DNA of 64,000 nucleotides, taken from assembly GCA_018824405.1 (NCBI GenBank), contig JAHJGO010000016.1, positions 186,001-250,000 of the forward strand, written 5' to 3'. A model generated the notes under the pieces. The model made no database searches, was not told where the DNA came from, and worked only from the letters and a program-made list of their open reading frames with translations. This DNA is from Gammaproteobacteria bacterium. Lineage in GTDB: Bacteria; Pseudomonadota; Gammaproteobacteria; Burkholderiales; Sulfuricellaceae. How positions within the stretch are numbered: the first letter of the stretch is position 1; the number at the start of each line of letters is the position of its first letter. This document shows positions 1-64,000 of the stretch, in pieces. The translations under genes and the position numbers were made by a program.

Positions 1-912
1 TGGGGTCGGGTGCATTTCCACCAGCAGGCCGTCGGCACCTGCCGCAATGGCCGCACGGGACAGAGCCGGCACCATCCATGCCTTGCCGCCAGCGTGGGAA
101 GGGTCGACGATGACCGGCAGGTGAGTTTCCTTCTTCAGCACCGGGATCGCGGTAACGTCGAGAACGTTGCGGTAGTAGGTTTCGAAGGTGCGGATGCCGC
201 GCTCGCAGAAAATGATGTTGTGGTTGCCACCGGCAGCGATGTACTCGGCAGCCATGAGCCACTCGGAAATGGTGGCGGACATGCCGCGCTTGAGAATCAC
301 CGGCTTGTTGATCCTGCCCACTTCCTTCAGCAGATCGAAGTTCTGCATGCTGCGGGTACCAATCTGGATCACGTCCACGTCGTGTTTCATGAAAGTATCC
401 AGCTGGCGCGCATCCATCAGTTCGGTGACCATGGGCAGGTTGTAGCGTTCTGCCGCCTTGCGGAACATGGTCAGGCCTTCCTCGCCGTGGCCCTGGAAAG
501 CATAGGGGCTGGTGCGGGGCTTGAAGGCGCCGCCGCGCATCAGGCGGCAACCGGCCTCATGGACGTATTGGGCTGCGGCATCCATCTGCGGCTGGGTTTC
601 CACCGAACACGGACCGGCGATGATCTGCACCTGGTTGCCGCCCAGCTTGATGCCCTTGATGTCGACGATCGAATCCTGCTTGTGCCATTCGCGTGCGACG
701 ATCTTGTAGGGCTTGACGATGTGCATGGACTGTTCCACGCCGGGAAGGGCATCGATCAGTTCCTGATCCAGCTTGCGTTCGTCACCGATGGCGCCGATGA
801 CGGTACGTTCAGTGCCGCGCGAGATATTGACTTCGAGGCCGAATTCACGGATTTTTTTGACTACGCCATCGATTTGTTCTTCGTTGGCGCCATTGTTCAT
901 GACGATAATCAT
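1..912 (-). CDS. aroF: 3-deoxy-7-phosphoheptulonate synthase (DAHP synthase, AroAQ/KDO8PS-like type), 3' end cut by window edge
   Basis: Catalyses the first shikimate-pathway step, condensing phosphoenolpyruvate and erythrose 4-phosphate into DAHP in the cytoplasm. Translating the minus strand from ATG at 912 gives 304 codons without a stop, starting MIIVMNNGANEEQIDG. About 70 residues of ferredoxin-like N-terminal domain precede the barrel, as in the Thermotoga-type enzymes. Visible motifs are IIAGPCSVE, GGAFKPRTSPYAFQG, QIGTRSMQN, PVILKRG and PVIVDPSHAGGK, which form the PEP and metal site. It lies 51 nt downstream of hisC in the same direction and is probably the distal part of the serC-pheA-hisC transcript. 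The family is secure; only the C-terminus is missing because the window ends. Confidence 0.95.
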   Translation of the reverse strand, partial: MIIVMNNGANEEQIDGVVKKIREFGLEVNISRGTERTVIGAIGDERKLDQELIDALPGVEQSMHIVKPYKIVAREWHKQDSIVDIKGIKLGGNQVQIIAGPCSVETQPQMDAAAQYVHEAGCRLMRGGAFKPRTSPYAFQGHGEEGLTMFRKAAERYNLPMVTELMDARQLDTFMKHDVDVIQIGTRSMQNFDLLKEVGRINKPVILKRGMSATISEWLMAAEYIAAGGNHNIIFCERGIRTFETYYRNVLDVTAIPVLKKETHLPVIVDPSHAGGKAWMVPALSRAAIAAGADGLLVEMHPTP

Positions 913-963
913 TAGGTTTCTCCGTTAGCTGTATTCGTTGTATCTGGGGGCGATGGATGATGC

Positions 964-2070
964 TTAATTCGGTGCGGCCAGAGAATGTTCAAGTGCCTGC
1001 AGGAATCGGGCATTCTCGGTCTTCAGCCCGACACTGACACGCAGGTATTCCGGCATGCCATAGTTGGCGGTGGGGCGCACGATGACACCTTGTTTCAGCA
1101 GGCTGTGGTTGATGGCGGCGGCATTGCCGACCTTGACCGCCACGAAATTGCCTGCGGACGGGATATAACTCAATCCCATCCGAGCGAGGCCGCTGGTGAT
1201 CTGTTCCATGCCGCTACGGTTGATTTCCACGCATTCTTCCAGAAAAGCTTCGTCTTTCATCGCGGCCACTGCTGCTGCCTGCGCCAGGCTGTTGACGTTG
1301 AAGGGCTGCCGTACACGATTGAGAATATCCACCAATTCCGGGCGGCCCAGTGCGAAGCCGACGCGCAGTCCCGCCAGCCCGTAGGCCTTTGAGAAAGTGC
1401 GGGTGATGAGCAGGTTGGGGTGTTTTTGCAGCCAGGCGATCGAATTGCTGCGCTGGGATTCCGGCAGGTATTCGGTATAGGCTTCGTCCAGCACCACCAG
1501 CACGGTGTCGGGCACCTGGTCGAGAAAATGCGCCAGTTCCACGCCACCCAGCAGCGTGCCGGTAGGGTTGTTTGGGTTGGCGATGAAAATGACCCGCGTG
1601 TCGGCACTGATCGCTTCCAGCATGGCCTTGAGGTCGTGACCATATTCGTGCGCCGGGGTTTCGATGCCGCGCGCGCCGGCCGCCTGGGTGGCCAGCGGGT
1701 AGACGGCAAAAGCATACTGGGAATAGACGGCGGAAGTGCCGGGCGCGAGGAAGGCGCGCGCAGCCAGTTCCAGCAAATCGTTGGAGCCGTTGCCGAGTAT
1801 GATCTGGTTCAGTGCAACGCCGTACTTCTCCACCAGCGCGGATTTGAGCAGGAAGCCATTACCATCCGGGTAGCGCGCAACTTCCATCAACACATTTTCA
1901 ATTGCCGCCAGGGCGCGAGGACTGGCGCCGAGTGGGTTCTCGTTGGAAGCGAGCTTGACGATGTCTTCCTCGGCCAGGTGCATTTCCCGCGCCAACTCGG
2001 CAATCGGCTTGCCGGGCAGATAAGGCGCGATGGCACGAACATAGGAGGGTGAACGGTCACATAATTCCAT
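964..2070 (-). CDS. hisC: Histidinol-phosphate aminotransferase
   Basis: PLP-dependent class I/II aminotransferase, 368 aa, normal family length. It converts imidazole-acetol phosphate to histidinol phosphate; members in aromatic operons often also transaminate prephenate or phenylpyruvate. Visible signatures are KLASNENPLG near the N-terminus, NPNNPTGT around 166-172, the aspartate of LDEAY that contacts the PLP pyridine nitrogen, and TRTFSKAYGLAGLRVGF with the Schiff-base lysine at about K228. It begins 8 nt after the pheA stop, between pheA and aroF, so an aromatic role is likely in addition to histidine synthesis. That dual role is an inference from context. Confidence 0.93.
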   Translation of the reverse strand: MELCDRSPSYVRAIAPYLPGKPIAELAREMHLAEEDIVKLASNENPLGASPRALAAIENVLMEVARYPDGNGFLLKSALVEKYGVALNQIILGNGSNDLLELAARAFLAPGTSAVYSQYAFAVYPLATQAAGARGIETPAHEYGHDLKAMLEAISADTRVIFIANPNNPTGTLLGGVELAHFLDQVPDTVLVVLDEAYTEYLPESQRSNSIAWLQKHPNLLITRTFSKAYGLAGLRVGFALGRPELVDILNRVRQPFNVNSLAQAAAVAAMKDEAFLEECVEINRSGMEQITSGLARMGLSYIPSAGNFVAVKVGNAAAINHSLLKQGVIVRPTANYGMPEYLRVSVGLKTENARFLQALEHSLAAPN

Positions 2071-2078
2071 AATGGTCT

Positions 2079-3152
2079 TTACAGCACAGCGGCTGGATAG
2101 GAGCCGAGAATCTTGACGAAGGCGGCTTTTTCGCGCAATTCAGCCAGTGCTTGCGCCACCTTCTCATCCTGGTGGTGGCCTTCGATGTCGATAAAAAACA
2201 AATATTCCCATAGCCCGGTGCGCGAAGGCCTGGATTCCAGCTTGCTCATGCTGACGCCGTGATGGGCGAGTGGTGCCAGCAGTTCATACACGGCCCCCGG
2301 AAGATTCTTGGAAGACAGCACCAGAGAGGTTTTGTCATTGCCCGATGGCGCTGCATCGTGCGCAGCGATCACCAGAAAGCGGGTGGTATTGTTGGGTTCG
2401 TCCTCGATGTTTTCCGCGACCTTGTCGAGGCCGTAAACCTCGGCTGCTGCTTCGCTGGCAATGGCGGCTGCGGTTTCGTCCTCGGATGCCAGTTTTGCTG
2501 CCTTGGCATTGCTCACCACCGGAATGCGTTCCACGCCGGGCAGATTCTGGTTGAGCCACTCATGGCACTGGGCAAGCGACTGGGCGTGGGAATAAACCTT
2601 GACCAAATTGGCCGTGGCGCCGGGCTTGCGCAGCAGAAACTGGTGCACGCGCAGATCCACCTCGCCGCAGACCTTGAGCGGGGTTTCCAGCAGCAGGTCC
2701 AGCGTGGTGCCGACTGCACCGCCGGTGGAATTCTCCACCGGCACCACGCCGTAATCGGCCGTGCCGGCCTCGACATTGCGAAATACGTCGTCTATCGAAG
2801 CGCACGCGTCAGTGTGTGCGGCATGGCCGAAGTGCTTGACGGCGGCTGCCTGGGTGAAAGTGCCCTCAGGGCCGAGAAAGGCCACCTTGAGGGGCTTTTC
2901 CAGCGCCAGGCAGGCGGACATGATTTCGCGGAACAGTTTGGCGACCGATTCGCCCGACAGCGGGCCGGGATTGTTTTCCTTCACCCTGCGCAGGATCTGC
3001 GCCTCGCGCTCGGGTCGGTACACCAGGCCACCGCCCTTGATGGCGCCAATGGTCTGGGCGTGCCGGGCGCGGTCGTTGATGAGTTTGAGCATCTCGTCGT
3101 CGATCGCGTCGATCGCGTCGCGGTGCTGGCGCAGTTCCTTATCCATGCCCAT
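2079..3152 (-). CDS. pheA: Bifunctional chorismate mutase / prephenate dehydratase
   Basis: Converts chorismate through prephenate to phenylpyruvate. Domains in order: an AroQ-type chorismate mutase helix bundle (about 1-90, with RDAIDAIDDEMLKLINDRA), a prephenate dehydratase domain starting FLGPEGTFTQAA (about 90-270, with ENSTGGAVG and NNTTRFLVI), and a C-terminal ACT domain with ESRPSRTGLWEY, the usual phenylalanine feedback site. The start is ambiguous: GTG at 3155 overlaps the serC stop by 4 nt, ATG at 3152 overlaps it by 1 nt, and a third candidate, ATG at 3146, matches the usual MxxELxQHRDAID N-terminus. ATG at 3152 is used here. Translational coupling to serC is likely. Confidence 0.93.
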   Translation of the reverse strand: MGMDKELRQHRDAIDAIDDEMLKLINDRARHAQTIGAIKGGGLVYRPEREAQILRRVKENNPGPLSGESVAKLFREIMSACLALEKPLKVAFLGPEGTFTQAAAVKHFGHAAHTDACASIDDVFRNVEAGTADYGVVPVENSTGGAVGTTLDLLLETPLKVCGEVDLRVHQFLLRKPGATANLVKVYSHAQSLAQCHEWLNQNLPGVERIPVVSNAKAAKLASEDETAAAIASEAAAEVYGLDKVAENIEDEPNNTTRFLVIAAHDAAPSGNDKTSLVLSSKNLPGAVYELLAPLAHHGVSMSKLESRPSRTGLWEYLFFIDIEGHHQDEKVAQALAELREKAAFVKILGSYPAAVL

Positions 3153-4234
3153 CACTTATTCTTGGCCTCGAAATCCTGCATGAAGCTGACCAGCGCCTGC
3201 ACGCCTTCCAGCGGCATGGCGTTGTAGATCGAGGCGCGCATGCCGCCGACCATCTTGTGGCCCTTGATGGAAACAATACCCTGCGCTTTGGCGGCGGCGA
3301 TGAATGCCTCGTCCAGCCCTTCCTTGTTCAGGGTGAAAGGCACGTTCATGCGCGAGCGGCAGGAGACTTCAACCGGGTTGTGGTAGAGGCTGCTGGCATC
3401 GATGGCCTCGTAGATCAGCTTTGCTTTTGCGATGTTGGCCTGCTCGATGGCGGCAAGACCCCCTTGTCGCTTCAGCCACTGGAAGACCAGTCCCGCCACA
3501 TAGATCGAATAGGTCGGCGGGGTGTTGAGCATGGAGCCGTTGTCGGCCTGCACTTTATAGTCGAGCATGGTCGGGATGCTGGCGGGCGCCTTGCCGAGCA
3601 GGTCCTCGCGCACGATCACCAGCGTCAGTCCGGCCGGGCCGATGTTCTTCTGCGCGCCGCCATAGATCAGGCCGTATTTAGAGATGTCGACCGGGCGCGA
3701 CAGGATATGCGAGCTCATGTCGGCGACAAGGGGGGCCGCAGCGCCCAGCGTGGCGATGTCGTGCATTTCCACGCCATGCACGGTCTCGTTGGTGCAGACA
3801 TGCAGATAGGCGGCATCCGGACTCAGGCTGATCTCTTCCGTGCCGGGCAGGCGGGTGAAGTTGCTGGCCTCGGTGGTGGCAGCCAGGCGCGCATTGCCAA
3901 CTTTGCCGGCCTCCTTGAATGCCTTCTTCGACCATGCGCCTGTAACAATGTAGTCAGCCGAGCGGCCAGCGAGCAGGTTCATCGGGATCTGGGCGAACTG
4001 CAGGGTTGCGCCGCCCTGCAGGAACAGCACGCGATAATTGGCGGGGACGTTCAGTAGTTCGCGCAGGTCGGCTTCGGCCTGAGCGATGATGCCGGAGAAA
4101 TCCTTGCCGCGATGAGTCATCTCCATTACCGACATGCCGCTGCCGTGCCAGTCAAGAAGTTCGTCGCGCGCCTGCTCCAGGACTTCCTGGGGCAGCATGG
4201 CAGGTCCGGCACTGAAATTGTAAAGTCGTTGCAT
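3152..4234 (-). CDS. serC: Phosphoserine aminotransferase
   Basis: Class V PLP aminotransferase converting 3-phosphohydroxypyruvate to phosphoserine, and also acting in pyridoxal phosphate synthesis. The start [15 protein letters not shown] at 4234 is the conserved N-terminus of the family; a TTG six codons upstream is in frame but unlikely. The PLP lysine lies in [10 protein letters not shown] at about K196, and FLQGGAT is the phosphate-binding loop. The length of 360 aa is typical. It lies 112 nt after gyrA and overlaps pheA, an order known from many beta- and gammaproteobacteria. Confidence 0.95.
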
Positions 4235-4262
4235 ACTGGATATTAAAATCAAAAAACAATTA

Positions 4263-4340
4263 AACCACAGGGGGCACGGGGAAGACGGGGAAAGAAAAAA
4301 TATCGGGTTTGTGCCCGCGTCCCCAGTGTTCCCCGTGGTT
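4263..4340. repeat. Imperfect long inverted repeat between gyrA and serC
   Basis: The arms AACCACAGGGGGCACGGGGA (from 4263) and CCCCAGTGTTCCCCGTGGTT (4321-4340) are imperfect reverse complements with about 38 nt between them. Inside lies a short hairpin CGGG-TTTGTG-CCCG (4304-4317) followed on the minus strand by a T-rich run, which could weakly terminate gyrA transcription. The GGGGA-rich composition resembles dispersed intergenic repeats of betaproteobacteria. Confidence 0.5.
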
Positions 4341-4346
4341 AATCAA

Positions 4347-6920
4347 TTACTCTTCAGCTTCTCCGGCCTCGTCGAAATCTTCCGGCTCTTCCGATTCGAC
4401 CACTTTCTGCAGCCCAGTCAGTTTCTCGCCCTTGTCCAGGTTGATCAGCGTCACACCCTGGGTGGCGCGGCCCATTTCGCGGATTTCGCGCACTCGGGTG
4501 CGGATCAGCACGCCGCCGGTGGTGATCAGCATCAGTTCGTCAGTCTCTTCCACCAGCGTGGCTGCAACCACCTTGCCGTTGCGATCCGAAGTCTGGATCG
4601 CCATGATGCCCTGGGTGCCGCGTCCGTGGCGAGTGTACTCGGTGATCGGGGTGCGCTTGCCGTAGCCGTTTTCGGTGGCGGTCAGGACGGACTGATTTTC
4701 ACTCTCGGCCACCAGCAGGGAAATGACTTTCTGGTTCTTCTGCAGGCGCATGCCGATGACGCCGCGCGAATTGCGGCCGGTGTCGCGCACGCTGTTTTCC
4801 TCGAAGCGCACCGCCTTGCCGCCATCGGAGAACAGCATCACATCGTGCTGGCCGTCGGTGATGGCGACGCCGATGAGGAAATCACTCTCGTCCAGGTTGA
4901 TGGCAATGATGCCGCGCTTCATCGGACGCGAGAAGCTGGTCAGAGGCGTCTTTTTGACGATGCCGCTGGAGGTGGCCATGAAGATGAAGTGATTTTCGTC
5001 GAATTCCTTGACCGGCAGGATGGCATTGATCTTTTCGCCTTCTTCCAGCTGCAGCAGGTTGACGATGGGCTTCCCACGTGCGATGCGGCTGCCCTGCGGC
5101 ACTTCATAGACCTTGATCCAGTACACCCGGCCATGGTTGGAGAAGCACAGGATGTAGTCGTGGGTATTGGCGACGAACAGGTTGTCGATGAAATCCTCTT
5201 CCTTCATCGCCGTGGCCTGTTTGCCGCGTCCGCCGCGCTTCTGCGCCTTGTAGTCGTCGAGCGGCTGGGACTTGATGTAGCCGGTGTGAGACAGTGTGAC
5301 CACCACGTCTTCCGGTGTGATCAGGTCTTCCATGCTCAGGTCCTGGGCATGGGCGATGATCTCGCTGCGGCGGCGGTCGCCGAACTGGGTTTTTACAGTA
5401 TTCAGTTCGTTAACGATGATTTCGGTGACGCGCTCAGGCCGCGCCAGAATATCCAGCAGGTCGGCGATCTTCAGCATCACGTCCTTGTACTCGCCGACGA
5501 TCTTGTCCTGCTCCAGCCCGGTCAGGCGTTGCAGACGCAGCTCAAGGATGGCTTGTGCCTGCGCTTCGGAGAGGCGATAGCCCTGGGCGGAAAAGCCGAA
5601 TTCCGGCGCCAGACCATCTGGACGGGATGAGTCGGCGGAAGCGCGCTGCAGCATTTCTTCCACCAGCGGCGAGCGCCAGGTGCGCTCCATCAGGCCCTGC
5701 TTGGCGATGGCCGGCGTGGCTGCGGCCTTAATCAGGGTAATGATTTCGTCCACGTTGGAGAGCGCAACGGCCAGACCTTCCAGAATATGGCCGCGATCGC
5801 GCGCCTTGCGCAGCTCGAACACGGTGCGGCGCGTGACCACTTCGCGGCGGTGACGCAGGAAGGCATCGAGCATCTGCTTCAGGTTCAGCAGGCGCGGCTG
5901 GCCGTCCACCAGGGCCACCATGTTCATGCCGAAGGTGTCCTGCATCTGCGTGTCTTTGTACAGCTGATTGAGGATCACTTCCGGCACTTCGCCGCGCTTC
6001 AGCTCGACTACTACGCGCATGCCGGACTTGTCCGACTCGTCGCGCAGGTCGGAAATACCCTCGATTTTCTTCTCGCGCACCAGTTCGCCGATCTTGATGC
6101 ACAGATTGGCTTTATTCACCTGGTAGGGCAGCTCGTCAACGATGATGGCCTGGCGCTCGCCCTTGCCGATATCCTCGAAGTGGCAGCGCGCGCGCATCAC
6201 CACGCGGCCGCGGCCGGTGCGGTAGCCTTCCTTGACGCCCACGGTGCCGTAGATGATCCCTGCAGTCGGGAAGTCCGGCGCGGGAACGATCTCGATCAGT
6301 TCTTCGATGCTGGTTTCCGGTTCGGCCAGCAGCTTGAGGCAGGCGTCCACCACTTCGTCCAGGTTGTGGGGCGGGATGTTGGTTGCCATGCCGACCGCGA
6401 TGCCGGAGGAACCGTTGATTAGCAGGTTGGGTATCTTGGCCGGGAGCACCAGCGGTTCAAATTCTGAGCCGTCGTAGTTGGGGCCGAAATCGACGGTTTC
6501 CTTGTCGAGATCCGCCAGCAACTCATGGGCGATTTTTGTCATGCGGATTTCGGTGTAACGCATCGCGGCGGCGTTGTCGCCGTCCACTGAACCGAAGTTG
6601 CCCTGGCCGTCTACCAGCGGGTAGCGCAGCGAGAAAGGCTGAGCCATGCGGACGATGGTGTCGTATACCGCGGTGTCGCCGTGGGGGTGGTATTTACCGA
6701 TGACGTCGCCGACGATACGCGCCGACTTCTTGTATGCCTTGTTCCAGTCGTTGGATAGTTCGTGCATGGAGAATAGCGCACGACGATGCACCGGCTTCAG
6801 TCCGTCGCGTACGTCCGGCAGGGCGCGTCCCACGATCACGCTCATGGCATAGTCGAGGTAGGAACGGCGCATCTCTTCTTCAAGGCTGACCGGGATTGTT
6901 TCTTTGGCGAATTGATCCAT
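4347..6920 (-). CDS. gyrA: DNA gyrase subunit A
   Basis: Breakage-reunion subunit of type II topoisomerase gyrase, which negatively supercoils DNA with GyrB. It is 857 aa. The catalytic tyrosine is Y122 in [10 protein letters not shown]. The quinolone-determining region reads [10 protein letters not shown], so position 83 is Thr (Ser in E. coli) and position 87 is Asp; Thr at 83 is a natural state in many bacteria and is not by itself a resistance call. A GyrA box variant, [10 protein letters not shown], marks the C-terminal beta-pinwheel, and the tail is acidic ([14 protein letters not shown]). It is the first gene of the minus-strand block, with 165 nt to the divergent lipoate operon. Confidence 0.98.
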
Positions 6921-7085
6921 AAATTTTAAGTGCTTGCTCTATCAGACGGCAGAATTTGAACTCGCGATATTAGCACGCGAGGATGTTTCAAGCCATAATT
7001 CGGCCCATATTGTCCGTGCAAGCGCGAAGATCCTTCCATGGGGCGACGCTGGCTTTATTAAGGACTTTCATATACTGGATAACCC

Positions 7086-8150
7086 ATGACGATTGCGCCC
7101 TGGCGCTTGATTGACACCGGCCTGCGTTCGGCGGCTGAAAATATTGCGCTCAACCGTGCATTGCTTGAAGCAAGGCAGGCGGGAGAAAGCCCATCCACCC
7201 TGCGCTTTCTGCAATTCACTCCTTCCGCCTTGCTGGGCTTTCATCAAAGCGCGGAGCAGGAACTCGACCTTGATTATTGCCGGGCGCATGGGGTCACGGT
7301 GCAGCGGCGAATCACCGGCGGTGGGGCAATCTATTTCGATGCGACCCAGCTCGGCTGGGAGCTGTATCTGCACAAGCACGATCTGGGCACTGCTGACATG
7401 GCTGCCATTGCCCGTCGCCTCTGTGAGGCAGCTGCACGCGGCATCAGTTCGCTGGGTGTGGACGCTCGCTACCGCCCGCGTAACGACATCGAAGTGGATG
7501 GGCGCAAGGTTTCCGGCACCGGCGGCGTGTTCGAGGGCGATGCGTTGATGTATCAGGGGACGCTGCTGGTGCAATTCGATGTGGAAAAAATGCTGCGTGT
7601 ACTGCGCATTCCTGCCGAAAAACTCTCCGACAAAGCCATCGCTTCAGCCCGCGAACGGGTGGCGAATCTGGCGGATTTGCTGGGCTTTGTGCCGCCGCTG
7701 GATCTGGTTAAAAAGGCCTTGTCCGAGGCTTTTGGCGCGGAATTCGGCGTGGATTTTGTCGAAAGCGGGCTGTTGCCGCCGGAGCAGGCCCGCTATCAGG
7801 TTGCGCTGGCCGAGATCAATACGCCGGCGTGGGTGGGCCAGGTGGCAAAGCCTGCCTCGGATATGCCCATCGTTGAAGCCGTACGGAAGTTTTCCGGCGG
7901 CCTGCTGCATGCCTCGCTGGCCTATGATGCCAAGCGGCGGCGCATTGCCCAGGCGTGGTTCAGCGGCGATTTTTTTATCAATCCCCAGCGCACGGTGGCC
8001 GACCTGGAAGCCGCGCTGCGCAATACCCCAGCGGATCAGGCGCAAGAAATCGTGCGTGCCTTTTTCTCTGAGCGGTCGGTGGATATGTTGCTGCTCCAAC
8101 CCGATGATTTTATTGCCGTGATCGTGCAGGCGCTGGCTGATGCAGATTGA
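7086..8150 (+). CDS. Lipoate--protein ligase family protein (LplA/sLpl-like)
   Basis: A 354-aa member of the biotin/lipoate A/B ligase fold. Visible motifs are QRRITGGGAIYFD (the lipoyl-AMP loop, RRxSGGGAVxHD in LplA), RPRNDIEVDGRKVSGTGG with the catalytic lysine region, and YQGTLLVQFDVEKMLRVL. About 100 C-terminal residues resemble the LplA accessory domain, so adenylation and transfer may both be present. It overlaps the next gene by 11 nt and is followed by a flavoprotein and a radical-SAM protein. That set matches the sLpl(AB)-LipT-LipS lipoate-assembly route described in sulfur oxidisers with the sHdr pathway. The ligase family is clear. Its target, probably a lipoate-binding LbpA rather than a 2-oxoacid dehydrogenase, is inferred. 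Confidence 0.85.
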   Translation: MTIAPWRLIDTGLRSAAENIALNRALLEARQAGESPSTLRFLQFTPSALLGFHQSAEQELDLDYCRAHGVTVQRRITGGGAIYFDATQLGWELYLHKHDLGTADMAAIARRLCEAAARGISSLGVDARYRPRNDIEVDGRKVSGTGGVFEGDALMYQGTLLVQFDVEKMLRVLRIPAEKLSDKAIASARERVANLADLLGFVPPLDLVKKALSEAFGAEFGVDFVESGLLPPEQARYQVALAEINTPAWVGQVAKPASDMPIVEAVRKFSGGLLHASLAYDAKRRRIAQAWFSGDFFINPQRTVADLEAALRNTPADQAQEIVRAFFSERSVDMLLLQPDDFIAVIVQALADAD

Positions 8151-9198
8151 AACCGATGTGCTGGTGATCGGCCTCGGCCCGGCGGGCGGAGCCGCTGCCC
8201 TGGCTGCTGCCCGGGGTGGCGTTTCTGTTCTGGCCGTCGAGCGCAAACTGGAAGTTGGCGTGCCGGCGCAGTGCGCCGAGTGGATTCCTCTTTCGTTGGG
8301 CCGTCATGCCCAGACGCCGGGTGTGCTGGTGCAGACAATCAGCGGCATGGAAAGCGTGTTGCCATCCGGCGCGGTGGTGCCAACCCGGACGCCGGGCCTG
8401 ATGATCAACCGGGCCGCCTTCGACCAGGCGCTGGCGCACGCCGCAGTCGAGGCGGGCGCAAGCTTGCGGCTGGACAGCGTATTGAGAAAACTCGATAGCG
8501 CGCAGCGCCGGGCCTGGGTGGAAACGCCGCAAGGGTTGCTGGAGTGTTGCTACAAACTGCTGGTTGCTGCTGACGGTCCTTATTCTGGTGTTGCGAAGCA
8601 ATTAGGGCTGCCGCGCCAACCTGTGGTGCATGCACGGCAGTACAACGTACCGCTCAGACAGCCGGGCAACCAGACTCGGGTGTGGCTTTCAAAGGATTAT
8701 CCGGGTGGGTACGCCTGGCTTTTCCCCAAGGGCGATGTGGCCAATCTTGGTGCTGGAATGGATAAATCTCGGGCTCCTGACCTGAAAATACCGCTCGATC
8801 AACTTCATCAAAAACTGGCCACGGAAGGCTTGGTGGGGCGGGAAATTCTTGCCCGCACCGGCGGCGCAATTCCGGTGGGTGGCTTGCGTTCTCAACTGGT
8901 GGTCGGTCACGTCATGCTGGTGGGCGATGCGGGCGGTTTCACGCACCCGATTACCGGCGCCGGGATCGATGCTGCGGTCGTTTCAGGAGCGCGCGCCGGG
9001 CAGGCTGCGGCTGCGTGGCTGAATGGCAGGAAAAATGCATTACAGGAATTCGAGGATGAGATGAGAGACCAGTTTGAAGCGTCTTTGCAGCGAGCAGTTC
9101 AACGGCGTGCCATGTCTAATTCCGCCACTTATTCCGATGCAGCGCTACGCGTAGGATGGGTGGCATTCCCGGAGTATTTTCTTGGAAAGGGTGTTTGA
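8140..9198 (+). CDS. FAD-dependent geranylgeranyl-reductase-family oxidoreductase (LipT-like)
   Basis: A 352-aa flavoprotein. The Rossmann FAD motif VLVIGLGPAGGAAALAAARGG is at residues 7-27, and a second FAD contact, GDAGGFTHPITGAGIDAA, lies near residue 265, as in the geranylgeranyl reductase / GlcF-like family. It starts inside the 3' end of the ligase gene and ends with TGA directly followed by the ATG of the radical-SAM gene, so the three genes are translationally coupled. Family members beside lipoate ligase and LipS genes have been named LipT and proposed to support lipoate assembly. A ketone or alkene reductase for isoprenoids is the alternative, but no isoprenoid genes are adjacent. 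Confidence 0.75.
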   Translation: MQIETDVLVIGLGPAGGAAALAAARGGVSVLAVERKLEVGVPAQCAEWIPLSLGRHAQTPGVLVQTISGMESVLPSGAVVPTRTPGLMINRAAFDQALAHAAVEAGASLRLDSVLRKLDSAQRRAWVETPQGLLECCYKLLVAADGPYSGVAKQLGLPRQPVVHARQYNVPLRQPGNQTRVWLSKDYPGGYAWLFPKGDVANLGAGMDKSRAPDLKIPLDQLHQKLATEGLVGREILARTGGAIPVGGLRSQLVVGHVMLVGDAGGFTHPITGAGIDAAVVSGARAGQAAAAWLNGRKNALQEFEDEMRDQFEASLQRAVQRRAMSNSATYSDAALRVGWVAFPEYFLGKGV

Positions 9199-10245
9199 AT
9201 GAGTGATCTGCGTTCTCCCGAATACGTTCAGCTAAGTACCGCTGCTGCCATTACCCTCGGGTTGATGCCGGGCAAGATGTTTCGTACCGAATGCACGCAC
9301 TGCCTGAATCTGCTGGTGACCTACCCGGAAGGTTGTCGTGCCAATTGTTCTTACTGCGGTCTGGCGAGGCATCGGGAGGAGACGCGCAACTATGCCGAGC
9401 GCAACTTTATTCGCGTGGACTGGCCAACACTTTCCTATGATGAAGTGATCGAACGGGTGAGGGCAGGCGGGGACAAGGGGCAGTTCCAGCGCATGTGTAT
9501 TTCCATGATTACCCATCCGGATTCCGATTCAGATACTCGAATTTTGCTAAAAAAATGGGTACAGGAACTGCCCCATATTCCGGTTTCCATTCTTTCCAAT
9601 CCGACGACGATGGTGAAATCGGACCTGGTGCAATTAAAAGATCTGGGTGCGGAAATCTTTACTGTTGCGCTGGATGCCGTCACCCCGGAGATTTTCGAGC
9701 AGACGCGCGGCAAAAGCGTGGAGAGTCCGCATCGCTGGGAAAAATACTGGCAGACCATCGAATGGGCTGCGGAAGTGTTCGGGCCGGAAAAATTTGGCGC
9801 CCACCTTATCTGCGGCATGGGAGAAACCGAGCGGGAAATGCTCGAGGTCTGTCAGAAAATCCGTGACCTGGGTGGGCATAACCACCTGTTTGCCTTTTTC
9901 CCCGAGCGCGGTTCGCTGATGGAAGACTGGCCTGCCTGCGATACGGCTCAATGGCGGCGGGTGCAGCTTGCGCGTTATGTCATTGACTATGCTGGCGGAA
10001 ATGCCAGAGCGATGCACTTTGACGAGCAAGGCAGGCTGATGGATTATGGCTTGCCGTCGGCTGAAGTTTCGCGATTGATCCAGTCTGGCACGCCTTTCCG
10101 CACCTCCGGCTGCCCTGGCAAGGAAGATGATATTTCCGCCTGCAACCGGCCCTACGGTGATTCGAAGCCGTCGGCTATTCTGTCCTATCCGTTTATGCTG
10201 GATGAGGATGATGTTGTGCTAGTGAGGCGGCAAATAAAGGAATAA
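9199..10245 (+). CDS. Radical SAM protein of the LipS lipoyl-synthase type
   Basis: A 348-aa radical SAM enzyme. The 4Fe-4S/SAM motif is CRANCSYC (CX3CX2C) near residue 49, preceded by an extra CTHC pair near 32. The C-terminus carries SGCPGKEDDISACNRPYGDS, with two further cysteines that could bind an auxiliary cluster, as needed for sulfur insertion. Context after sLpl-like and LipT-like genes points to LipS1 or LipS2, the two-protein lipoyl synthase that replaces LipA in some sulfur oxidisers and archaea. Only one such gene is in the window, and I cannot tell LipS1 from LipS2. BioB-like or other sulfur-insertion enzymes are the alternatives. Confidence 0.75.
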   Translation: MSDLRSPEYVQLSTAAAITLGLMPGKMFRTECTHCLNLLVTYPEGCRANCSYCGLARHREETRNYAERNFIRVDWPTLSYDEVIERVRAGGDKGQFQRMCISMITHPDSDSDTRILLKKWVQELPHIPVSILSNPTTMVKSDLVQLKDLGAEIFTVALDAVTPEIFEQTRGKSVESPHRWEKYWQTIEWAAEVFGPEKFGAHLICGMGETEREMLEVCQKIRDLGGHNHLFAFFPERGSLMEDWPACDTAQWRRVQLARYVIDYAGGNARAMHFDEQGRLMDYGLPSAEVSRLIQSGTPFRTSGCPGKEDDISACNRPYGDSKPSAILSYPFMLDEDDVVLVRRQIKE

Positions 10246-10252
10246 TCCTGAG

Positions 10253-10270
10253 TGTTGCGTGAGCGCAACA
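10253..10270 (+). terminator. Hairpin after the lipoate-assembly genes
   Basis: Perfect 7-bp stem TGTTGCG / CGCAACA with loop TGAG, 8 nt after the radical-SAM stop. No T-tract follows, so it is either a 3'-end stabilising hairpin or a weak terminator. Confidence 0.45.
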
Positions 10271-10416
10271 GTTGACTTGAAAATAGTGCGTACATGCTTG
10301 CCCGGCTTGTGTTTTTATGTAACATTGATGCAACAAAAAAAGCTTCACAAAACGATAAACAGAAACCGTTACATAGCATAAAAAATAAACTTTTCTGAGT
10401 TAACAGGGGATACAGC

Positions 10417-11844
10417 ATGAAACTGAAAAAAATTGTGGGCGTATTGGCCGCCATCGGTATTACAGCACCGGGCGTTGCAATGGCAACCAACGGTATGCTC
10501 ATGGAAGGCTACGGTCCGATCGCAACCAGTATGGGCGGCGCTTCCATGGCCTATGATAACGGTGCTGCCGGCATGGCAAACAACCCGGCAACCATCGGCA
10601 TGATGGCAAATGGCACCAATCGTCTGGATCTGGCAATTGGTGGCCTGCATCCGGATATCGATACCAAAATGGCCGGTATGCCAAATGCACATTCCGATGG
10701 CGATGCCTATTACATGCCAGCTGCGGGCTGGGTGAAGAAAGATGGCAAGCTGGCATATGGCGTAGGTGTGTTTGCTCAAGGTGGTATGGGTACTGAGTAT
10801 GGCACTACTTCCTGGCTGAGCGCTGGCACTGGCTTGGAAAATCGTTCCGAGGTGGGCGTGGGCAACCTGATTGTGCCCCTTTCCTATGATGTTTCGCCTG
10901 ACCTGAATATCGGTGGTTCGGTTGACTTCGTTTGGGCTGGCATGGACCTGAAAATGCTGATGAGCGGTGGTCAGCTCATGGATATGATGCCAACAATGTA
11001 TAACCCAGGTGCAACAAATACAGGTGGCACAGTATCCGGCACCATGATTGATGGGTTTGCGAGCATGATGGGTGGTGCTCCTGGTCAAATTAGTGCATTG
11101 AATTATGGATACTTTGACTTTTCAAATAGCAATGACTTTAGTGGTAAGGCGCATTCCACTGGCTGGGCTGGAAAGCTGGGTTTCACCTACAAAGTAAACA
11201 AGCAATTGACTGTGGGCGGTACTTATCATTCTAAAACTTCTCTCGATGACATGGAAGGTAGTGCTTCAGTTGCTTTTAATGTTGACGTAGTTGGTATGGG
11301 TACAACTACTATTCCTGTTAATGGAAAAATTGCAGTCCGTGATTTCCAGTTTCCGGAAACCTATGGTCTTGGTCTGGCTTATCAAGCTAACGACAAGCTG
11401 ATGATTGCGGTGGACTATAAGCGCATTGGCTGGGCCGATGTCATGAAGAATTTCAAGATGAGCTTCACTGCATCTGGAAACACTGGTATGGCTGCAATGT
11501 TTGACGGCACAGTAATGGACGCGACGATGTACCAGAACTGGGATGATCAGGATGTGTTCATGCTGGGTGTGGCTTACAAGGCAACTGATGCTCTGACTCT
11601 GCGCGCTGGTGTGAATCTCGCCAATAACCCAATTCCCGATGCTTATGTGAATCCTTTGTTCCCTGCGACGATCAAGGATCACTACACACTGGGTGCTGGC
11701 TATGCGTTTAGCAAGGTGTCTGAAGTGAATGCTTCTTACGTCTATGCTCCGAAAGTGACTGTAAATGCACCTGCATCTGCTGGTGGTTACTCGATCGAGC
11801 ATGCTCAAAACAACTGGCAGCTGATGTACAGCCACCGCTTCTAA
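10417..11844 (+). CDS. FadL/OmpP1/TodX-family outer membrane protein (copy 1)
   Basis: A 475-aa beta-barrel of the long-chain fatty acid / hydrocarbon transporter family. A signal peptide of about 22 residues ends at VAMA, and the mature protein starts TNGMLMEGYGPIATSMGG, the NPA-containing plug (NNPATIG) typical of FadL. It ends in YSHRF with a terminal aromatic residue, the outer-membrane insertion signal. It shares extended identity with the copy at 13167 (for example FDFSNSNDFSGKAHSTGWAG in both). In a sulfur oxidiser the substrate might be a hydrophobic sulfur compound rather than fatty acid, but that is only a suggestion from context. Confidence 0.9.
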   Translation: MKLKKIVGVLAAIGITAPGVAMATNGMLMEGYGPIATSMGGASMAYDNGAAGMANNPATIGMMANGTNRLDLAIGGLHPDIDTKMAGMPNAHSDGDAYYMPAAGWVKKDGKLAYGVGVFAQGGMGTEYGTTSWLSAGTGLENRSEVGVGNLIVPLSYDVSPDLNIGGSVDFVWAGMDLKMLMSGGQLMDMMPTMYNPGATNTGGTVSGTMIDGFASMMGGAPGQISALNYGYFDFSNSNDFSGKAHSTGWAGKLGFTYKVNKQLTVGGTYHSKTSLDDMEGSASVAFNVDVVGMGTTTIPVNGKIAVRDFQFPETYGLGLAYQANDKLMIAVDYKRIGWADVMKNFKMSFTASGNTGMAAMFDGTVMDATMYQNWDDQDVFMLGVAYKATDALTLRAGVNLANNPIPDAYVNPLFPATIKDHYTLGAGYAFSKVSEVNASYVYAPKVTVNAPASAGGYSIEHAQNNWQLMYSHRF

Positions 11845-11876
11845 GTTCAAGCTGAACACCTGGTTGTGTTGAACTG

Positions 11877-11916
11877 AAAGGGCTGAGCAGTTACACTGTT
11901 TCGGCCCTTTTCTTTT
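11877..11916 (+). terminator. Rho-independent terminator after the first fadL-like gene
   Basis: AAAGGGC at 11877-11883 pairs with GCCCTTT at 11904-11910, with further pairing inside, followed by TTCTTTT. The following gene therefore needs readthrough or its own promoter. Confidence 0.7.
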
Positions 11917-11953
11917 GCGGCTTTTGAACAGAATAAATAAGGAGACTATAAGC

Positions 11954-12844
11954 ATGAAGAAGTTACTGGGAGCATTGCTGTTGACTGTGTGGGCGCCGTT
12001 GGCGTTTGCGATTACGCCGTATATTACCGGCGACAAAGTGACGGGTGGCGACGTGAATGCCGTGATGGGTCAGGTAGAGAAAAAACTGACGGCAGATGGC
12101 TTTACCTTGGTGGGCAAGTACTCTCCCAAGGGTGTGAGCACGCATGGCATCGTGGTGGTGACCGATAAGGGTATTCTGGATGCGATTCATAATACTGGCG
12201 GCGCGACCGTTGTTGGTGCTGGTATCCGCGTGGCTGTGAAAGCGGATGGTTCTGTAAGCTATCAGAACCCGGACTACTGGTTCCGTGCCATTTTCCGCAA
12301 ACAGTTCGGTTCAGCCGAGGGTGCCGTGAAAGCGGTGCAGGCCAAGCTGCAGAAATCGCTGGGTGCAGGCAAGGGCTTTGGTGGTGATGAATCCGCAGGT
12401 GATCTGCCCAGCTATCGCTATATGATCGGTATGGAGCGTTTCGAGTCCGACAAGAACGAACTGAAATCTCATGGTAGCTTTGAAGCCGCAGTGAAAACCA
12501 TTCAGGATAATCTGGCGAAGGGTATCAACAAGACTTCCAAGGTGTATGAAGTGATTCTGGCCGACAAGAAAATTGCTGTATTCGGCGTGGCCATGAATGA
12601 CCCTAAAACTGGGGAAGGCGTCTGGCTGAACAAGATCGGTACTGACAACGTTGCTGCAATGCCATATGAAATCTACGTGGTTGGTGGCAAGGTTAGCGCT
12701 TTGTACGGTCGCTATCGCATCGCGCTGGGCTGGCCTACGCTCGGTATGGGTACTTTCATGAAGATTAGCGACTCTCCGGATGAAATTCTGGAAACCCTGA
12801 CGGGTGTTGCTGGTGGCACATTTGAAAAATCCAGCTCCTTCTGA
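11954..12844 (+). CDS. Periplasmic protein of unknown function between two fadL-like genes
   Basis: A 296-aa protein whose family I do not recognise. The start ATG at 11954 has a good Shine-Dalgarno (AAGGAGA, 11939-11945) and opens a clear signal peptide, MKKLLGALLLTVWAPLAFA. The mature part has no cysteines in its first half, two ALA/VKAVQ-type repeat-like amphipathic segments (AEGAVKAVQAKLQKSLG and FEAAVKTIQDNLAKG) and a glycine-rich C-terminus. It has no transmembrane helix beyond the signal. Placement between two FadL-type porins suggests a periplasmic partner for the cargo they pass. A strong terminator follows. Confidence 0.7.
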   Translation: MKKLLGALLLTVWAPLAFAITPYITGDKVTGGDVNAVMGQVEKKLTADGFTLVGKYSPKGVSTHGIVVVTDKGILDAIHNTGGATVVGAGIRVAVKADGSVSYQNPDYWFRAIFRKQFGSAEGAVKAVQAKLQKSLGAGKGFGGDESAGDLPSYRYMIGMERFESDKNELKSHGSFEAAVKTIQDNLAKGINKTSKVYEVILADKKIAVFGVAMNDPKTGEGVWLNKIGTDNVAAMPYEIYVVGGKVSALYGRYRIALGWPTLGMGTFMKISDSPDEILETLTGVAGGTFEKSSSF

Positions 12845-12880
12845 GTACTAACTCATCCTTTTGACCTTGTGTCAGTTGGG

Positions 12881-12907
12881 AAAACCCCGCGAAAGCGGGG
12901 TTTTTTT
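12881..12907 (+). terminator. Strong rho-independent terminator
   Basis: AAAACCCCGC-GAAA-GCGGGG followed by seven T. The 16-nt hairpin core CCCCGC-GAAA-GCGGGG is repeated exactly at 13123-13138. Confidence 0.9.
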
Positions 12908-13122
12908 ATGGAAAAAATAATAAAGGTTAAAGTAGTGTGCTTTCGCTAATGCACTGTGCGGGGTGTTTTGCCTTGGCGCAGGTGTTCATAAAAACAATCC
13001 ATGATTTTCTGGATGAAATTCTGTAAGTTCCGCCTGGTCTTGCTTGTGGCATTTATGAGAATTCAAGCGTATTCTAATGTATAGATAATCTTGCCGCGGC
13101 GAGATTAGCGTTGTGTTTCAGG

Positions 13123-13145
13123 CCCCGCGAAAGCGGGGTTTTTTA
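13123..13145 (+). terminator. Second copy of the CCCCGC-GAAA-GCGGGG hairpin, in the leader of the second fadL-like gene
   Basis: Same stem-loop as at 12881, followed by TTTTTTAT, ending about 20 nt before the ATG at 13167. As a terminator it would cut off the gene it precedes, so it is either an attenuator, a stop for upstream transcription with a promoter closer to the gene, or a leftover of duplication. The 12908-13122 stretch shows no gene. Confidence 0.6.
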
Positions 13146-13166
13146 TGTTTAAAAAACGAGGATGAT

Positions 13167-14537
13167 ATGCGACTAAAAAAAATGGCCACAGCCATGGCAT
13201 ATATGGCAATTCCGGGGGTTGCATTCGCTACTAATGGTATGAATATGGAAGGCTACGGACCGATTGCGCTGGGCATGGGCGGTGCGTCCATGGCTAACGA
13301 TAACGGTTCGGCTGCAATGATGAACAACCCCGCCACCTTGGGTTTGATGGAAGAAAGCCACCGCCTGGACCTGGCGCTGGGTATTCTTGGTCCGGATGTG
13401 AATGCCAGCATGGGTGGCAATGCTTCACGATCTTCTGCGGATTCATTTGGTGGACCCGCTCTGGGATGGAGCCGCCGGCATGACAAGGTGACCTTTGGCG
13501 TGGGTGTTTACGGCCAAGGTGGTATGGGGACTGAATATGATCCTGGCAGCTTTATGGGCGCGGGCACAGGACTTACGACACGCAGCGAGCTTGGTGTGGG
13601 GCGGTTGCTTTTTCCTATAGCCTATAACGTTTCTCCGGATTTAATCGTTGGTGGCTCGGTTGATTTCGTTTGGGCAGGGCTTGATCTGCAAATGGCTATG
13701 CCCGCGGGGCAGATGTCACAAATGGCGCAGGCTGGTCTTTTGATTCCTGCGACAAATGATGCGGCGACCGGGGCAATCCTGAATGGATTTATGAATACGC
13801 CAGCGACAGCGATGAGCAACGTCGGGTATTTCGATTTTTCAAATAGCAACGATTTTTCCGGTAAGGCTCATTCCACGGGCTGGGCTGGCAAGCTGGGAAT
13901 GACTTACAAGGTCAATACGCAATTGACGCTCGGCGCGACTTATCACTCTAAAACCGATTTGGGTGATATGGAAGCGGATGGCGCAAGGATGTTGATGATT
14001 GTTGATGCAGGCACGCCAGGTGTATCTACGATGGCCACTCTCACAGGAAAAATCAAAATCGTTGATTTTCAATGGCCTGAAACCTACGGTGTTGGCCTGG
14101 CTTATCAGGCAACTGACAAGCTGATGTTGGCAGCAGACTATAAGCGCATCGCTTGGGCAAACGTGATGAAGAATTTCCATATGGTATTCACCAGTGCGGA
14201 TATGGGAGGTATCGGCATTGACATGAAATTGCCGCAAGAATGGAAAGATCAGGATGTCTGGATGCTGGGTCTTGCATACCAGACTACAGATGCTCTGATA
14301 TTGCGAGCCGGTGTCAACATTGCGGATAATCCGGTGCCTGACAGTTTGATGCACCCTTTATTCCCCGCTATTGTAAAAAATCATTATACGGCGGGATTTG
14401 GTTATCGTTTCAGCAAGGCGTCCTCGATAGATTTTGCTTACAGCTATGCTCCAGAAGTGGAAGTTACCAACAGTTCTGGAATAACAGTGAGCCATGCTCA
14501 AAACAACATGCAGTTTATCTATAGCTTCCGCTATTAA
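13167..14537 (+). CDS. FadL/OmpP1/TodX-family outer membrane protein (copy 2)
   Basis: A 456-aa paralogue of the protein at 10417. ATG at 13167 is chosen because it has an upstream GAGGA and opens the signal peptide MRLKKMATAMAYMAIPGVAFA; an in-frame upstream extension to 13113 would run through the hairpin. The mature start TNGMNMEGYGPIALGMGG, the NNPATLG plug motif and the C-terminal YSFRY match copy 1. Divergence is concentrated in loops, for example residues around 190-230, which suggests different cargo or phage-escape selection. It probably arose by tandem duplication. Confidence 0.9.
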   Translation: MRLKKMATAMAYMAIPGVAFATNGMNMEGYGPIALGMGGASMANDNGSAAMMNNPATLGLMEESHRLDLALGILGPDVNASMGGNASRSSADSFGGPALGWSRRHDKVTFGVGVYGQGGMGTEYDPGSFMGAGTGLTTRSELGVGRLLFPIAYNVSPDLIVGGSVDFVWAGLDLQMAMPAGQMSQMAQAGLLIPATNDAATGAILNGFMNTPATAMSNVGYFDFSNSNDFSGKAHSTGWAGKLGMTYKVNTQLTLGATYHSKTDLGDMEADGARMLMIVDAGTPGVSTMATLTGKIKIVDFQWPETYGVGLAYQATDKLMLAADYKRIAWANVMKNFHMVFTSADMGGIGIDMKLPQEWKDQDVWMLGLAYQTTDALILRAGVNIADNPVPDSLMHPLFPAIVKNHYTAGFGYRFSKASSIDFAYSYAPEVEVTNSSGITVSHAQNNMQFIYSFRY

Positions 14538-14550
14538 GACCTGATCTAGA

Positions 14551-14579
14551 AAAAACCGGCTTATTGCCGGTTTTGTTTT
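14551..14579 (+). terminator. Rho-independent terminator after the second fadL-like gene
   Basis: AAAACCGGC-TTATT-GCCGGTTTT followed by GTTTTG, 14 nt after the stop. Confidence 0.85.
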
Positions 14580-14804
14580 GTTATTTGCCATAAAAAACAT
14601 TTATGTTTTCATAAATTAACAAATGCTTGACAGCGGGGGTTATTAACACCTTTCTTTTCCAAGATGTTGTCATGTCGTGCGATCTGGGAGCGTAAAAAAT
14701 AGACAGACAACTTATTGTTTATAAACGAGTAATAAATCGTTCATTTGCTGCGCTTTATAGAAAAAACGTATTCCTTCAATAGGGTTAGAAACACTATTGA
14801 GCTG

Positions 14805-14839
14805 CTATCCACAGAGTTATCCACAGATTCTGTGGGTAA
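14805..14839. promoter_or_regulatory. Cluster of three DnaA-box-like 9-mers
   Basis: In the 379-nt gap between fadL copy 2 and hrpA (convergent) three boxes lie within 35 nt: CTATCCACA at 14805-14813, the perfect TTATCCACA at 14817-14825, and TGTGGGTAA (reverse of TTACCCACA) at 14831-14839. An AT-rich stretch (about 14590-14770) precedes them. No gene is visible here. It could be a DnaA-binding or titration site. It is unlikely to be oriC, since no dnaA or dnaN is near. Confidence 0.5.
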
Positions 14840-14916
14840 CAAAATAAGTCTAATTAATTGAGTGGCTTGGCATCTATTCCGAAAGATTACTTTAATGATG
14901 GATGCTAACTTGAGAT

Positions 14917-17900
14917 TTATGATTTAGAGATTGTTTCCCATTGTTTTTCAAGTCTTTTTACAGAAACAGGCTGGATGGTCTTGAGCTCTTGGGCATACAG
15001 TGATACACGGAGTTCTTCCAGCATCCAGCGAAAATCCTGGAGCAACAAACTGTTCGCTTCACCCATTTTTTTATTTTGCGCTGTTTTTTCCAGATAACGT
15101 CGCCAGAGAGGAGCCAGTTGTTCGCGATTAAGTTTGTCGCGTTCTGACGCGCTTGCCAACTTTGAGAGTCTGAACGAAATGGCCTTGAGATAACGTGGGT
15201 AATGATGCAGCCAGTTGAAAGGTGTCTGGGCAAGGAAACCGGGATAAATTAGCTGATCCAGTTGGGCCTGCATGTCCGAGATGGCGTCTGGCCACTGCTT
15301 GATGGTTTTCAGTTTGTGCGCCACAAGCTGATATTCAGCGAGAATTTCTGCCGCAAGCTTGCATATCCGGTTGGCTTCGGTGACAAGTAGGGGGCGAGCC
15401 TCATCGCGACGCTGATTGAACTGCGCCTCATTGCAAACTGGTGGTTTGTCATCGATCAGGACATGTTCAGCGACGGCTTGCTGCAACGACTGTTTCAGTT
15501 CCTCGCATAAGCCCAGTGGCAAATAGTGCAGGCAGGTGGCTTTGCTGACAGGCAAAGATTTTTCCAGAAAGCGCGCCTGTTCAGGAAGTTGCTGCAAAAT
15601 CAGGCGTGCTAATCCGGCGCGCATGGCCTGATTGGCCTTGGCTGGCGTATCAAACAGACGCAGCGCAATATGTTCGCCCTGCACCTGCAGCGCCGGGAAG
15701 CCAAGCAGCTTCTGCCCATGGCGCTGAAATTCCAGCTTCTCAGGCAGTTCACCAAAATTCCAGCCGCTTACAAAATCGCGTTCAAAAACGGATGGCAATG
15801 CCGTACCGAAGCTTTGTTCTGCCTTGCCGCTCAAACGTTGCCGTAATTCTGCAAGATCACGACCGTTGGCGATTTCATCGCCACTTTCGGAGACAAGGCT
15901 GAAATTCATAAGTAAATGCGCAGGAAGTGATTCTTGCGGCCATGCTTCGGGCGGTACGCTGATTTTTTTGAGACGTGCCAGGAAATCAGTGAGAACAACG
16001 GTCAGGGGTTGGTCTCGGGGGGCTATCTGATTCAGCAAGGTGGTGACAAACTCAGGTACCGGCACGCAGGCGCTGCGCAGCTTATGCGGCAGGCCGCGAA
16101 TCAACCAGGTGATTTTTTCCCGTAGCAGGCCGGGCACCAGCCATTCGCAGCGCGCTGCGCTAATCTGGTTAAGCGCTGGCAGCGGAATGGATAGCGTAAC
16201 GCCATCGAGGGGGTGGCCATGCTCGAAGCGGTAGGAAAGGTTGAACGCGCTTCCGTCGAGATCGAGCGTGGCTGGGAACAAGTCTTCGGTGACATGCCCA
16301 GCTTCGTGGCGCATCAGTTGTTCGCGGCTGAGATGAAGCAGGCGAGGATGCTGGTGTTCCGCATCGCGCCGCCATTTGTCGAAGGCTGCACCGTTGTGGA
16401 TGCCAGATGGAATCAGTTCGTCGTAGAATTCAAATATGCGCTGTTCGCCTACCAGAATATCCTGCCTGCGTGCCTTATGTTCAAGTTCCTCGATTTCTTC
16501 AACTAGTGTTCGGTTGTGAATGAAAAAAGGGGCTTTGCTATGGAATTCCCCCTCCACAAGGGCAGAGCGAATGAAAATTTCACGGGCTTCCGATGGATCA
16601 ATGGGCCCGTAATGGATTTTACGTTTGGGTTCGATCACCAGGCCGTAAAGCGTAACCCGTTCATAGGCCGAAACACGTGCAGCTTTCTTTTCCCAGTGTG
16701 GGTCGAAATAACTGCGTTTGATGAGGTGCCCTGCCAGCGGCTCTATCCATTCCGGATCTATGTGGGCAAGGGTGCGTCCATAAAGGCGCGTGGTTTCGGT
16801 GAGTTCGGCGGCCATGAGCCATTTTGGGCTAACCCTCCTCGATTCTCCCTTGTCTGCTGGGGCGCTTTCTCCTCCCCTGAGAAGGGGAGGTTGAGAGGGG
16901 TTTGGCTTGAACAGCACAGACCCCGGAAAAATGGAAAACTTGATACCGCGCGCACCCAGGTACTTACGGCTGTCACTTTTAAAGCCGATATTTCCGAGCA
17001 GACCGGTGAGCAGTGCACGGTGAATCTGAGCATAATCAGCTTCGATCTCATTGAGGCGTATGCCCATTTCCTTTACCATTACCGCCAGCTGGCCGTGGAT
17101 GTCGCGCCACTCGCGCATGCGCAAAGCCGAAAGGAAATTGTCTCGGCATAGCTGGGCTAACTTGCGGCTCGATTTCTTGTGGATCAGGGCTTGTTCATAA
17201 AAGCGCCAGAGTTTGATAAAACCGAGAAAATCCGAACGTTCGTCCTGAAATCGCCGGTGCGCCGTATCTGCTGCTTCCTGTGCAGATAGTGGCCGGTCAC
17301 GTGGGTCCTGACTGGACAGCGCGGCTGCGATGATCAACACTTCTGTCAGGCAGTTTTCCTTTTGCGCGGCCAGAATCATGCGCGCAATGCGCGGGTCAAT
17401 GGGGAGCTGCGCCAACTGCTTTCCCAGGGGCGTCAACCGGCGCGCTTCATCCATTGCGCCAAGCTCTTCCAGTAGCTGGAATCCGTCCGCTACTGCGCGC
17501 GGATCGGGAGCCTCAAGAAAGGGAAATTCGTCAACGTCGCCCAGCCCCAGAGCCTGCATGCGCAGGATTACAGCGGCAAGGTTGCTGCGCCGGATTTCAG
17601 GGTCAGTGAAAGCCGGGCGAGAGTTAAAGTCTTCTTCACTGTACAGGTGTATGCAAATGCCTGCAGCAACGCGGCCACAGCGTCCTGCACGCTGAGAGGC
17701 GGAAGCGCGCGATGTTTTTTCCACCTGCAGGCGCTCGACTTTGGCGCGTACGCTATAGCGCCGAATACGGGCGTAACCCGGGTCGATCACATAGCGGATG
17801 CCGGGCACGGTGAGGGATGTTTCCGCCACGTTGGTCGCCAGCACTATGCGCCGCCCGCCGCCGGGCTTGAAAATCCGGTCCTGCTCGGCGCTGGACAGGC

Positions 17901-18891
17901 GGGCAAAAAGGGGCAGAATTTCTGTTCCGGGCGGGTGATGCTTGCGCAGCGCTTCAGCTACATCGCGAATCTCGCGCTCGCCGGGCAGGAAAATCAGGAT
18001 ATCCCCGCCGTGTGAGGCAATTTCATCTACAGCGTGGAGGATGGCCAGTTCAAGTGCTTCTTCGCTGCCGCTGTCTTCGTCTGTTTGCAGAGGACGATAA
18101 CGGACCTCAACCGGAAAGGTGCGGCCTGATACCTCGATTACCGGCGCTCCGTCAAAATGGTTGGAAAATCGTTCCGCATCGATGGTGGCGGAGGTGATAA
18201 TGAGTTTCAGGTCCGGGCGGCGCGGCAGGATGCGTTTGAGGTAACCAAGCAGGAAATCGATGTTCAGGCTGCGCTCGTGGGCCTCATCGATGATGATCGT
18301 ATCGTAGGCGTCAAGAAAACGGTCGCCCTGGGTTTCGGCAAGCAGAATGCCATCGGTCATGACCTTGATGTAATTGTGTTCGCTGACACGGTCGTGAAAG
18401 CGCACCTGGTAGCCAACCGCGTGGCCGAGTTCGGACCTGAGCTCTGAAGAAATTCGTGTAGCTACGCTGCGTGCCGCAATCCGTCTGGGCTGTGTGTGGC
18501 CAATAAGACCTGCAACGCCACGTTTGAGATCAAGGCAGATTTGCGGCAACTGGGTGGTTTTTCCGGAGCCGGTTTCGCCGCAGATGATGACTACCTGGTT
18601 GGACGCAATCGCGGCCGCGATGTCATGACGTTTTTCATTTACCGGTAGTTCGGAGGCAAACGTGGGGATCGGAATGCTTTCCAGGCGACTGATCCGCCTG
18701 GCAGAGGAGGCACTGATACGAGCAGCAAGGGAGACCAGTGCGGCATCAGGGGGTTTGCCGCTACGCTGAGCAGTTTCAATTTTATTAAGTTCGCGTCCGA
18801 AACGGTATCGGTCTCGCTGCATGCATTTTGCGATTTCGACGGAAAGGGCGCGGAAGTCAGAGGCCACAGTGAATATGCTGAATTGGATCAA
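14917..18891 (-). CDS. hrpA: ATP-dependent RNA helicase HrpA (DEAH box)
   Basis: A 1324-aa helicase acting on structured RNA and stalled ribosomes. Visible are Walker A GETGSGKTTQLPQ (about 120), the DEAH motif IIIDEAHERS, SATIDAERFS, and QRAGRCGRVAAG, followed by the HA2/OB region and the long C-terminal domain specific to HrpA. Between ...FSIFPGSVLFK and PKWLMAAELTETTRLYGR, which are adjacent in E. coli HrpA, sit about 25 extra residues (PNPSQPPLLRGG...) encoded by a GC-rich hairpin element. The reading frame stays open, so the protein is probably made. The start ATG at 18891 is used; a later M (MQRDRYRFG) is possible. Confidence 0.95.
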   Translation of the reverse strand: MIQFSIFTVASDFRALSVEIAKCMQRDRYRFGRELNKIETAQRSGKPPDAALVSLAARISASSARRISRLESIPIPTFASELPVNEKRHDIAAAIASNQVVIICGETGSGKTTQLPQICLDLKRGVAGLIGHTQPRRIAARSVATRISSELRSELGHAVGYQVRFHDRVSEHNYIKVMTDGILLAETQGDRFLDAYDTIIIDEAHERSLNIDFLLGYLKRILPRRPDLKLIITSATIDAERFSNHFDGAPVIEVSGRTFPVEVRYRPLQTDEDSGSEEALELAILHAVDEIASHGGDILIFLPGEREIRDVAEALRKHHPPGTEILPLFARLSSAEQDRIFKPGGGRRIVLATNVAETSLTVPGIRYVIDPGYARIRRYSVRAKVERLQVEKTSRASASQRAGRCGRVAAGICIHLYSEEDFNSRPAFTDPEIRRSNLAAVILRMQALGLGDVDEFPFLEAPDPRAVADGFQLLEELGAMDEARRLTPLGKQLAQLPIDPRIARMILAAQKENCLTEVLIIAAALSSQDPRDRPLSAQEAADTAHRRFQDERSDFLGFIKLWRFYEQALIHKKSSRKLAQLCRDNFLSALRMREWRDIHGQLAVMVKEMGIRLNEIEADYAQIHRALLTGLLGNIGFKSDSRKYLGARGIKFSIFPGSVLFKPNPSQPPLLRGGESAPADKGESRRVSPKWLMAAELTETTRLYGRTLAHIDPEWIEPLAGHLIKRSYFDPHWEKKAARVSAYERVTLYGLVIEPKRKIHYGPIDPSEAREIFIRSALVEGEFHSKAPFFIHNRTLVEEIEELEHKARRQDILVGEQRIFEFYDELIPSGIHNGAAFDKWRRDAEHQHPRLLHLSREQLMRHEAGHVTEDLFPATLDLDGSAFNLSYRFEHGHPLDGVTLSIPLPALNQISAARCEWLVPGLLREKITWLIRGLPHKLRSACVPVPEFVTTLLNQIAPRDQPLTVVLTDFLARLKKISVPPEAWPQESLPAHLLMNFSLVSESGDEIANGRDLAELRQRLSGKAEQSFGTALPSVFERDFVSGWNFGELPEKLEFQRHGQKLLGFPALQVQGEHIALRLFDTPAKANQAMRAGLARLILQQLPEQARFLEKSLPVSKATCLHYLPLGLCEELKQSLQQAVAEHVLIDDKPPVCNEAQFNQRRDEARPLLVTEANRICKLAAEILAEYQLVAHKLKTIKQWPDAISDMQAQLDQLIYPGFLAQTPFNWLHHYPRYLKAISFRLSKLASASERDKLNREQLAPLWRRYLEKTAQNKKMGEANSLLLQDFRWMLEELRVSLYAQELKTIQPVSVKRLEKQWETISKS
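16828..16915. repeat. GC-rich hairpin repeat inserted in frame in hrpA
   Basis: Contains the perfect hairpin CCTCCCCT-GAGA-AGGGGAGG (16871-16890) flanked by CTCCCTTGTCTGCTGGGG and TTGAGAGGGGTTTGG. This style of CCCTCTCC/GGAGAGGG mosaic also occurs at 27942 and 55609 and is normally intergenic. Flanking HrpA sequence is continuous with the family, so the element was inserted. Confidence 0.65.
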
Positions 18892-18923
18892 TGCAATTAT
18901 ACATTGAACATTAATCCCTATTG

Positions 18924-18952
18924 TTGACTATTTCAATCAGGTATGTTTTAAT
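18924..18952 (+). promoter_or_regulatory. Sigma70-type promoter for the tusE-like gene
   Basis: TTGACT (18924-18929), a 17-nt spacer and TTTAAT (18947-18952), about 100 nt before the start codon, in the divergent gap with hrpA. Confidence 0.55.
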
Positions 18953-19049
18953 TGGCCCACATATTATTTAATGTCTAAGTTGTAGACCGCCTACATTTTA
19001 TGTGGGTGGGTTTGGACAAATATTCAGTAACATTATTAAGGAGTAGAAA

Positions 19050-19343
19050 ATGGAACTTCCAGTGCGTGATGGTGATGGTTATTTGGCTGATATGAACGAA
19101 TGGACTGAGGAAATTGGCCGTGCAATGGCTGAGGCTGATGGGGTCGATCTCGACGAAGTAAAATGGAACCATATTCTGAAAGCGCGTGAATATTTCGAGG
19201 AAACCAGTTCCGTGCCCCCGATTCGTAAATTCGCCAAATATATAGACGAAGATCAGAAAGTCATTTTCAATACCTGGATGACAGGACCAATGAAGCCAAT
19301 CACCAAATACGGTGGTTTGCCCAAGCCAACCGGCTGCGTATAA
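19050..19343 (+). CDS. TusE/DsrC/DsvC-family sulfur-relay protein with a single C-terminal cysteine
   Basis: A 97-aa protein with a strong RBS (AAGGAG). The C-terminus GGLPKPTGCV carries the invariant penultimate cysteine (CysA) of the family, which in TusE accepts persulfide from TusBCD and passes it to MnmA. The second DsrC cysteine (CysB), 11 residues upstream, is Thr here, so the protein cannot form the CysA-CysB trisulfide used with DsrAB. It is monocistronic with its own promoter and terminator. A tRNA-thiolation or general sulfur-carrier role is most likely; no tusBCD or dsr genes are adjacent. Confidence 0.88.
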   Translation: MELPVRDGDGYLADMNEWTEEIGRAMAEADGVDLDEVKWNHILKAREYFEETSSVPPIRKFAKYIDEDQKVIFNTWMTGPMKPITKYGGLPKPTGCV

Positions 19344-19362
19344 ATTAGCAATTTGCGGCATT

Positions 19363-19403
19363 AAAGGCCTGGTGTGCAAAGCACGCCGGGCCTTTGCTTT
19401 TTT
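19363..19403 (+). terminator. Rho-independent terminator after the tusE-like gene
   Basis: AAAGGCCTGGTGTGC-AAA-GCACGCCGGGCCTTT, a 15-bp stem with one or two mismatches, followed by GCTTTTTT. Confidence 0.9.
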
Positions 19404-19447
19404 GCGATAGAATAGGCCTATCGTGACATAGTAGAACGGGCTATAAA

Positions 19448-19798
19448 ATGATTGCCATCGAGCACCATGACCAGATCGTCAAAGTATCCGTTTTTGGCGA
19501 ATTTTCCCTTGCCGATTACAAGCAGTTGGAAGAGAGCGTGGTCTATGAGCTGAAATTCAAGGGTAAGGTCAATCTGCTGGTTGATCTGAGGGACATGGCT
19601 GATTTCACGCTTGACGTTGCGTGGGAAGATGCACGTTTCAACTGGCAACATGCACATGATTTCAGAAAAATCGCAGTGGTTGCCAGCGGCCGTCTGGTGG
19701 CGTGGAGCGCCTGGCTGGCACGTGCCTTTATGGATGCGGAAATCCAGTTTTTTGAAAACTACGATCTTGCCAGCGATTGGGTGGAAGCTAGTGTCTGA
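19448..19798 (+). CDS. STAS/SpoIIAA-like domain protein
   Basis: A 116-aa protein that fills a single SpoIIAA-like (DUF3478-type) domain: the beta strand VKVSVFGEFSLADYKQLEE, the core KVNLLVDLRDMADFTLDVAW and the C-terminal helix ARAFMDAEIQFFENYDLASDWV. The fold is related to CRAL-TRIO/STAS domains and may bind a lipid or small ligand. Function is unknown. It is a solo gene in the same direction as tusE-like and BI-1 genes, with no kinase or sigma-factor partner nearby. Confidence 0.8.
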   Translation: MIAIEHHDQIVKVSVFGEFSLADYKQLEESVVYELKFKGKVNLLVDLRDMADFTLDVAWEDARFNWQHAHDFRKIAVVASGRLVAWSAWLARAFMDAEIQFFENYDLASDWVEASV

Positions 19799-19872
19799 AA
19801 GATTGAAACTTTAAACTGCCTTCTGTAGTCTTAAGCTTACGAATGTCTGTTTCACATCAAGGAGAGTGTTTG

Positions 19873-20562
19873 ATGCAACCTGAATTACGAATGACCACGC
19901 AAACTGCGGAATTTTCTTTATCCACCCACAGGGTATTGCGCAATACCTACATGATGCTTGGCCTGACCATGATCCCAACGGTCATTGGCGCGGTCATCGG
20001 CATGAGCATGAATTTTTCTTTTATGGCTCAAAGCCCGATTCTGGGTGCGGTTGTCATGCTGGCAGTCATGTTCGGTTTGTTCTGGGGTATTTCAAAGAAC
20101 CGTGACAGTGGCGTGGGCGTGGCCTTGCTGCTGGCGCTGACTTTCTTCATGGGGATCATGTTGGGCCCGATTCTGCAAGTGGCTCTGCACCTTAAGAATG
20201 GTGCGCAACTGGTCGGTCTGGCTGCGGGCGGCACAGGCGTGATTTTCCTCGCGCTGGCTTCCTATGCCACGGTTTCCAAGAAGGATTTCAGTTTTCTGGG
20301 GAATTTTCTCTTCGTTGGTCTGATTCTTTTGATCATAGCCTCCCTGGCCAATATGTTCTTCCAGGTCCCTGCGGCATCCCTGGCTATTTCCTCGGTTGCA
20401 GTGCTGCTTTTCTCTGGCTTTATCCTGTTTGATGTGAGTCGCATCGTGCAGGGAGGCGAGACCAACTACATCATGGCAACGTTGGCACTGTACCTGGATA
20501 TCTACAACCTGTTTGTCAATCTGTTGCAATTGCTGATGGCGTTTGCTGGCGAGAGAGATTGA
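19873..20562 (+). CDS. Bax inhibitor-1 family membrane protein (YccA-like)
   Basis: A 229-aa protein with seven predicted transmembrane segments (for example MLGLTMIPTVIGAVIGMSM and FLGNFLFVGLILLIIASLAN) and the family C-terminal region FILFDVSRIVQGGETNYI...YLDIYNLFVNLLQLL with conserved Asp and Asn. ATG at 19873 is preferred over the upstream in-frame start because of GGAGAG 6-10 nt before it. E. coli YccA modulates the FtsH protease in the inner membrane; the same role is assumed here. Confidence 0.9.
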   Translation: MQPELRMTTQTAEFSLSTHRVLRNTYMMLGLTMIPTVIGAVIGMSMNFSFMAQSPILGAVVMLAVMFGLFWGISKNRDSGVGVALLLALTFFMGIMLGPILQVALHLKNGAQLVGLAAGGTGVIFLALASYATVSKKDFSFLGNFLFVGLILLIIASLANMFFQVPAASLAISSVAVLLFSGFILFDVSRIVQGGETNYIMATLALYLDIYNLFVNLLQLLMAFAGERD

Positions 20563-20580
20563 TCGGGTCTTTATAAAAGC

Positions 20581-20610
20581 AAAAAGGGCAGCCTAGGCTG
20601 CTCTTTTTTA
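20581..20610 (+). terminator. Terminator after the BI-1 gene
   Basis: AAAAAGGGCAGCC-TA-GGCTGCTCTTTTTTA, nearly perfect and bidirectional in appearance. The 20612-20757 stretch after it holds no gene, only short hairpins and the direct repeat CCGGCATAAC (near 20643 and 20718). Confidence 0.85.
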
Positions 20611-20757
20611 ACGTCTCTGTTGTTAGCAGCGCCAGGTTGTGAGCCGGCATAACATTGACTGCATTAATGCGATCCTGCCCGCAATCCTGTCCCGCTAAAG
20701 CAGGACAAGATTGTAGTTCCGGCATAACGTGCGCAGGTGCACATTAGCCTTCACTGC

Positions 20758-20788
20758 AATCTGGTTTTGCTTAGAGCAAAACCAGATT
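20758..20788. terminator. Perfect 14-bp inverted repeat spanning the proB stop codon
   Basis: AATCTGGTTTTGCT (20758-20771), loop TAG, AGCAAAACCAGATT (20775-20788). The last proB codons and stop lie within the stem and loop. No T-run follows on either strand, so it is a stability hairpin or weak bidirectional terminator. Confidence 0.6.
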
Positions 20789-21889
20789 GTCACGGTGTAT
20801 CAGTTCCATTTCATCCACGTATCCCAAGATGGATTCAATCTTGTTACTGGGTTGACGCATGATTTTCTTCACTTCGCCAGAAGCATAATTGACCAGGCCG
20901 CGGGCGATTTCACGACCATTCAGGTCTATGCAGGTTACCGCTTCTCCACGCTCAAAATCCCCGCTCAGATCGCATACTCCTATGGGCAGCAGGCTTTTCC
21001 CTTCCTGACCCAACGCTCTGGCTGCACCTTCGTCCAGTATGATCTTGCCACGTACCTGAAGGTGATCAGCAAGCCACTGTTTTCTTGCGGCAATGGGCAT
21101 GGCTTCTGCAATCAATTGGGTACCAATGACTTCTCCGCGCGCGAGGCGCACCAGTACGTCCTGCTCGTGTCCGGAGGCAATGATGGTATGGGCGCCACTG
21201 CGAGTTGCGCGTTTGGCTGCTAAAATCTTGGTCAACATGCCACCGCGGCCGATATCGCTGCCTGCGCCGCCAGCCATTTTTTCCAGCTCAGGGTCTCCGG
21301 CACGGGCTTCCTGAATCAGCGTGGCGGAAGGATCTTTGCGCGGGTCGGCACTGAACAGGCCGGACTGATCGGTCAGTATCACCAATGTGTCGGCTTCGAT
21401 CAGGTTGGTGACCAGGGCACCCAGGGTATCATTGTCGCCAAAGCGGATTTCGTCGGTGACCACTGTGTCGTTTTCATTGATGATGGGGATGACGTTGAGT
21501 TGCAGCAGCGTACGCAAGGTGGTCTTTGCATTGAGATAACGCTTGCGGTTAGAGAGGTCATCGTGGGTGAGCAGAACCTGTGCGGTATGCAGGCCGTGCT
21601 GGCGGAAACAGGTTTCATAGACCTGCACCAGTCCCATTTGCCCAACTGCGGCGGCAGCCTGCAAATCGTGTATGGCACTTGGTCGTTTTTTCCAGCCCAG
21701 ACGTTGCATGCCTTCGGCTACAGCGCCAGAAGAAACGAGAACAACTTCCCGCCCCATTTTCTTGAGTTCGGCAATCTGTACTGCCCAGTTGGCAATAGCG
21801 ACATGGTCAAGGCCGGCGCCGCTGTTGGTGACCAGGCTGCTGCCGACTTTGACGACCAGACGACGTGAATTTTCGAGTATCGATTTCAT
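20771..21889 (-). CDS. proB: Glutamate 5-kinase
   Basis: First enzyme of proline synthesis, phosphorylating glutamate. It is 372 aa. An amino-acid kinase domain comes first (about 1-260; [13 protein letters not shown] at the N-terminus, [29 protein letters not shown] in the middle, [17 protein letters not shown] near 220), then a C-terminal PUA domain (from about 280) that usually takes part in regulation. It lies 3 nt after obgE, the common rplU-rpmA-obgE-proB order. Feedback inhibition by proline is the family norm. Confidence 0.96.
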
Positions 21890-21892
21890 ATT

Positions 21893-22975
<1,083 letters not shown>

Positions 22976-23051
22976 TTAATTGGTCAGTCTTCAGTTCCCA
23001 GTTTCCGGTTTATTGACAGTTGATGACTGAAAACTGACGGCTAAGAACTAT

Positions 23052-23086
23052 AAAAACAAAAAGGCCCTATCTTTTCCGATAGGGCC
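23052..23086 (-). terminator. Terminator or attenuator between rpmA and obgE
   Basis: On the minus strand GGCCCTAT-CGGAAAAG-ATAGGGCC followed by TTTTTGTTTTTA. It stands between rpmA and obgE, which suggests lower expression of the GTPase than of the ribosomal proteins. Confidence 0.85.
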
Positions 23087-23113
23087 GCATCGCATTGCCT
23101 GGTGCCTGAAAAA

Positions 23114-23374
23114 TCAGGCGGCCGGGATGATGCTCACCATGGTGCGACGCAGTGCGCCTTTGACTGCAAATTGCACGTGGCCGTCAATTTTGGCAAACAG
23201 GGTGTGATCCTTGCCGATGCCTACATTGTCGCCAGGATGCATCTTGGTGCCGCGCTGGCGAACGATGATGCTGCCGCCGGAAACCAGTTCGCCGCCGAAG
23301 CGTTTTACGCCAAGGCGTTTGGAATGTGAGTCGCGGCCGTTACGTGAACTGCCGCCAGCTTTTTTATGTGCCAT
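23114..23374 (-). CDS. rpmA: 50S ribosomal protein L27
   Basis: An 86-aa protein starting [16 protein letters not shown], the conserved N-terminal extension that reaches the peptidyl transferase centre, followed by the L27 core [24 protein letters not shown]. It lies 37 nt after rplU. Confidence 0.98.
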
Positions 23375-23411
23375 GAATTTTCTCCTTGAGCAGCGCTTTT
23401 AGAACCCGCGC

Positions 23412-23723
23412 TTACTTGGCGATTTGATCGATACGGATTTCGGTAAAATTCTGCCGATGTCCCTGGGTTTTACGGTAGTGCTTGCGACGGCGCATTTTGA
23501 AAATCATTACTTTCTTCGCACGTCCCTGGCTCAGAACGGTAGCCTTCACCGTTGCACCTGCTACCAGAGGAGCACCTACTGTTACCGCTTCGCCATCCGC
23601 GACCATCAATACTTGATCCAGTACGATTTCGCTGCCGATGTCTGCCGGTATCTGTTCTATTTTAAGTTTTTCGCCAGCGACGACGCGATATTGCTTGCCG
23701 CCGGTTTTTATGACCGCATACAT
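23412..23723 (-). CDS. rplU: 50S ribosomal protein L21
   Basis: A 103-aa protein binding 23S r[17 protein letters not shown] at 23723 is taken as the start: GGAG sits 7 nt upstream and 103 aa is the family length. An in-frame ATG four codons earlier (23735) has only a weak ribosome site. The basic segment [16 protein letters not shown] is the L21 signature. Confidence 0.97.
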
Positions 23724-23761
23724 GTTGAGCTCCATTGCTTCACTTTTGAAATGAACCCGGA

Positions 23762-23790
23762 ATTATGCCTAAGCTTATGATAGAGGTCAA
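23762..23790 (-). promoter_or_regulatory. Sigma70 promoter of rplU-rpmA(-obgE-proB)
   Basis: On the minus strand TTGACC, a 17-nt spacer, and CATAAT, about 40 nt upstream of the rplU start. Confidence 0.75.
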
Positions 23791-23840
23791 GATTCTTTTG
23801 TTGTGCATGGCTGAGGCAAGGGTCTTGTTTGTATCTCCTC

Positions 23841-23870
23841 TTGACACTGTCTTGTGAACATTCCTAACAT
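23841..23870 (+). promoter_or_regulatory. Sigma70 promoter of ispB
   Basis: TTGACA (23841-23846), 18-nt spacer, TAACAT (23865-23870), 21 nt before the GTG start. Confidence 0.6.
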
Positions 23871-23891
23871 TCAAACTTTTCGGATTATTTC

Positions 23892-24860
23892 GTGCCACTT
23901 GAAGCCATTCGCGATTGCATAGAATCGGACATGCGTGCCGTTGACGCAGTTATCCGCCAGCGCCTCCATTCTGAAGTGGTCCTGATTCGACAGGTCAGCG
24001 AATATATCATCAATAGCGGCGGCAAGCGCCTGCGCCCGGCCCTGGTGCTGCTGGCGGCGGGTGCGTTCGGCTATCGCGGTACGCATCATCATGAACTGGC
24101 TGCCGTGGTTGAGTTTATTCATACCGCGACGCTGTTGCATGATGACGTGGTCGACGAATCCAGCCTGCGCCGAGGGCGCGCGACTGCCAATGCGATGTTC
24201 GGCAATGCCGCCAGCGTGCTGGTCGGCGATTTTCTTTATTCGCGTGCTTTTCAGATGATGGTCGGCGTGAACAGTCTGCGCGTCATGGAAGTGCTTGCCG
24301 ATGCGACCAACGTCATTGCAGAGGGCGAGGTTCTGCAGTTGCTCAACTGCCATGACCCGGATATTGATGAAGATCGCTATCTGCAAGTGATTCACTACAA
24401 GACAGCCAAACTGTTTGAAGCTGCCAGCCGCCTGGGTGCGATTCTGGGCGGATCGTCGCGCGAGGTCGAGGATGCCATGGCGGAATACGGCATGCGCCTG
24501 GGTACCGCATTCCAGTTGATTGATGATGTTCTCGATTATTCGGGGGATCATCAGGCGACGGGGAAAAATGTGGGGGATGATCTGGCTGAGGGCAAACCAA
24601 CCTTGCCGTTGATCTATGCGATCAAGCATGGCAATGCGGAGCAGGCAGGGGTTGTGCGTCATGCAATCGAGCAGGGCGGCCTGGAAGACATGCAAGGCGT
24701 GCTGCAGGCGATTCGCGATACCGGCGCGCTTGACTATACCCGCCAGCAGGCCGAGTGTGAAGCACGTGCAGCCTGCGCCGCGCTTTCGGGTCTGCCCGTT
24801 TCAAAATACCAGGAGTCTTTGTTACAATTGGCAGACTTTGCGGTTACGCGAAATCACTAG
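23892..24860 (+). CDS. ispB: Octaprenyl-diphosphate synthase (trans-polyprenyl synthetase)
   Basis: A 322-aa class I polyprenyl synthase that makes the side chain of ubiquinone. The first aspartate-rich motif is LLHDDVVDESSLRRG (FARM), the second QLIDDVLDYSGD (SARM), with GGKRLRP upstream for IPP binding. The small residues before FARM fit a long-chain product. The start is GTG at 23892 (GTGCCACTTGAAGCC). It is divergent from rplU, the arrangement found in many beta- and gammaproteobacteria. The chain length of eight is the usual case and is not proven here. Confidence 0.93.
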   Translation: MPLEAIRDCIESDMRAVDAVIRQRLHSEVVLIRQVSEYIINSGGKRLRPALVLLAAGAFGYRGTHHHELAAVVEFIHTATLLHDDVVDESSLRRGRATANAMFGNAASVLVGDFLYSRAFQMMVGVNSLRVMEVLADATNVIAEGEVLQLLNCHDPDIDEDRYLQVIHYKTAKLFEAASRLGAILGGSSREVEDAMAEYGMRLGTAFQLIDDVLDYSGDHQATGKNVGDDLAEGKPTLPLIYAIKHGNAEQAGVVRHAIEQGGLEDMQGVLQAIRDTGALDYTRQQAECEARAACAALSGLPVSKYQESLLQLADFAVTRNH

Positions 24861-24876
24861 CGAATCGCTGTCATTT

Positions 24877-24953
24877 CGGGGTGTAGCTTAGCCTGGTAGA
24901 GCGCTACGTTCGGGACGTAGAGGCCGGAGGTTCGAATCCTCTCACCCCGACCA
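24877..24953 (+). tRNA. tRNA-Pro (anticodon CGG)
   Basis: 77 nt including an encoded CCA. The acceptor stem CGGGGTG pairs with CACCCCG. The anticodon stem CTACG/CGTAG encloses loop TTCGGGA, giving CGG. The T arm GGAGG-TTCGAAT-CCTCT is intact. Confidence 0.96.
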
Positions 24954-24975
24954 GTCTGGTTTTTATTCCAGTGAC

Positions 24976-26322
24976 TTAACTCCGCAACCCATAGCGAATC
25001 AGTTTTCTGTACAGAGTTCTCTCGCTAATTCCCAGTATTTCCGCCACCTTGCGCCGGTGACCCTGATACTGTTCCAGCAGCCTTGAGATGTGGCTCGATT
25101 CCAGCTCGGATATCGAGGAGGCCTGTCTGAATGTTTTTCCTGTATCCGGACGGATGTTTGAAGGCATGGGTGAGGCTTCGGTTGTCCATGGACCAGTTGT
25201 GTCGAAGCGAATGTGCTCGGCCATAATCAGGCCTTGGTCGCTCAATATCAGGGCTTTTTGCAGTATGTTGCGCAGTTCCCGTACATTTCCTGGGTAGTCG
25301 TATTCCAGCAAGCGTGCGACAGCATCTTCTCGAAGATGAAAATCCTTTCCGCCATTCATGCGCGAGAGTAATACCTTTGCCAGGGGAGGTATGTCGCTGA
25401 GTCTTTCCCTCAGGGCGGGCAGTGTGACGTCGATGCCAGCGATACGGTAGTAAAGGTCGAGACGGAATTGGCCTTGATCGACCATGTCCAGCAGGTCCCG
25501 GTTGGTGGCGCTGACAATGCGTACATCGGCATGCAAGGTCTCAGTTCCGCCGACGCGACGGTATTCTCCACTTTCCAGAACACGCAGCAATTTGGACTGC
25601 ATCGAGAGGGGGATTTCCCCGATTTCATCGAGAAAAAGCGTGCCGCCATCAGCCAGTTCGAACAACCCCAGTTTGCGGCCTACGCATCCGGTAAAAGCCC
25701 CGCGCTCATGGCCGAGAAGTTCGCTTTCGAACATGGATTCAGTGATGGAGGCGCAATCCACGGCGATAAATGTTTTGTTTTCCCTGCTGGAGCGGCGGTG
25801 AATGTACTGGGCAGCCAATTCTTTGCCTACCCCGCTTTCGCCGTACAGCAGAATCGATGCTTCCGACTCGGCGACGCGTGTCAGGTTGTCCACGCAGGTC
25901 AGAAAGGCGGGGGATTTTCCGATCATGCGCATTTCATCGCAGTCCATTGCAGTGGAGGGCGCGAACGGGTAAATGGCTTCTCCCAGGTACATCTCGCCAC
26001 TCAGTCCGCTAATCGGGTGTCCCTGAATGCGCACATGCTCAGGTCGGTTGTGGTGATCGTAGTGGGTGTGCAGAACCTGCTGTCCTTCGCCGGTGGCAAA
26101 TACCTGCTGGTGCGGACAGTTTTCGCCATTGAGGTGGCAGGGGACGGATGAGTGGTGCGAGATTTCGTGACAGGCGCGCCCAACCACTTGTTTCTCGTCG
26201 GCCCCATAGCGTATGCAATAGGCGCGGTTGGCGGCGACGATGCGGTAATTGCTGTCTATCAGGACGAAAGGATTTTCCTGTGCGTCGATGAGAGATTGAA
26301 GCTGGACAGGTATATGGTTCAT
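24976..26322 (-). CDS. PAS-sigma54-interaction-Fis family transcriptional activator
   Basis: A 448-aa enhancer-binding protein. An N-terminal PAS domain (about 10-120) carries a cysteine/histidine cluster, GRACHEISHHSSVPCHLNGENCPHQQ, that could bind metal, heme or react with sulfur species. The AAA+ domain follows, with GESGVGKE (Walker A), the sigma54-contacting GAFTG loop and GGTLFLDEIGE (Walker B). A Fis-type HTH (RKVAEILGISERTLYRKLIRYGLRS) ends it. There is no receiver domain, so sensing is probably through PAS. It is divergent from the sqr operon, which has a matching sigma54 promoter. The start at 26322 is chosen; ATG at 26346 lies inside the operator palindrome. Confidence 0.9.
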   Translation of the reverse strand: MNHIPVQLQSLIDAQENPFVLIDSNYRIVAANRAYCIRYGADEKQVVGRACHEISHHSSVPCHLNGENCPHQQVFATGEGQQVLHTHYDHHNRPEHVRIQGHPISGLSGEMYLGEAIYPFAPSTAMDCDEMRMIGKSPAFLTCVDNLTRVAESEASILLYGESGVGKELAAQYIHRRSSRENKTFIAVDCASITESMFESELLGHERGAFTGCVGRKLGLFELADGGTLFLDEIGEIPLSMQSKLLRVLESGEYRRVGGTETLHADVRIVSATNRDLLDMVDQGQFRLDLYYRIAGIDVTLPALRERLSDIPPLAKVLLSRMNGGKDFHLREDAVARLLEYDYPGNVRELRNILQKALILSDQGLIMAEHIRFDTTGPWTTEASPMPSNIRPDTGKTFRQASSISELESSHISRLLEQYQGHRRKVAEILGISERTLYRKLIRYGLRS

Positions 26323-26327
26323 GGCTG

Positions 26328-26350
26328 TGTCATGACAATGTGTCATGACA
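26328..26350. promoter_or_regulatory. Tandem TGTCATGACA palindromes at the regulator start
   Basis: Two copies of the perfect 10-bp palindrome, at 26328-26337 and 26341-26350, spaced 13 nt apart and starting 6 nt upstream of the regulator ATG. They are candidate autoregulatory or enhancer sites for the sigma54 activator. Confidence 0.6.
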
Positions 26351-26490
26351 GTATACGTCAGGCTTCATGAATTGCAATGCCTGTGTTTTATTGATATTTA
26401 ATATACAAAACACGAGGTTGAGTGCATTGTTATACAACACATGTTTTACGTGACTATATTAAAAAATTATAAAAAACAATGGCTTATACG

Positions 26491-26523
26491 TGTCACGCCA
26501 GAATGACATGACATGTTGTCATG
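26491..26523. promoter_or_regulatory. Upstream activator site cluster for the sqr promoter
   Basis: Contains TGTCA (26491-26495), ATGACA (26503-26508) and TGTCAT (26517-26522), the same half-sites as in the TGTCATGACA palindromes, about 50-85 nt upstream of the sigma54 promoter. The rest of 26351-26490 is AT-rich with an inverted repeat, GTGTTTT (26383) / AAAACAC (26407). Confidence 0.55.
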
Positions 26524-26573
26524 TTTCGCCTGCTGTTATAAATAATTATTAAACATTACAGGCAGTTAATGTT

Positions 26574-26590
26574 CTGGCATGGTGATTGCT
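26574..26590 (+). promoter_or_regulatory. Sigma54 (-24/-12) promoter of the sqr operon
   Basis: CTGGCAT-GGTGA-TTGCT matches the consensus YTGGCAC-N5-TTGCW with one mismatch, with correct GG-to-GC spacing. It lies 62 nt upstream of the sqr ATG. Confidence 0.8.
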
Positions 26591-26652
26591 TATGTCTTCA
26601 AACTGTTAGCCTAGGCTTTTTATTCCAAGGCAAGTCAAAACGGAGAAGATAA

Positions 26653-27927
26653 ATGGCACATGTCGTAATTATGGGTGCGGGTATCGGCGGCATGCCGATG
26701 GCTTATGAAATGCGTGAGCAGTTGAGGCCGGGAGATAAACTGACGGTGATTTCCAATACCGACAGTTTCCATTTTGTACCTTCCAACCCCTGGGTGGCGG
26801 TCAACTGGCGTACGCGTGAGGATATTCAGTTCCCGATCGGCCCTTATTTTGAACGCAAAAAAATTGGCTTTATACCTACTGCGGCCAAAAGGGTGCACCC
26901 TGAAAAAAACCAGGTTGAATTGACAGATGGGCAGATGGTCGATTATGACTTTCTGGTGATTGCAACCGGCCCCAAACTGGCGTTTGATGAAGTCGAGGGT
27001 CTGGGTCCAGAGGGGCATACCCAATCAATTTGCCATGTGGATCACGCAGTGAAGGCGGGTGAAGCCTGGAATGATTTTGTCAAGGATCCTGGTCCAATCG
27101 TGGTGGGTGCCGCGCAAATGGCTTCATGCTACGGGCCGGCTTATGAATTCGCTTTTATCATGGATACCGATTTGCGCCGTCGCCGCATCCGCGACAAAGT
27201 GCCAATAACTTTTGTTACAGCCGAACCATACATCGGGCATCTTGGCCTGGGTGGTGTGGGTGATTCGAAAGGCCTGATGGAGTCGGCCATGCGCGATCGT
27301 CATGTCAAGTGGATTACCAACGCCAAGGTGAGCAAGGTTGAGGCCGGCAAGATGTTTGTAACCGAACATGACGATATGGGCAACGTCAAGAAAGAACACG
27401 AATTGCCGTTCAAGTACGGCATGATGCTGCCGGCTTTCAAGGGTGTTGACGCGGTGTTTGGCATCGAGGGGCTGACCAATCCGCGCGGCTTTATTCTGAT
27501 CGATCCTTACCAGCGCAACCCGAAATACCAGAATATCTACTCGGTGGGTGTGTGCGTGGCGATTCCTCCGGTTGAGGCAACGCCTGTTCCGACTGGCGCA
27601 CCCAAGACCGGATATATGATCGAGACCATGGTTACCGCTGCGGCTCACAATATCCGTGCCGTGCTGGATGGCAAAGAACCTGACCAGAAGGCGACCTGGA
27701 ACGCCATCTGTCTGGCAGATTTCGGCGATACCGGGGCTGCTTTTGTGGCCTTGCCGCAGATTCCGCCGCGCAACGTGAACTGGTTCAAGGAAGGTAAATG
27801 GGTGCACTTGGCCAAAATCGCTTTCGAGAAGTACTTCATTCGCAAGATGAAGAAAGGGACAACCGAACCCCTGTATGAGAAATACGTACTGGGTGCTTTG
27901 GGTATCAAGAAGTTGAAAGACAAATAA
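26653..27927 (+). CDS. sqr: Sulfide:quinone oxidoreductase
   Basis: A 424-aa flavoprotein oxidising sulfide to sulfane sulfur and reducing quinone at the inner membrane. The FAD motif is VVIMGAGIGGMPMAYEM (4-20). Three cysteines fall at C127 (SICHVDHA), C159 (MASCYGPAYEF) and C353 (AICLADFGDTG), the positions of the three conserved cysteines in Rhodobacter capsulatus SQR. The C-terminus has basic amphipathic segments (KIAFEKYFIRKMKKG) for membrane attachment. It is led by a sigma54 promoter and followed by a secreted small protein and two rhodanese-like genes. Flavocytochrome c sulfide dehydrogenase is the alternative, but there is no signal peptide. Confidence 0.92.
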   Translation: MAHVVIMGAGIGGMPMAYEMREQLRPGDKLTVISNTDSFHFVPSNPWVAVNWRTREDIQFPIGPYFERKKIGFIPTAAKRVHPEKNQVELTDGQMVDYDFLVIATGPKLAFDEVEGLGPEGHTQSICHVDHAVKAGEAWNDFVKDPGPIVVGAAQMASCYGPAYEFAFIMDTDLRRRRIRDKVPITFVTAEPYIGHLGLGGVGDSKGLMESAMRDRHVKWITNAKVSKVEAGKMFVTEHDDMGNVKKEHELPFKYGMMLPAFKGVDAVFGIEGLTNPRGFILIDPYQRNPKYQNIYSVGVCVAIPPVEATPVPTGAPKTGYMIETMVTAAAHNIRAVLDGKEPDQKATWNAICLADFGDTGAAFVALPQIPPRNVNWFKEGKWVHLAKIAFEKYFIRKMKKGTTEPLYEKYVLGALGIKKLKDK

Positions 27928-27941
27928 TAAAAATGGGCTTC

Positions 27942-27970
27942 ACCCCCCCCTCTCCTTTTTGAAGGGGGGC
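27942..27970. repeat. C-rich/G-rich hairpin element between sqr and the next gene
   Basis: CCCCCCCCTCTCC-TTTTTGAA-GGGGGGC, of the same mosaic type as at 16828 and 55609. It may act as a 3'-end hairpin. Confidence 0.5.
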
Positions 27971-28001
27971 AATTGTGGCTTTTATAAAACGGAGACGAAA
28001 T

Positions 28002-28205
28002 ATGAAAAAAATTCTGAGTATTATTTGGCTGGCATGTGCAATCATTGCGATGCCGGTTGTGTATGCGGCTGACGAGGCGCCAAAAGACCAAAAGAATGAG
28101 CAGAAGGCGACCGGTGACAAAAAAGATGGTAAAGCCGGAGAATCAGGCGAAAAAAAGAAAGATGAACCGAAAGGCGGGGGCAGTGCAGAACCCGAGTGCA
28201 GTTAA
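28002..28205 (+). CDS. Small secreted lysine-rich protein of unknown function
   Basis: 67 aa. ATG at 28002 has GGAGA upstream. The signal peptide MKKILSIIWLACAIIAMPVVYA is followed by about 45 highly charged, disordered residues (KDQKNEQKATGDKKDGKAG) and ends PECS with one cysteine. The composition resembles small periplasmic proteins seen near sulfur-oxidation genes, but I recognise no family. It lies between sqr and the rhodanese pair, so a role in handling sulfane sulfur is possible. Confidence 0.65.
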   Translation: MKKILSIIWLACAIIAMPVVYAADEAPKDQKNEQKATGDKKDGKAGESGEKKKDEPKGGGSAEPECS

Positions 28206-28252
28206 ATAATAAAAAGTTGTACCGTGTATCAAAACCCATTAGGAGGATGGAA

Positions 28253-28900
28253 ATGACTGTTAATAAACTACTTGCTTCAACCGCTTTGCTGGCCAGTTTC
28301 GTGCTGCCCGGAGTTTCGTTTGCGCTGGACGTGAACATCACCGCCGACATGCCTACTCTGGAAGTGATGCACAATGGCCAGAAGGTGGCTATTCAGCGTA
28401 ACCAGAATCAGGACAACAACATTAATCCTGCTTTTGGCAAGACCTCGCGCAAATGTCCCCCATTCTGCATCCAGCCGGGTGAACTGGCTCCGGGCGTGGA
28501 CACCATTGGGGAACTGGAAGTGCTGCATTACCTGAAGAAAATGAGCGATGGCGACAAGAGCATCATGGTGATCGACTCTCGCACTCCAGACTGGGCAGCC
28601 AAGGGTACTATTCCCGGTGCGGTGAATATTCCCTGGGACAAGCTGAATATTGGCAAGTCCGATCCGATCACGGTACAGGAAATTCTCGAGAAGCAACTGG
28701 GCGCAAAGCAGTCGGAAGGTTTCTGGAATTTCAGCAACGCGAAGACGCTGGTAATGTTCTGTAATGGGTCCTGGTGCGGCCAGTCACCCACCAATATCAG
28801 GGGCTTGCTTAAAATTGGTTATCCTGCCGACAAGATCAAGTGGTACCGCGGTGGCATGCAGGACTGGGAAATGCTGGGTCTGACCACGGTCAAGCCTTAA
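28253..28900 (+). CDS. Secreted rhodanese-like protein with CPPFC motif (copy 1)
   Basis: A 215-aa protein. ATG at 28253 has AGGAGG upstream, and the signal peptide ends near GVSFA. A region with TSRKCPPFCIQPGEL (a CX3C pair) comes first, then a rhodanese domain: SIMVIDSRTPDWAAKGTIPGAVNIPW and the active-site strand LVMFCNGSWCGQSP, which has two cysteines (CNGSWC) where rhodaneses have CX5R. It shares most of its sequence with the next gene. As part of the sqr operon it is a candidate acceptor of sulfur released by SQR; this is inferred. Confidence 0.82.
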   Translation: MTVNKLLASTALLASFVLPGVSFALDVNITADMPTLEVMHNGQKVAIQRNQNQDNNINPAFGKTSRKCPPFCIQPGELAPGVDTIGELEVLHYLKKMSDGDKSIMVIDSRTPDWAAKGTIPGAVNIPWDKLNIGKSDPITVQEILEKQLGAKQSEGFWNFSNAKTLVMFCNGSWCGQSPTNIRGLLKIGYPADKIKWYRGGMQDWEMLGLTTVKP

Positions 28901-28941
28901 TCCCGCGCATCACCATACAATAAATAACGGAGGATAAATTC

Positions 28942-29622
28942 ATGAAGAAAAATCTGCTCAAGCTTTCTGCGATTACCTTGACGCTGGCTGCCGCAATCGG
29001 CATGTCAGGCTGCGCTTCGACTGGCGGCAGCACTAAATCCATGGAAGTCGGCATTACATCTGATATGCCTTCAGTGGACGTAATGCATGGCGGCAAGACT
29101 GTCACCATTCAGCGTAACCAGAATGTCGATAACAACATCAATCCGGCTTTTACCAAGACTTCGCGCAAGTGCCCACCATTCTGCATCCAGCCGGGCGAAC
29201 TGGCCTCCGGGGTGAAGACCATCGGTGAGCTGGAATTGCTGCAATACCTGCAAAAAATGAGCGCGGGTGACAAATCCATTATGGTGATCGACTCTCGAAC
29301 CCCAGACTGGGTCGAGAAAGGTACTATTCCCGGTGCGGTGAATATTCCCTGGGACAAGCTGAATATCGGCAAATCCGACCCGATCACGGTGCAGGAAATT
29401 CTGGAGAAAAAACTGGGCGCCAAGCAGCAGGATGGTTTCTGGAATTTTGATGGCGCCAAGACACTGGTGATGTTCTGCAATGGTCACTGGTGCGGCCAAT
29501 CACCCACCAACATCAAGGGTTTGCTCAAGATTGGCTATCCCGCGCACAAACTGGTCTGGTACCGCGGTGGCATGCAGGAGTGGGAAACGCTGGGCCTGAC
29601 CACGGTCAAGCCGGCAAAATAA
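28942..29622 (+). CDS. Rhodanese-like lipoprotein with CPPFC motif (copy 2)
   Basis: A 226-aa paralogue of the preceding gene. The N-terminus has a lipobox, GMSGC (Cys near residue 24), so the protein should be lipid-anchored, while copy 1 is soluble. The mature part repeats the blocks NINPAF.KTSRKCPPFCIQPGEL, DSRTPDWVEKGTIPGAVNIPWDKLNIG and MFCNGHWCGQSPTNI. The gap after copy 1 is 41 nt with a GGAGG RBS. The pair looks like a tandem duplication with one copy moved to the membrane. Confidence 0.85.
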   Translation: MKKNLLKLSAITLTLAAAIGMSGCASTGGSTKSMEVGITSDMPSVDVMHGGKTVTIQRNQNVDNNINPAFTKTSRKCPPFCIQPGELASGVKTIGELELLQYLQKMSAGDKSIMVIDSRTPDWVEKGTIPGAVNIPWDKLNIGKSDPITVQEILEKKLGAKQQDGFWNFDGAKTLVMFCNGHWCGQSPTNIKGLLKIGYPAHKLVWYRGGMQEWETLGLTTVKPAK

Positions 29623-29647
29623 TTTGAATGCTGGTGTGTCTCCGTTG

Positions 29648-29673
29648 AGGGCGGCGTAAGTCGCCCTTTTTTT
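29648..29673 (+). terminator. Terminator of the sqr-rhodanese operon
   Basis: GGGCG-GCGTAAGT-CGCCC followed by seven T, 26 nt after the stop of copy 2. Confidence 0.8.
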
Positions 29674-29710
29674 GGCGTATCAATATGATTGTTTGATTGG
29701 ACTGGAAAGC

Positions 29711-30529
29711 ATGATGACAAAATACTTTATGGTACTGTTGGCTGCACTGCTGGCGTTTCCAGTCGGTGCTACGGAGCGCCTGTTTCTCGGCGTCAATACC
29801 GGGGTTCCTGCACAGGATGAACAGCGGGATATCACGGACAAATACAAGCCTTTGGCAGACTATTTGACTGCTACGCTGAAACGACCGGTCAAACTGGAAG
29901 TGAGCCAGAACCTCTCCGCATCGGAGCGGCGCCTTAAAAAAGATGCTTTCGACCTCTTTCTGGGGCCGCCCCAGGTTATCGCCCAGGCCATGAAGAGCGC
30001 AAATTATGTGCCCATCGTCCGCTACCCGGGCAAGCTAAAGGCAGCATTCGTGGCAATGGAATCCAGCGGGATCAAAAATTTGAGCGACGCTAAGGGTAAG
30101 CGTCTGGGTTTGCCGGATAAGGATAGCCTGGCTTCCCACCTTGCTCTTGCCAAGCTGCGTTTTTCCAGAATTAATCCGGAAAGTTATTTTGCCGAGGTGT
30201 TTAATCAGCGTTTCCAGGATGCAACGCTCAATGCGCTCAAAATGGGCCGCGTCGATGTCGTGGCAGTGACGGCCGGGTTTGCCAAAAAATGGGTGGGTGA
30301 ACACCCGGGTTCGCGGGTGATCGAGGAGAGCTATGAAGTGCCGCACTTTGCTTTCGCAGTGAGCGAAGACGTGAGCGAGGCAGATTCTCAGCGTATTCAG
30401 CAGATTTTGCTGGATGCGCCAAATACCGTCGAAGGCCGTACCATGCTGGAGAAAATGGGGCGCAAGGATGGTTTCATCGCGACCAGCAAGGACGATTACA
30501 CGCCATTGATCAAGTTGTTCGGGCTTTGA
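29711..30529 (+). CDS. PhnD-like periplasmic substrate-binding protein
   Basis: 272 aa. ATG at 29711 (MMTKYFMVLL) opens a signal peptide ending near VGA. The body has the phosphate/phosphonate-binding (PhnD, PF12974-like) pattern: YKPLADYLTATLKRPVKLEV, DLFLGPPQVIAQAM, KGKRLGLPDKDSLASHLA and a late VPHFAFAVS. No ABC ATPase or permease is next to it. It stands alone between two terminated units, so it may bind an oxyanion for a remote transporter or act as a sensor subunit. Confidence 0.75.
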   Translation: MMTKYFMVLLAALLAFPVGATERLFLGVNTGVPAQDEQRDITDKYKPLADYLTATLKRPVKLEVSQNLSASERRLKKDAFDLFLGPPQVIAQAMKSANYVPIVRYPGKLKAAFVAMESSGIKNLSDAKGKRLGLPDKDSLASHLALAKLRFSRINPESYFAEVFNQRFQDATLNALKMGRVDVVAVTAGFAKKWVGEHPGSRVIEESYEVPHFAFAVSEDVSEADSQRIQQILLDAPNTVEGRTMLEKMGRKDGFIATSKDDYTPLIKLFGL

Positions 30530-30565
30530 GCAGAGTGATTTAAGCAGGGCTTCTTGCATGCAGGT

Positions 30566-30607
30566 TTGACCTGGGTCATAACCGGCGTGGGCCGGATCGA
30601 TTAGAAT
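30566..30607 (+). promoter_or_regulatory. FNR-type promoter of ccoI
   Basis: FNR-like box TTGAC-CTGG-GTCAT (30566-30579), then exactly 22 nt, then a -10 TAGAAT (30602-30607). This places the box centre at about -41.5. Predicted transcription starts only about 5 nt before the ccoI ATG, so the transcript would be nearly leaderless. Confidence 0.6.
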
Positions 30608-30618
30608 ACTGTGCCCAT

Positions 30619-33117
30619 ATGAACTCACCAGCCCATCCTGAATGTACCGCAGTGGAATGTTTCCACTGCGGTCAGCCTGTTCCTGAAAATACTCACTATC
30701 CTGTCGAAATTGAGCACATTTCACGCGAAATGTGTTGCCGCGGCTGTCAGGCCGTTGCTCAGGCGATCGTGGCTGGTGGGCTGGCGGATTATTACCGTCA
30801 CCGCACTGCCAAATCCGGCACGGCAGCTCTGGATGCCTCCGAAGTCGTGCCGGAGTGGTTGCGTCAGGCCAAACTCTACGATTTGCCGGAAGTGCAGCAC
30901 AGCTTTGTGCGGCAGGAAGCCGGTGAGGTGCGCGAAGCTTCTCTGATACTGGAGGGGATAGTCTGTGCAGCCTGCGTCTGGCTGAATGAGCATCATATTT
31001 CCAGTCTCTCGGGGGTGCTGTCGGTCGAGGTCAACTATTCCACGCACCGTGCCCGGGTGCGCTGGGATAATGCGCGCATACAGCTATCGGAAATTCTCCA
31101 CGCCGTGGCGGCCATCGGCTATACCGCGCATCCCTTCGATCCCGGGCGCCAGGAGCAGCTTTTTCAGAAAGAGCGCAAGACGGCCTTGCGCCGCCTGTTC
31201 ATCGCCGGTATCGGCATGATGCAGGTGATGATGTATGCAGTGCCGATGTACCTGGCATCGGATGATGGCACCATGCCTCAGTGGATTGCGGACATGATGC
31301 GCTGGGCAAGTTTGGCGCTGACATTGCCGGTGGTGGTTTATTCTGCATGGCCGTTCTTTCTCGGTGCCTGGCGCGACCTGAAAGTGAGGCAGGTCGGAAT
31401 GGACGTGCCGGTGGCGCTTGGGATTGGTGCCGCCTTCCTGGCCAGCGTGTATGCGACCCTGCTTGGCGAGGGCGAGGTGTATTTCGACTCGGTCGCCATG
31501 TTCGTGTTTTTTCTTCTTTCCGGGCGTTTTCTTGAAATGGGCGCGCGACGCAAGGCTGCGGATGCGGCCGAAAAACTGGTCAAGTTGCAGCCGGCAATGG
31601 CCAATCGGCTAGTGGCCTATCCCGATTCGTGGAATAATGAACTGGTGGCGGTGAGCAGTCTGAGTCTGGGCGAATATGTCCTGATCCGGCCCGGCGAGTC
31701 AGTGCCGGCAGACGGGTTGGTGGAGCAGGGTGCAAGCGAGGTGGATGAATCCCTGCTGACCGGTGAAAGTCGACCCGTTGCCAAGAGAGTGTGTGAGCGT
31801 CTGATTGCCGGCACGGTCAATGTGGGTAGTGCTCTGGTAATGAAGGTGGATGGACTGGGTCAGGATACTGTGCTTTCGGGGATTGTGCGTCTGCTTGATC
31901 GTGCCATGGCCGAGAAACCCGCTCTGGCACAACTGGCGGACCGGGTGGCAGGCTGGTTTGTGCTGGTGCTGCTCCTGATCGCAGCCGCGACCGGAGTGAC
32001 CTGGTACTTTATCGAACCGGCGCGGGCCTTCTGGATCACGGTGGCCGTGCTGGTGGTGAGTTGCCCATGCGCCCTGTCGCTGGCCACGCCGGCAGCACTT
32101 ACGACGGCAATTGGCAGCCTCACGCGGCTGGGATTGCTGACGACACGTGGCCATGCGCTGGAAACATTGGCTCGCGTCACGCATTTCGTTTTCGATAAAA
32201 CGGGCACGCTGACTTACGGCAAGATGAGCTTGCTGGAAACGTTGCCTCTTGGGGGGCTTGCCGGCCCGCAGTGCCTGAGGATTGCTGCTGCGCTGGAACA
32301 TGCCTCTGAACATGCCATTGCACGCGCGCTTTCTACTGCTGCAGAAGTGCATGGACAGGAGCTGGAGACGGGCGAAACAGTCAATTTTCCCGGAAGCGGC
32401 GTTGAAGGCGTTATCGCTGGGCGACGCTACCGTCTCGGCCGCTTGCAGTTCGCCGAGGAATTGTGCGGGGTCGTGGCGCCAGAAGCTGTTTTGCTGGGAC
32501 GCAACGGTGCCACCACAGTGGCACTTGCGGATGAATACGGCTGGCTCGCGCTGTTTGTCCTGGACGATACGCTGCGACCGGATGCGTCAGAGATGGTGGC
32601 CGGTCTGCAGCAGCGCGGGAAAACGGTTGTACTGCTGTCCGGCGATCAGGAGGATGCCGCCCAGCAGGTGGCAAAGGAACTGGGTATCCCGGTCGTGCGC
32701 GCTGCCATGACGCCGCAGGGCAAGCTGGATTATGTGCATGAACTGCAATGCGAAGGCGCCGTGGTGGCGATGGTTGGCGATGGCGTGAATGATGCGCCGG
32801 TACTGGCTGCGGCCGATGTTTCCATTGCCATGGGGGGCGGCACTCAGGTGGCGCGTGCCAGTGCAGACATGATTCTGCTGTCGGAGCATCTGCTACATTT
32901 GCATGCGGGTCTGGATGTTGCCGTCAGAACCCGGCGCATTATCCGTCAGAATCTGACATGGGCTTTTGCCTATAATCTGCTGGCAATCCCGCTTGCCGCT
33001 CTGGGGTATATTACGCCCTGGATGGCAGGCATCGGCATGTCGGCGAGTTCGCTGCTGGTGGTGCTGAATGCCTTGCGCCTGGTTCAGTCCGGGGCCGGTG
33101 CTGCAAAAATACATTAA
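30619..33117 (+). CDS. ccoI: Copper-translocating P-type ATPase for cbb3 oxidase assembly (CcoI/FixI)
   Basis: An 832-aa P1B-type ATPase. The N-terminal metal-binding part has CFHCGQPVP and MCCRGCQAV, then a heavy-metal-associated domain with GIVCAACVWL (about 113-122). Membrane helices follow, with the ion-binding CPC at about 482-484 (VSCPCALSLATPAA), LTGES in the actuator domain, DKTGTLT with the phosphorylated aspartate at about D526, and MVGDGVNDAPVL. CcoI exports or delivers copper for the binuclear centre of CcoN. It is followed 9 nt later by ccoS. Confidence 0.95.
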   Translation: MNSPAHPECTAVECFHCGQPVPENTHYPVEIEHISREMCCRGCQAVAQAIVAGGLADYYRHRTAKSGTAALDASEVVPEWLRQAKLYDLPEVQHSFVRQEAGEVREASLILEGIVCAACVWLNEHHISSLSGVLSVEVNYSTHRARVRWDNARIQLSEILHAVAAIGYTAHPFDPGRQEQLFQKERKTALRRLFIAGIGMMQVMMYAVPMYLASDDGTMPQWIADMMRWASLALTLPVVVYSAWPFFLGAWRDLKVRQVGMDVPVALGIGAAFLASVYATLLGEGEVYFDSVAMFVFFLLSGRFLEMGARRKAADAAEKLVKLQPAMANRLVAYPDSWNNELVAVSSLSLGEYVLIRPGESVPADGLVEQGASEVDESLLTGESRPVAKRVCERLIAGTVNVGSALVMKVDGLGQDTVLSGIVRLLDRAMAEKPALAQLADRVAGWFVLVLLLIAAATGVTWYFIEPARAFWITVAVLVVSCPCALSLATPAALTTAIGSLTRLGLLTTRGHALETLARVTHFVFDKTGTLTYGKMSLLETLPLGGLAGPQCLRIAAALEHASEHAIARALSTAAEVHGQELETGETVNFPGSGVEGVIAGRRYRLGRLQFAEELCGVVAPEAVLLGRNGATTVALADEYGWLALFVLDDTLRPDASEMVAGLQQRGKTVVLLSGDQEDAAQQVAKELGIPVVRAAMTPQGKLDYVHELQCEGAVVAMVGDGVNDAPVLAAADVSIAMGGGTQVARASADMILLSEHLLHLHAGLDVAVRTRRIIRQNLTWAFAYNLLAIPLAALGYITPWMAGIGMSASSLLVVLNALRLVQSGAGAAKIH

Positions 33118-33126
33118 GAAGCGATC

Positions 33127-33291
33127 ATGGAAATTCTCTACTTACTGATCCCCCTGAGCGTCATCCTGGTCTTTGTGATTGTCTGGATTTTTCTCTGGGC
33201 AGTGAAGAGCGGGCAGTTTGATGACATGGAAGGACCCGCTCACCGGATTTTGATGGATGACGATCGTCCCCGACCCCCTCCTGATGCCTGA
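33127..33291 (+). CDS. ccoS: cbb3-type oxidase assembly protein CcoS
   Basis: A 54-aa protein, MEILYLLIPLSVILVFVIVW at the start: a single transmembrane helix, then WAVKSGQFDDMEGPAHRIL, the CcoS signature, and a proline-rich end. It directly follows ccoI, as usual. It is needed for cofactor insertion into the cbb3 oxidase. Confidence 0.93.
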   Translation: MEILYLLIPLSVILVFVIVWIFLWAVKSGQFDDMEGPAHRILMDDDRPRPPPDA

Positions 33292-33340
33292 CGATTTAAA
33301 AACTTATCTGCGACATTTGACCGCACAAAATGCACCAAGT

Positions 33341-33382
33341 TTGATCTAGCGCAAAATATATCCCTACTGATGACGTTATTAT
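33341..33382 (+). promoter_or_regulatory. FNR-type promoter of ccoNOQP
   Basis: Box TTGAT-CTAG-CGCAA (33341-33354; left half perfect, right half two mismatches to ATCAA), exactly 22 nt, then -10 TATTAT (33377-33382). The geometry is the same as the ccoI promoter and fits a class II FNR site. Confidence 0.65.
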
Positions 33383-33444
33383 TCCGGACCGTAATGTCCC
33401 GAAAGGGAATACGCCAGCATTTTATTGTTATCAGGAGGGATTTT

Positions 33445-34881
33445 ATGGAAGCGCAAGCCACATATAACTACAAAGTGGTGCGGCAGTTTGCCATCATGAC
33501 TGTAGTATGGGGAATCGTCGGCATGCTGGTCGGGGTGATTATCGCCTCGCAGTTGATCTGGCCGGAGTTGAATTTTGAGACGCCATGGCTGACTTATGGC
33601 CGGTTGCGGCCGCTGCACACCAATGCGGTGATCTTTGCTTTTGGTGGTTCTGGTCTGTTTGCAACCTCTTACTACATTGTTCAGCGCACCTGTCACACGC
33701 GGCTTTTTGCCGATGGGTTGGCGGCTTTCACCTTCTGGGGTTGGCAACTGGTGATCTTGCTGGCCGCAATTACCCTCCCCCTGGGTTATACGACCTCGAA
33801 GGAATATGCCGAGCTGGAGTGGCCGATTGATATCCTGATTACCGTTGTCTGGGTGTCCTACGCCATCGTGTTTTTCGGCACCATCATGAAGCGCAAGACG
33901 TCTCATATCTATGTGGCCAACTGGTTTTTTGGCGCCTTCATTATTACCATTGCCCTGCTGCATCTGGTGAACAATGCGGAACTGCCGGTGAGCTTTCTGG
34001 GTATGAAGTCCTACTCGGCCTATGCGGGGGCACAGGATGCCATGATCCAGTGGTGGTACGGCCACAATGCAGTGGGCTTCTTCCTGACCACTGCTTTCCT
34101 CGGCATGATGTATTACTTCGTGCCGAAACAGGCAGGCCGTCCGGTGTATTCCTACCGTCTGTCCGTGGTGCACTTCTGGGCGCTGATCTTTACCTACATG
34201 TGGGCAGGCCCTCACCATCTGCACTACACCGCGCTGCCTGACTGGACCCAGTCGCTGGGTATGATCTTCTCGCTAATCCTGCTGGCTCCTTCCTGGGGCG
34301 GCATGATCAACGGCATCATGACCATGTCCGGTGCGTGGCACAAATTGCGTACCGACCCGATTCTGAAATTCCTGGTGACCTCGCTGTCCTTTTATGGCAT
34401 GTCCACTTTCGAAGGTCCGATGATGGCGATCAAGACCGTGAATGCGCTGTCCCACTACACCGACTGGACCGTGGGTCACGTTCACTCCGGAGCGCTGGGT
34501 TGGGTGGCGATGGTAACCATAGGCTCCCTGTACTATCTGATTCCCCGTCTGTTCGGGCGCCAGGAAATGTATAGCGTCAGGCTGATCACGACTCACTTCT
34601 GGATAGCTACTATCGGCGTGGTGCTGTACATCGCCGCGTTGTGGATTTCCGGTGTGATGCAGGGTCTTATGTGGCGTGCGGTGAACGTCGATGGCACGCT
34701 GACTTACAGCTTCGCCGAATCGGTCAAGATGGTCTATCCGTTCTATGCCATTCGTCTGGTGGGCGGTCTGATGTTCCTGAGCGGAATGCTGATCATGGCT
34801 TACAACGTGTACAAGACAGTGGCAGGCTCCAAAGCGGTGGATGATGCAGTGATCCCCGCCCAGGCCGCCGCTCACGCTTAA
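33445..34881 (+). CDS. ccoN: Cytochrome c oxidase cbb3-type, subunit I
   Basis: 478-aa catalytic subunit with about 12 transmembrane helices, low- and high-spin hemes b and CuB. Visible ligand regions are [46 protein letters not shown] and [18 protein letters not shown] at 33445 follows AGGAGGGA; an upstream in-frame extension to 33370 overlaps the promoter and is rejected. High-affinity terminal oxidase for microaerobic respiration. Confidence 0.97.
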
Positions 34882-34904
34882 AGTTCAGGGAAGGAGAAAA
34901 GATA

Positions 34905-35525
34905 ATGAGTGCAAGTTCATGGCATGACCCGATAGAAAAGAATATCGGTGTAATGATGGTGTTGATTCTTCTGGTAGTGAGTGTGGCAATGCTGGTGGAA
35001 ATCCTGCCGCTGTTCTTCCAGAAGTCCACCACCGAACCGGTGGCCGGGCTGAAGCCTTACACTTCTCTGCAATTGGCAGGACGCGACATTTATCAGCGCG
35101 AGGGGTGCTACAACTGCCATTCGCAGATGATCCGTCCTTTCCGTGCGGAAACAGAGCGTTATGGTCACTATTCTGTAGCAGGTGAGTCTGTTTACGACCA
35201 TCCTTTCCAGTGGGGGTCAAAGCGTACCGGACCGGATCTGGCTCGCGTCGGAGGACGTTATTCCGACGACTGGCACCGCACCCACCTCAATAACCCGCGC
35301 GATGTCGTGCCTGAGTCCAATATGCCTTCCTACCCCTGGCTGGCCACCACGCAAGTGTCGGGTGGTGATATGGGCGAGCGCATGAAAACGCTACGTGTCC
35401 TGGGGGTTCCCTATACCGATGCTGACATTGCTGGCGCGAGCGAAGCCGTGGCCGGCAAGTCAGAACAGGATGCGCTCATTGCCTACCTACAAAATCTTGG
35501 AACAGCCATTAAGAGTACGAGGTAA
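34905..35525 (+). CDS. ccoO: Cytochrome c oxidase cbb3-type, subunit II (mono-heme c)
   Basis: 206 aa. One N-terminal membrane helix (about 15-38) anchors a periplasmic cytochrome c domain with the heme site [14 protein letters not shown] distal methionine lies in [10 protein letters not shown]. It is 23 nt after ccoN. Confidence 0.97.
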
Positions 35526-35527
35526 AC

Positions 35528-35713
35528 ATGGACATCAACGATCTTAGATCGATCATGACGGTAGTTTTTTTTATTCTTTTCGTCTCCATCGTGATTTGGG
35601 CTTTCATGCCAAGTCGCAAGAAGGAGTTTGACGAGGCCGCCAGTCTGATAATGGACAATGATGAATCTGATTCGGTGATTGAGAAGCCCGCGACCAAGGC
35701 TGCGGGGCACTAA
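35528..35713 (+). CDS. ccoQ: cbb3-type oxidase subunit CcoQ
   Basis: 61 aa, one transmembrane helix (TVVFFILFVSIVIWAFMPSR) then a charged cytoplasmic tail with FDEAA, the CcoQ pattern. It starts 2 nt after the ccoO stop. Confidence 0.92.
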   Translation: MDINDLRSIMTVVFFILFVSIVIWAFMPSRKKEFDEAASLIMDNDESDSVIEKPATKAAGH

Positions 35714-35722
35714 AGGAGAATT

Positions 35723-36625
35723 ATGATGAATGAGTTTGTAAGCGATTTCTGGAGTCCGTGGATCGCTGGGGTTTCATTACTCAGCATAGTTGGCTGCGCG
35801 GTATTCTTGTGGGCGACGAGTATCAAGCGCACCAGTGCCAAGGTGGATATAACCGGCCATGTGTGGGACGAGACCTTGGCTGAATATAACAACCCCTTGC
35901 CGGGGTGGTGGACCTGGCTGTTTTATTTGACGGTGGTGTTCAGCCTCGTTTATGTGGTGTTGTTCCCGGGATTGGGTAGTTTCAAGGGTATTCTGGGATG
36001 GACGTCCACAAGCCAGTACGAAGGTGAGATGAAGGAAGCCGCCAAAACCTACGATCCAATTTTCGACAAATACCTGAAAATGGATGTGAAATCCGTGGCT
36101 GCAAATCCGGAAGCGAATGCCATGGGGCAGCGCTTGTTCTTAACCTACTGCTCGCAGTGCCATGGCTCAGATGCGGGTGGCTCGCGTGGTTTCCCAAATC
36201 TGGCTGACAAGGATTGGCTGTATGGCGGTGATGCAGAAGCCATCAAAGCCAGTATCACCACTGGCCGTGGTGGCATCATGCCTCCTCATGGCCCGGTGCT
36301 GGGCGATGCGGGTGTGAAAGAAGTGGCCAATTACGTGTTTTCGTTGTCGGGTCGCAAGCATGACGCGAGTCTGGCTGCAGCGGGCAAGCCCAAGTTCGAA
36401 CAGGTCTGTGCAGCGTGCCACACACCTGCCGGCACAGGCATGCAGGCGTTGGGTGCACCTAACCTGACCGATAAGGTATGGCTGTATGGCAGCACCGAAG
36501 CGGCTGTGATCGAAACCATCAACAAGGGTCGTAACGGTGTGATGCCGGCGTGGAAAGATTTTCTTGGAGAGGCTAAAATTCACTTGTTGACGGCTTATGT
36601 ATACGGCTTGTCTCAGAATAAATAA
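35723..36625 (+). CDS. ccoP: Cytochrome c oxidase cbb3-type, subunit III (di-heme c)
   Basis: 300 aa. The N-terminal region has two transmembrane segments (SPWIAGVSLLSIVGCAVFLW; WWTWLFYLTVVFSLVYVVLFPG) with the CcoP hallmark WDETLAEYNNPLPGWW between them. Two cytochrome c domains follow with CSQCHG and CAACHT. It transfers electrons from c-type cytochromes to CcoO and CcoN. Confidence 0.97.
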   Translation: MMNEFVSDFWSPWIAGVSLLSIVGCAVFLWATSIKRTSAKVDITGHVWDETLAEYNNPLPGWWTWLFYLTVVFSLVYVVLFPGLGSFKGILGWTSTSQYEGEMKEAAKTYDPIFDKYLKMDVKSVAANPEANAMGQRLFLTYCSQCHGSDAGGSRGFPNLADKDWLYGGDAEAIKASITTGRGGIMPPHGPVLGDAGVKEVANYVFSLSGRKHDASLAAAGKPKFEQVCAACHTPAGTGMQALGAPNLTDKVWLYGSTEAAVIETINKGRNGVMPAWKDFLGEAKIHLLTAYVYGLSQNK

Positions 36626-36660
36626 GCACTCGTAATAAAAATAATATGTTTTATTTGGGG

Positions 36661-36692
36661 AGGGCGGGATTGTTCATGATTTCGCCCTTTTC
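36661..36692 (+). terminator. Possible terminator after ccoP
   Basis: GGGCG (36662-36666) pairs with CGCCC (36683-36687) around an internal GAT/ATTT region, followed by TTTTC. Stem is short, so termination is likely partial. Confidence 0.45.
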
Positions 36693-36777
36693 AACTCATC
36701 ACAAAATAGGTTTGTGAATCGCGTGAAGAATGACTGGGGGCGCGACATTCTGTAGTGGAATTAATGAAGGAGTGTTT

Positions 36778-38205
36778 GTGAGCCAGTCTGAAGTCAAAAT
36801 ACCCGGTAAGGCTGAAGAACCGGGAGAAGGTCAAGAGCTGTATGCAGCTCGCAAAAAGATTTATCCACGCTCTGTAGCGGGTATTTTTGCCAATTTACGC
36901 GTATTGGGTGTGGCTTTGACCCAGTTCGTGTTCTATGTTTTTCCTTGGCTGGTCTGGAACGATAGGCCGATGATGCTGTTCGATCTGGTACATCGGAAGT
37001 TCTACGTCTTCGGTTATGTTTTTTTCCCCCAGGATTTTATTTATCTGACCGGCGTGCTGGTTATTTCCGCACTGGCCCTGTTCCTGTTTACCGCTGTAGC
37101 GGGCCGCATCTGGTGCGGCTACGCATGTCCACAAACGGTTTACACCGAGATCTTCATGTGGATCGAGCGCGCTATCGAGGGCGATCGTGTAAAGCAGATG
37201 AAACTCGACAAGGCGCCATGGACCCTACGAAAAATCGGCCTCAAGACAGCCAAGCAAAGCGCGTGGTTGGCGGTTGCGCTGTGGACGGGCTTTACCTTCG
37301 TCGGTTTCTTTACGCCCATCAGGGAGCTTGCCCATGAGTTTGTGACATTCTCCATGGGGCCGTGGGAAACGTTCTGGGTGTTTTTCTACGGGTTTGCCAC
37401 CTATGGCTTTGCAGGTCATATGCGTGAGCAGGTGTGCCTTTACATGTGCCCCTACGCACGCTTCCAGAGTGTGATGTTCGATCCGGATACCCTGATCATT
37501 ACCTATGACGAGAAACGCGGTGAGCCGCGCGGCCAGCGCAAAAAAGGCGCTGATTACAAGGCGGATGGCAAAGGGGATTGCGTCGATTGCGGTATTTGCG
37601 TGCAGGTTTGCCCCACCGGCATCGACATTCGCAAGGGCTTGCAGTATGAGTGCATAGGTTGTGCGGCCTGTATCGACGGCTGTAATCAGGTCATGGACAA
37701 GGTGGGCTATCCGCGCGGCCTGATCCGTTACTCAACTGAAAATGTGATACTGGGCAAGTTTCCCGAGCGCAGCATGGTGGCTCATGTATTCAGGCCGCGC
37801 GTGTTGCTGTATGCCGCCATCCTCGGTGCAATCACGGTGGCACTGGGTGTGGCGCTGTACATGCGTACGCCACTCAAGGCCAACATCATCCGTGACCGTA
37901 CCAATCTGGTGCGGGAAACAGATGAGGGGCTGCTGGAGAACGTCTACCGCATGCAGATCATCAACATGGACGAGAAGCCTCATCGTTACACTTTGACGGC
38001 GTCTGGCATTAAAGACCTGAAAGTGACGACCAACGTAGCGCAACCGCTGGAAGTTGGGCCGGCTTCTACCCGCGTCGTGTCGATGGGACTGATTGCCGAT
38101 CCGGCGGACCTGAAGCCGGGATCGATCCCGGTGCACATCAAGCTTCAGGATATCGACAATCCCGGCATTAGTGCCAACGAAAAAACCAGTTTTCTTGTGA
38201 GATAA
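36778..38205 (+). CDS. ccoG: Cytochrome c oxidase accessory protein CcoG (FixG), polyferredoxin
   Basis: 475 aa. GTG at 36778 has AAGGAG 8 nt upstream and gives VSQSEVKIPG; an earlier in-frame ATG at 36730 lacks a ribosome site. Several transmembrane helices carry CGYACPQ and CLYMCPYARFQ. Two 4Fe-4S ferredoxin sites follow, CVDCGICVQVCP and CIGCAACIDGCN, then a C-terminal Ig-like periplasmic domain. CcoG reduces copper during oxidase assembly. Confidence 0.95.
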   Translation: MSQSEVKIPGKAEEPGEGQELYAARKKIYPRSVAGIFANLRVLGVALTQFVFYVFPWLVWNDRPMMLFDLVHRKFYVFGYVFFPQDFIYLTGVLVISALALFLFTAVAGRIWCGYACPQTVYTEIFMWIERAIEGDRVKQMKLDKAPWTLRKIGLKTAKQSAWLAVALWTGFTFVGFFTPIRELAHEFVTFSMGPWETFWVFFYGFATYGFAGHMREQVCLYMCPYARFQSVMFDPDTLIITYDEKRGEPRGQRKKGADYKADGKGDCVDCGICVQVCPTGIDIRKGLQYECIGCAACIDGCNQVMDKVGYPRGLIRYSTENVILGKFPERSMVAHVFRPRVLLYAAILGAITVALGVALYMRTPLKANIIRDRTNLVRETDEGLLENVYRMQIINMDEKPHRYTLTASGIKDLKVTTNVAQPLEVGPASTRVVSMGLIADPADLKPGSIPVHIKLQDIDNPGISANEKTSFLVR

Positions 38206-38207
38206 AG

Positions 38208-38720
38208 ATGAATGTCATGACAGAGAAAGTTAAACCCTGGTACCACGAGCCCTGGCCGTGGATTCTTATGGCCGGGCCGGCGATTGTCGTCGTTGCTGCT
38301 CTTGCTACCGCCTGGCTGGCGGCGACAACCGATGATGGCCTGGTGGAGGATGATTATTACAAGAGCGGCCTGGGCATCAACCAGACCATAGAGCGCGACC
38401 AGGCCGCACATGATTTGCATATCAAGGCGCAGCTAATGGTCGGTGATACCCCGACCCATGTGCGGCTCATGTTGCAAGCAGGCGAGTCGGGCGCCTTGCC
38501 TCGGGAGTTGCGGCTTAAAGTGATGCATCCTACCCGCACTGGCCAGGATCAGGTGGTAGTAATGATGCAGAGCGGGGATGGTATGTATGTGGGGGAAATC
38601 AAGGCATTGGGTGCCGCACGATGGCGCCTTGCTCTGGAAGATACCGACAATCGCTGGCGCCTGACGGGCACTTGGCGGGTCCCTAAAGACAGCGTCGTGG
38701 TGCTGGATTCCAGGGGTTAG
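38208..38720 (+). CDS. ccoH: FixH/CcoH family assembly protein
   Basis: 170 aa. One N-terminal membrane helix (WILMAGPAIVVVAALATAWLA) and a periplasmic domain with the FixH signature DDGLVEDDYYKSGLGINQTIERD. It follows ccoG by 2 nt. In other species it stabilises the cbb3 complex and is needed for its assembly. Confidence 0.9.
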   Translation: MNVMTEKVKPWYHEPWPWILMAGPAIVVVAALATAWLAATTDDGLVEDDYYKSGLGINQTIERDQAAHDLHIKAQLMVGDTPTHVRLMLQAGESGALPRELRLKVMHPTRTGQDQVVVMMQSGDGMYVGEIKALGAARWRLALEDTDNRWRLTGTWRVPKDSVVVLDSRG

Positions 38721-38750
38721 TTTTATCAACGAAGAGCGGGAGATGAAGAA

Positions 38751-38888
38751 ATGGGAATCATGGAAATGTTGTTTGCAACCGATATCGGCCTGTTGAGCAT
38801 GTTCACGATCGGTTTTATCCTTGCGATGGCCGTATTTTTTATCATCTGGTACAACAAGAAAATAAATGAACCCAATCAGGGCGAGTGA
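38751..38888 (+). CDS. Small membrane protein, DUF3149-like
   Basis: A 45-aa protein, MGIMEMLFATDIGLLSMFTI at the start, with a single transmembrane helix (FTIGFILAMAVFFIIWYN) and a polar end. Size and the ATDxGLLS pattern fit DUF3149. A GGGAGA sequence lies upstream. It is 30 nt after ccoH, so it belongs to the oxidase operon and may be an assembly or accessory peptide; this is inferred from position. Confidence 0.75.
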   Translation: MGIMEMLFATDIGLLSMFTIGFILAMAVFFIIWYNKKINEPNQGE

Positions 38889-38979
38889 GCGGCAGCAGGA
38901 GTGTGACAACTTCAGAGTTGCTGAAACCGCTCAGACAACCTTCTGGCTGGTTTGCAGCAAAATACCGATCTTAAAGGTG

Positions 38980-39744
38980 TTAATTGCCTGACAGATTGGG
39001 GCGTCCGGCTATTTGCCTTAAACGTGCCAGATCGTTGAGTACAAGCTGTTTGTTCTGAACGGTGATGAGGCTTTCATCCTGGAATTTTGACAGCGTACGA
39101 CTGACCGTTTCCAGTTTCAGCCCAAGGTAGCTGCCGATTTCCCCACGCGTCATGCGCAGATGAAACTCGACTGGCGAATAACCACGTGCCTCGAAACGCT
39201 GGGACAGGTTGACCAGAAAGGCGGCAAGGCGCTCATCCGCATGCATGTTGGAAAGCAGCACCATCAGGATATGGTCGCGCGAGATCTCGCGGCTCATGAT
39301 TTTGTGGAACTGGTGCTGCAGGGCGGGAATTTCCCGGCACAGGCTTTCCAGAGCAGAGTATGGGATCTCGCAGATTTCGCTATCTTCCAGTGCAATGGCA
39401 TTGCAACTGTGACTGTCGTTGCAGATGGCGTCCAGACCCAGTAATTCACCTGTCATGTGGAAGCCGGTGACGTGCTCCTGACCGTTTTCGCTGTTCAGGA
39501 CAGTTTTGAAAAAACCTGTGCGCATGGCGTAGAGCGAGCGAAATGAATCACCGGAGCGATAAAGGTATTCGCCGCGTTTGACGCGTTTTCTGCGGTTGAT
39601 GATGCTATCCATTTGCTGGAACTCCAGCCCCTTGAGCCCGATGGGCAGGCACCACAGGTCGCGCAGATCGCAGGCAGAGCATGCCGGCTTTGGGTAACGG
39701 ACATCGATAATATCGGCGAACAGCTTGTGTACTTTCTGTTGCAT
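38980..39744 (-). CDS. fnr: FNR-family oxygen-sensing transcriptional regulator
   Basis: 254 aa. Candidate 4Fe-4S ligands are C22, C25 and C32 (CSACDLRDLWC) and C125 (ICEIPYSALESL). The spacing is CX2CX6C, one residue longer than CX2CX5C in E. coli FNR. A cyclic-nucleotide-binding-like barrel and a Crp-type HTH follow, with recognition helix LETVSRTLSKFQDE; the E--SR residues predict TTGAT half-sites, as found upstream of ccoI and ccoN. The gene is convergent with the oxidase operon. ANR/CydR-type function in switching to low oxygen is expected. Confidence 0.93.
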   Translation of the reverse strand: MQQKVHKLFADIIDVRYPKPACSACDLRDLWCLPIGLKGLEFQQMDSIINRRKRVKRGEYLYRSGDSFRSLYAMRTGFFKTVLNSENGQEHVTGFHMTGELLGLDAICNDSHSCNAIALEDSEICEIPYSALESLCREIPALQHQFHKIMSREISRDHILMVLLSNMHADERLAAFLVNLSQRFEARGYSPVEFHLRMTRGEIGSYLGLKLETVSRTLSKFQDESLITVQNKQLVLNDLARLRQIAGRPNLSGN

Positions 39745-39746
39745 AT

Positions 39747-40862
39747 TTAGTTATCGCGTCGATTTTCTGAATGGACCCAATCATCGCATGATTGGCCATG
39801 TTGTGCCAGCGCCCATGCAACATGTTCCTGCACCAATTCTGACGGGTAGTTTAGCCTTTCGCTTAAGGCCTGTAATACTGCATCGCTGGATTGGGCATTG
39901 CCCAGTGCAATGGCAATATTTCGCAACCAGCGCTCGAAACCGATGCGGTGGATGGCGCTACCCGCGGTTCGGGCAAGAAAATCTTCTTCATTCCAGGAAA
40001 AAAGCGCGACCAGGTCGGGGGCGTCGAGGCCATGGCGCACCATGAAGTCCTTTTCCGGGCTCAATTGCGCTTGGCGATTCCACGGGCATACCAGTTGGCA
40101 GTCGTCGCAGCCGTAGATGCGGTTGCCCATCAGGGGTCGCAGATCCAGCGGAATACTCCCTTTCAGCTCGATGGTGAGGTAGGAAATGCAGCGCCGCGCA
40201 TCGACCTTGTAAGGGGCGATAATCGCCTGGGTGGGACAGGCGCTGATGCAACGGGTGCATGTGCCGCAATGGTTTGACTGAGTTGGGTCGGGAGGTAAGG
40301 GCAGATCGGTAAATATCTCGCCGAGAAAGAACCACGAACCATGCTCCCGAGAAAGCAGCAGGCTATGCTTTCCACGCCAGCCCAGCCCAGCCTGACTGGC
40401 CAGCTCGACTTCCATCGTGGGGGCGCTGTCGGTGAAAACGCGGTAGCCGAACGGCCCGACGGATTCCTGGATTTTGTCCGCCAGTTTCTGCAGTCTGCTG
40501 CGCAGCGTCTTGTGGTAGTCACGTCCCAGCGCATAGCGTGAAATGAAGGCTTTATCCGCGTTAGCGAGCACTTCCTCGCTGTTGCAGGCATCCGGGGGCA
40601 GGTAATCGAGCCGCGCGCTGATCACGGTGACTGTGCCTGGCACCAATTCGGCCGGGCGGCTGCGCTTAACGCCATGGCTTGCCATATAATGCATTTCGCC
40701 GTGGTAGCCATGCGATAGCCAATCCAGCAAGCGCGTTTCGGCTTGTGCAAGCTGTGGAACACTGATGGCGACGGCCTGGAAGCCTAATTCTCTGCCCCAT
40801 GCCTTTATTTTTTCGCTCAATTTGCCGTAATCAGAATCAGAACATGAAACCTTCACAAGCAT
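39747..40862 (-). CDS. queG: Epoxyqueuosine reductase
   Basis: 371 aa, last step of queuosine synthesis in tRNA. The cobalamin-binding N-terminal domain has YHGEMHYM and SARLDY. Two 4Fe-4S sites follow, CGTCTRCISACPTQAI and CDDCQLVCPWN, and a HEAT-like C-terminus (WLRNIAIALGNAQ). The start at 40862 overlaps the divergent tsaE start region; GTG at 40856 is also possible. Confidence 0.94.
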   Translation of the reverse strand: MLVKVSCSDSDYGKLSEKIKAWGRELGFQAVAISVPQLAQAETRLLDWLSHGYHGEMHYMASHGVKRSRPAELVPGTVTVISARLDYLPPDACNSEEVLANADKAFISRYALGRDYHKTLRSRLQKLADKIQESVGPFGYRVFTDSAPTMEVELASQAGLGWRGKHSLLLSREHGSWFFLGEIFTDLPLPPDPTQSNHCGTCTRCISACPTQAIIAPYKVDARRCISYLTIELKGSIPLDLRPLMGNRIYGCDDCQLVCPWNRQAQLSPEKDFMVRHGLDAPDLVALFSWNEEDFLARTAGSAIHRIGFERWLRNIAIALGNAQSSDAVLQALSERLNYPSELVQEHVAWALAQHGQSCDDWVHSENRRDN

Positions 40863-41338
40863 CCAATATGGAAATGTCGCGATACCTCGCGGATGAAAAC
40901 AGCACCCTGCAACTAGGTGCGAAACTGGCTCTGGCGCTGCATCCGGGGCTGGTCATCTATTTGCGCGGAGACCTCGGTGCAGGGAAAACCACCCTGGTTC
41001 GCGCCATTCTACGCGGGCTTGGATATGAGGGAAAAGTAAAAAGTCCAACCTATACACTAGTTGAACTTTACGTTGTTTCTAGTTTAAACTTATACCACTT
41101 TGATTTATATAGATTCGCTGATCCAGAGGAATGGGAAGGGTCAGGGTTTCGAGAATATTTCAATTCGGCCACCGTTTGTCTGGTGGAATGGCCGGAGAAA
41201 GCCTCAGGCTTCTTGCCCCCGGCGGATGTGGAGATCCAGTTCCAGATCCGGGATGAAGGGCGAGATATAGCGCTGACGGCAGTAACGGAGGCAGGCAGAC
41301 AATGTTTAAATCGGCTTCAGAACATGAATACAATCTGA
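40844..41338 (+). CDS. tsaE: tRNA threonylcarbamoyladenosine biosynthesis ATPase TsaE
   Basis: 164 aa from ATG at 40844 (alternatives 40868 and 40874 shorten it by 8-10 residues). Walker A is GDLGAGKTTLVRAIL, followed by SPTYTLVELY, HFDLYRFADPEEW and VEWPEKA, all TsaE motifs. It works with TsaB and TsaD in t6A formation. It is divergent from queG with overlapping 5' ends and overlaps amiC by 37 nt. Confidence 0.93.
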   Translation: MKPSQASNMEMSRYLADENSTLQLGAKLALALHPGLVIYLRGDLGAGKTTLVRAILRGLGYEGKVKSPTYTLVELYVVSSLNLYHFDLYRFADPEEWEGSGFREYFNSATVCLVEWPEKASGFLPPADVEIQFQIRDEGRDIALTAVTEAGRQCLNRLQNMNTI

Positions 41339-42714
41339 ATGCGCTGATATTGCCCCGGCGCAGTCTGTTTGCGTTGTTTGGCCTCGGCGCGTTGTGGGTG
41401 ACATTTCTGTTTACCCTGTTTGCGGTGAATATGGCCAATGCGGCACCCGTGGTCACCGCCTCGCGGGTTTGGCCCGCTGCCGAATATACGCGCATTACTT
41501 TGGAACTTTCCCAGCCAGTCAAGTTTTCCTTTTCCACCATCAAGAATCCCGAGCGCCTGGTGCTCGATCTTGAAGGCATCGAGCCTAATGACGTTCTGAC
41601 CGGCCTTTCGGCCAAGATCGGAGAGACCGATCCTTATGTCAAACTGGTACGCGTAGGGCGTTTCAAGCCCAATGTGGTTCGCGTAGTGCTGGATCTCAAA
41701 ACCGAAATCAATCCCTCGGTGTTCACCCTTGCGCCAGTTGGCGAATATGGGAACCGTCTGGTCGTTGATATCTACCCGTTACAGGCAATGGACCCGCTGA
41801 TGGCGCTGGTGAACTCTCCGCGCCAGGCTGCGGGGGGCTTGGTGGAAAGTGCTCAGGAGGGAGAGAAAGTGGCTGTATTGTCTTCGCCAGCGCCAGATGC
41901 AACGGAACAGGCGAAGGTGGCCATGCCGGAAAGCGGGAAAGATAATCCAGAAAAACTCGCCAGGACTGAAAAACGCAAACCTGAATTGCAGGTCACCCGG
42001 CTTGTCACCATTGCGATTGACGCCGGTCATGGTGGTGAAGACCCGGGAGCGCGCGGGGCACGCGGTACGCACGAAAAAGATGTGACGCTCTCGATTGCCA
42101 GACGTCTCAAGGCGGTGGTGGATAATGAGCCGAATATGCGCGGCGTACTCATCCGCGACGGCGATTACTTCATTCCGCTCAATGGCCGGGTGGTCAAGGC
42201 GCGCAAAGTCAGCGCGGACCTGTTCGTATCCATTCATGCCGATGCCTTTACCCGTCCTGAAGCGCGAGGCTCGTCTGTGTATGCCCTTTCAGAAAATGGC
42301 GCCACTTCCGCTGCGGCACGCTGGCTGGCAAAGAAAGAGAATGACGCCGATCTGATCGGCGGCGTGAATCTGGATGTGAAGGATCCCTATCTGGCGCGCA
42401 CCCTGCTCGATCTGTCTCAGACCGCGACCATCAATGACAGCCTGAAACTGGGCAAGGCCGTGCTGGGCGAACTGGGCGGCATCAATTCCCTGCACAAGGG
42501 CGCGGTGGAACAGGCAGGCTTCGCGGTGCTCAAGTCGCCCGATATCCCCTCCATCCTGGTGGAGACCGCATTCATCTCCAACCCGGAAGAAGAGCGCCGT
42601 CTGAATGACGATGCCTACCAGGACAAAATGGCCAAAGCCATTCTCTCTGGTATTCGCAGTTACTTCGCCAAAAATCCGCCGCTGGCCAAGTCCAGGCTGG
42701 CTCAGGCCGACTGA
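41302..42714 (+). CDS. amiC: N-acetylmuramoyl-L-alanine amidase AmiC-type (AMIN + Amidase_3)
   Basis: 470 aa. The N-terminus has a twin-arginine-like signal (PRRSLFALFGLGALWV...ANA), fitting Tat export of AmiC. An AMIN domain (about 50-165) targets the septum, then a low-complexity linker, then the zinc amidase: IDAGHGGEDPGARG (zinc His and Glu region), SIHADAF and VETAFISNPEEE. It splits septal peptidoglycan during cell separation. The tsaE-amiC order is common. Confidence 0.93.
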   Translation: MFKSASEHEYNLNALILPRRSLFALFGLGALWVTFLFTLFAVNMANAAPVVTASRVWPAAEYTRITLELSQPVKFSFSTIKNPERLVLDLEGIEPNDVLTGLSAKIGETDPYVKLVRVGRFKPNVVRVVLDLKTEINPSVFTLAPVGEYGNRLVVDIYPLQAMDPLMALVNSPRQAAGGLVESAQEGEKVAVLSSPAPDATEQAKVAMPESGKDNPEKLARTEKRKPELQVTRLVTIAIDAGHGGEDPGARGARGTHEKDVTLSIARRLKAVVDNEPNMRGVLIRDGDYFIPLNGRVVKARKVSADLFVSIHADAFTRPEARGSSVYALSENGATSAAARWLAKKENDADLIGGVNLDVKDPYLARTLLDLSQTATINDSLKLGKAVLGELGGINSLHKGAVEQAGFAVLKSPDIPSILVETAFISNPEEERRLNDDAYQDKMAKAILSGIRSYFAKNPPLAKSRLAQAD

Positions 42715-43907
42715 CCTGCAACCCAGCCGGACGACCAGGCCCACTGGAAGTTGTAGCCGCCCAGCCAGCCGGTGACGTCCACCACTTCGCCGATGAAAAA
42801 GAGCCCCGGCAGCGCCTTGGCTTCCATGGTCTTGGACGAGAGTGCGTTGGTATCCACCCCGCCCAGCGTCACCTCCGCCTTGGCATAACCCAGCGTGCCG
42901 GATGGCATCAAAGCCCAGCCCTTGAGTGCCTCGGCTGCGGCGTTGATGTCCCGCTTGGAGAGCTCATTGAGCGGCCGCCCCCAGCCGAACAGCGCGCACC
43001 ATTCGTGCGCGAAGCGGCGCGGCAGGTGCTCCGCCAGCAGATTGGATAGCAGCGCCTTGCTCTTGCGGTGCTCGGCCAGCCAGGCCGCCGCGTCCACGTC
43101 GGGCAGCAGGTCGATCTCGATCGGCTGGCGCTTGCCGCCACCATAATCCTGCATCTGCCAGTAACTTGAAATCTGCAAAATCGCTGGCCCGGAAAGCCCG
43201 CGGTGGGTGAGCAATACATTCTCGCGGAATGATCCACCATCGCAGCGGGTCGCGGCATCAAGCGTGGAGCCTGCTAGCGGCTTCAAGGGCACCAGTGTTT
43301 CAGGCGCCAGCGCCAGCGGTACCAGCGCGGGCTTCGGCGCCACCACGGCCAGGCCGAATTGCTCCGCCAGCTTGTAGCCGAAAGGGCTGGCACCGATCTG
43401 AGGCGCAGCCAGGCCGCCCGTGGCGACCACCAGCGACTGGCAGCGGAAGGTGCCGCGTTCAGTGGCCACGGAAAACCGCATGCCGTCCTTGTCCTCGATC
43501 CGGGCCACCTGCTGCACGGCGCAGGGCATGGCCCATTGCACCCCGGCGTCGTCGCAGGCGTCCTTCAGCATGTCGATGATGTCCTGCGCCGACTCGTCGC
43601 AGAAAAGCTGGCCGTGCTCGCGCTCGTGGTAGGGAATGCGGCGGCGCTCCACCATCTTGATGAAATCGTGCTGCGAAAAGCGCGCCAGGGCCGAGCGGCA
43701 GAAGTGCGCATTCTTCGACAGGTAATTTTCCGCCCCCACGCTGCGGTTGCTGAAATTGCATTTCCCGCCGCCGGAAATGCGGATGCGCTCGCCGAGCTTT
43801 GTGCCATGGTCGAGCAGCAGCACGCGTCGCCCGCGCATGCCCGCCTGCGCGGCACACATCATGCCGGCCGCGCCGGCACCGATCACGATGACATCGAAAG
43901 AACTCAA
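42702..43907 (-). CDS. HI0933/YhiN-family flavoprotein (NAD(P)/FAD-dependent oxidoreductase)
   Basis: 401 aa. FAD motif VIVIGAGAAGMMCAAQAGMRG, followed by GERIRISGGGKCNFSN, the HI0933 signature. The C-terminus is EVTLGGVDTNALSSKTMEAK...GEVVDVTGWLGGYNFQWAWSSG, also conserved. The physiological substrate is not known. It overlaps the end of amiC (convergent) by 13 nt. Confidence 0.9.
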   Translation of the reverse strand: MSSFDVIVIGAGAAGMMCAAQAGMRGRRVLLLDHGTKLGERIRISGGGKCNFSNRSVGAENYLSKNAHFCRSALARFSQHDFIKMVERRRIPYHEREHGQLFCDESAQDIIDMLKDACDDAGVQWAMPCAVQQVARIEDKDGMRFSVATERGTFRCQSLVVATGGLAAPQIGASPFGYKLAEQFGLAVVAPKPALVPLALAPETLVPLKPLAGSTLDAATRCDGGSFRENVLLTHRGLSGPAILQISSYWQMQDYGGGKRQPIEIDLLPDVDAAAWLAEHRKSKALLSNLLAEHLPRRFAHEWCALFGWGRPLNELSKRDINAAAEALKGWALMPSGTLGYAKAEVTLGGVDTNALSSKTMEAKALPGLFFIGEVVDVTGWLGGYNFQWAWSSGWVAGQSA

Positions 43908-44176
43908 TCGGCAGGACTTTTCTGGGTGGCGAGCAAGGCCAGCCCCAGCGGGAAGGCCCCGGACAGGAGCAGCGCGATGCCGGAGACCACCAGAGCCAGT
44001 CCGCCATCGCTATTGAGCAGCGGATGCACCTGGCGCAACAGCCCCGCCATGGCGGCAAAACCGGCTGCAAGGGCGATCAGGCCAAGCGTCCCGAAAATGA
44101 TTGCACTCACGGGCAAACGAAAGTTTTTAGAAATCAAACCGTATAGCTCCATCAAAAGAGATAATTGTCGATGCAT
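43904..44176 (-). CDS. Small membrane protein of unknown function
   Basis: 90 aa with two hydrophobic helices (VSAIIFGTLGLIALAAGFAAMAGLL; GGLALVVSGIALLLSGAFPLGLALLAT). It overlaps the next gene start by 4 nt (ATGA), so it is probably translated with yhiN. An internal ATG at 44152 may be the start. Its 5' end lies where a truncated exonuclease gene runs out, so its promoter and first codons may be foreign. Confidence 0.6.
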   Translation of the reverse strand: MHRQLSLLMELYGLISKNFRLPVSAIIFGTLGLIALAAGFAAMAGLLRQVHPLLNSDGGLALVVSGIALLLSGAFPLGLALLATQKSPAD

Positions 44177-44283
44177 CGCGTCTCGGAAGTCATCTTCGAA
44201 ACCACCGCCACCTCGGTCGCCCGATCCCCCATGGCGGGTGAAAGGCCGGTTGTTTCAAAGTCGATGACGGCTACGGTTTCCAT
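44152..44283 (-). pseudogene. Truncated DnaQ-like 3'-5' exonuclease
   Basis: Starts METVAVIDFETTGLSPAMGD, with the Exo I motif DFETTG of DEDD exonucleases (DNA polymerase III epsilon-like), then after EVAVV leaves the family and stops after about 43 codons. Motifs Exo II and III are absent. The lost part was deleted at the edge of the accessory island. Confidence 0.75.
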
Positions 44284-44480
44284 ATTGCTTGGGTCGTCAG
44301 GGCAGTGCTGCCCGCAGTGATCCTGATGAAAAAATGAATAATCGCATTTTCTTATCACCTCGCGGAGGATATGTTCAAGAAACACCGGATTTCGCGCATC
44401 TCGAATAGGGCAGTTTCCTTTGTTTGGCGGGTCTCACAGGGCTGAATATGCTAGGATGCTGAAAAACTCATCAGCAAACA

Positions 44481-44681
44481 ATGTCCCCAGAAGCCACCGC
44501 CCGTAAGGATATCGACCGATTGCTGCAAGCGGCAGGCTGGCACGTCTGCGACGCAACGCAGGCCAATATTAATGCCGCGCGCGGCATGGCGATCCGCGAA
44601 TTTCCGCTCCCCGGTCATGGATTTGTTGACTATATAATCTCCGTTCCCAGTGCCAGACGTAACCATTCGGAAACTCCATGA
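44481..44681 (+). pseudogene. Fragment of a type I restriction subunit HsdR N-terminus
   Basis: 66 codons. DIDRLLQAAGWHVCDATQAN followed by ARGMAIREFPL and DYII is the start of EcoEI/HsdR-type proteins (usually A/DxLLxxAGWxVQD...AARGVAVREFPL...DYxL). The sequence then loses similarity and ends just inside hsdM. It differs from the resident hsdR (49960), so it is a relic of another system. Confidence 0.65.
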
Positions 44682-46312
44682 AGCAAGAAGAACAGCAATT
44701 CCTCAACGACCTCGACAAGCGCCTGTGGACCATGGCCAACAAACTGTTGCCCATGCTCGATGCCGCCGTTTACAAGCACGTCGTGCTCGGCCTCATCTTC
44801 CTCAAATACGTGTCGGACGCTTTCAAGGAACGCCGCGAAGAGTTGAACGCCGCCTTCCGTGACCCGAACAACGACTACTACCTGGGCGACGACGGCGCCG
44901 AGCTGATCGAACAGGAGCTCGAAGCCCGCGACTACTTCACCGAGAAAAACGTCTTCTGGGTGCCGGCGCTGGCGCGCTGGGATTTTCTGCAAGCCAATGC
45001 AAAGGTTGCGGTCGGCACCGTGCTTCAGGTCAAAAACGGCAAGACCACCGAATACAAATTCAACGGCATCGGCCGCTTGCTCGACGACGCCCTTGAAGCC
45101 GTGGAGAAGGAAAACTCCAAACTCAAAGGCGTGCTGGAAAAAGACTACGCCCGCAAGCAGATCGACACAGCGCTGCCGGGCCTCATCGACCTCATCGCCG
45201 AAATCCCTTTTAAGCACGGCACGCTCCACGCCAAGGACATCCTCGGCCACGTGTACGAATACTTCCTCGGCGAGTTCGCCATGGCCGAGGGCAAGAAGGG
45301 CGGGCAGTACTACACGCCCAAGAGCATCGTCACCCTTATCGTCGAAATGCTGGAGCCCTACCAGGGCCGGGTGTACGACCCCTGCTGCGGCTCCGGCGGC
45401 TTCTTCGTGCAGTCGGAAAAATTCGTCGAAGAGCACGGCGGCCGCATCGGCCAGATCTCCGTCTACGGGCAGGAATCCAACCCCACCACCTGGCGCCTGG
45501 CCTCCATGAACATGGCCATCCGCGGCATGGACTTCGACTTCGGCAAGGAACCCGCCAGCACCTACACCCGCGACCAGCACCCCGACCTGCGCGCCGACTT
45601 CATCATGGCCAACCCGCCCTTCAACATGAAGGAGTGGAACGCCGGCGTCAAAGACGACGACCCGCGCTGGAAATACGGCATCCCGCCCGCCGGCAACGCC
45701 AACTTCGCCTGGATGCAGCACATGATCCACCACCTGGCGCCGCACGGTAGCATGGCCCTGCTGCTCGCCAACGGCTCCATGAGCAGCAACACCAACAACG
45801 AAGGCGAAATCCGCAAGGCGCTGATCGAAGCCGACCTCATCGAATGCATGGTCGCGCTGCCCGGCCAGCTCTTCACCAACACCCAGATTCCCGCCTGCAT
45901 CTGGTTCCTCACCCGCAGCAAATTAGCACGCAACGAAACGCGCGACCGCAAGGGCGAAACCCTCTTCATCGACGCCCGCAACCTCGGCTACATGAAAGAC
46001 CGCGTGCTGCGCGACTTTGCGCCCGCAGATATCCGCAAGATCGCCGACACCTTCCACGCCTGGAAGAGGGGCGAGAATTACGCCGACGAGGCGGGGTACA
46101 GCAAAGCGGCCAAGCTCGAAGACATCAAAAAGCACGATTACGTGCTCACCCCCGGACGTTACGTCGGGGCGGCGGAGCAGGAAACCGACGGCGAACCGTT
46201 CGAGGAGAAGATGGCGCGGCTCACCGCACAACTGAACGAACAGTTCGGCGAGAGTGCGCGGCTGGAAGGGGTGATACGCGAGAACTTGGTGAGGTTGGGT
46301 TATGGCGGGTGA
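44678..46312 (+). CDS. hsdM: Type I restriction-modification methyltransferase subunit
   Basis: 544 aa. An N-terminal HsdM helical domain (MKQEEQQFLNDLDKRLWTMANKL) precedes the N6-adenine methyltransferase domain. The SAM motif DPCCGSGGFFVQ is at about 234 and the catalytic NPPF at about 312. It overlaps hsdS by 11 nt. The third codon positions are strongly C-rich, unlike the neighbouring hsdS recognition parts and the SIR2 gene, which is a sign of separate origins within the operon. Confidence 0.96.
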   Translation: MKQEEQQFLNDLDKRLWTMANKLLPMLDAAVYKHVVLGLIFLKYVSDAFKERREELNAAFRDPNNDYYLGDDGAELIEQELEARDYFTEKNVFWVPALARWDFLQANAKVAVGTVLQVKNGKTTEYKFNGIGRLLDDALEAVEKENSKLKGVLEKDYARKQIDTALPGLIDLIAEIPFKHGTLHAKDILGHVYEYFLGEFAMAEGKKGGQYYTPKSIVTLIVEMLEPYQGRVYDPCCGSGGFFVQSEKFVEEHGGRIGQISVYGQESNPTTWRLASMNMAIRGMDFDFGKEPASTYTRDQHPDLRADFIMANPPFNMKEWNAGVKDDDPRWKYGIPPAGNANFAWMQHMIHHLAPHGSMALLLANGSMSSNTNNEGEIRKALIEADLIECMVALPGQLFTNTQIPACIWFLTRSKLARNETRDRKGETLFIDARNLGYMKDRVLRDFAPADIRKIADTFHAWKRGENYADEAGYSKAAKLEDIKKHDYVLTPGRYVGAAEQETDGEPFEEKMARLTAQLNEQFGESARLEGVIRENLVRLGYGG

Positions 46313-47513
46313 GTGGCACCACACCACGCTCGGCGAGTTCGTTAGCCTTCAGCGAGGACATGACCTGACCGAGCCAGAGCGGAAACCTGGGGCGGTTCCT
46401 GTTATGGGTTCGGCGGGTCAGAACGGTTTCCACGACACCGCGTTGGTCAAAGGCCCTGGAATTGTCATTGGGCGCAGCGGTGCATCTTTTGGTCAGGTGC
46501 ATTACTGTCCGATTGACTATTGGCCACATAACACAACCTTGTATGTCACCGATTTTCACGGCAATGACCCGCAATTTGCTTACTATTTTCTGAAGAGTAT
46601 CAACTTCGCTAGATATAACTCCGGAAGCGCTCAGCCTTCGCTGAATCGAAACTTCATATATCCAATAGAGGTAGATGTTCCGCAGTTCGACGAACAACGC
46701 GCCATCGCCCACATCCTCGGCACCCTCGACGACAAGATCGAACTGAACCGCCGCATGAACGAAACGCTGGAGGCCATCACGCGGGCGATCTTCAAGTCCT
46801 GGTTCGTCGACTTCGACCCCGTCCGCGCCAAAGCCAGCGGCGAACCGCCCGAATCCATCTGCCGCCGCCTCGGCCTCACTCCCGACCTCCTCGCCCTCTT
46901 CCCCGAACGCCTCGTGGTTTCCGAACTCGGCGAGATTCCGGAGGGGTGGGATGTGAAGCCGCTCGACATGATTGCGGATTACTTGAACGGCCTCGCACTC
47001 CAAAAATTTCCACCTGAAAGTGAAACCGAGTGGTTGCCGGTTATCAAAATTGCTCAGCTTAAAAAGGGCGACACCAGCGGAGCAGATCGTGCCTCGCACA
47101 AACTGAAATCCGATTACGTCGTGAATGACGGCGATGTGCTTTTCTCTTGGTCGGGCAGCTTGGCAGTGGATATTTGGTGCGGTGGATGTGGTGCACTTAA
47201 CCAGCATTTGTTCAAAGTCTCCTCGGCCAATTATCCCAAGTGGTTTTACTACCAATGGACGAAGCATCATCTTGCGAACTTTCAGGCAATCGCGGCGGGC
47301 AAGGCTGTCACGATGGGGCATATCCAACGCAAACACCTGACGCAAGCGCTGTGTGTTGTACCGCGAAAGCCTCTAATGGAAATGCTGGAACACATCATGG
47401 AACCACTTCTTGGTAAGCAAATCGAGAATCGCAAAGAATCTCGAACACTGTCGATGGTGCGCGATGAACTTCTCCCCAAACTTCTTTCCGGCGAACTGAA
47501 TCTTATTTCTTAA
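46302..47513 (+). CDS. hsdS: Type I restriction-modification specificity subunit
   Basis: 403 aa with two target-recognition domains, about 1-130 and 215-340. They are separated by the conserved coiled-coil spacer FDEQRAIAHILGTLDDKIELNRRMNETLEAITRAIFKSWFVDFDPVRAK, and a second, shorter spacer ends the protein (IENRKESRTLSMVRDELLPKLLSGE). The TRDs are AT-richer than the spacers, as expected from domain swapping. The recognised sequence cannot be read from the protein. Confidence 0.94.
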   Translation: MAGEWHHTTLGEFVSLQRGHDLTEPERKPGAVPVMGSAGQNGFHDTALVKGPGIVIGRSGASFGQVHYCPIDYWPHNTTLYVTDFHGNDPQFAYYFLKSINFARYNSGSAQPSLNRNFIYPIEVDVPQFDEQRAIAHILGTLDDKIELNRRMNETLEAITRAIFKSWFVDFDPVRAKASGEPPESICRRLGLTPDLLALFPERLVVSELGEIPEGWDVKPLDMIADYLNGLALQKFPPESETEWLPVIKIAQLKKGDTSGADRASHKLKSDYVVNDGDVLFSWSGSLAVDIWCGGCGALNQHLFKVSSANYPKWFYYQWTKHHLANFQAIAAGKAVTMGHIQRKHLTQALCVVPRKPLMEMLEHIMEPLLGKQIENRKESRTLSMVRDELLPKLLSGELNLIS

Positions 47514-47535
47514 ACTAAACAAGGGAGTTGGCAGC

Positions 47536-48864
47536 ATGCTACTAATTACAGGCGCGGGTGTCGATCGTACGGAAGGCATCGACTTTCCGTTGGCAAATAC
47601 GCTGTTAGCAGACGTGACGCGCTATCTGGATGGTGAAGGGAAAGGGGTTGATGCAGCGCTGCGGGATATGCTGCCAGGTATGCGCTTCAGCTTTAACAAT
47701 ATGATTGCGCGGGCGGTGGACAAAATTGCCACTCGCGAGCCTCACGAACAGAAGGCGATGGTGCTGCGTGTACAGAATGCCATCAAGAGCTTGCCTCATG
47801 AAAAAGAAAGTGTGCGCAAGCATGGCGAATTGATAATTCGTTTGTTCAACAAGCTGGCTACCATTGCCGAGCAGAGTCAGCTTGATGAAGAAACTGAAGC
47901 GCTGATACGAGAGGTCTTCCCGAAGGACGCAGACGATCTAATCGACAGCGATTCGATTTTGGATATACATAAGCTGTCACTGTCCGATACGTTCAAGACG
48001 GTGCTCAAGCGCACTCTGAAAATGGGGCTTACGGGCGATCATCATGAGGTGGCGTTGGCGTTGGGTGCAGATATGCTGAATATCGAAACTTTGCTGATCG
48101 AGAAGTTTCTCGGCTTTTATAACGATAAGCCTGCGGACATCAAGAACTATCTCTATATTTCGTGGGCGCTATGGGCCTATCTTGTTGCCAAACAAAATGA
48201 AGTTCTGGCGAAGCATGAAACCAAAACGTTGCCGTTCTATGGCAATCTCCCGAAAAATGTGCGCGCAATTACGTTGAACTACACGGCCTTTTTGCAACAT
48301 CAGCTTGGCGTGGAACAAACGTTGTACTTTCATGGCGGTCTAGCAGAATACGTCCGAATGGATACACGGGATTTACTGCCTGTCGAAGATATTCATACAT
48401 GTGATCCAGAGAAATTCATTCGCGAGTACGTGTCGCCCAATGTAGATGTCTCATGTGATGATTTGCGCCAACAAAAGCATGTCATTCCTGCCTTGGTTCC
48501 CCCGTTGCGGCTAAAGCCCATTCTTTCTCATCGCTATATCGAGCTTTGGGCTAGGGCTTCCGATTGGGTGAAGGAAGCTAGCCACATTGTTGTAGTTGGA
48601 TATTCGTTCAATAACGCAGATGAACACTTCAACGATATTCTGCGCAATCACCCGGATCGAAAGGTCGATATTGTGTCTCCAGAAGCAAATACGCCTGATT
48701 TTGTTGCTCGCATGGAAAAAGTGTTTGGCACATCAGCCAACCAATACACGAAGGTAAAGGTCAATGGCAGAGAAGCGTTGCAAGCCAAGAAGGTGCGCCT
48801 GATCCCAGCCAAAGCAGGCGAAATTGATGTGGGAGCTTTGTTTAAAGCTGGGAACGGCGGATGA
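47536..48864 (+). CDS. SIR2-like domain protein inside the R-M operon
   Basis: 442 aa. It starts directly on the Rossmann strand LLITGAGVDRTEGIDFPLA (GAG at 6-8, cf. GAGxSxxSGIPxF of sirtuins). ITLNYTAFL (N248) and YFHGG (H266) match the NYD and HG motifs of SIR2_2-type NADases, and IVVVGYSFNNADEHFND near 352-368 is the late SIR2_2 block. Residues 30-240 are helical without a known motif. There is no four-cysteine zinc site, so this is not a classical deacetylase. SIR2-like proteins in defence loci deplete NAD on infection; that role is inferred. It begins 22 nt after hsdS with GGGAG upstream and overlaps the hsdR relic by ATGA. Confidence 0.72.
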   Translation: MLLITGAGVDRTEGIDFPLANTLLADVTRYLDGEGKGVDAALRDMLPGMRFSFNNMIARAVDKIATREPHEQKAMVLRVQNAIKSLPHEKESVRKHGELIIRLFNKLATIAEQSQLDEETEALIREVFPKDADDLIDSDSILDIHKLSLSDTFKTVLKRTLKMGLTGDHHEVALALGADMLNIETLLIEKFLGFYNDKPADIKNYLYISWALWAYLVAKQNEVLAKHETKTLPFYGNLPKNVRAITLNYTAFLQHQLGVEQTLYFHGGLAEYVRMDTRDLLPVEDIHTCDPEKFIREYVSPNVDVSCDDLRQQKHVIPALVPPLRLKPILSHRYIELWARASDWVKEASHIVVVGYSFNNADEHFNDILRNHPDRKVDIVSPEANTPDFVARMEKVFGTSANQYTKVKVNGREALQAKKVRLIPAKAGEIDVGALFKAGNGG

Positions 48865-48983
48865 TCACCGAAGACCACCTCGAACAAGTCGCCCTAACCT
48901 GGTTCCAGGACTCCGGCTGGGAATACCGCCACGGCCCGGACATCGCGCGGGGCAGGGGTACGATTACGGATGAGTTGGCATGA
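48861..48983 (+). pseudogene. Second copy of the hsdR 5' end
   Basis: Encodes MITEDHLEQVALTWFQDSGW and then EYRHGPDIA, almost identical to the start of the intact hsdR at 49960 (MITEDQLEQLALTWFQDCGW EYRHGPDIA), then diverges into about ten unrelated codons and a stop. The two copies differ at many silent sites, so they are not a recent duplication. It overlaps the SIR2 stop by ATGA, just as the Fic gene overlaps the intact hsdR. Confidence 0.85.
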
Positions 48984-49963
48984 ACAATAATCTCGGCGAA
49001 GTTATCCTGTACCAAACCCCCAATGGTGAAACACGGCTGGAAGTGAGGCTGGAGCAGGATACTGTCTGGTTGCGCCAGGAGCAGATGGGACAACTGTTCG
49101 GGCGCGAACGCTCCGTAATTACCAAGCATCTGCGCAACGTTTTTACCGAGGGGGAGCTGGACGAAAAAAGCAATGTGCAAAATTTGCACATTGCTGGTTC
49201 GGACAAGCCTGTCAGGTTTTATAACCTCGATGTCATTATATCGGTAGGCTACCGGGTCAAGTCGCCGCAGGGTACACGCTTCCGTCAGTGGGCAACAAAT
49301 GTGCTGCGCGAACATCTGGCTCTGGGCTACACGCTGAACCGCCAGCGCTTCGAGCAGAACGCCCGCGAGCTGGAGGCGGCGCTGGCACTGGTGCGCAAGG
49401 CGGCTGGCGGGGAGGCGCTGACCACGGACCAGGGGCGCGGGTTGGTGGATGTGGTGACGCGCTACGCCCAGACCTTTCTGCTGCTGCAACGCTACGACGA
49501 GGGTTTGCTGGCCGAGCCGCCGGTGGCGGCGGGCGGACATTTGCCGACGCATGCCGAGGCATGTGCCGCACTGGCCGGGCTGAAGGCCGATCTTGTCTCG
49601 CGTGGCGAGGCAACGCAGCTGTTCGCGCAGGAGCGGGGCGATGCCTTCGCCGCCTTGCTCGGTAATCTCGATCAAACGGTGTTCGGTGAGCCGGCTTACC
49701 CCAGCGTGGAGGCAAAGGCGGCGCATCTGCTGTATTTCGTCATCAAGAACCATCCCTTCTCGGACGGTAACAAACGCAGCGCGGCCTTTCTGTTCGTCGA
49801 CTTTTTGAATCGCAATGCCCGCCTGCTGGATGGGGCAGGCAATCCGGTCATCAATGACATCGGCCTCGCCGCGCTGGCGCTGCTGGTGGCGGAATCCGAC
49901 CCGGCGCAGAAAGAAACGATGATCCGGCTCATTATGAACATGCTTGCGGGGGGCGGGAAATGA
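48980..49963 (+). CDS. RhuM-Fic fusion protein (virulence RhuM / Fic-Doc family)
   Basis: 327 aa. The N-terminal RhuM-type domain (about 1-135) has VWLRQEQMGQLFGRERSVITKHLRNVF, KPVRFYNLDVIISVGYRVKS and FRQWATNVL, and probably binds DNA. The C-terminal half has the Fic motif HPFSDGNKRSAAFLF with catalytic H258, as in proteins that transfer AMP or phosphate to targets. A full-length fused form is typical beside type I R-M genes. It overlaps hsdR by 4 nt. The substrate is unknown; a role as a toxin or regulator of the R-M enzyme is possible. Confidence 0.88.
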   Translation: MNNNLGEVILYQTPNGETRLEVRLEQDTVWLRQEQMGQLFGRERSVITKHLRNVFTEGELDEKSNVQNLHIAGSDKPVRFYNLDVIISVGYRVKSPQGTRFRQWATNVLREHLALGYTLNRQRFEQNARELEAALALVRKAAGGEALTTDQGRGLVDVVTRYAQTFLLLQRYDEGLLAEPPVAAGGHLPTHAEACAALAGLKADLVSRGEATQLFAQERGDAFAALLGNLDQTVFGEPAYPSVEAKAAHLLYFVIKNHPFSDGNKRSAAFLFVDFLNRNARLLDGAGNPVINDIGLAALALLVAESDPAQKETMIRLIMNMLAGGGK

Positions 49964-52900
49964 TCACCGAAGACCAGCTCGAACAACTCGCGCTGACCTG
50001 GTTTCAAGATTGCGGCTGGGAATATCGCCACGGTCCGGATATCGCCCCGGACGGCGACACGCCCGAGCGCGCCGATTACCGCCAGGTGTTATTGCAGGAG
50101 CGTTTGCTTGAGGCACTGCGCCGCTTGAACCCGGACGTGCCCGATGCGGTGCTGGGAGAGGTGCTGCACCGTGTCGCCAAACTGCATGAACCTTCGTTGA
50201 TACAAAGCAATCGCAGCTTTCACGAAGCGCTGCTCGATGGCGTGCCGGTGGAGGTACAGCGCGACGGCGAGAAACGCGGCGACCGCGTGCGCCTGATCGA
50301 CTTCGAGCACCCGGATCAGAACCGCTTTCTGGTGGTAAACCAGTTCACGGTGCAGGGCACCAAGCAGCCGCGCCGGCCGGATCTGGTGTGCTTCATCAAC
50401 GGCATTCCCATCGCGGTGATCGAGCTCAAAAACCCGGCTTTGGCCCAGGCGGATATCTGGTCGGCGTTCAATCAGCTGGAAACCTATAAGGCCGAAATTA
50501 CCGATCTGTTCGTGTTCAACGAGGCGCTGGTGATTTCCGATGGCCTGCATGCGCGCGTAGGATCGCTGACGGCGGACCGCGAGCGCTTCATGCCGTGGCG
50601 CACCCTGCGCAACGAGAACGACCGGCCCTTGCTGGAGTTTGAGCTGGAGAAAATGGTGCGCGGTTTCTTTGCGCCCGAGCTGTTGCTGGACTATCTGCGC
50701 TACTTCATTCTGTTCGAGCAGGGTGACGACGGCATCATCAAGAAGATCGCCGGTTATCACCAGTTCCACGCCGTGCGCGAGGCGGTGCGGGCCACGGTGA
50801 TTGCGGCCACGCAGCCGCAGGTTGCGACGAGCAAGGCAGAGGAAGAGCGCGCCACCTATGGCAAGCAGGTGGTGCCCGGCTCGCGCAAGGGCGGCATCGT
50901 CTGGCACACTCAGGGTTCGGGCAAGAGCATTTCCATGGTGTGCTTCACCGGCAAGCTGATGCAGCAGCCGGAGATGCAGAACCCGACGATTGTCGTCGTC
51001 ACCGACCGCAACGATTTGGACGGGCAATTGTTTCAGACCTTTGCCGGCGCGCGAGCACTGTTGAAGGAAACACCACAACAGGCAGAAGACCGTGATCAGC
51101 TACGCGCGTTGCTGAACGGGCGGCCATCCGGCGGCATCATCTTTACAACGGTGCAAAAATTCTCGCCCGAAAAGGACGAGGACCAGTTCCCGCGTCTGAC
51201 CGAGCGTACCAACGTCGTCGTCATCGCCGACGAGGCGCACCGCTCGCAGTATGGCTTTAACGCGGTGCTGGACAAGAAGACAGGCAAATACAAATACGGC
51301 TTTGCCAAACACCTGCGCGACGCCTTGCCCAACGCGACCTTTGTCGGCTTTACCGGCACGCCGGTGGAGACCGACGACAAGGACACCCGCGCGGTGTTCG
51401 GCGATTACGTCAGCGTCTACGACATTCAGGATGCGGTGGATGACGGTGCCACGGTGCCGATCTACTACGAAAGCCGCCTGGCCAAGCTGGATATCAATCA
51501 GGCGGAGATCGAGGCGCTCAGCGATCAGGTGGAGGAAATCTTCGAGGACGAAGAGAGCCTCGCGCTGCGCGAGGCGGCCAAGACCAAGTGGGCCGCGCTG
51601 GAAAAGCTGGTGGGGGCAGACCCGCGCGTCAAGGAAGTGGCGGCCGACATTGTACAGCACTTCGAGGCGCGTAATGCAGCGGTGGAAGGCAAGGGCATGA
51701 TCGTGGCGATGAGCCGCGAGATTTGCGTCCACCTCTACAACGCCATCGTGGCCCTGAAGCCGGAATGGCACAGCACCGACCCGGCCCAGGGCGCGATCAA
51801 GGTGGTGATGACGGGATCGGCGGCGGATAAAGAATTGTTGCAGCCCCACATCTACAACGCCACCACCAAGAAGCAACTGGAAAAGCGCTTCAAGAACCCG
51901 AAAGACCCGCTCAAGCTGGTGATCGTGCGCGACATGTGGCTCACCGGCTTCGACGTGCCGTGCCTGCACACAATGTACGTCGACAAGCCCATGCGCGACC
52001 ACAACCTGATGCAGGCCATCGCCCGCGTGAACCGCGTGTTCCACGACAAGGAAGGCGGGCTGGTGGTGGACTACATCGGCATCGCCGCCGAGCTGCGCCG
52101 GGCGCTGAAGACTTACACCGAAAGCCGCGGCAAGGGCCAGCCGACATTGGATGCGGCTGAAGCGCTGGCCAAGCTCAAGGAACTGATGGAAGTCGCACGT
52201 GGCCTGCTGCATGGCTACGACTATGTGGCGTACCGGACTCAAGCCACCGGTCTGTTGCTGCCTGTCGCCAACTTTGTGCTGGGCCTGGAGGATGGCAAGA
52301 AGCGCTGGTTCGACGTGGTGTTGGCGATCACCAAAGCCTTCTCTCTGTGCGGCACGTTGGATGACGCGATGGAATTGCGCGAAGAAATCGCCTTCTTCCA
52401 GGCGATCAAGAGCGTGATCGCCAAGGCGACTCAAACCGACAAGAAACTCTCCGAGGACAAAAGGAACGCCGTCCTCAAGCAGATTCTCGACAACGCAGTT
52501 GTGGCCGAAGGTGTGGAAGACATCTTCAAACTGGCCGGGCTGGATCGCCCGGACATCGGCATCCTGTCCGATGGGTTCCTGGAGGAGGTACGCAATCTGC
52601 CGCAGCGCAACTTCGCGGTCGAGCTTTTGCAAAAGCTGCTGAACGACGAAATCAAATCCCGCAGTCGCACCAACGTAATCCTGGAGAAGAAATTCAGCGA
52701 TCGGCTTATGGCCGCGCTGAACCGTTATCGCAGCCGAGCCATCGAAAGTGCGCAGGTCATTGAAGAACTGATTCAGATGGCCAAAGAGTTCCGCGAGGCG
52801 GCGAAGCGCGGTGAGAATCTTGGATTGAATGAGTCGGAGCTGGCTTTCTATGATGCCCTGGCTGATAACGAAAGCGCGGTACGTGAACTAGGCGATGACA

Positions 52901-53109
52901 TTCTGAAAAAGATCGCCCACGAACTGACCGACAAACTGCGCAACAGCACCACGGTTGACTGGCAAAAACGCGAGAGCGTTCGCGCGCGGTTGCGCAATCT
53001 CGTGCGGATAACGTTGCGCCGCTATAAGTACCCCCCAGATATGCAGGAAGAAGCGATACGACTGGTATTGGATCAGGCTGAGCGGCTGTCTGATGATTGG
53101 GTAAGGTAA
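49960..53109 (+). CDS. hsdR: Type I restriction endonuclease subunit
   Basis: 1049 aa. An N-terminal nuclease domain with the PD-(D/E)XK element GIPIAVIELKN (about 147-157) precedes a SF2 translocase: HTQGSGKSISMV (Walker A), VVVTDRNDLDGQL, DEAHRSQYG (DEAD-like box), FTGTPVE and, late, ARVNRVFHDKEGG. The C-terminus is helical for HsdM/S contact. Length and motifs are complete, so the enzyme is probably active. Confidence 0.96.
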   Translation: MITEDQLEQLALTWFQDCGWEYRHGPDIAPDGDTPERADYRQVLLQERLLEALRRLNPDVPDAVLGEVLHRVAKLHEPSLIQSNRSFHEALLDGVPVEVQRDGEKRGDRVRLIDFEHPDQNRFLVVNQFTVQGTKQPRRPDLVCFINGIPIAVIELKNPALAQADIWSAFNQLETYKAEITDLFVFNEALVISDGLHARVGSLTADRERFMPWRTLRNENDRPLLEFELEKMVRGFFAPELLLDYLRYFILFEQGDDGIIKKIAGYHQFHAVREAVRATVIAATQPQVATSKAEEERATYGKQVVPGSRKGGIVWHTQGSGKSISMVCFTGKLMQQPEMQNPTIVVVTDRNDLDGQLFQTFAGARALLKETPQQAEDRDQLRALLNGRPSGGIIFTTVQKFSPEKDEDQFPRLTERTNVVVIADEAHRSQYGFNAVLDKKTGKYKYGFAKHLRDALPNATFVGFTGTPVETDDKDTRAVFGDYVSVYDIQDAVDDGATVPIYYESRLAKLDINQAEIEALSDQVEEIFEDEESLALREAAKTKWAALEKLVGADPRVKEVAADIVQHFEARNAAVEGKGMIVAMSREICVHLYNAIVALKPEWHSTDPAQGAIKVVMTGSAADKELLQPHIYNATTKKQLEKRFKNPKDPLKLVIVRDMWLTGFDVPCLHTMYVDKPMRDHNLMQAIARVNRVFHDKEGGLVVDYIGIAAELRRALKTYTESRGKGQPTLDAAEALAKLKELMEVARGLLHGYDYVAYRTQATGLLLPVANFVLGLEDGKKRWFDVVLAITKAFSLCGTLDDAMELREEIAFFQAIKSVIAKATQTDKKLSEDKRNAVLKQILDNAVVAEGVEDIFKLAGLDRPDIGILSDGFLEEVRNLPQRNFAVELLQKLLNDEIKSRSRTNVILEKKFSDRLMAALNRYRSRAIESAQVIEELIQMAKEFREAAKRGENLGLNESELAFYDALADNESAVRELGDDILKKIAHELTDKLRNSTTVDWQKRESVRARLRNLVRITLRRYKYPPDMQEEAIRLVLDQAERLSDDWVR

Positions 53110-53118
53110 AGGGCGAAA

Positions 53119-53544
53119 ATGAACCGGATATTGTTCGGGATAGTTATTGGCTCAATGATAGCCGCTCTTGTGCTCTGGCTTGGAGACTCTCTGTTTACGC
53201 ACTTGCTTGTGTGGCTGCGGCTGCCGGGTTGGCTGCTTGTCATCGGAATTTATGCCATGTTCGTGTTGTTGATCTTGGTCTATCTCTCAACACAAAGGGC
53301 TGACTTGGCTAAAGGTGATCTCCGGAATTTTCTCCCAGGCATTGTTAGCAAATGTTTGTCGATCACCGGGACGTTCATAGGCATTGGTTTATTTGCAGGG
53401 TTGCATTGGGCGGTCACGCAGACAGGATATGGACACGCGGTGTTCATGCTGTCTTTGATGATTTCCGCCCCTTTAGGGTGGATCGCTTACGGCTTGGGCA
53501 GTTTGTACATCGATCTAGTCGAAACATATGCGCGAGATCGGTGA
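53119..53544 (+). CDS. Four-helix membrane protein at the end of the R-M operon
   Basis: 141 aa with four hydrophobic segments (ILFGIVIGSMIAALVLWLG; GWLLVIGIYAMFVLLILVYL; CLSITGTFIGIGLFAGLHWAV; FMLSLMISAPLGWIAYGLG). No family recognised. It is 9 nt after hsdR on the same strand, so it is probably cotranscribed. Membrane proteins are common effectors in defence operons, but chance position is possible. Confidence 0.6.
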   Translation: MNRILFGIVIGSMIAALVLWLGDSLFTHLLVWLRLPGWLLVIGIYAMFVLLILVYLSTQRADLAKGDLRNFLPGIVSKCLSITGTFIGIGLFAGLHWAVTQTGYGHAVFMLSLMISAPLGWIAYGLGSLYIDLVETYARDR

Positions 53545-53682
53545 CCTAAGGCCCCGGGGATAAATGGGGTAGGCGGATTAAGGCGGGGAAGCCCTGCTTT
53601 TGCAGACCTTCCTTAAGTGTTTGGTGGCCATCGGTTGATTTGGTTTCAACAGGTGGATGCAACACACTAGAAACCTTGCTGC

Positions 53683-55431
53683 CTACGACGAACAACTGCA
53701 GTGTGACGTACCGCCCAGGTTAAAGAATTTCTCTTCCTTCTTTTTGCAATACAGGGCTGCCACCGCTTCGGTTTGTTCACTGTAGGGGTCTGCCAAAACA
53801 TCGTGCAGCGTGTGCACGAGACTGAAATCACCGCTGTCTGTGGCGCTGCGATAGGCTTCCACCAGCATCCATTCTCTGGGTATGTATTTGGGATTGGTTC
53901 GCTTCATGGCTACCGAGACGTCCGTGGGGTTGCGGCCTTCTTGTTGCAAAGCGATGTGCCATTTTTCCAGCCATGCATGCCAGCGTGCATCCATTGACGC
54001 GCTGTTTTGCGCATAGCCGCCGCGTGTTTCATAAAAGCTGGTTTTCAGTGCGGCCACTTGCGTGGGCAGGTTTGAGAGCTCGCGCCAGAAGAGGGTGTAG
54101 TCCACCGGGGTTTCTGTCATGAGTGTGTGCAGCTCGGTGAAAAGTGCGGCATTAAATTCGGCAAGGCCCATTTTGCTTGCCCACATGCGATTCATTTCGC
54201 GCTGCATGAGTTCCGGCAGTTCATTCAGGATTGCTTGCAGTGATTGAATCGCGCTTTCTTCCTGCTTGAGCAGCGGCACGAGGGCAATGCAGAACATTCT
54301 GAAATTTTCCATGGCGGCCATGGGCTGGTTCATGAAGGAGAAGTGTTCGCCGCCGCCTGTCCACATTTGAAACGCCGGGTCATACGCTTCGATAAAGCCG
54401 AAAGGGCCGTAGTCCAGCGTGCGCCCGCCCAAGGCGCAGTTGTCGCTGTTGAAGTTGCCCTGGCAATAGCCCACGCGTATCCAGTGCGCAATCAGTTGCG
54501 AGAGGCGCATGGCAAATTCTCGCGAGACGGCCAGGACTTTGTCGCTCAGGGTTGCTGCGGTTTGGCTGAGTTGTGCGGCGAGGTCAGGGTATTCTCGATC
54601 GAGCACATGCAGAAAAATGGCTTCGAGCTCGGCAAGGGCGTTGGGGTGTTCGTTATTTCTGGCGCGGCGCCCAAATAATTCGAGCTGACCCACGCGCAGG
54701 AAAGAGGGGGCGACGCGGGTGGTGATGGCGGCCGGTTCGTCCACCATGCGGTCCGGGTCCCAGGTTTGGGCGTTGGGGGAATACCAGGGACGGGAGATGG
54801 CTTCGCTCTGCGAGACATACAGGCATAGGGCGCGGGTGGTGGGCACACCCAGTGCGGCCATGGCTTCCGACACCAGAAATTCACGAATGCTGGAGCGCAA
54901 GATGGCGCGGCCATCGCCACCGCGACAATACGGCGTGGTGCCGCCGCCCTTGAGCTGAAACTCCCAGCGTTGATGGTTGGCCAGCAATACCTCAAGCACG
55001 GAAATGGCGCGGCCGTCGCCGTAACCATTGCCGGTTTTGAATGGGCAGTTTTGGACCATCTCTTGCCCGTAGATGCTCAGCGCGTAGCCGCTCGCCCAGC
55101 CGCTTGTTCGAATAGCTTGCGTCTCGATGCCCGCATTGGCGCACTCCACTGCAAGCGTGGGGTTGCCGGTGAAAAACTGCATGAAGGCTTCTTCACGGGC
55201 GAGGCTCTCGGGCAAATTCAGCTCGTTGAAGAATCGTCGGCTATGGATGACGTAATGAGGCTTTGGCAGGGGGGTAGGTTCCACCTCGACGTAATGGCCG
55301 GATTTGACTTCGCGCATCCTTTTGTTGGGGTGGTGGCGAGCCTGCTCGGGGTCTGCTGTCAGTGAGCGCAGCAGCGAATAATCTGCGCGCTGCAGAAAAG
55401 CGCTAAAGGTGATCGGGGTGGAGGTGGGCAT
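53683..55431 (-). CDS. selO: Protein adenylyltransferase SelO (YdiU family), divergent
   Basis: 582-aa pseudokinase-fold enzyme that AMPylates proteins using ATP in an inverted orientation. Visible are WEFQLKGGGTTPYCRGGDGRAILRSSIREFLVSEAM (catalytic Lys and Arg region) and GNFNSDNCALGGRTLDYGPFGF (metal-binding Asn and Asp). The C-terminus ends CSCSS, where the second cysteine fills the selenocysteine position of eukaryotic SelO. The segment before the Lys motif (SGWASGYALSIYGQE) departs from the usual AGHQFG-type signature, so this is a diverged branch. Confidence 0.85.
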   Translation of the reverse strand: MPTSTPITFSAFLQRADYSLLRSLTADPEQARHHPNKRMREVKSGHYVEVEPTPLPKPHYVIHSRRFFNELNLPESLAREEAFMQFFTGNPTLAVECANAGIETQAIRTSGWASGYALSIYGQEMVQNCPFKTGNGYGDGRAISVLEVLLANHQRWEFQLKGGGTTPYCRGGDGRAILRSSIREFLVSEAMAALGVPTTRALCLYVSQSEAISRPWYSPNAQTWDPDRMVDEPAAITTRVAPSFLRVGQLELFGRRARNNEHPNALAELEAIFLHVLDREYPDLAAQLSQTAATLSDKVLAVSREFAMRLSQLIAHWIRVGYCQGNFNSDNCALGGRTLDYGPFGFIEAYDPAFQMWTGGGEHFSFMNQPMAAMENFRMFCIALVPLLKQEESAIQSLQAILNELPELMQREMNRMWASKMGLAEFNAALFTELHTLMTETPVDYTLFWRELSNLPTQVAALKTSFYETRGGYAQNSASMDARWHAWLEKWHIALQQEGRNPTDVSVAMKRTNPKYIPREWMLVEAYRSATDSGDFSLVHTLHDVLADPYSEQTEAVAALYCKKKEEKFFNLGGTSHCSCSS

Positions 55432-55527
55432 TTTGTGAGGTGCGATAGGTTTTAAAAGTAAGGTATTGGATAGGTGCTGCGGCCTTGAAGTTCAAGATAG
55501 TAGCGTGTTTAAACCGCGGAGGCACAC

Positions 55528-55700
55528 ATGACCTTACTGGACGAGTTCGTGAAGTGCTACCACCCGGAAAACCGGCACGACCGGAAGGCGACGTGGTTTG
55601 ATGAGGCTGCCCCTCTCCCTGGCCCTCTCCCCGCGAGTGGGGAGAGGGGATCAAAGGGGAAGTGGCGCTGGAGCAGTTTCGGGAGATACTGGTGACCTAG
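55528..55700 (+). pseudogene. Relic of a type I methyltransferase C-terminus interrupted by a hairpin repeat
   Basis: Reads FVKCYHPENRHDRKATW, then a GC-rich element, then in another stretch LEQFREI before a stop. In HsdM proteins FxxCYxPENRHxRKxTWSE...LExxFREI form one C-terminal block with about 55 residues between. The middle is replaced by the repeat at 55609. It does not derive from the resident hsdM, whose C-terminus is different. Confidence 0.6.
55609..55662. repeat. GC-rich hairpin element
   Basis: Perfect 10-bp stem CCCTCTCCCC-GCGAGT-GGGGAGAGGG (55623-55648) flanked by CCCCTCTCCCTGG and ATCAAAGGGGAAG. It is the third member of the CCCTCTCC/GGAGAGGG mosaic in this window, together with 16828 and 27942. 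Confidence 0.7.
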
Positions 55701-55725
55701 GCACGCATGAAACTGGAGAACAGCT

Positions 55726-56091
55726 ATGAGCCCGACGCAAGACAGCAGCAAAATGGACAAAATCATTCTTGAAGCAAGGCGCAATGCAGAGAGTCGCGCG
55801 AAGACTTATCGCGAGCAGGCGCTGAAGCTTTACCCTTGGGTTTGCGGGCGCTGCGCCCGTACCTTTACGCGACAGAATCTCCAGTTGCTGGAGGTGCACC
55901 ACAAGAACAACAACCACGACGACAACCCGGCTGACGGCAGTAATTGGGAATTGCTGTGCACCTATTGCCATGAGAATGAGCATTCCAAGGTCAAGGATTC
56001 AGCAGGCCGCACCGACACCGGAAACACCGCGTCGCCGGCGACGTTTAATCCGTTTGCCGGGTTGAAGGATAAATTGAAGGGCAAAACCTAG
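55726..56091 (+). CDS. HNH nuclease family protein (YajD-like)
   Basis: 121 aa. CGRCARTFTR and a later CTYCHENEHS give a zinc-binding four-cysteine frame. Between them LEVHHKNNNHDDNPADGSNWELL carries the HNH catalytic core. Similar to E. coli YajD, whose role is not established. It lies between R-M relics and may be either a defence gene or a resident gene. Confidence 0.85.
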   Translation: MSPTQDSSKMDKIILEARRNAESRAKTYREQALKLYPWVCGRCARTFTRQNLQLLEVHHKNNNHDDNPADGSNWELLCTYCHENEHSKVKDSAGRTDTGNTASPATFNPFAGLKDKLKGKT

Positions 56092-56146
56092 CAGGCTAAA
56101 TGGGGCGGTTTTGAATGGTTTCTGATACGCGCTTTTCACATCCCGC

Positions 56147-56653
56147 ATGATTATCCACTGCTCGCAAAAACTCGCCGCCAAACTGCCAGGCGTCTCACCG
56201 ACCCCGCTGGAAGAAACCAGCCCCTTGGGTAGTTGGCACGGCCATCTGTTCACCCTGGACCGGCGCCAGTGCGCCATGTTTTGCCACGATGCTTCGCGCT
56301 ACGCGTTGTTCTTGCCCGGTCTGCGCAAGGAGCATTTCGCCGAGCTGGGCGGAAAGTGGTTTCGCCCGCTTTACCTGGCGACGCTGGCCGCCATGGGCTG
56401 TTCGGTCGCGCAACTCCGCAAGGTGGAGTTGGCACTGGGGCCGATGCATTTCGATACGGCAACGGACCGCTCGGTGCAAGGTTCCTTGCGGGTGGCCAAG
56501 CAGGATCTGGAGGCGTGGGTGTATCAGGTGCCCAACGTGATGGACCTGAACCCGTTGGCCATGTCATGCCGGCTCAACGAGCGCCCCGCAACGGTTTACG
56601 GGAAGCTGGTCTGGCCGGATAGGGCGATGCTGGAGGTGGTGGCGGGCTTGTAA
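56147..56653 (+). CDS. DUF6933-like protein
   Basis: 168 aa starting MIIHCSQKLAAKLPGVSPTP, with PLGSWHGHLFTLDRRQCAMFCHDASRYALFLPGL. This opening matches proteins grouped as DUF6933, which are found scattered among accessory genes. The C-terminal half has MSCRLNERPATVYGK. No catalytic motif is visible and the function is unknown. Confidence 0.65.
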   Translation: MIIHCSQKLAAKLPGVSPTPLEETSPLGSWHGHLFTLDRRQCAMFCHDASRYALFLPGLRKEHFAELGGKWFRPLYLATLAAMGCSVAQLRKVELALGPMHFDTATDRSVQGSLRVAKQDLEAWVYQVPNVMDLNPLAMSCRLNERPATVYGKLVWPDRAMLEVVAGL

Positions 56654-56735
56654 TGGTGATGTTTGTAGCGTTGCCCTTATTTGCTTTCGCTGTTCGCGAA
56701 ATGAGAATGCGGCACTACACAGGCTTGGGTATGAC

Positions 56736-56778
56736 TTGAAATCCTGTTGAAATTATTGTATTTTCGTGTTTCGCGAAA
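56736..56778 (+). promoter_or_regulatory. Promoter with palindromic operator for the HTH gene
   Basis: -35 TTGAAA (56736-56741), 17-nt spacer, -10 TATTTT (56759-56764), directly followed by the 10-bp palindrome TTTCGCGAAA (56769-56778). A second TTCGCGAA palindrome is at 56693-56700. The arrangement suggests repression by the downstream HTH protein. Confidence 0.65.
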
Positions 56779-56805
56779 TGCGAAATGTCTTGCTGGAGTT
56801 CACCC

Positions 56806-57339
56806 ATGCGCCGCCCCGTTAACCGCCAACCCGCTCTCAAGGCTCAGGATTTGTACCTGCTGCTGGCGCTGCTCGCCAGGCGCGGTGAGGTGTTGACGTA
56901 TCCCGAGTTGGCGGCTTTTGCCGGTTTGTCCATGTCGGAGGTGCATGGCGCCTTGAAGCGAGCCGAGCAGTCTCGCCTGCTGGCGTTCGTGGACAAGCAG
57001 CCGCGCATCATCGTTCCGGCATTCAAGGAGTTCCTGTTTCATGGCGCGCGCTATGTTTTTCCGGCGGCACGGGGCGGGATGGTGGGCGGCGTGCCCACGG
57101 CTTATGCGGCTGCTCCTCTCGATACTTTGATCGTTCCTTCGTCTGATCCTCCCCCGGTATGGCCGCATGCTGAGGGCGCTGCGCGAGGCATTGCGCTGGT
57201 CCCGCTTTACCCAAGCGCGCCTGCGGCGGCGCTACGCAGCCCGCCGTTGTATGAGAACCTGGCCTTGTTCGATGCCTTGCGCATGGGCAATGCGCGCGAG
57301 CGCAACCTTGCCGAGAAGTTGTTTGAGGAGCGGTTTTGA
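56806..57339 (+). CDS. Winged-helix DNA-binding protein, putative antitoxin-like regulator
   Basis: 177 aa. ATG at 56806 has GGAG 8 nt upstream. Residues 10-75 form a HTH (QDLYLLLALLARRGEVLTYPELAAFAGLSMSEVHGALKRAEQSRLL). The C-terminal part (AAALRSPPLYENLALFDALRMGNARERNLAEKLFEERF) resembles the region that pairs with a partner toxin or nucleotidyltransferase in two-gene modules. It overlaps the next gene by TTGA. Autoregulation at the TTTCGCGAAA site is inferred. Confidence 0.7.
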   Translation: MRRPVNRQPALKAQDLYLLLALLARRGEVLTYPELAAFAGLSMSEVHGALKRAEQSRLLAFVDKQPRIIVPAFKEFLFHGARYVFPAARGGMVGGVPTAYAAAPLDTLIVPSSDPPPVWPHAEGAARGIALVPLYPSAPAAALRSPPLYENLALFDALRMGNARERNLAEKLFEERF

Positions 57340-57674
57340 ATCCACGCGATCCCAATGTCCACCTGGTCGAGATGGAAGCTTTCAGCTCACGCGGGCTGGG
57401 CGACCTGATGTCCAGCCATGATTTCGAGGACATCATCAATGTCATCGACGGGCGGCCTGGAATTGAGGCGGAAGTCGCTGGTACAGGCGGCGAGCTTGCG
57501 AATTATCTGGGTTCCAGCTTCGCGGAAATTGCACGCGCTGCCAATTTTGAAAACACGCTGCCGGGTCTGGTGGTGTATGACGAGTTATATGAGGAAAGGA
57601 TTCGCCGCGTGCGCGATCGAATAAATACGATCATGAGCTTGGGTAAGGTGACCAAGGGGCCAGCATGCATGTAG
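57336..57674 (+). CDS. C-terminal part of a nucleotidyltransferase-like toxin, shortened
   Basis: 112 aa from TTG overlapping the HTH stop. The block MEAFSSRGLGDLMSSHDFEDIINVIDGR corresponds to the late ATKLEAFxxRGxGDxxxSHDxEDIIxVVDGR block of AbiEii/AbiGii-like nucleotidyltransferases. The preceding GSxxDxD catalytic half is missing; only about 12 codons stand before it. It is probably an inactive remnant still translated with its partner. Confidence 0.5.
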   Translation: MNPRDPNVHLVEMEAFSSRGLGDLMSSHDFEDIINVIDGRPGIEAEVAGTGGELANYLGSSFAEIARAANFENTLPGLVVYDELYEERIRRVRDRINTIMSLGKVTKGPACM

Positions 57675-58330
57675 CGCTTTTCGCCAGCACCGAAGGCCGT
57701 CTTCTGGGCGTCGGCCTTGCGCTGACGGCTCTGATGCTGCTGGCGTTCGGGATCGGCTGGCAGTTGTTTCCCGACAGCGTGCTCACTTACGCGGCCATGA
57801 CCGGGCTGAATCTCATCATCGGTCGGGCTGCGGGGATGTCTTTCGGCTATGCGAGTGGTCTGGATCATGCGCAGGTGATCCCGCTCAACCTGCTGGTCGA
57901 GACCATCCAGGTGCTGGTGCTATACCCGCTATTCGTACTGAGCTGGCGGCAGCTGATCCGTGTGCCCCGTCTGCAGCCTTTTGTGATGCGCATGCACAGC
58001 GCCGCGGAGTCACGTGGCGGGGCGGTGCGCAAGTTCGGCATCGTGGGCCTTTTTGTTTTCGTGTTTGTGCCATTCTGGATGACCGGCCCGGTGGTGGGGG
58101 CGATCATCGGGTTTCTGATCGGCTTGCGCGCCTGGGTGAATCTGGCCGTCGTGCTGGCTTCAACCTATCTCGCCATTGGTGTCTGGGGCTTGCTGCTCAA
58201 TGAGCTCAATGCCTGGGTGGCAACCTTCAACCGCTTCGCACCCTACGCCCTGGTCCTCGCGATTGCACTCATTATTGTCGCGATGCATCTGCTGCGCCGG
58301 CACCGCCCCGTTAAAAACGAGCGCGACTGA
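57665..58330 (+). CDS. Membrane protein of the small multidrug-export type
   Basis: 221 aa with about six transmembrane segments. The central block RKFGIVGLFVFVFVPFWMTGPVVGAIIGFLIGL matches the conserved region of the putative small multidrug-export family (PF06695-like). Transport has not been shown for most members. It overlaps the previous gene by 10 nt. Confidence 0.7.
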   Translation: MHVALFASTEGRLLGVGLALTALMLLAFGIGWQLFPDSVLTYAAMTGLNLIIGRAAGMSFGYASGLDHAQVIPLNLLVETIQVLVLYPLFVLSWRQLIRVPRLQPFVMRMHSAAESRGGAVRKFGIVGLFVFVFVPFWMTGPVVGAIIGFLIGLRAWVNLAVVLASTYLAIGVWGLLLNELNAWVATFNRFAPYALVLAIALIIVAMHLLRRHRPVKNERD

Positions 58331-58458
58331 GCATGCGCGGCAGATTTGCCTGGCACCGTTGCGGCTTCTGGCTGACTGGAGGTCTTGCGCGCAGTTTCTG
58401 TCATGCCGAATCTCCTTTCCAGGGGAAGTAATGCCACATGATATTTTCTATGAAAATA

Positions 58459-59382
58459 TTACAGCGGGGCTGGTTTCAGGCATTGCGGCGTATTGAATAG
58501 TCCCTGGTGAGCGGCTTCGCTGACTGCCAGTGCTGCCGGGTGGCTAAGTTTGCGCTCCACCGTGATGAGGTAAAACCGGTCTTTAACAGCTTCGGTGTGG
58601 CCCAGGGGTACCACGCCATATTGTGCCGCCACCTCGGCGGCGATGGCGGTCGGCGCGGGAAACGCACCGGCGCCCGCCTGGCCGAAGGATTTCATGAGCG
58701 CGCCATCATCGAATTCCCCGACGATGCGCGGGTGGATGTCCTGGCCATGCAGCCAGCGCAGCAGCGGGGCGCGCACGGCGCTATCCTCGCCGGGGATCAG
58801 CAGTGGTGCGCCGTCGAGCAGATGCGGAAACCCTCCTTCGAGTTTTTCTGCGAGAGAGGGCGCGGCAAAAAAAGTAAGTCCGCATTCTCCAAGTCGGTGG
58901 CTATAGCCTTTCACATCCATGCCCGGCGGCAAGGGGCGGTCGGCCAGAACCATATCCAGGCGGTGGATGGCAAGTTCGGCCAGCAGCAGTTCGAACTTGT
59001 CCTCCGGGCACACCAGCCGTACCGGTTCTGGCAGGCCCAGTGCCGGAGCCAGCAGCCGATAGGCGATGGCCTTGGGCACCACATCTGCAATGCCTACCCG
59101 GAACAGGAACGGGCGCTCTTCTTCGCGATTGCGCAGGATTTCTTCGAGTTCGCTGCCGACCTGAAAGATATCGTCCGCATAGGACAATGCCAGACGCCCG
59201 ATATCGGTCGGTTCCAGCCTGCGCCCCACACGACGAAACAGGGCTACGCCCAGATTTTCTTCCAGCTGGGATATCTGTCCGGAGATGGTCTGCGGTGTGA
59301 GGTGCAGTTGTTCTGCGCCACGCGCAATGCCGCCGGCCTTGGCCACGGACCAGAAATAATAGAGTTGTCGGTAGTTGAGCAT
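58459..59382 (-). CDS. nhaR: LysR-family transcriptional activator NhaR
   Basis: 307 aa. The HTH region LNYRQLYYFWSVAKAGGIARGAEQLHLTPQTISGQISQLEENLG is the NhaR signature; NhaR responds to Na+ and activates nhaA. The effector domain follows (IADVVPKAIAYRLLAPAL). No nhaA antiporter is adjacent. It is divergent from yqhA, and the 59383-59626 gap holds their promoters. Confidence 0.9.
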   Translation of the reverse strand: MLNYRQLYYFWSVAKAGGIARGAEQLHLTPQTISGQISQLEENLGVALFRRVGRRLEPTDIGRLALSYADDIFQVGSELEEILRNREEERPFLFRVGIADVVPKAIAYRLLAPALGLPEPVRLVCPEDKFELLLAELAIHRLDMVLADRPLPPGMDVKGYSHRLGECGLTFFAAPSLAEKLEGGFPHLLDGAPLLIPGEDSAVRAPLLRWLHGQDIHPRIVGEFDDGALMKSFGQAGAGAFPAPTAIAAEVAAQYGVVPLGHTEAVKDRFYLITVERKLSHPAALAVSEAAHQGLFNTPQCLKPAPL

Positions 59383-59626
59383 GGCAATCCAATACTTCGT
59401 TAAAAACGAACAATCGAAACATAATAAACGAATTTTCTTGGTATATCGAGACCGCTATCATGTCGACATCGGATTACACTTTTCTTTATCTGCGATGGTT
59501 GCTGAGATAAATATCCAGCGTAGATCTGATCTAAGGGTGCGCGACTATGGGACGAAGCGCAGAAGTTGGCTCCGGGCTTGCCTGTTGCACAGTGAGTGCC
59601 CCGTTTTAATTCGCTTTGGGATTTTT

Positions 59627-60133
59627 ATGCAAAAGATTGAACGCTTCCTCGAAAGTTTCATATTCGCCAGTCGCTGGCTGCTGGCACCGTTTTATCTTGG
59701 ATTGGTGGGGGCCATCGCGCTCTTGCTGTTCAAGTTTGTTAAGGAATTTGCCAACCTGTTACCGGTGGTGGTGACTGGCGAGGGTACCCAGGTCATGGTA
59801 GGCGTGCTCACCCTGGTGGATGTGGCGCTGGTGGCCAACCTGCTGATCATTATCGTGTTTGCCGGCTACGAGAACTTTGTCTCCAAGATCGATACCGGGA
59901 GCCATGAGGACAGGCCCGACTGGATGGGGCATGTGAGCTTCTCCGATCTGAAGATCAAGGTCATCGGTTCCATCGTCGCCATCTCCGGCATCGAGCTTCT
60001 CAAGGCTTTTGTCAACGTCGAAGCCTATACAAACGAGCAGTTGGCATGGAAGGTCGGTCTGCACATGGCTTTTGTTGTCTCGGGCGTGCTGTTCGCGCTG
60101 ATGGATAGGCTCACGAAATCCGCGGATCACTGA
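59627..60133 (+). CDS. yqhA: YqhA/UPF0114 family membrane protein
   Basis: 168 aa from ATG at 59627 (MQKIERFLESFIFASRWLLAPFYLGL), the conserved start of UPF0114; upstream in-frame codons to 59375 overlap nhaR and are rejected. Four transmembrane helices and IVFAGYENFVSKID. Function unknown. The Shine-Dalgarno is weak. Confidence 0.88.
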   Translation: MQKIERFLESFIFASRWLLAPFYLGLVGAIALLLFKFVKEFANLLPVVVTGEGTQVMVGVLTLVDVALVANLLIIIVFAGYENFVSKIDTGSHEDRPDWMGHVSFSDLKIKVIGSIVAISGIELLKAFVNVEAYTNEQLAWKVGLHMAFVVSGVLFALMDRLTKSADH

Positions 60134-60224
60134 GAATAGCCATGAACAAACCTTGCCCCTTCGCCCACAGTGTGGGATATGATTTTTGTTGCAAAGTATT
60201 TAGATAACCAAGGAGATCCTTGTC

Positions 60225-61118
60225 ATGAAACGCATCATGCTTTTCCTCGCCACCAATCTTGCTATCGTCCTGGTGCTATCGCTCACCATGAAGATCCTCG
60301 GGGTGGAGCCTTACCTTAACGAAAATGGCCTGAACCTGGGCAGCCTGCTGATTTTTGCCGCTGTCATGGGTATGGGCGGCTCTTTCATCTCGCTCGCCAT
60401 TTCCAAGTGGAGCGCCAAGCGCATGACAGGCGCAAAGGTGATCGAAAACCCCGCTACGCCCGGTGAAGTCTGGCTGGTCGAGACTGTGCGGCGTCAGGCG
60501 AAAATCGCGGGCATCGGTATGCCGGAAGTGGCGATTTTTGATTCACCCGACGTCAATGCCTTCGCCACCGGATGGAACAAGAACAATGCCCTGGTGGCGG
60601 TTTCCACCGGGTTGTTGCAAGCCATGACCAAGCCCGAGGCAGAAGCTGTGCTGGGGCACGAGGTTTCCCACGTGGCCAATGGCGACATGGTGACGCTGGC
60701 GCTGATCCAGGGCGTGGTCAACACTTTCGTGATGTTCCTGTCGCGCGTTATCGGCTACCTGGTGGACAAGATCGTGTTCAAAACCGAGCGCGGTACCGGC
60801 CCGGCCTTTTTCGTCACCATGATCATCGCCGAGATGGTGCTGGGTATCCTTGCTTCGATTATCGTCATGTGGTTCTCGCGCCGGCGCGAGTTCATCGCCG
60901 ATTCGGGCGGTGCGGCACTGGCCGGCAAGGCAGCCATGATCTCCGCGCTGGAGCGTCTCAAGGCCCAGCACGGAGTGGCAGCAGAACCGCTGCCGGAAAA
61001 AATGGCCGCATTCGGTATTTCCGGCGGCATGGCTTCAGGTCTGAAACGCCTGTTCATGACCCATCCTCCGCTGGACGAGCGCATCGAGATGCTCCGGCAC
61101 CTCAAGGAAAGGGATTAA
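60225..61118 (+). CDS. htpX: Membrane protease HtpX
   Basis: 297-aa M48B zinc metalloprotease, a partner of FtsH in quality control of membrane proteins. Zinc motif HEVSH at 145-149 with the third ligand in [16 protein letters not shown]. Two N-terminal and two central hydrophobic segments. ATG at 60225 follows AAGGAGA. Confidence 0.96.
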
Positions 61119-61190
61119 CGCGACTTAGAACCCATGCATTAATCTCAGCTTTACCAACCCCCAAAAGTAATAAAAGTGGCTGAGGCGGCC

Positions 61191-61206
61191 TACCGCTTCG
61201 GCGGTA
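61191..61206 (+). other. UUCG-capped hairpin in the terC leader
   Basis: TACCGC-TTCG-GCGGTA, very stable, with GAGG/CCTC pairing around it, about 105 nt before the terC start. It could be part of a structured leader or a terminator for htpX. A known riboswitch could not be matched. Confidence 0.45.
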
Positions 61207-61310
61207 CCTCGACGCCCAGTGCGTGCTGCGCATCATGGCACTCAGAAAGACAAGTGCCGGGCGAAGAAAATTTGTTCCGGAAAAACCCGGAAAACATATT
61301 GGATATGTAA

Positions 61311-62273
61311 ATGGATAACGCGATTTCTATCGGCGAACCCTGGATGTGGGGCGCTTTCATTGCTTTCGTTCTGGTCATGCTGGCGCTGGACCTGTTCGTG
61401 TTTGGCGGCAGGAAGGCGCACAAGGTGAGCGTCAAGGAGGCGGCAGTCTGGTCGTTGGTCTGGGTCAGTCTCGCGCTGCTGTTCAATGCCGGCCTGTGGT
61501 GGTATCTGAGCGGTAGCGTCGGGCAGGAAATCGCCGACCGCAAGGCGCTGGAGTTTCTCACCGGTTATCTGATCGAGAAGTCGCTGTCGGTGGACAATGT
61601 GTTCATCTTCCTGCTGATCTTCTCTTCCTTCCACGTGTCTGCCGAATATCAGCGTCGTGTGCTTATCTATGGCGTGCTGGGCGCCATCGTCCTGCGCGCC
61701 GTCATGATCCTGGCCGGCGCCTGGCTGGTACGGGAGTTCAGCTGGGTGCTGTATATTTTCGGCTTCTTCCTGGTCATCACCGGCATGCGCATGCTGGTCA
61801 TGGCGGAGAAAGAGCCTGATATGAACCAGAACCCGGTACTGAAATTCGCGCGCCGCCACCTGCGCATCTCCGAAGACCACCACGGCGAAGAATTCACCGT
61901 GATGAAAGACGGCGTGCGCTATTTCACGCCGCTGTTCCTGGTGCTGGTCCTGATCGAAACCTCCGACGTGGTGTTCGCGGTGGATTCCATCCCGGCTATC
62001 TTCGCCATCACCACCGACCCCTTCATCGTTTTCACCTCCAACATCTTTGCGATCATGGGCCTGCGGGCGCTGTACTTCCTGCTCGCCGACGTGGCGGACC
62101 GCTTCCACCTGCTGAAATACGGTCTGGCCATGGTGCTCACCTTCATCGGCACCAAGATGCTGATCGCACCCTGGTATCACGTGCCGGTAGCGGCTTCTCT
62201 GGCCATCGTCGCCGTGCTGATCGGCGCCAGCGTAGCTGCCAGTCTGATTGCCACGCGCAGGAGTTCGACCTGA
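61311..62273 (+). CDS. TerC-family integral membrane protein (Alx-like)
   Basis: 320 aa with about nine transmembrane helices. Signature blocks are ALDLFVFGG, LEFLTGYLIEKSLSVDNVFIFLLIFSSF and LIETSDVVFAVDSIPAIFAITTDPFIVFTSNIFAIMGLRALYF. TerC/Alx proteins export manganese or help load metals on secreted proteins. Confidence 0.93.
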   Translation: MDNAISIGEPWMWGAFIAFVLVMLALDLFVFGGRKAHKVSVKEAAVWSLVWVSLALLFNAGLWWYLSGSVGQEIADRKALEFLTGYLIEKSLSVDNVFIFLLIFSSFHVSAEYQRRVLIYGVLGAIVLRAVMILAGAWLVREFSWVLYIFGFFLVITGMRMLVMAEKEPDMNQNPVLKFARRHLRISEDHHGEEFTVMKDGVRYFTPLFLVLVLIETSDVVFAVDSIPAIFAITTDPFIVFTSNIFAIMGLRALYFLLADVADRFHLLKYGLAMVLTFIGTKMLIAPWYHVPVAASLAIVAVLIGASVAASLIATRRSST

Positions 62274-62328
62274 TGCTGCTGCGCCTGTTCTGAGTTTTTC
62301 TGCTGGGGTGGTAGGAGTCATTAGTCTA

Positions 62329-62362
62329 GGGTCAGGACGGAAACGTTCTGACCCCTTTTCGT
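62329..62362 (+). terminator. Terminator after the terC gene
   Basis: GGGTCAGGACG-GAAA-CGTTCTGACCC followed by CTTTTCGTTTT. Confidence 0.85.
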
Positions 62363-62438
62363 TTTGAGGTCGCCATTTTTTGTTTTAGTCTGCAAGTGAG
62401 GCCGCAAATAGAATAAAAAAAACGGGTAGACTTGATCC

Positions 62439-63476
62439 ATGGCTTGTAAGGTCTCATTTGTGTACTATTTTTTACTGCTGCTGATGCTGGCCCCCGTACC
62501 TGCACTGGCTTTGGATACTCTGCGCGTGCTGGCGTGGCCGGGTTATGCTGACCCCGACCTGGTGCAGGCTTTCGAAAAGCGCCACCATGTCCGGGTTGAA
62601 GTGACCCTGATCAGTTCAGATGACGCCTTGTGGGAGCGCCTTTCAAAGCGAGAAGGCGGGGATTTTGATGTATTTGCGGTCAATACCGCCGAATTGCAGC
62701 GCTACATCGACAGGGGTATCAGCATCCCGCTCACCCCGGCCAATATTCCCAACACCGCGAAGCAGCAGCCACGTTTTCGCGATCTTTCCGCCATTCCCGG
62801 AATTACCCGGAATGGCGCGGTTTACGCCATCCCTTATACCTATTCGGAAATGGGGCTGATCTATGATCGGAAGGTCTTCAAGACCCCGCCCGACTCCTTT
62901 GCCTCAATGTGGGACAAGCGTTACAAGGGGCGCGTGCTGGCATTTCAGGCCAGTGCGCACAATTTCTCGCTGGCGGCGACGGTGCTGGGCATGAGAAATC
63001 CGTTTCATATTGATGGAAATGATTTCAGGCGGGTCAGCCGTCATCTGGTCGAGCTCCGGCGCAATGTCCTGTCGTTTTACAGCCAGCCTGAGGAAGCAAC
63101 CGAGCTTTTCATGCAGAACCGTATCGCGCTGCTCTTCGCCAACTATGGTTCGCAACAGGTGAAAATGTTGCAGAATGCGGGGGCAGACATCGGCTATGTC
63201 ATCCCAAAGGAAGGTGCTCTGTCCTGGCTTGATTGCTGGTCGCTGACACGCGGCGTCAAAAACCGCAAGCTGGCGGAGGCGTGGATCGATTACACCTTGG
63301 AGGCGCCTGTCAGCCGGGCATTGACCGAGCGGCAAGGCTTGTCAAATACGCTGGAAGATCCGCCCACGATGCAAAAATCCGACAAAATCATCTGGCTGCA
63401 GCAGGTGGAAGATGCCGCCAGGCGTGCTGCGCTTTGGGACAAAATCATTTCTGGCGACCTGCCGGAGAAATTCTAG
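62439..63476 (+). CDS. PotD/PotF-type periplasmic substrate-binding protein
   Basis: 345 aa. Signal peptide ending near PALA, then LDTLRVLAWPGYADPDLVQAFEKRHHVRVEV, the opening of polyamine-binding proteins, plus GAVYAIPYTYSEMGLIYD and AWIDYTLEAPV. No transporter genes follow; the next gene, 3 nt later, encodes a membrane sensor. The protein may therefore present a ligand to that sensor rather than import it. Confidence 0.82.
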   Translation: MACKVSFVYYFLLLLMLAPVPALALDTLRVLAWPGYADPDLVQAFEKRHHVRVEVTLISSDDALWERLSKREGGDFDVFAVNTAELQRYIDRGISIPLTPANIPNTAKQQPRFRDLSAIPGITRNGAVYAIPYTYSEMGLIYDRKVFKTPPDSFASMWDKRYKGRVLAFQASAHNFSLAATVLGMRNPFHIDGNDFRRVSRHLVELRRNVLSFYSQPEEATELFMQNRIALLFANYGSQQVKMLQNAGADIGYVIPKEGALSWLDCWSLTRGVKNRKLAEAWIDYTLEAPVSRALTERQGLSNTLEDPPTMQKSDKIIWLQQVEDAARRAALWDKIISGDLPEKF

Positions 63477-63479
63477 CGT

Positions 63480-64000
63480 ATGGCGAAGCTGGATTCAAAA
63501 CTGTTTGGCGACATCAATTTTGGTATTGCCATCAAACTTGGCATTCTGCTCGCTGCATTTGGCGTGCTGGCCAGCGGGCTCACCGGCTACTATACCTTCC
63601 AGGCTACGCGCGACATCCTGATTCGGGAGGCAAGCCAGGATCTTCTGCATTCGACCCAGGTTCTGGGCCGGAGATTTTCGATCATGGCGGGCGAAGTGGC
63701 CAACGACGCGCGTTTTCTGGCACAACTGCCTCGCGCGCACGAAGTTTTCGGATCCGGGAATGCTGCTGAAATTTCACGCCAATCCTTGTCAGAGGAGTTT
63801 AGAAGCCTGCTCTCGGTACATCCTGAATATTTTCAGGCGCGGTTCATCAGTGCAGTGCATAACGGCATCGAACTGATCAGAGTGGACCGTGACGCCAACA
63901 GTCTCAGGATCATCAGTGATCTGGATTTGCAGGAAAAACTGCATTATCCCTATGCTTATGAAACCCTCAGGCTGCCAGAAGGACAGGTGCATTTTTCCAG
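63480..64000 (+). CDS. Membrane sensor protein with periplasmic Cache-like domain, 3' end cut by window edge
   Basis: 173 codons are visible. A transmembrane helix (IAIKLGILLAAFGVLASGLTGYYTF) is followed by a periplasmic helical region (ILIREASQDLLHSTQVLGRRFSIMAGEVANDARFLAQLP) and ARFISAVHNGIELIRVDRDANSLRII, typical of Cache-type sensing domains in histidine kinases, diguanylate cyclases and chemoreceptors. The output domain is outside the window. It starts 3 nt after the substrate-binding gene, so the two are cotranscribed. Confidence 0.75.
   Translation, partial: MAKLDSKLFGDINFGIAIKLGILLAAFGVLASGLTGYYTFQATRDILIREASQDLLHSTQVLGRRFSIMAGEVANDARFLAQLPRAHEVFGSGNAAEISRQSLSEEFRSLLSVHPEYFQARFISAVHNGIELIRVDRDANSLRIISDLDLQEKLHYPYAYETLRLPEGQVHFS

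Follow-up and report, generated by a model that had tools for sequence, protein, structure and literature searches.

The 64,000-nucleotide stretch of DNA analysed here (the window) holds three genes for the attachment of lipoate to protein, and raises the question of what the protein that they modify does in a genome without detectable sHdr. As sHdr is the sole enzyme that the carrier protein LbpA is known to serve, its apparent absence suggests that the carrier may have a second job. In the literature LbpA is held to be essential to sHdr, and the reason for two LbpA types in some sulfur oxidisers is stated to be unexplained (PMC6067878). The reading we favour, with a probability of roughly 60%, is that the three genes belong to a complete lipoylation set split between two loci, and that LbpA2 carries sulfur or electrons for a partner other than sHdr.

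The trio and its missing half

The trio comprises three intact ORFs on the forward strand, encoding sLpl(AB), a lipoate/octanoate:protein ligase that combines an LplA with an LplB part (7086-8150, 354 residues), LipT, an FAD flavoprotein presumed to donate electrons to LipS1 and LipS2 (8140-9198, 352 residues), and LipS2, a radical SAM enzyme presumed to insert sulfur at C8 of octanoyl-LbpA (9199-10245, 348 residues). The sequence-only reading of this DNA had described the genes, the 11-nt overlap of sLpl(AB) with LipT and the TGA-ATG junction between LipT and LipS2, all of which hold, and the recurrence of the same gene order in many genomes argues that the arrangement is not due to chance.

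sLpl(AB) matches the lipoate ligase catalytic domain PF21948 (E = 2.8e-50, profile search), with an LplB-like C-terminal part (residues 268-350) scoring 44 bits against NF053749, below the model cut-off of 65 bits. Among solved ligases it is nearest to 2ars and to chain A of 3r07, and its C-terminus resembles the separate small subunit 3r07_C; by profiles and structure matches together it is, with its LplA and LplB portions, a relative of the bipartite ligase of archaea. Sequence identity is 52-71% to sLpl from sHdr-linked clusters, and 47-49% to the Acidithiobacillus type. LipT falls within the geranylgeranyl-reductase superfamily of flavoproteins (TIGR02032, 192 bits, cut-off 158.8), and its N-terminus carries the motif GLGPAGG; the gene takes the same place in sHdr-linked clusters.

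The best family for LipS2 is NF053743 (202 bits, model positions 1-286 of 292), with a cut-off of 270 bits that is also missed by the sHdr-linked LipS2 of Sulfuriferula (194 bits) and Acidithiobacillus (201.5 bits); a score below the cut-off appears usual for this LipS2 subgroup, as far as tested. The cysteines of LipS2 form a CX3CX2C motif (C46/C50/C53), accompanied by C32, C35, C100, C305 and C315, the additional cysteines for an auxiliary cluster that are expected of this pathway, and each is kept in 17/17 sHdr-free and 49/49 sHdr-linked sequences. The families, and the agreement of the LipS2 cysteines with those of sHdr-linked LipS2, bear out the proposed assignment of the trio to the sLpl(AB)-LipT-LipS kind. 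The suggestion that the radical SAM protein might prove BioB-like or of an unrelated family is rejected by its scores of 202 bits against the LipS2 model and 26 bits against the bioB model; the genome's own bioB-like gene is separate, adjoining a bioF-like ORF (by eye).

The trio is half of a complete, split lipoate-attaching set for a sulfur-oxidation carrier protein. A cluster of the order cysM-lbpA2-lipS1-murJ stands on its contig ~21 kb upstream of the trio, beyond the window, with the lbpA2/lipS1 pair (C24:171-173 kb) ~14 kb ahead of the window start. LipS1 (C24:171159-172226), 5 nt behind the LbpA2 gene, scores 187 bits against NF053742 (cut-off 230) and has the conserved cysteines C70/74/77, C278 and C325/326. 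Characteristic features of LbpA are a GcvH-like sequence, a lipoyl lysine, and one N-terminal and one C-terminal cysteine absent from GcvH (PMC6067878); the GcvH-like protein beside LipS1 is of the LbpA2 type, with the lysine in ESGKWVGP (K71), an N-terminal cysteine (C7) and a C-terminal Gly-Cys (C145). A search of the genome for lbpA and a second lipS, proposed in the sequence-only reading with the absence of lbpA as grounds for abandoning its assignment, finds both. Its view that the trio lies far from shdr and lbpA stands for shdr, none being found in the genome, and falls for lbpA, which is on the same contig. The suggestion, drawn from the single LipS within the window, that the set is incomplete or a variant with one LipS is refuted by the presence of LipS1 and the acceptor gene lbpA2 on that contig, and retains next to no probability.

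We infer the enzymatic steps of the set by homology: sLpl(AB) would activate free octanoate with ATP and attach it to K71 of LbpA2, after which LipS2 and then LipS1 would insert sulfur at C8 and then C6, with electrons supplied by LipT. Lipoylated LbpA2, probably fed by Rhd-TusA-DsrE2, would then most likely carry electrons or sulfane sulfur on behalf of some enzyme that is not sHdr, both this job and its partner being inferred. The host itself would be a Sulfurimicrobium-like sulfur oxidiser of the Dsr type.

The same five families, proposed reactions and LbpA hallmarks (a lysine and two cysteines) are seen in the lip-shdr-lbpA2 system of Hyphomicrobium denitrificans and the lipS1-slpl-lipT-lipS2 system of Thioalkalivibrio sp. 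K90mix (PMC10332631; PMC6067878), however the set is tied to shdr in those organisms, whereas in the window genome sHdr and LbpA1 are not found and the set occupies two loci. LbpA2 of H. denitrificans is essential for thiosulfate oxidation by sHdr (PMC10332631; PMC6067878). LipS1 and LipS2 of Thermococcus kodakarensis (PMC9585515) are likewise two one-sulfur radical SAM synthases with CX3CX2C motifs, with auxiliary ligands of LipS1 that, as here, consist of a single Cys and a CC pair. Compared with T. kodakarensis LipS2, the window LipS2 carries one more conserved CxxC (C32, C35), and ten positions, as opposed to three, separate its final two cysteines.

Absence of sHdr and gene order among relatives

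All sHdr searches were made with type I queries, including sHdrB1 and sHdrA, which PMC11582611 describes as common to type I and type II sHdr. With these queries sHdr was not found anywhere in the window's own genome, sHdrB1 was found in 0/22 genomes of the window's family (own genome included), and the best family match to sHdrA scored 131 bits, compared with at least 620 for real sHdrA. Outside the family, sHdrB1 was found with the type I queries in 38 of 50 LipS2-bearing genomes, the sample being 50 of 71 named LipS2 genomes (80 kept loci of 433 relatives, minus 9 of the family) with 21 left out. Among the 12 outside negatives one (G067) turned out to bear sHdr, five (G034, G041, G046, G059 and G070) are unassigned and six were counted as sHdr-free, the weakest call being G039, where LbpA2 stands at a contig end and the call rests on the assembly. 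LbpA2, LipS1 and LipS2 occur together, with neither sHdrB1 nor sHdrA found, in 17 proteobacterial genomes, 11 of them of the window's family, in which LipS2 is present in 11 and LipS1 in 12 of the 22 genomes.

Calls of sHdr, Dsr, Qmo, Soe and gcv genes in the window's own genome were made by eye unless a search is given. Seven CCG matches fall in five proteins, none of which is an sHdr B subunit by eye; matches on contig C3 near gcvH were rejected as a shdr cluster, since by eye that region contains gcv genes and an Fe-S protein resembling glycolate oxidase, as were those on contig C12, which are QmoA/QmoB/HdrB-like genes. A dsr cluster and soeABC-rhd-tusA-dsrE2 are present (mostly by eye). 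LbpA1 was not found in the genome, its GcvH-like proteins being LbpA2 and GcvH alone. The family has 17 other GcvH-like loci, none more than 36% identical to LbpA1; 15 of these carry the ESVKA motif of GcvH, one is an LbpA variant (G012), and one (L053) is unassigned.

Two sHdr-bearing relatives share the order rhd-tusA-dsrE2-(sHdr-LbpA1-dsrE)-LbpA2-LipS1-sLpl-LipT-LipS2-FadL, and in 13/17 sHdr-free genomes the bracketed block is absent, with rhd-tusA-dsrE2 directly before LbpA2. Among 50 sHdr-bearing loci with both sHdrB2 and LbpA2, 48 also have LbpA1, against 0/13 sHdr-free LbpA2 loci; a strict bond of LbpA1 to sHdr is rejected, with no LbpA1 at the sHdr-bearing loci L105 and L112. Sulfuriferula multivorans TTN (L094/L234) resembles the window genome in its Soe genes and rhd-tusA-dsrE2 followed by LbpA2-LipS1-sLpl-LipT-LipS2-FadL, with the five proteins 58-75% identical, however its sHdr-LbpA1-dsrE block stands between dsrE2 and LbpA2. 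Sulfuricella sp. T08 and its relatives (PMC6397845) are likewise free of sHdr and hold LbpA2 and a complete lipoylation set, T08 (G004) also having DsrB, but their cluster is still contiguous whereas that of the window genome is split. It is about an even proposition that the sHdr block, LbpA1 and dsrE were lost and LbpA2 and the lipoylation set kept, which would separate the LbpA types by function. By the same reading LbpA2 may well be a general lipoyl sulfur carrier with an sHdr-independent role in these oxidisers, and not a partner of sHdr only, a proposal we consider equally balanced.

Retained function, decay and possible partners

As the module is patchy within the window's genus, slow decay is the main rival, namely that the sHdr core was deleted and that LbpA2 and the lipoylation genes are slowly drifting away with no current function, which we regard as rather unlikely. 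Two Sulfuricella strains have been published as lacking sHdr, with loss proposed (PMC6397845, in the text of which lbpA is not mentioned), which is in keeping with decay, and LipS2 in just 3/8 genomes of the genus indicates that the module is dispensable there, counting against a retained function, as does G016, which keeps an LbpA variant yet gives no LipS1 or LipS2 match. The LbpA variants of G016 and G012 have lost the C-terminal cysteine. Two TGA codons near the start of LipS1 in G021 also hint at decay, although a pseudogene is rejected by an ORF that stays open to the end from query residue 12 or thereabouts, so that the doubt concerns its start alone. Against a relic, all five proteins have ORFs spanning 80% or more of their length in 17/17 sHdr-free genomes, the LipS1 and LipS2 cluster cysteines are kept in all sequences, and C7, K71 and the C-terminal cysteine of LbpA2 are kept in 18/18.

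The remaining module genes are under purifying selection, weaker than in one sHdr-bearing pair. Across nine pairs in which both genomes lack sHdr (not all independent), dN/dS is mostly 0.1-0.2, which again argues against decay, with ranges of 0.13-0.20 for LipS1, 0.12-0.19 for sLpl, 0.15-0.30 for LipT and 0.10-0.18 for LipS2; LbpA2 lies at 0.04-0.27 in eight pairs, including 0.04-0.07 in three pairs of one group, and at 0.72 in the ninth, at a dS of 0.06. Most of these pairs exceed the sHdr-bearing pair (0.03-0.11), the only one with unsaturated dS since the pair L102-L111 is mostly saturated, and this weaker constraint favours decay. Positions fixed in sHdr-bearing sequences are changed at 8/62 in LbpA2 and 29/503 in the four enzymes (p=0.05), a borderline sign that LbpA2 is evolving differently from its enzymes, and one that also favours decay; the altered LbpA2 positions are 32, 39, 43, 50, 51, 63, 67 and 98. 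The sHdr-free carriers form two tree groups, contrary to what a relic suggests; the sHdr-free state takes two changes on the tree, and a single origin is not rejected (AU p=0.29). The trees are rooted at midpoints, and the direction of change is therefore read with the help of synteny and of the sHdr-bearing gammaproteobacterial sequences. In these trees 16 rows are unlabelled on locus evidence alone, several of them sHdr-bearing by the sHdrB1 search, and the concatenated tree omits 10/82 rows with fewer than four of the five proteins, sHdr-free G021 among them.

A refinement of the favoured reading would re-assign LbpA2 to the remaining CCG-domain enzymes, Qmo-type HdrCB/QmoAB or Dsr, which is possible but improbable. 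The own genome has qmoA-, qmoB- and HdrB-like genes (from ORFs, by eye) besides its dsr cluster, and DsrB is found in 14/17 sHdr-free carriers compared with 16/39 sHdr-bearing genomes (p=0.008, the genomes being related and not independent). However, Qmo-type matches are missing in three carriers (G012, G021 and G024) and DsrB was not seen in another set of three (G006, G008 and G012), whilst DsrB in 8/9 family genomes without LbpA indicates that Dsr does not need LbpA2. Service to ordinary lipoyl proteins (GcvH, E2 domains) through salvage of free octanoate is highly improbable: sLpl is an ATP-dependent kind of ligase, and both a true GcvH (ESVKA motif, contig C3, beside gcvP-like ORFs read by eye) and an E2-like ORF (by eye) are present, but so is a classical lipB-lipA pair (by eye), lipS1 lies directly behind lbpA2, and lipoyl domains other than LbpA are not recognised by the sLpl studied from sulfur oxidisers (PMC6067878).

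A carrier role for LbpA2 independent of sHdr has to be set against H. denitrificans, where LbpA2 works with sHdr (PMC6067878). Genomes free of sHdr and LbpA1 that keep LbpA2 and a costly dedicated lipoylation set form a natural experiment that cultured Sulfuricella open to testing. Should LbpA2 work without sHdr, sulfur oxidation would give lipoate a second role, and the presence of lbpA or lipS genes in a metagenome would cease to indicate sHdr.

Genes downstream of the trio

A FadL/OmpP1-type outer-membrane channel (10417-11844, forward strand; PF03349, 1.7e-34) may import octanoate as the free fatty acid, or else hydrophobic sulfur, with a FadL homologue found after LipS2 in Sulfuricella, Sulfuriferula, Thioalkalivibrio and Acidithiobacillus loci. 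Behind it on the same strand is a putative secreted protein of no known family (11954-12844), with a signal-peptide-like N-terminus by eye; it gave no Pfam match at E 0.01, and three homologues gave none above cut-off. At sHdr-free loci and at several sHdr-linked ones a homologue again stands behind FadL. A second FadL/OmpP1-type channel follows (13164-14537, forward strand; PF03349, 2.7e-40), with an 82% identical copy in the nearest relative (G019).

The assembly trio and its lbpA2-lipS1 counterpart

The trio in the window is intact, with open reading frames at 7086-8150 (sLpl(AB)), 8140-9198 (LipT), and 9199-10245 (LipS2), an 11-nt overlap between sLpl and LipT, and a TGA-ATG junction between LipT and LipS2, as the sequence-only reading had described. 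Pfam and NCBIfam identify the first as a lipoate ligase whose C-terminus resembles LplB and the second as a geranylgeranyl-reductase-superfamily flavoprotein, and LipS2 is the top NCBIfam family of the third, a radical SAM protein. With 202 bits, the window LipS2 stays below the cut-off of 270 bits of its model (NF053743); the sHdr-cluster LipS2 proteins of Sulfuriferula and Acidithiobacillus likewise fall below it (194 and 201.5 bits respectively), and the cut-off therefore appears ill-suited to the subgroup of the window LipS2. The curated cut-offs NF053742 (LipS1) and NF053743 both exclude proteins of the window genome, with NF053743 also excluding the two sHdr-linked LipS2 proteins tested. 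Downstream, at 11954-12844, lies a secreted-looking protein without a Pfam family, a candidate for a new family that recurs after FadL at sulfur-oxidizer LipS loci.

The suggestion that the set is incomplete, or has a single LipS, does not hold, with LipS1 and LbpA2 encoded elsewhere on the same 368 kb contig (C24), of which the window covers bases 186001-250000, in this 3.03 Mb, 99% complete genome. The LipS1 match (C24:171249-172052; 187 bits against a cut-off of 230, NF053742) lies ~21 kb from sLpl and adjoins a GcvH-family gene, in the order cysM, lbpA2, lipS1, murJ (cysM and murJ assigned by eye), with spacings of 25, 5, and 4 nt. The lbpA gene whose absence from the genome had been named as evidence against the assignment is located on C24. 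Its product carries C7, a lysine within the motif ESGKWVGP, and a C-terminal Cys, and shares with LbpA, as described in PMC6067878, the hallmarks of a conserved lysine and two cysteines absent from GcvH.

Absence of sHdr and distribution of the set

No shdr genes lie near the trio, in agreement with the sequence-only reading, and searches with type I sHdrB1 and sHdrA queries and with the CCG domain did not detect sHdr genome-wide. The sHdrB1 of Sulfuriferula multivorans TTN finds no counterpart in the 22 Sulfuricellaceae genomes, compared with 38 of 50 genomes from elsewhere that carry LipS2, and sHdrA, as a second probe, reaches at most 131 bits in those 22 genomes, compared with at least 620 bits for real sHdrA. 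The seven CCG-domain matches of the window genome fall within five proteins, all assigned by eye to functions other than sHdr: a glycolate-oxidase-like protein, a hydrogenase-linked protein, DsrK, an FAD-oxidase fusion, and a Qmo-linked HdrB. For two Sulfuricella strains, it was reported in 2019 that sHdr is absent and that its flanks adjoin each other (PMC6397845), in a paper where 'lbpA' does not occur and 'lipoate' appears in the reference list only.

Of the 22 family genomes, 11 encode LipS2, 12 LipS1, and 18 DsrB, and 13 give an LbpA match above 200 bits. The set also occurs without detectable sHdr in G022-G025, G039, and G069, six genomes that do not belong to the family. In total, 17 genomes encode LbpA2, LipS1, and LipS2 without detected sHdrB1 or sHdrA, and in 16 of these the surroundings of LbpA2 are visible and free of sHdr, with LbpA2 of G039 lying at a contig end. 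DsrB occurs in 14 of the 17, compared with 16 of 39 sHdr-bearing genomes (p = 0.008, kinship ignored), and the window genome has a dsr cluster comprising dsrA, B, E, F, H, C, M, K, L, J, O, and P (by eye). In G006 (L073/L142), which is 99% complete and carries LbpA2 and LipS1/S2, neither sHdrB1 nor DsrB was found.

Among the family loci and the 80 named loci kept from 433 relatives, the sHdr-bearing form, where flanks suffice, comprises the sHdr block, LbpA1, dsrE, LbpA2, LipS1, sLpl, LipT, LipS2, and often FadL. LbpA1 is present in 48 of 50 loci with sHdrB2 and LbpA2 (the exceptions being L105 and L112), and in none of 13 sHdr-free loci with LbpA2. In Sulfuriferula TTN and the more distant G043, soe genes, rhd, tusA, and dsrE2 precede the sHdr block, and in 13 sHdr-free genomes (eight of the family; G022-G025 and G069) rhd, tusA, and dsrE2 abut LbpA2 directly. 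The window genus presents a third form in which soe-rhd-tusA-dsrE2, lbpA2-lipS1, and sLpl-LipT-LipS2-FadL are separate; the first of these pieces was established for the window genome only, as soeABC-rhd-tusA-dsrE2, with tusA confirmed by Pfam and a homologue of its dsrE2 assigned as DsrE2 by NCBIfam.

Constraint on LbpA2 and a possible role beside sHdr

In a LipS2 tree of 82 rows, the sHdr-free rows require three changes, compared with a shuffled mean of 15.7, and in a five-protein tree of 72 rows two changes, forming groups of five rows (support 100) and of eleven rows including the window (97); a single origin is compatible with the data (AU p = 0.29). Sulfuriferula, placed in the same family by NCBI, groups with the other sHdr-bearing rows. 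Cysteines C32, C35, C46, C50, C53, C100, C305, and C315 of LipS2, and C70, C74, C77, C278, C325, and C326 of LipS1, are invariant in all sHdr-free and sHdr-bearing rows. Compared with the cluster ligands of the T. kodakarensis proteins (PMC9585515), those of LipS1 follow the same pattern and those of LipS2 agree less exactly. By analogy with characterised homologues (PMC10332631, PMC9585515, and PMC6067878), the lipoylation chemistry would follow the same course here.

In nine sHdr-free pairs, the enzymes mostly have a dN/dS of 0.1-0.2, LipT reaching 0.30, and LbpA2 has 0.04-0.27, one pair excepted (0.72 at a dS of 0.06); the sole unsaturated sHdr-bearing pair gives lower values (0.03-0.11). 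Positions fixed in sHdr-bearing rows are shifted in sHdr-free rows at 8 of 62 sites in LbpA2, compared with 29 of 503 sites across the four enzymes (p = 0.05), which hints at the release of a docking surface.

PMC6067878 assigns LbpA to sHdr and calls the reason for two LbpA types unexplained. As sHdr, LbpA1, and dsrE are absent while LbpA2 and its assembly line are retained, our results suggest that LbpA2 has a further partner beside sHdr. However, the module is patchy in the window genus, G016 has an LbpA variant without LipS1/S2 matches, and constraint is somewhat relaxed, and we therefore place an sHdr-independent role of LbpA2 at even odds. No earlier statement of such a role was found among the titles, abstract openings, and passages of open-access papers that were searched. 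The variant LbpA of G016 (L231), also seen in G012 (L061), lies between cysM and murJ, reads ESGKWVDS for ESGKWVGP, and lacks the C-terminal Cys and an adjacent lipS1.

Other lipoate and hydrogenase genes of the genome

The true GcvH, with the motif ESVKA, is encoded on a different contig beside gcvP-like ORFs, and a classical lipB-lipA pair and a separate bioB are present (both by eye). At C5:57589-59163 (L025:7590-9164), beside what reads by eye as a second cluster of ATP-synthase-like genes, a 524-residue protein fuses a lipoate-ligase catalytic domain to DUF116, and possibly belongs to another lipoyl-linked system. Hydrogen oxidation is suggested by a nickel-iron hydrogenase cluster on a further contig (C8:46000-60000, L024; by eye), which includes maturation genes and an Fe-S subunit with a CCG domain.
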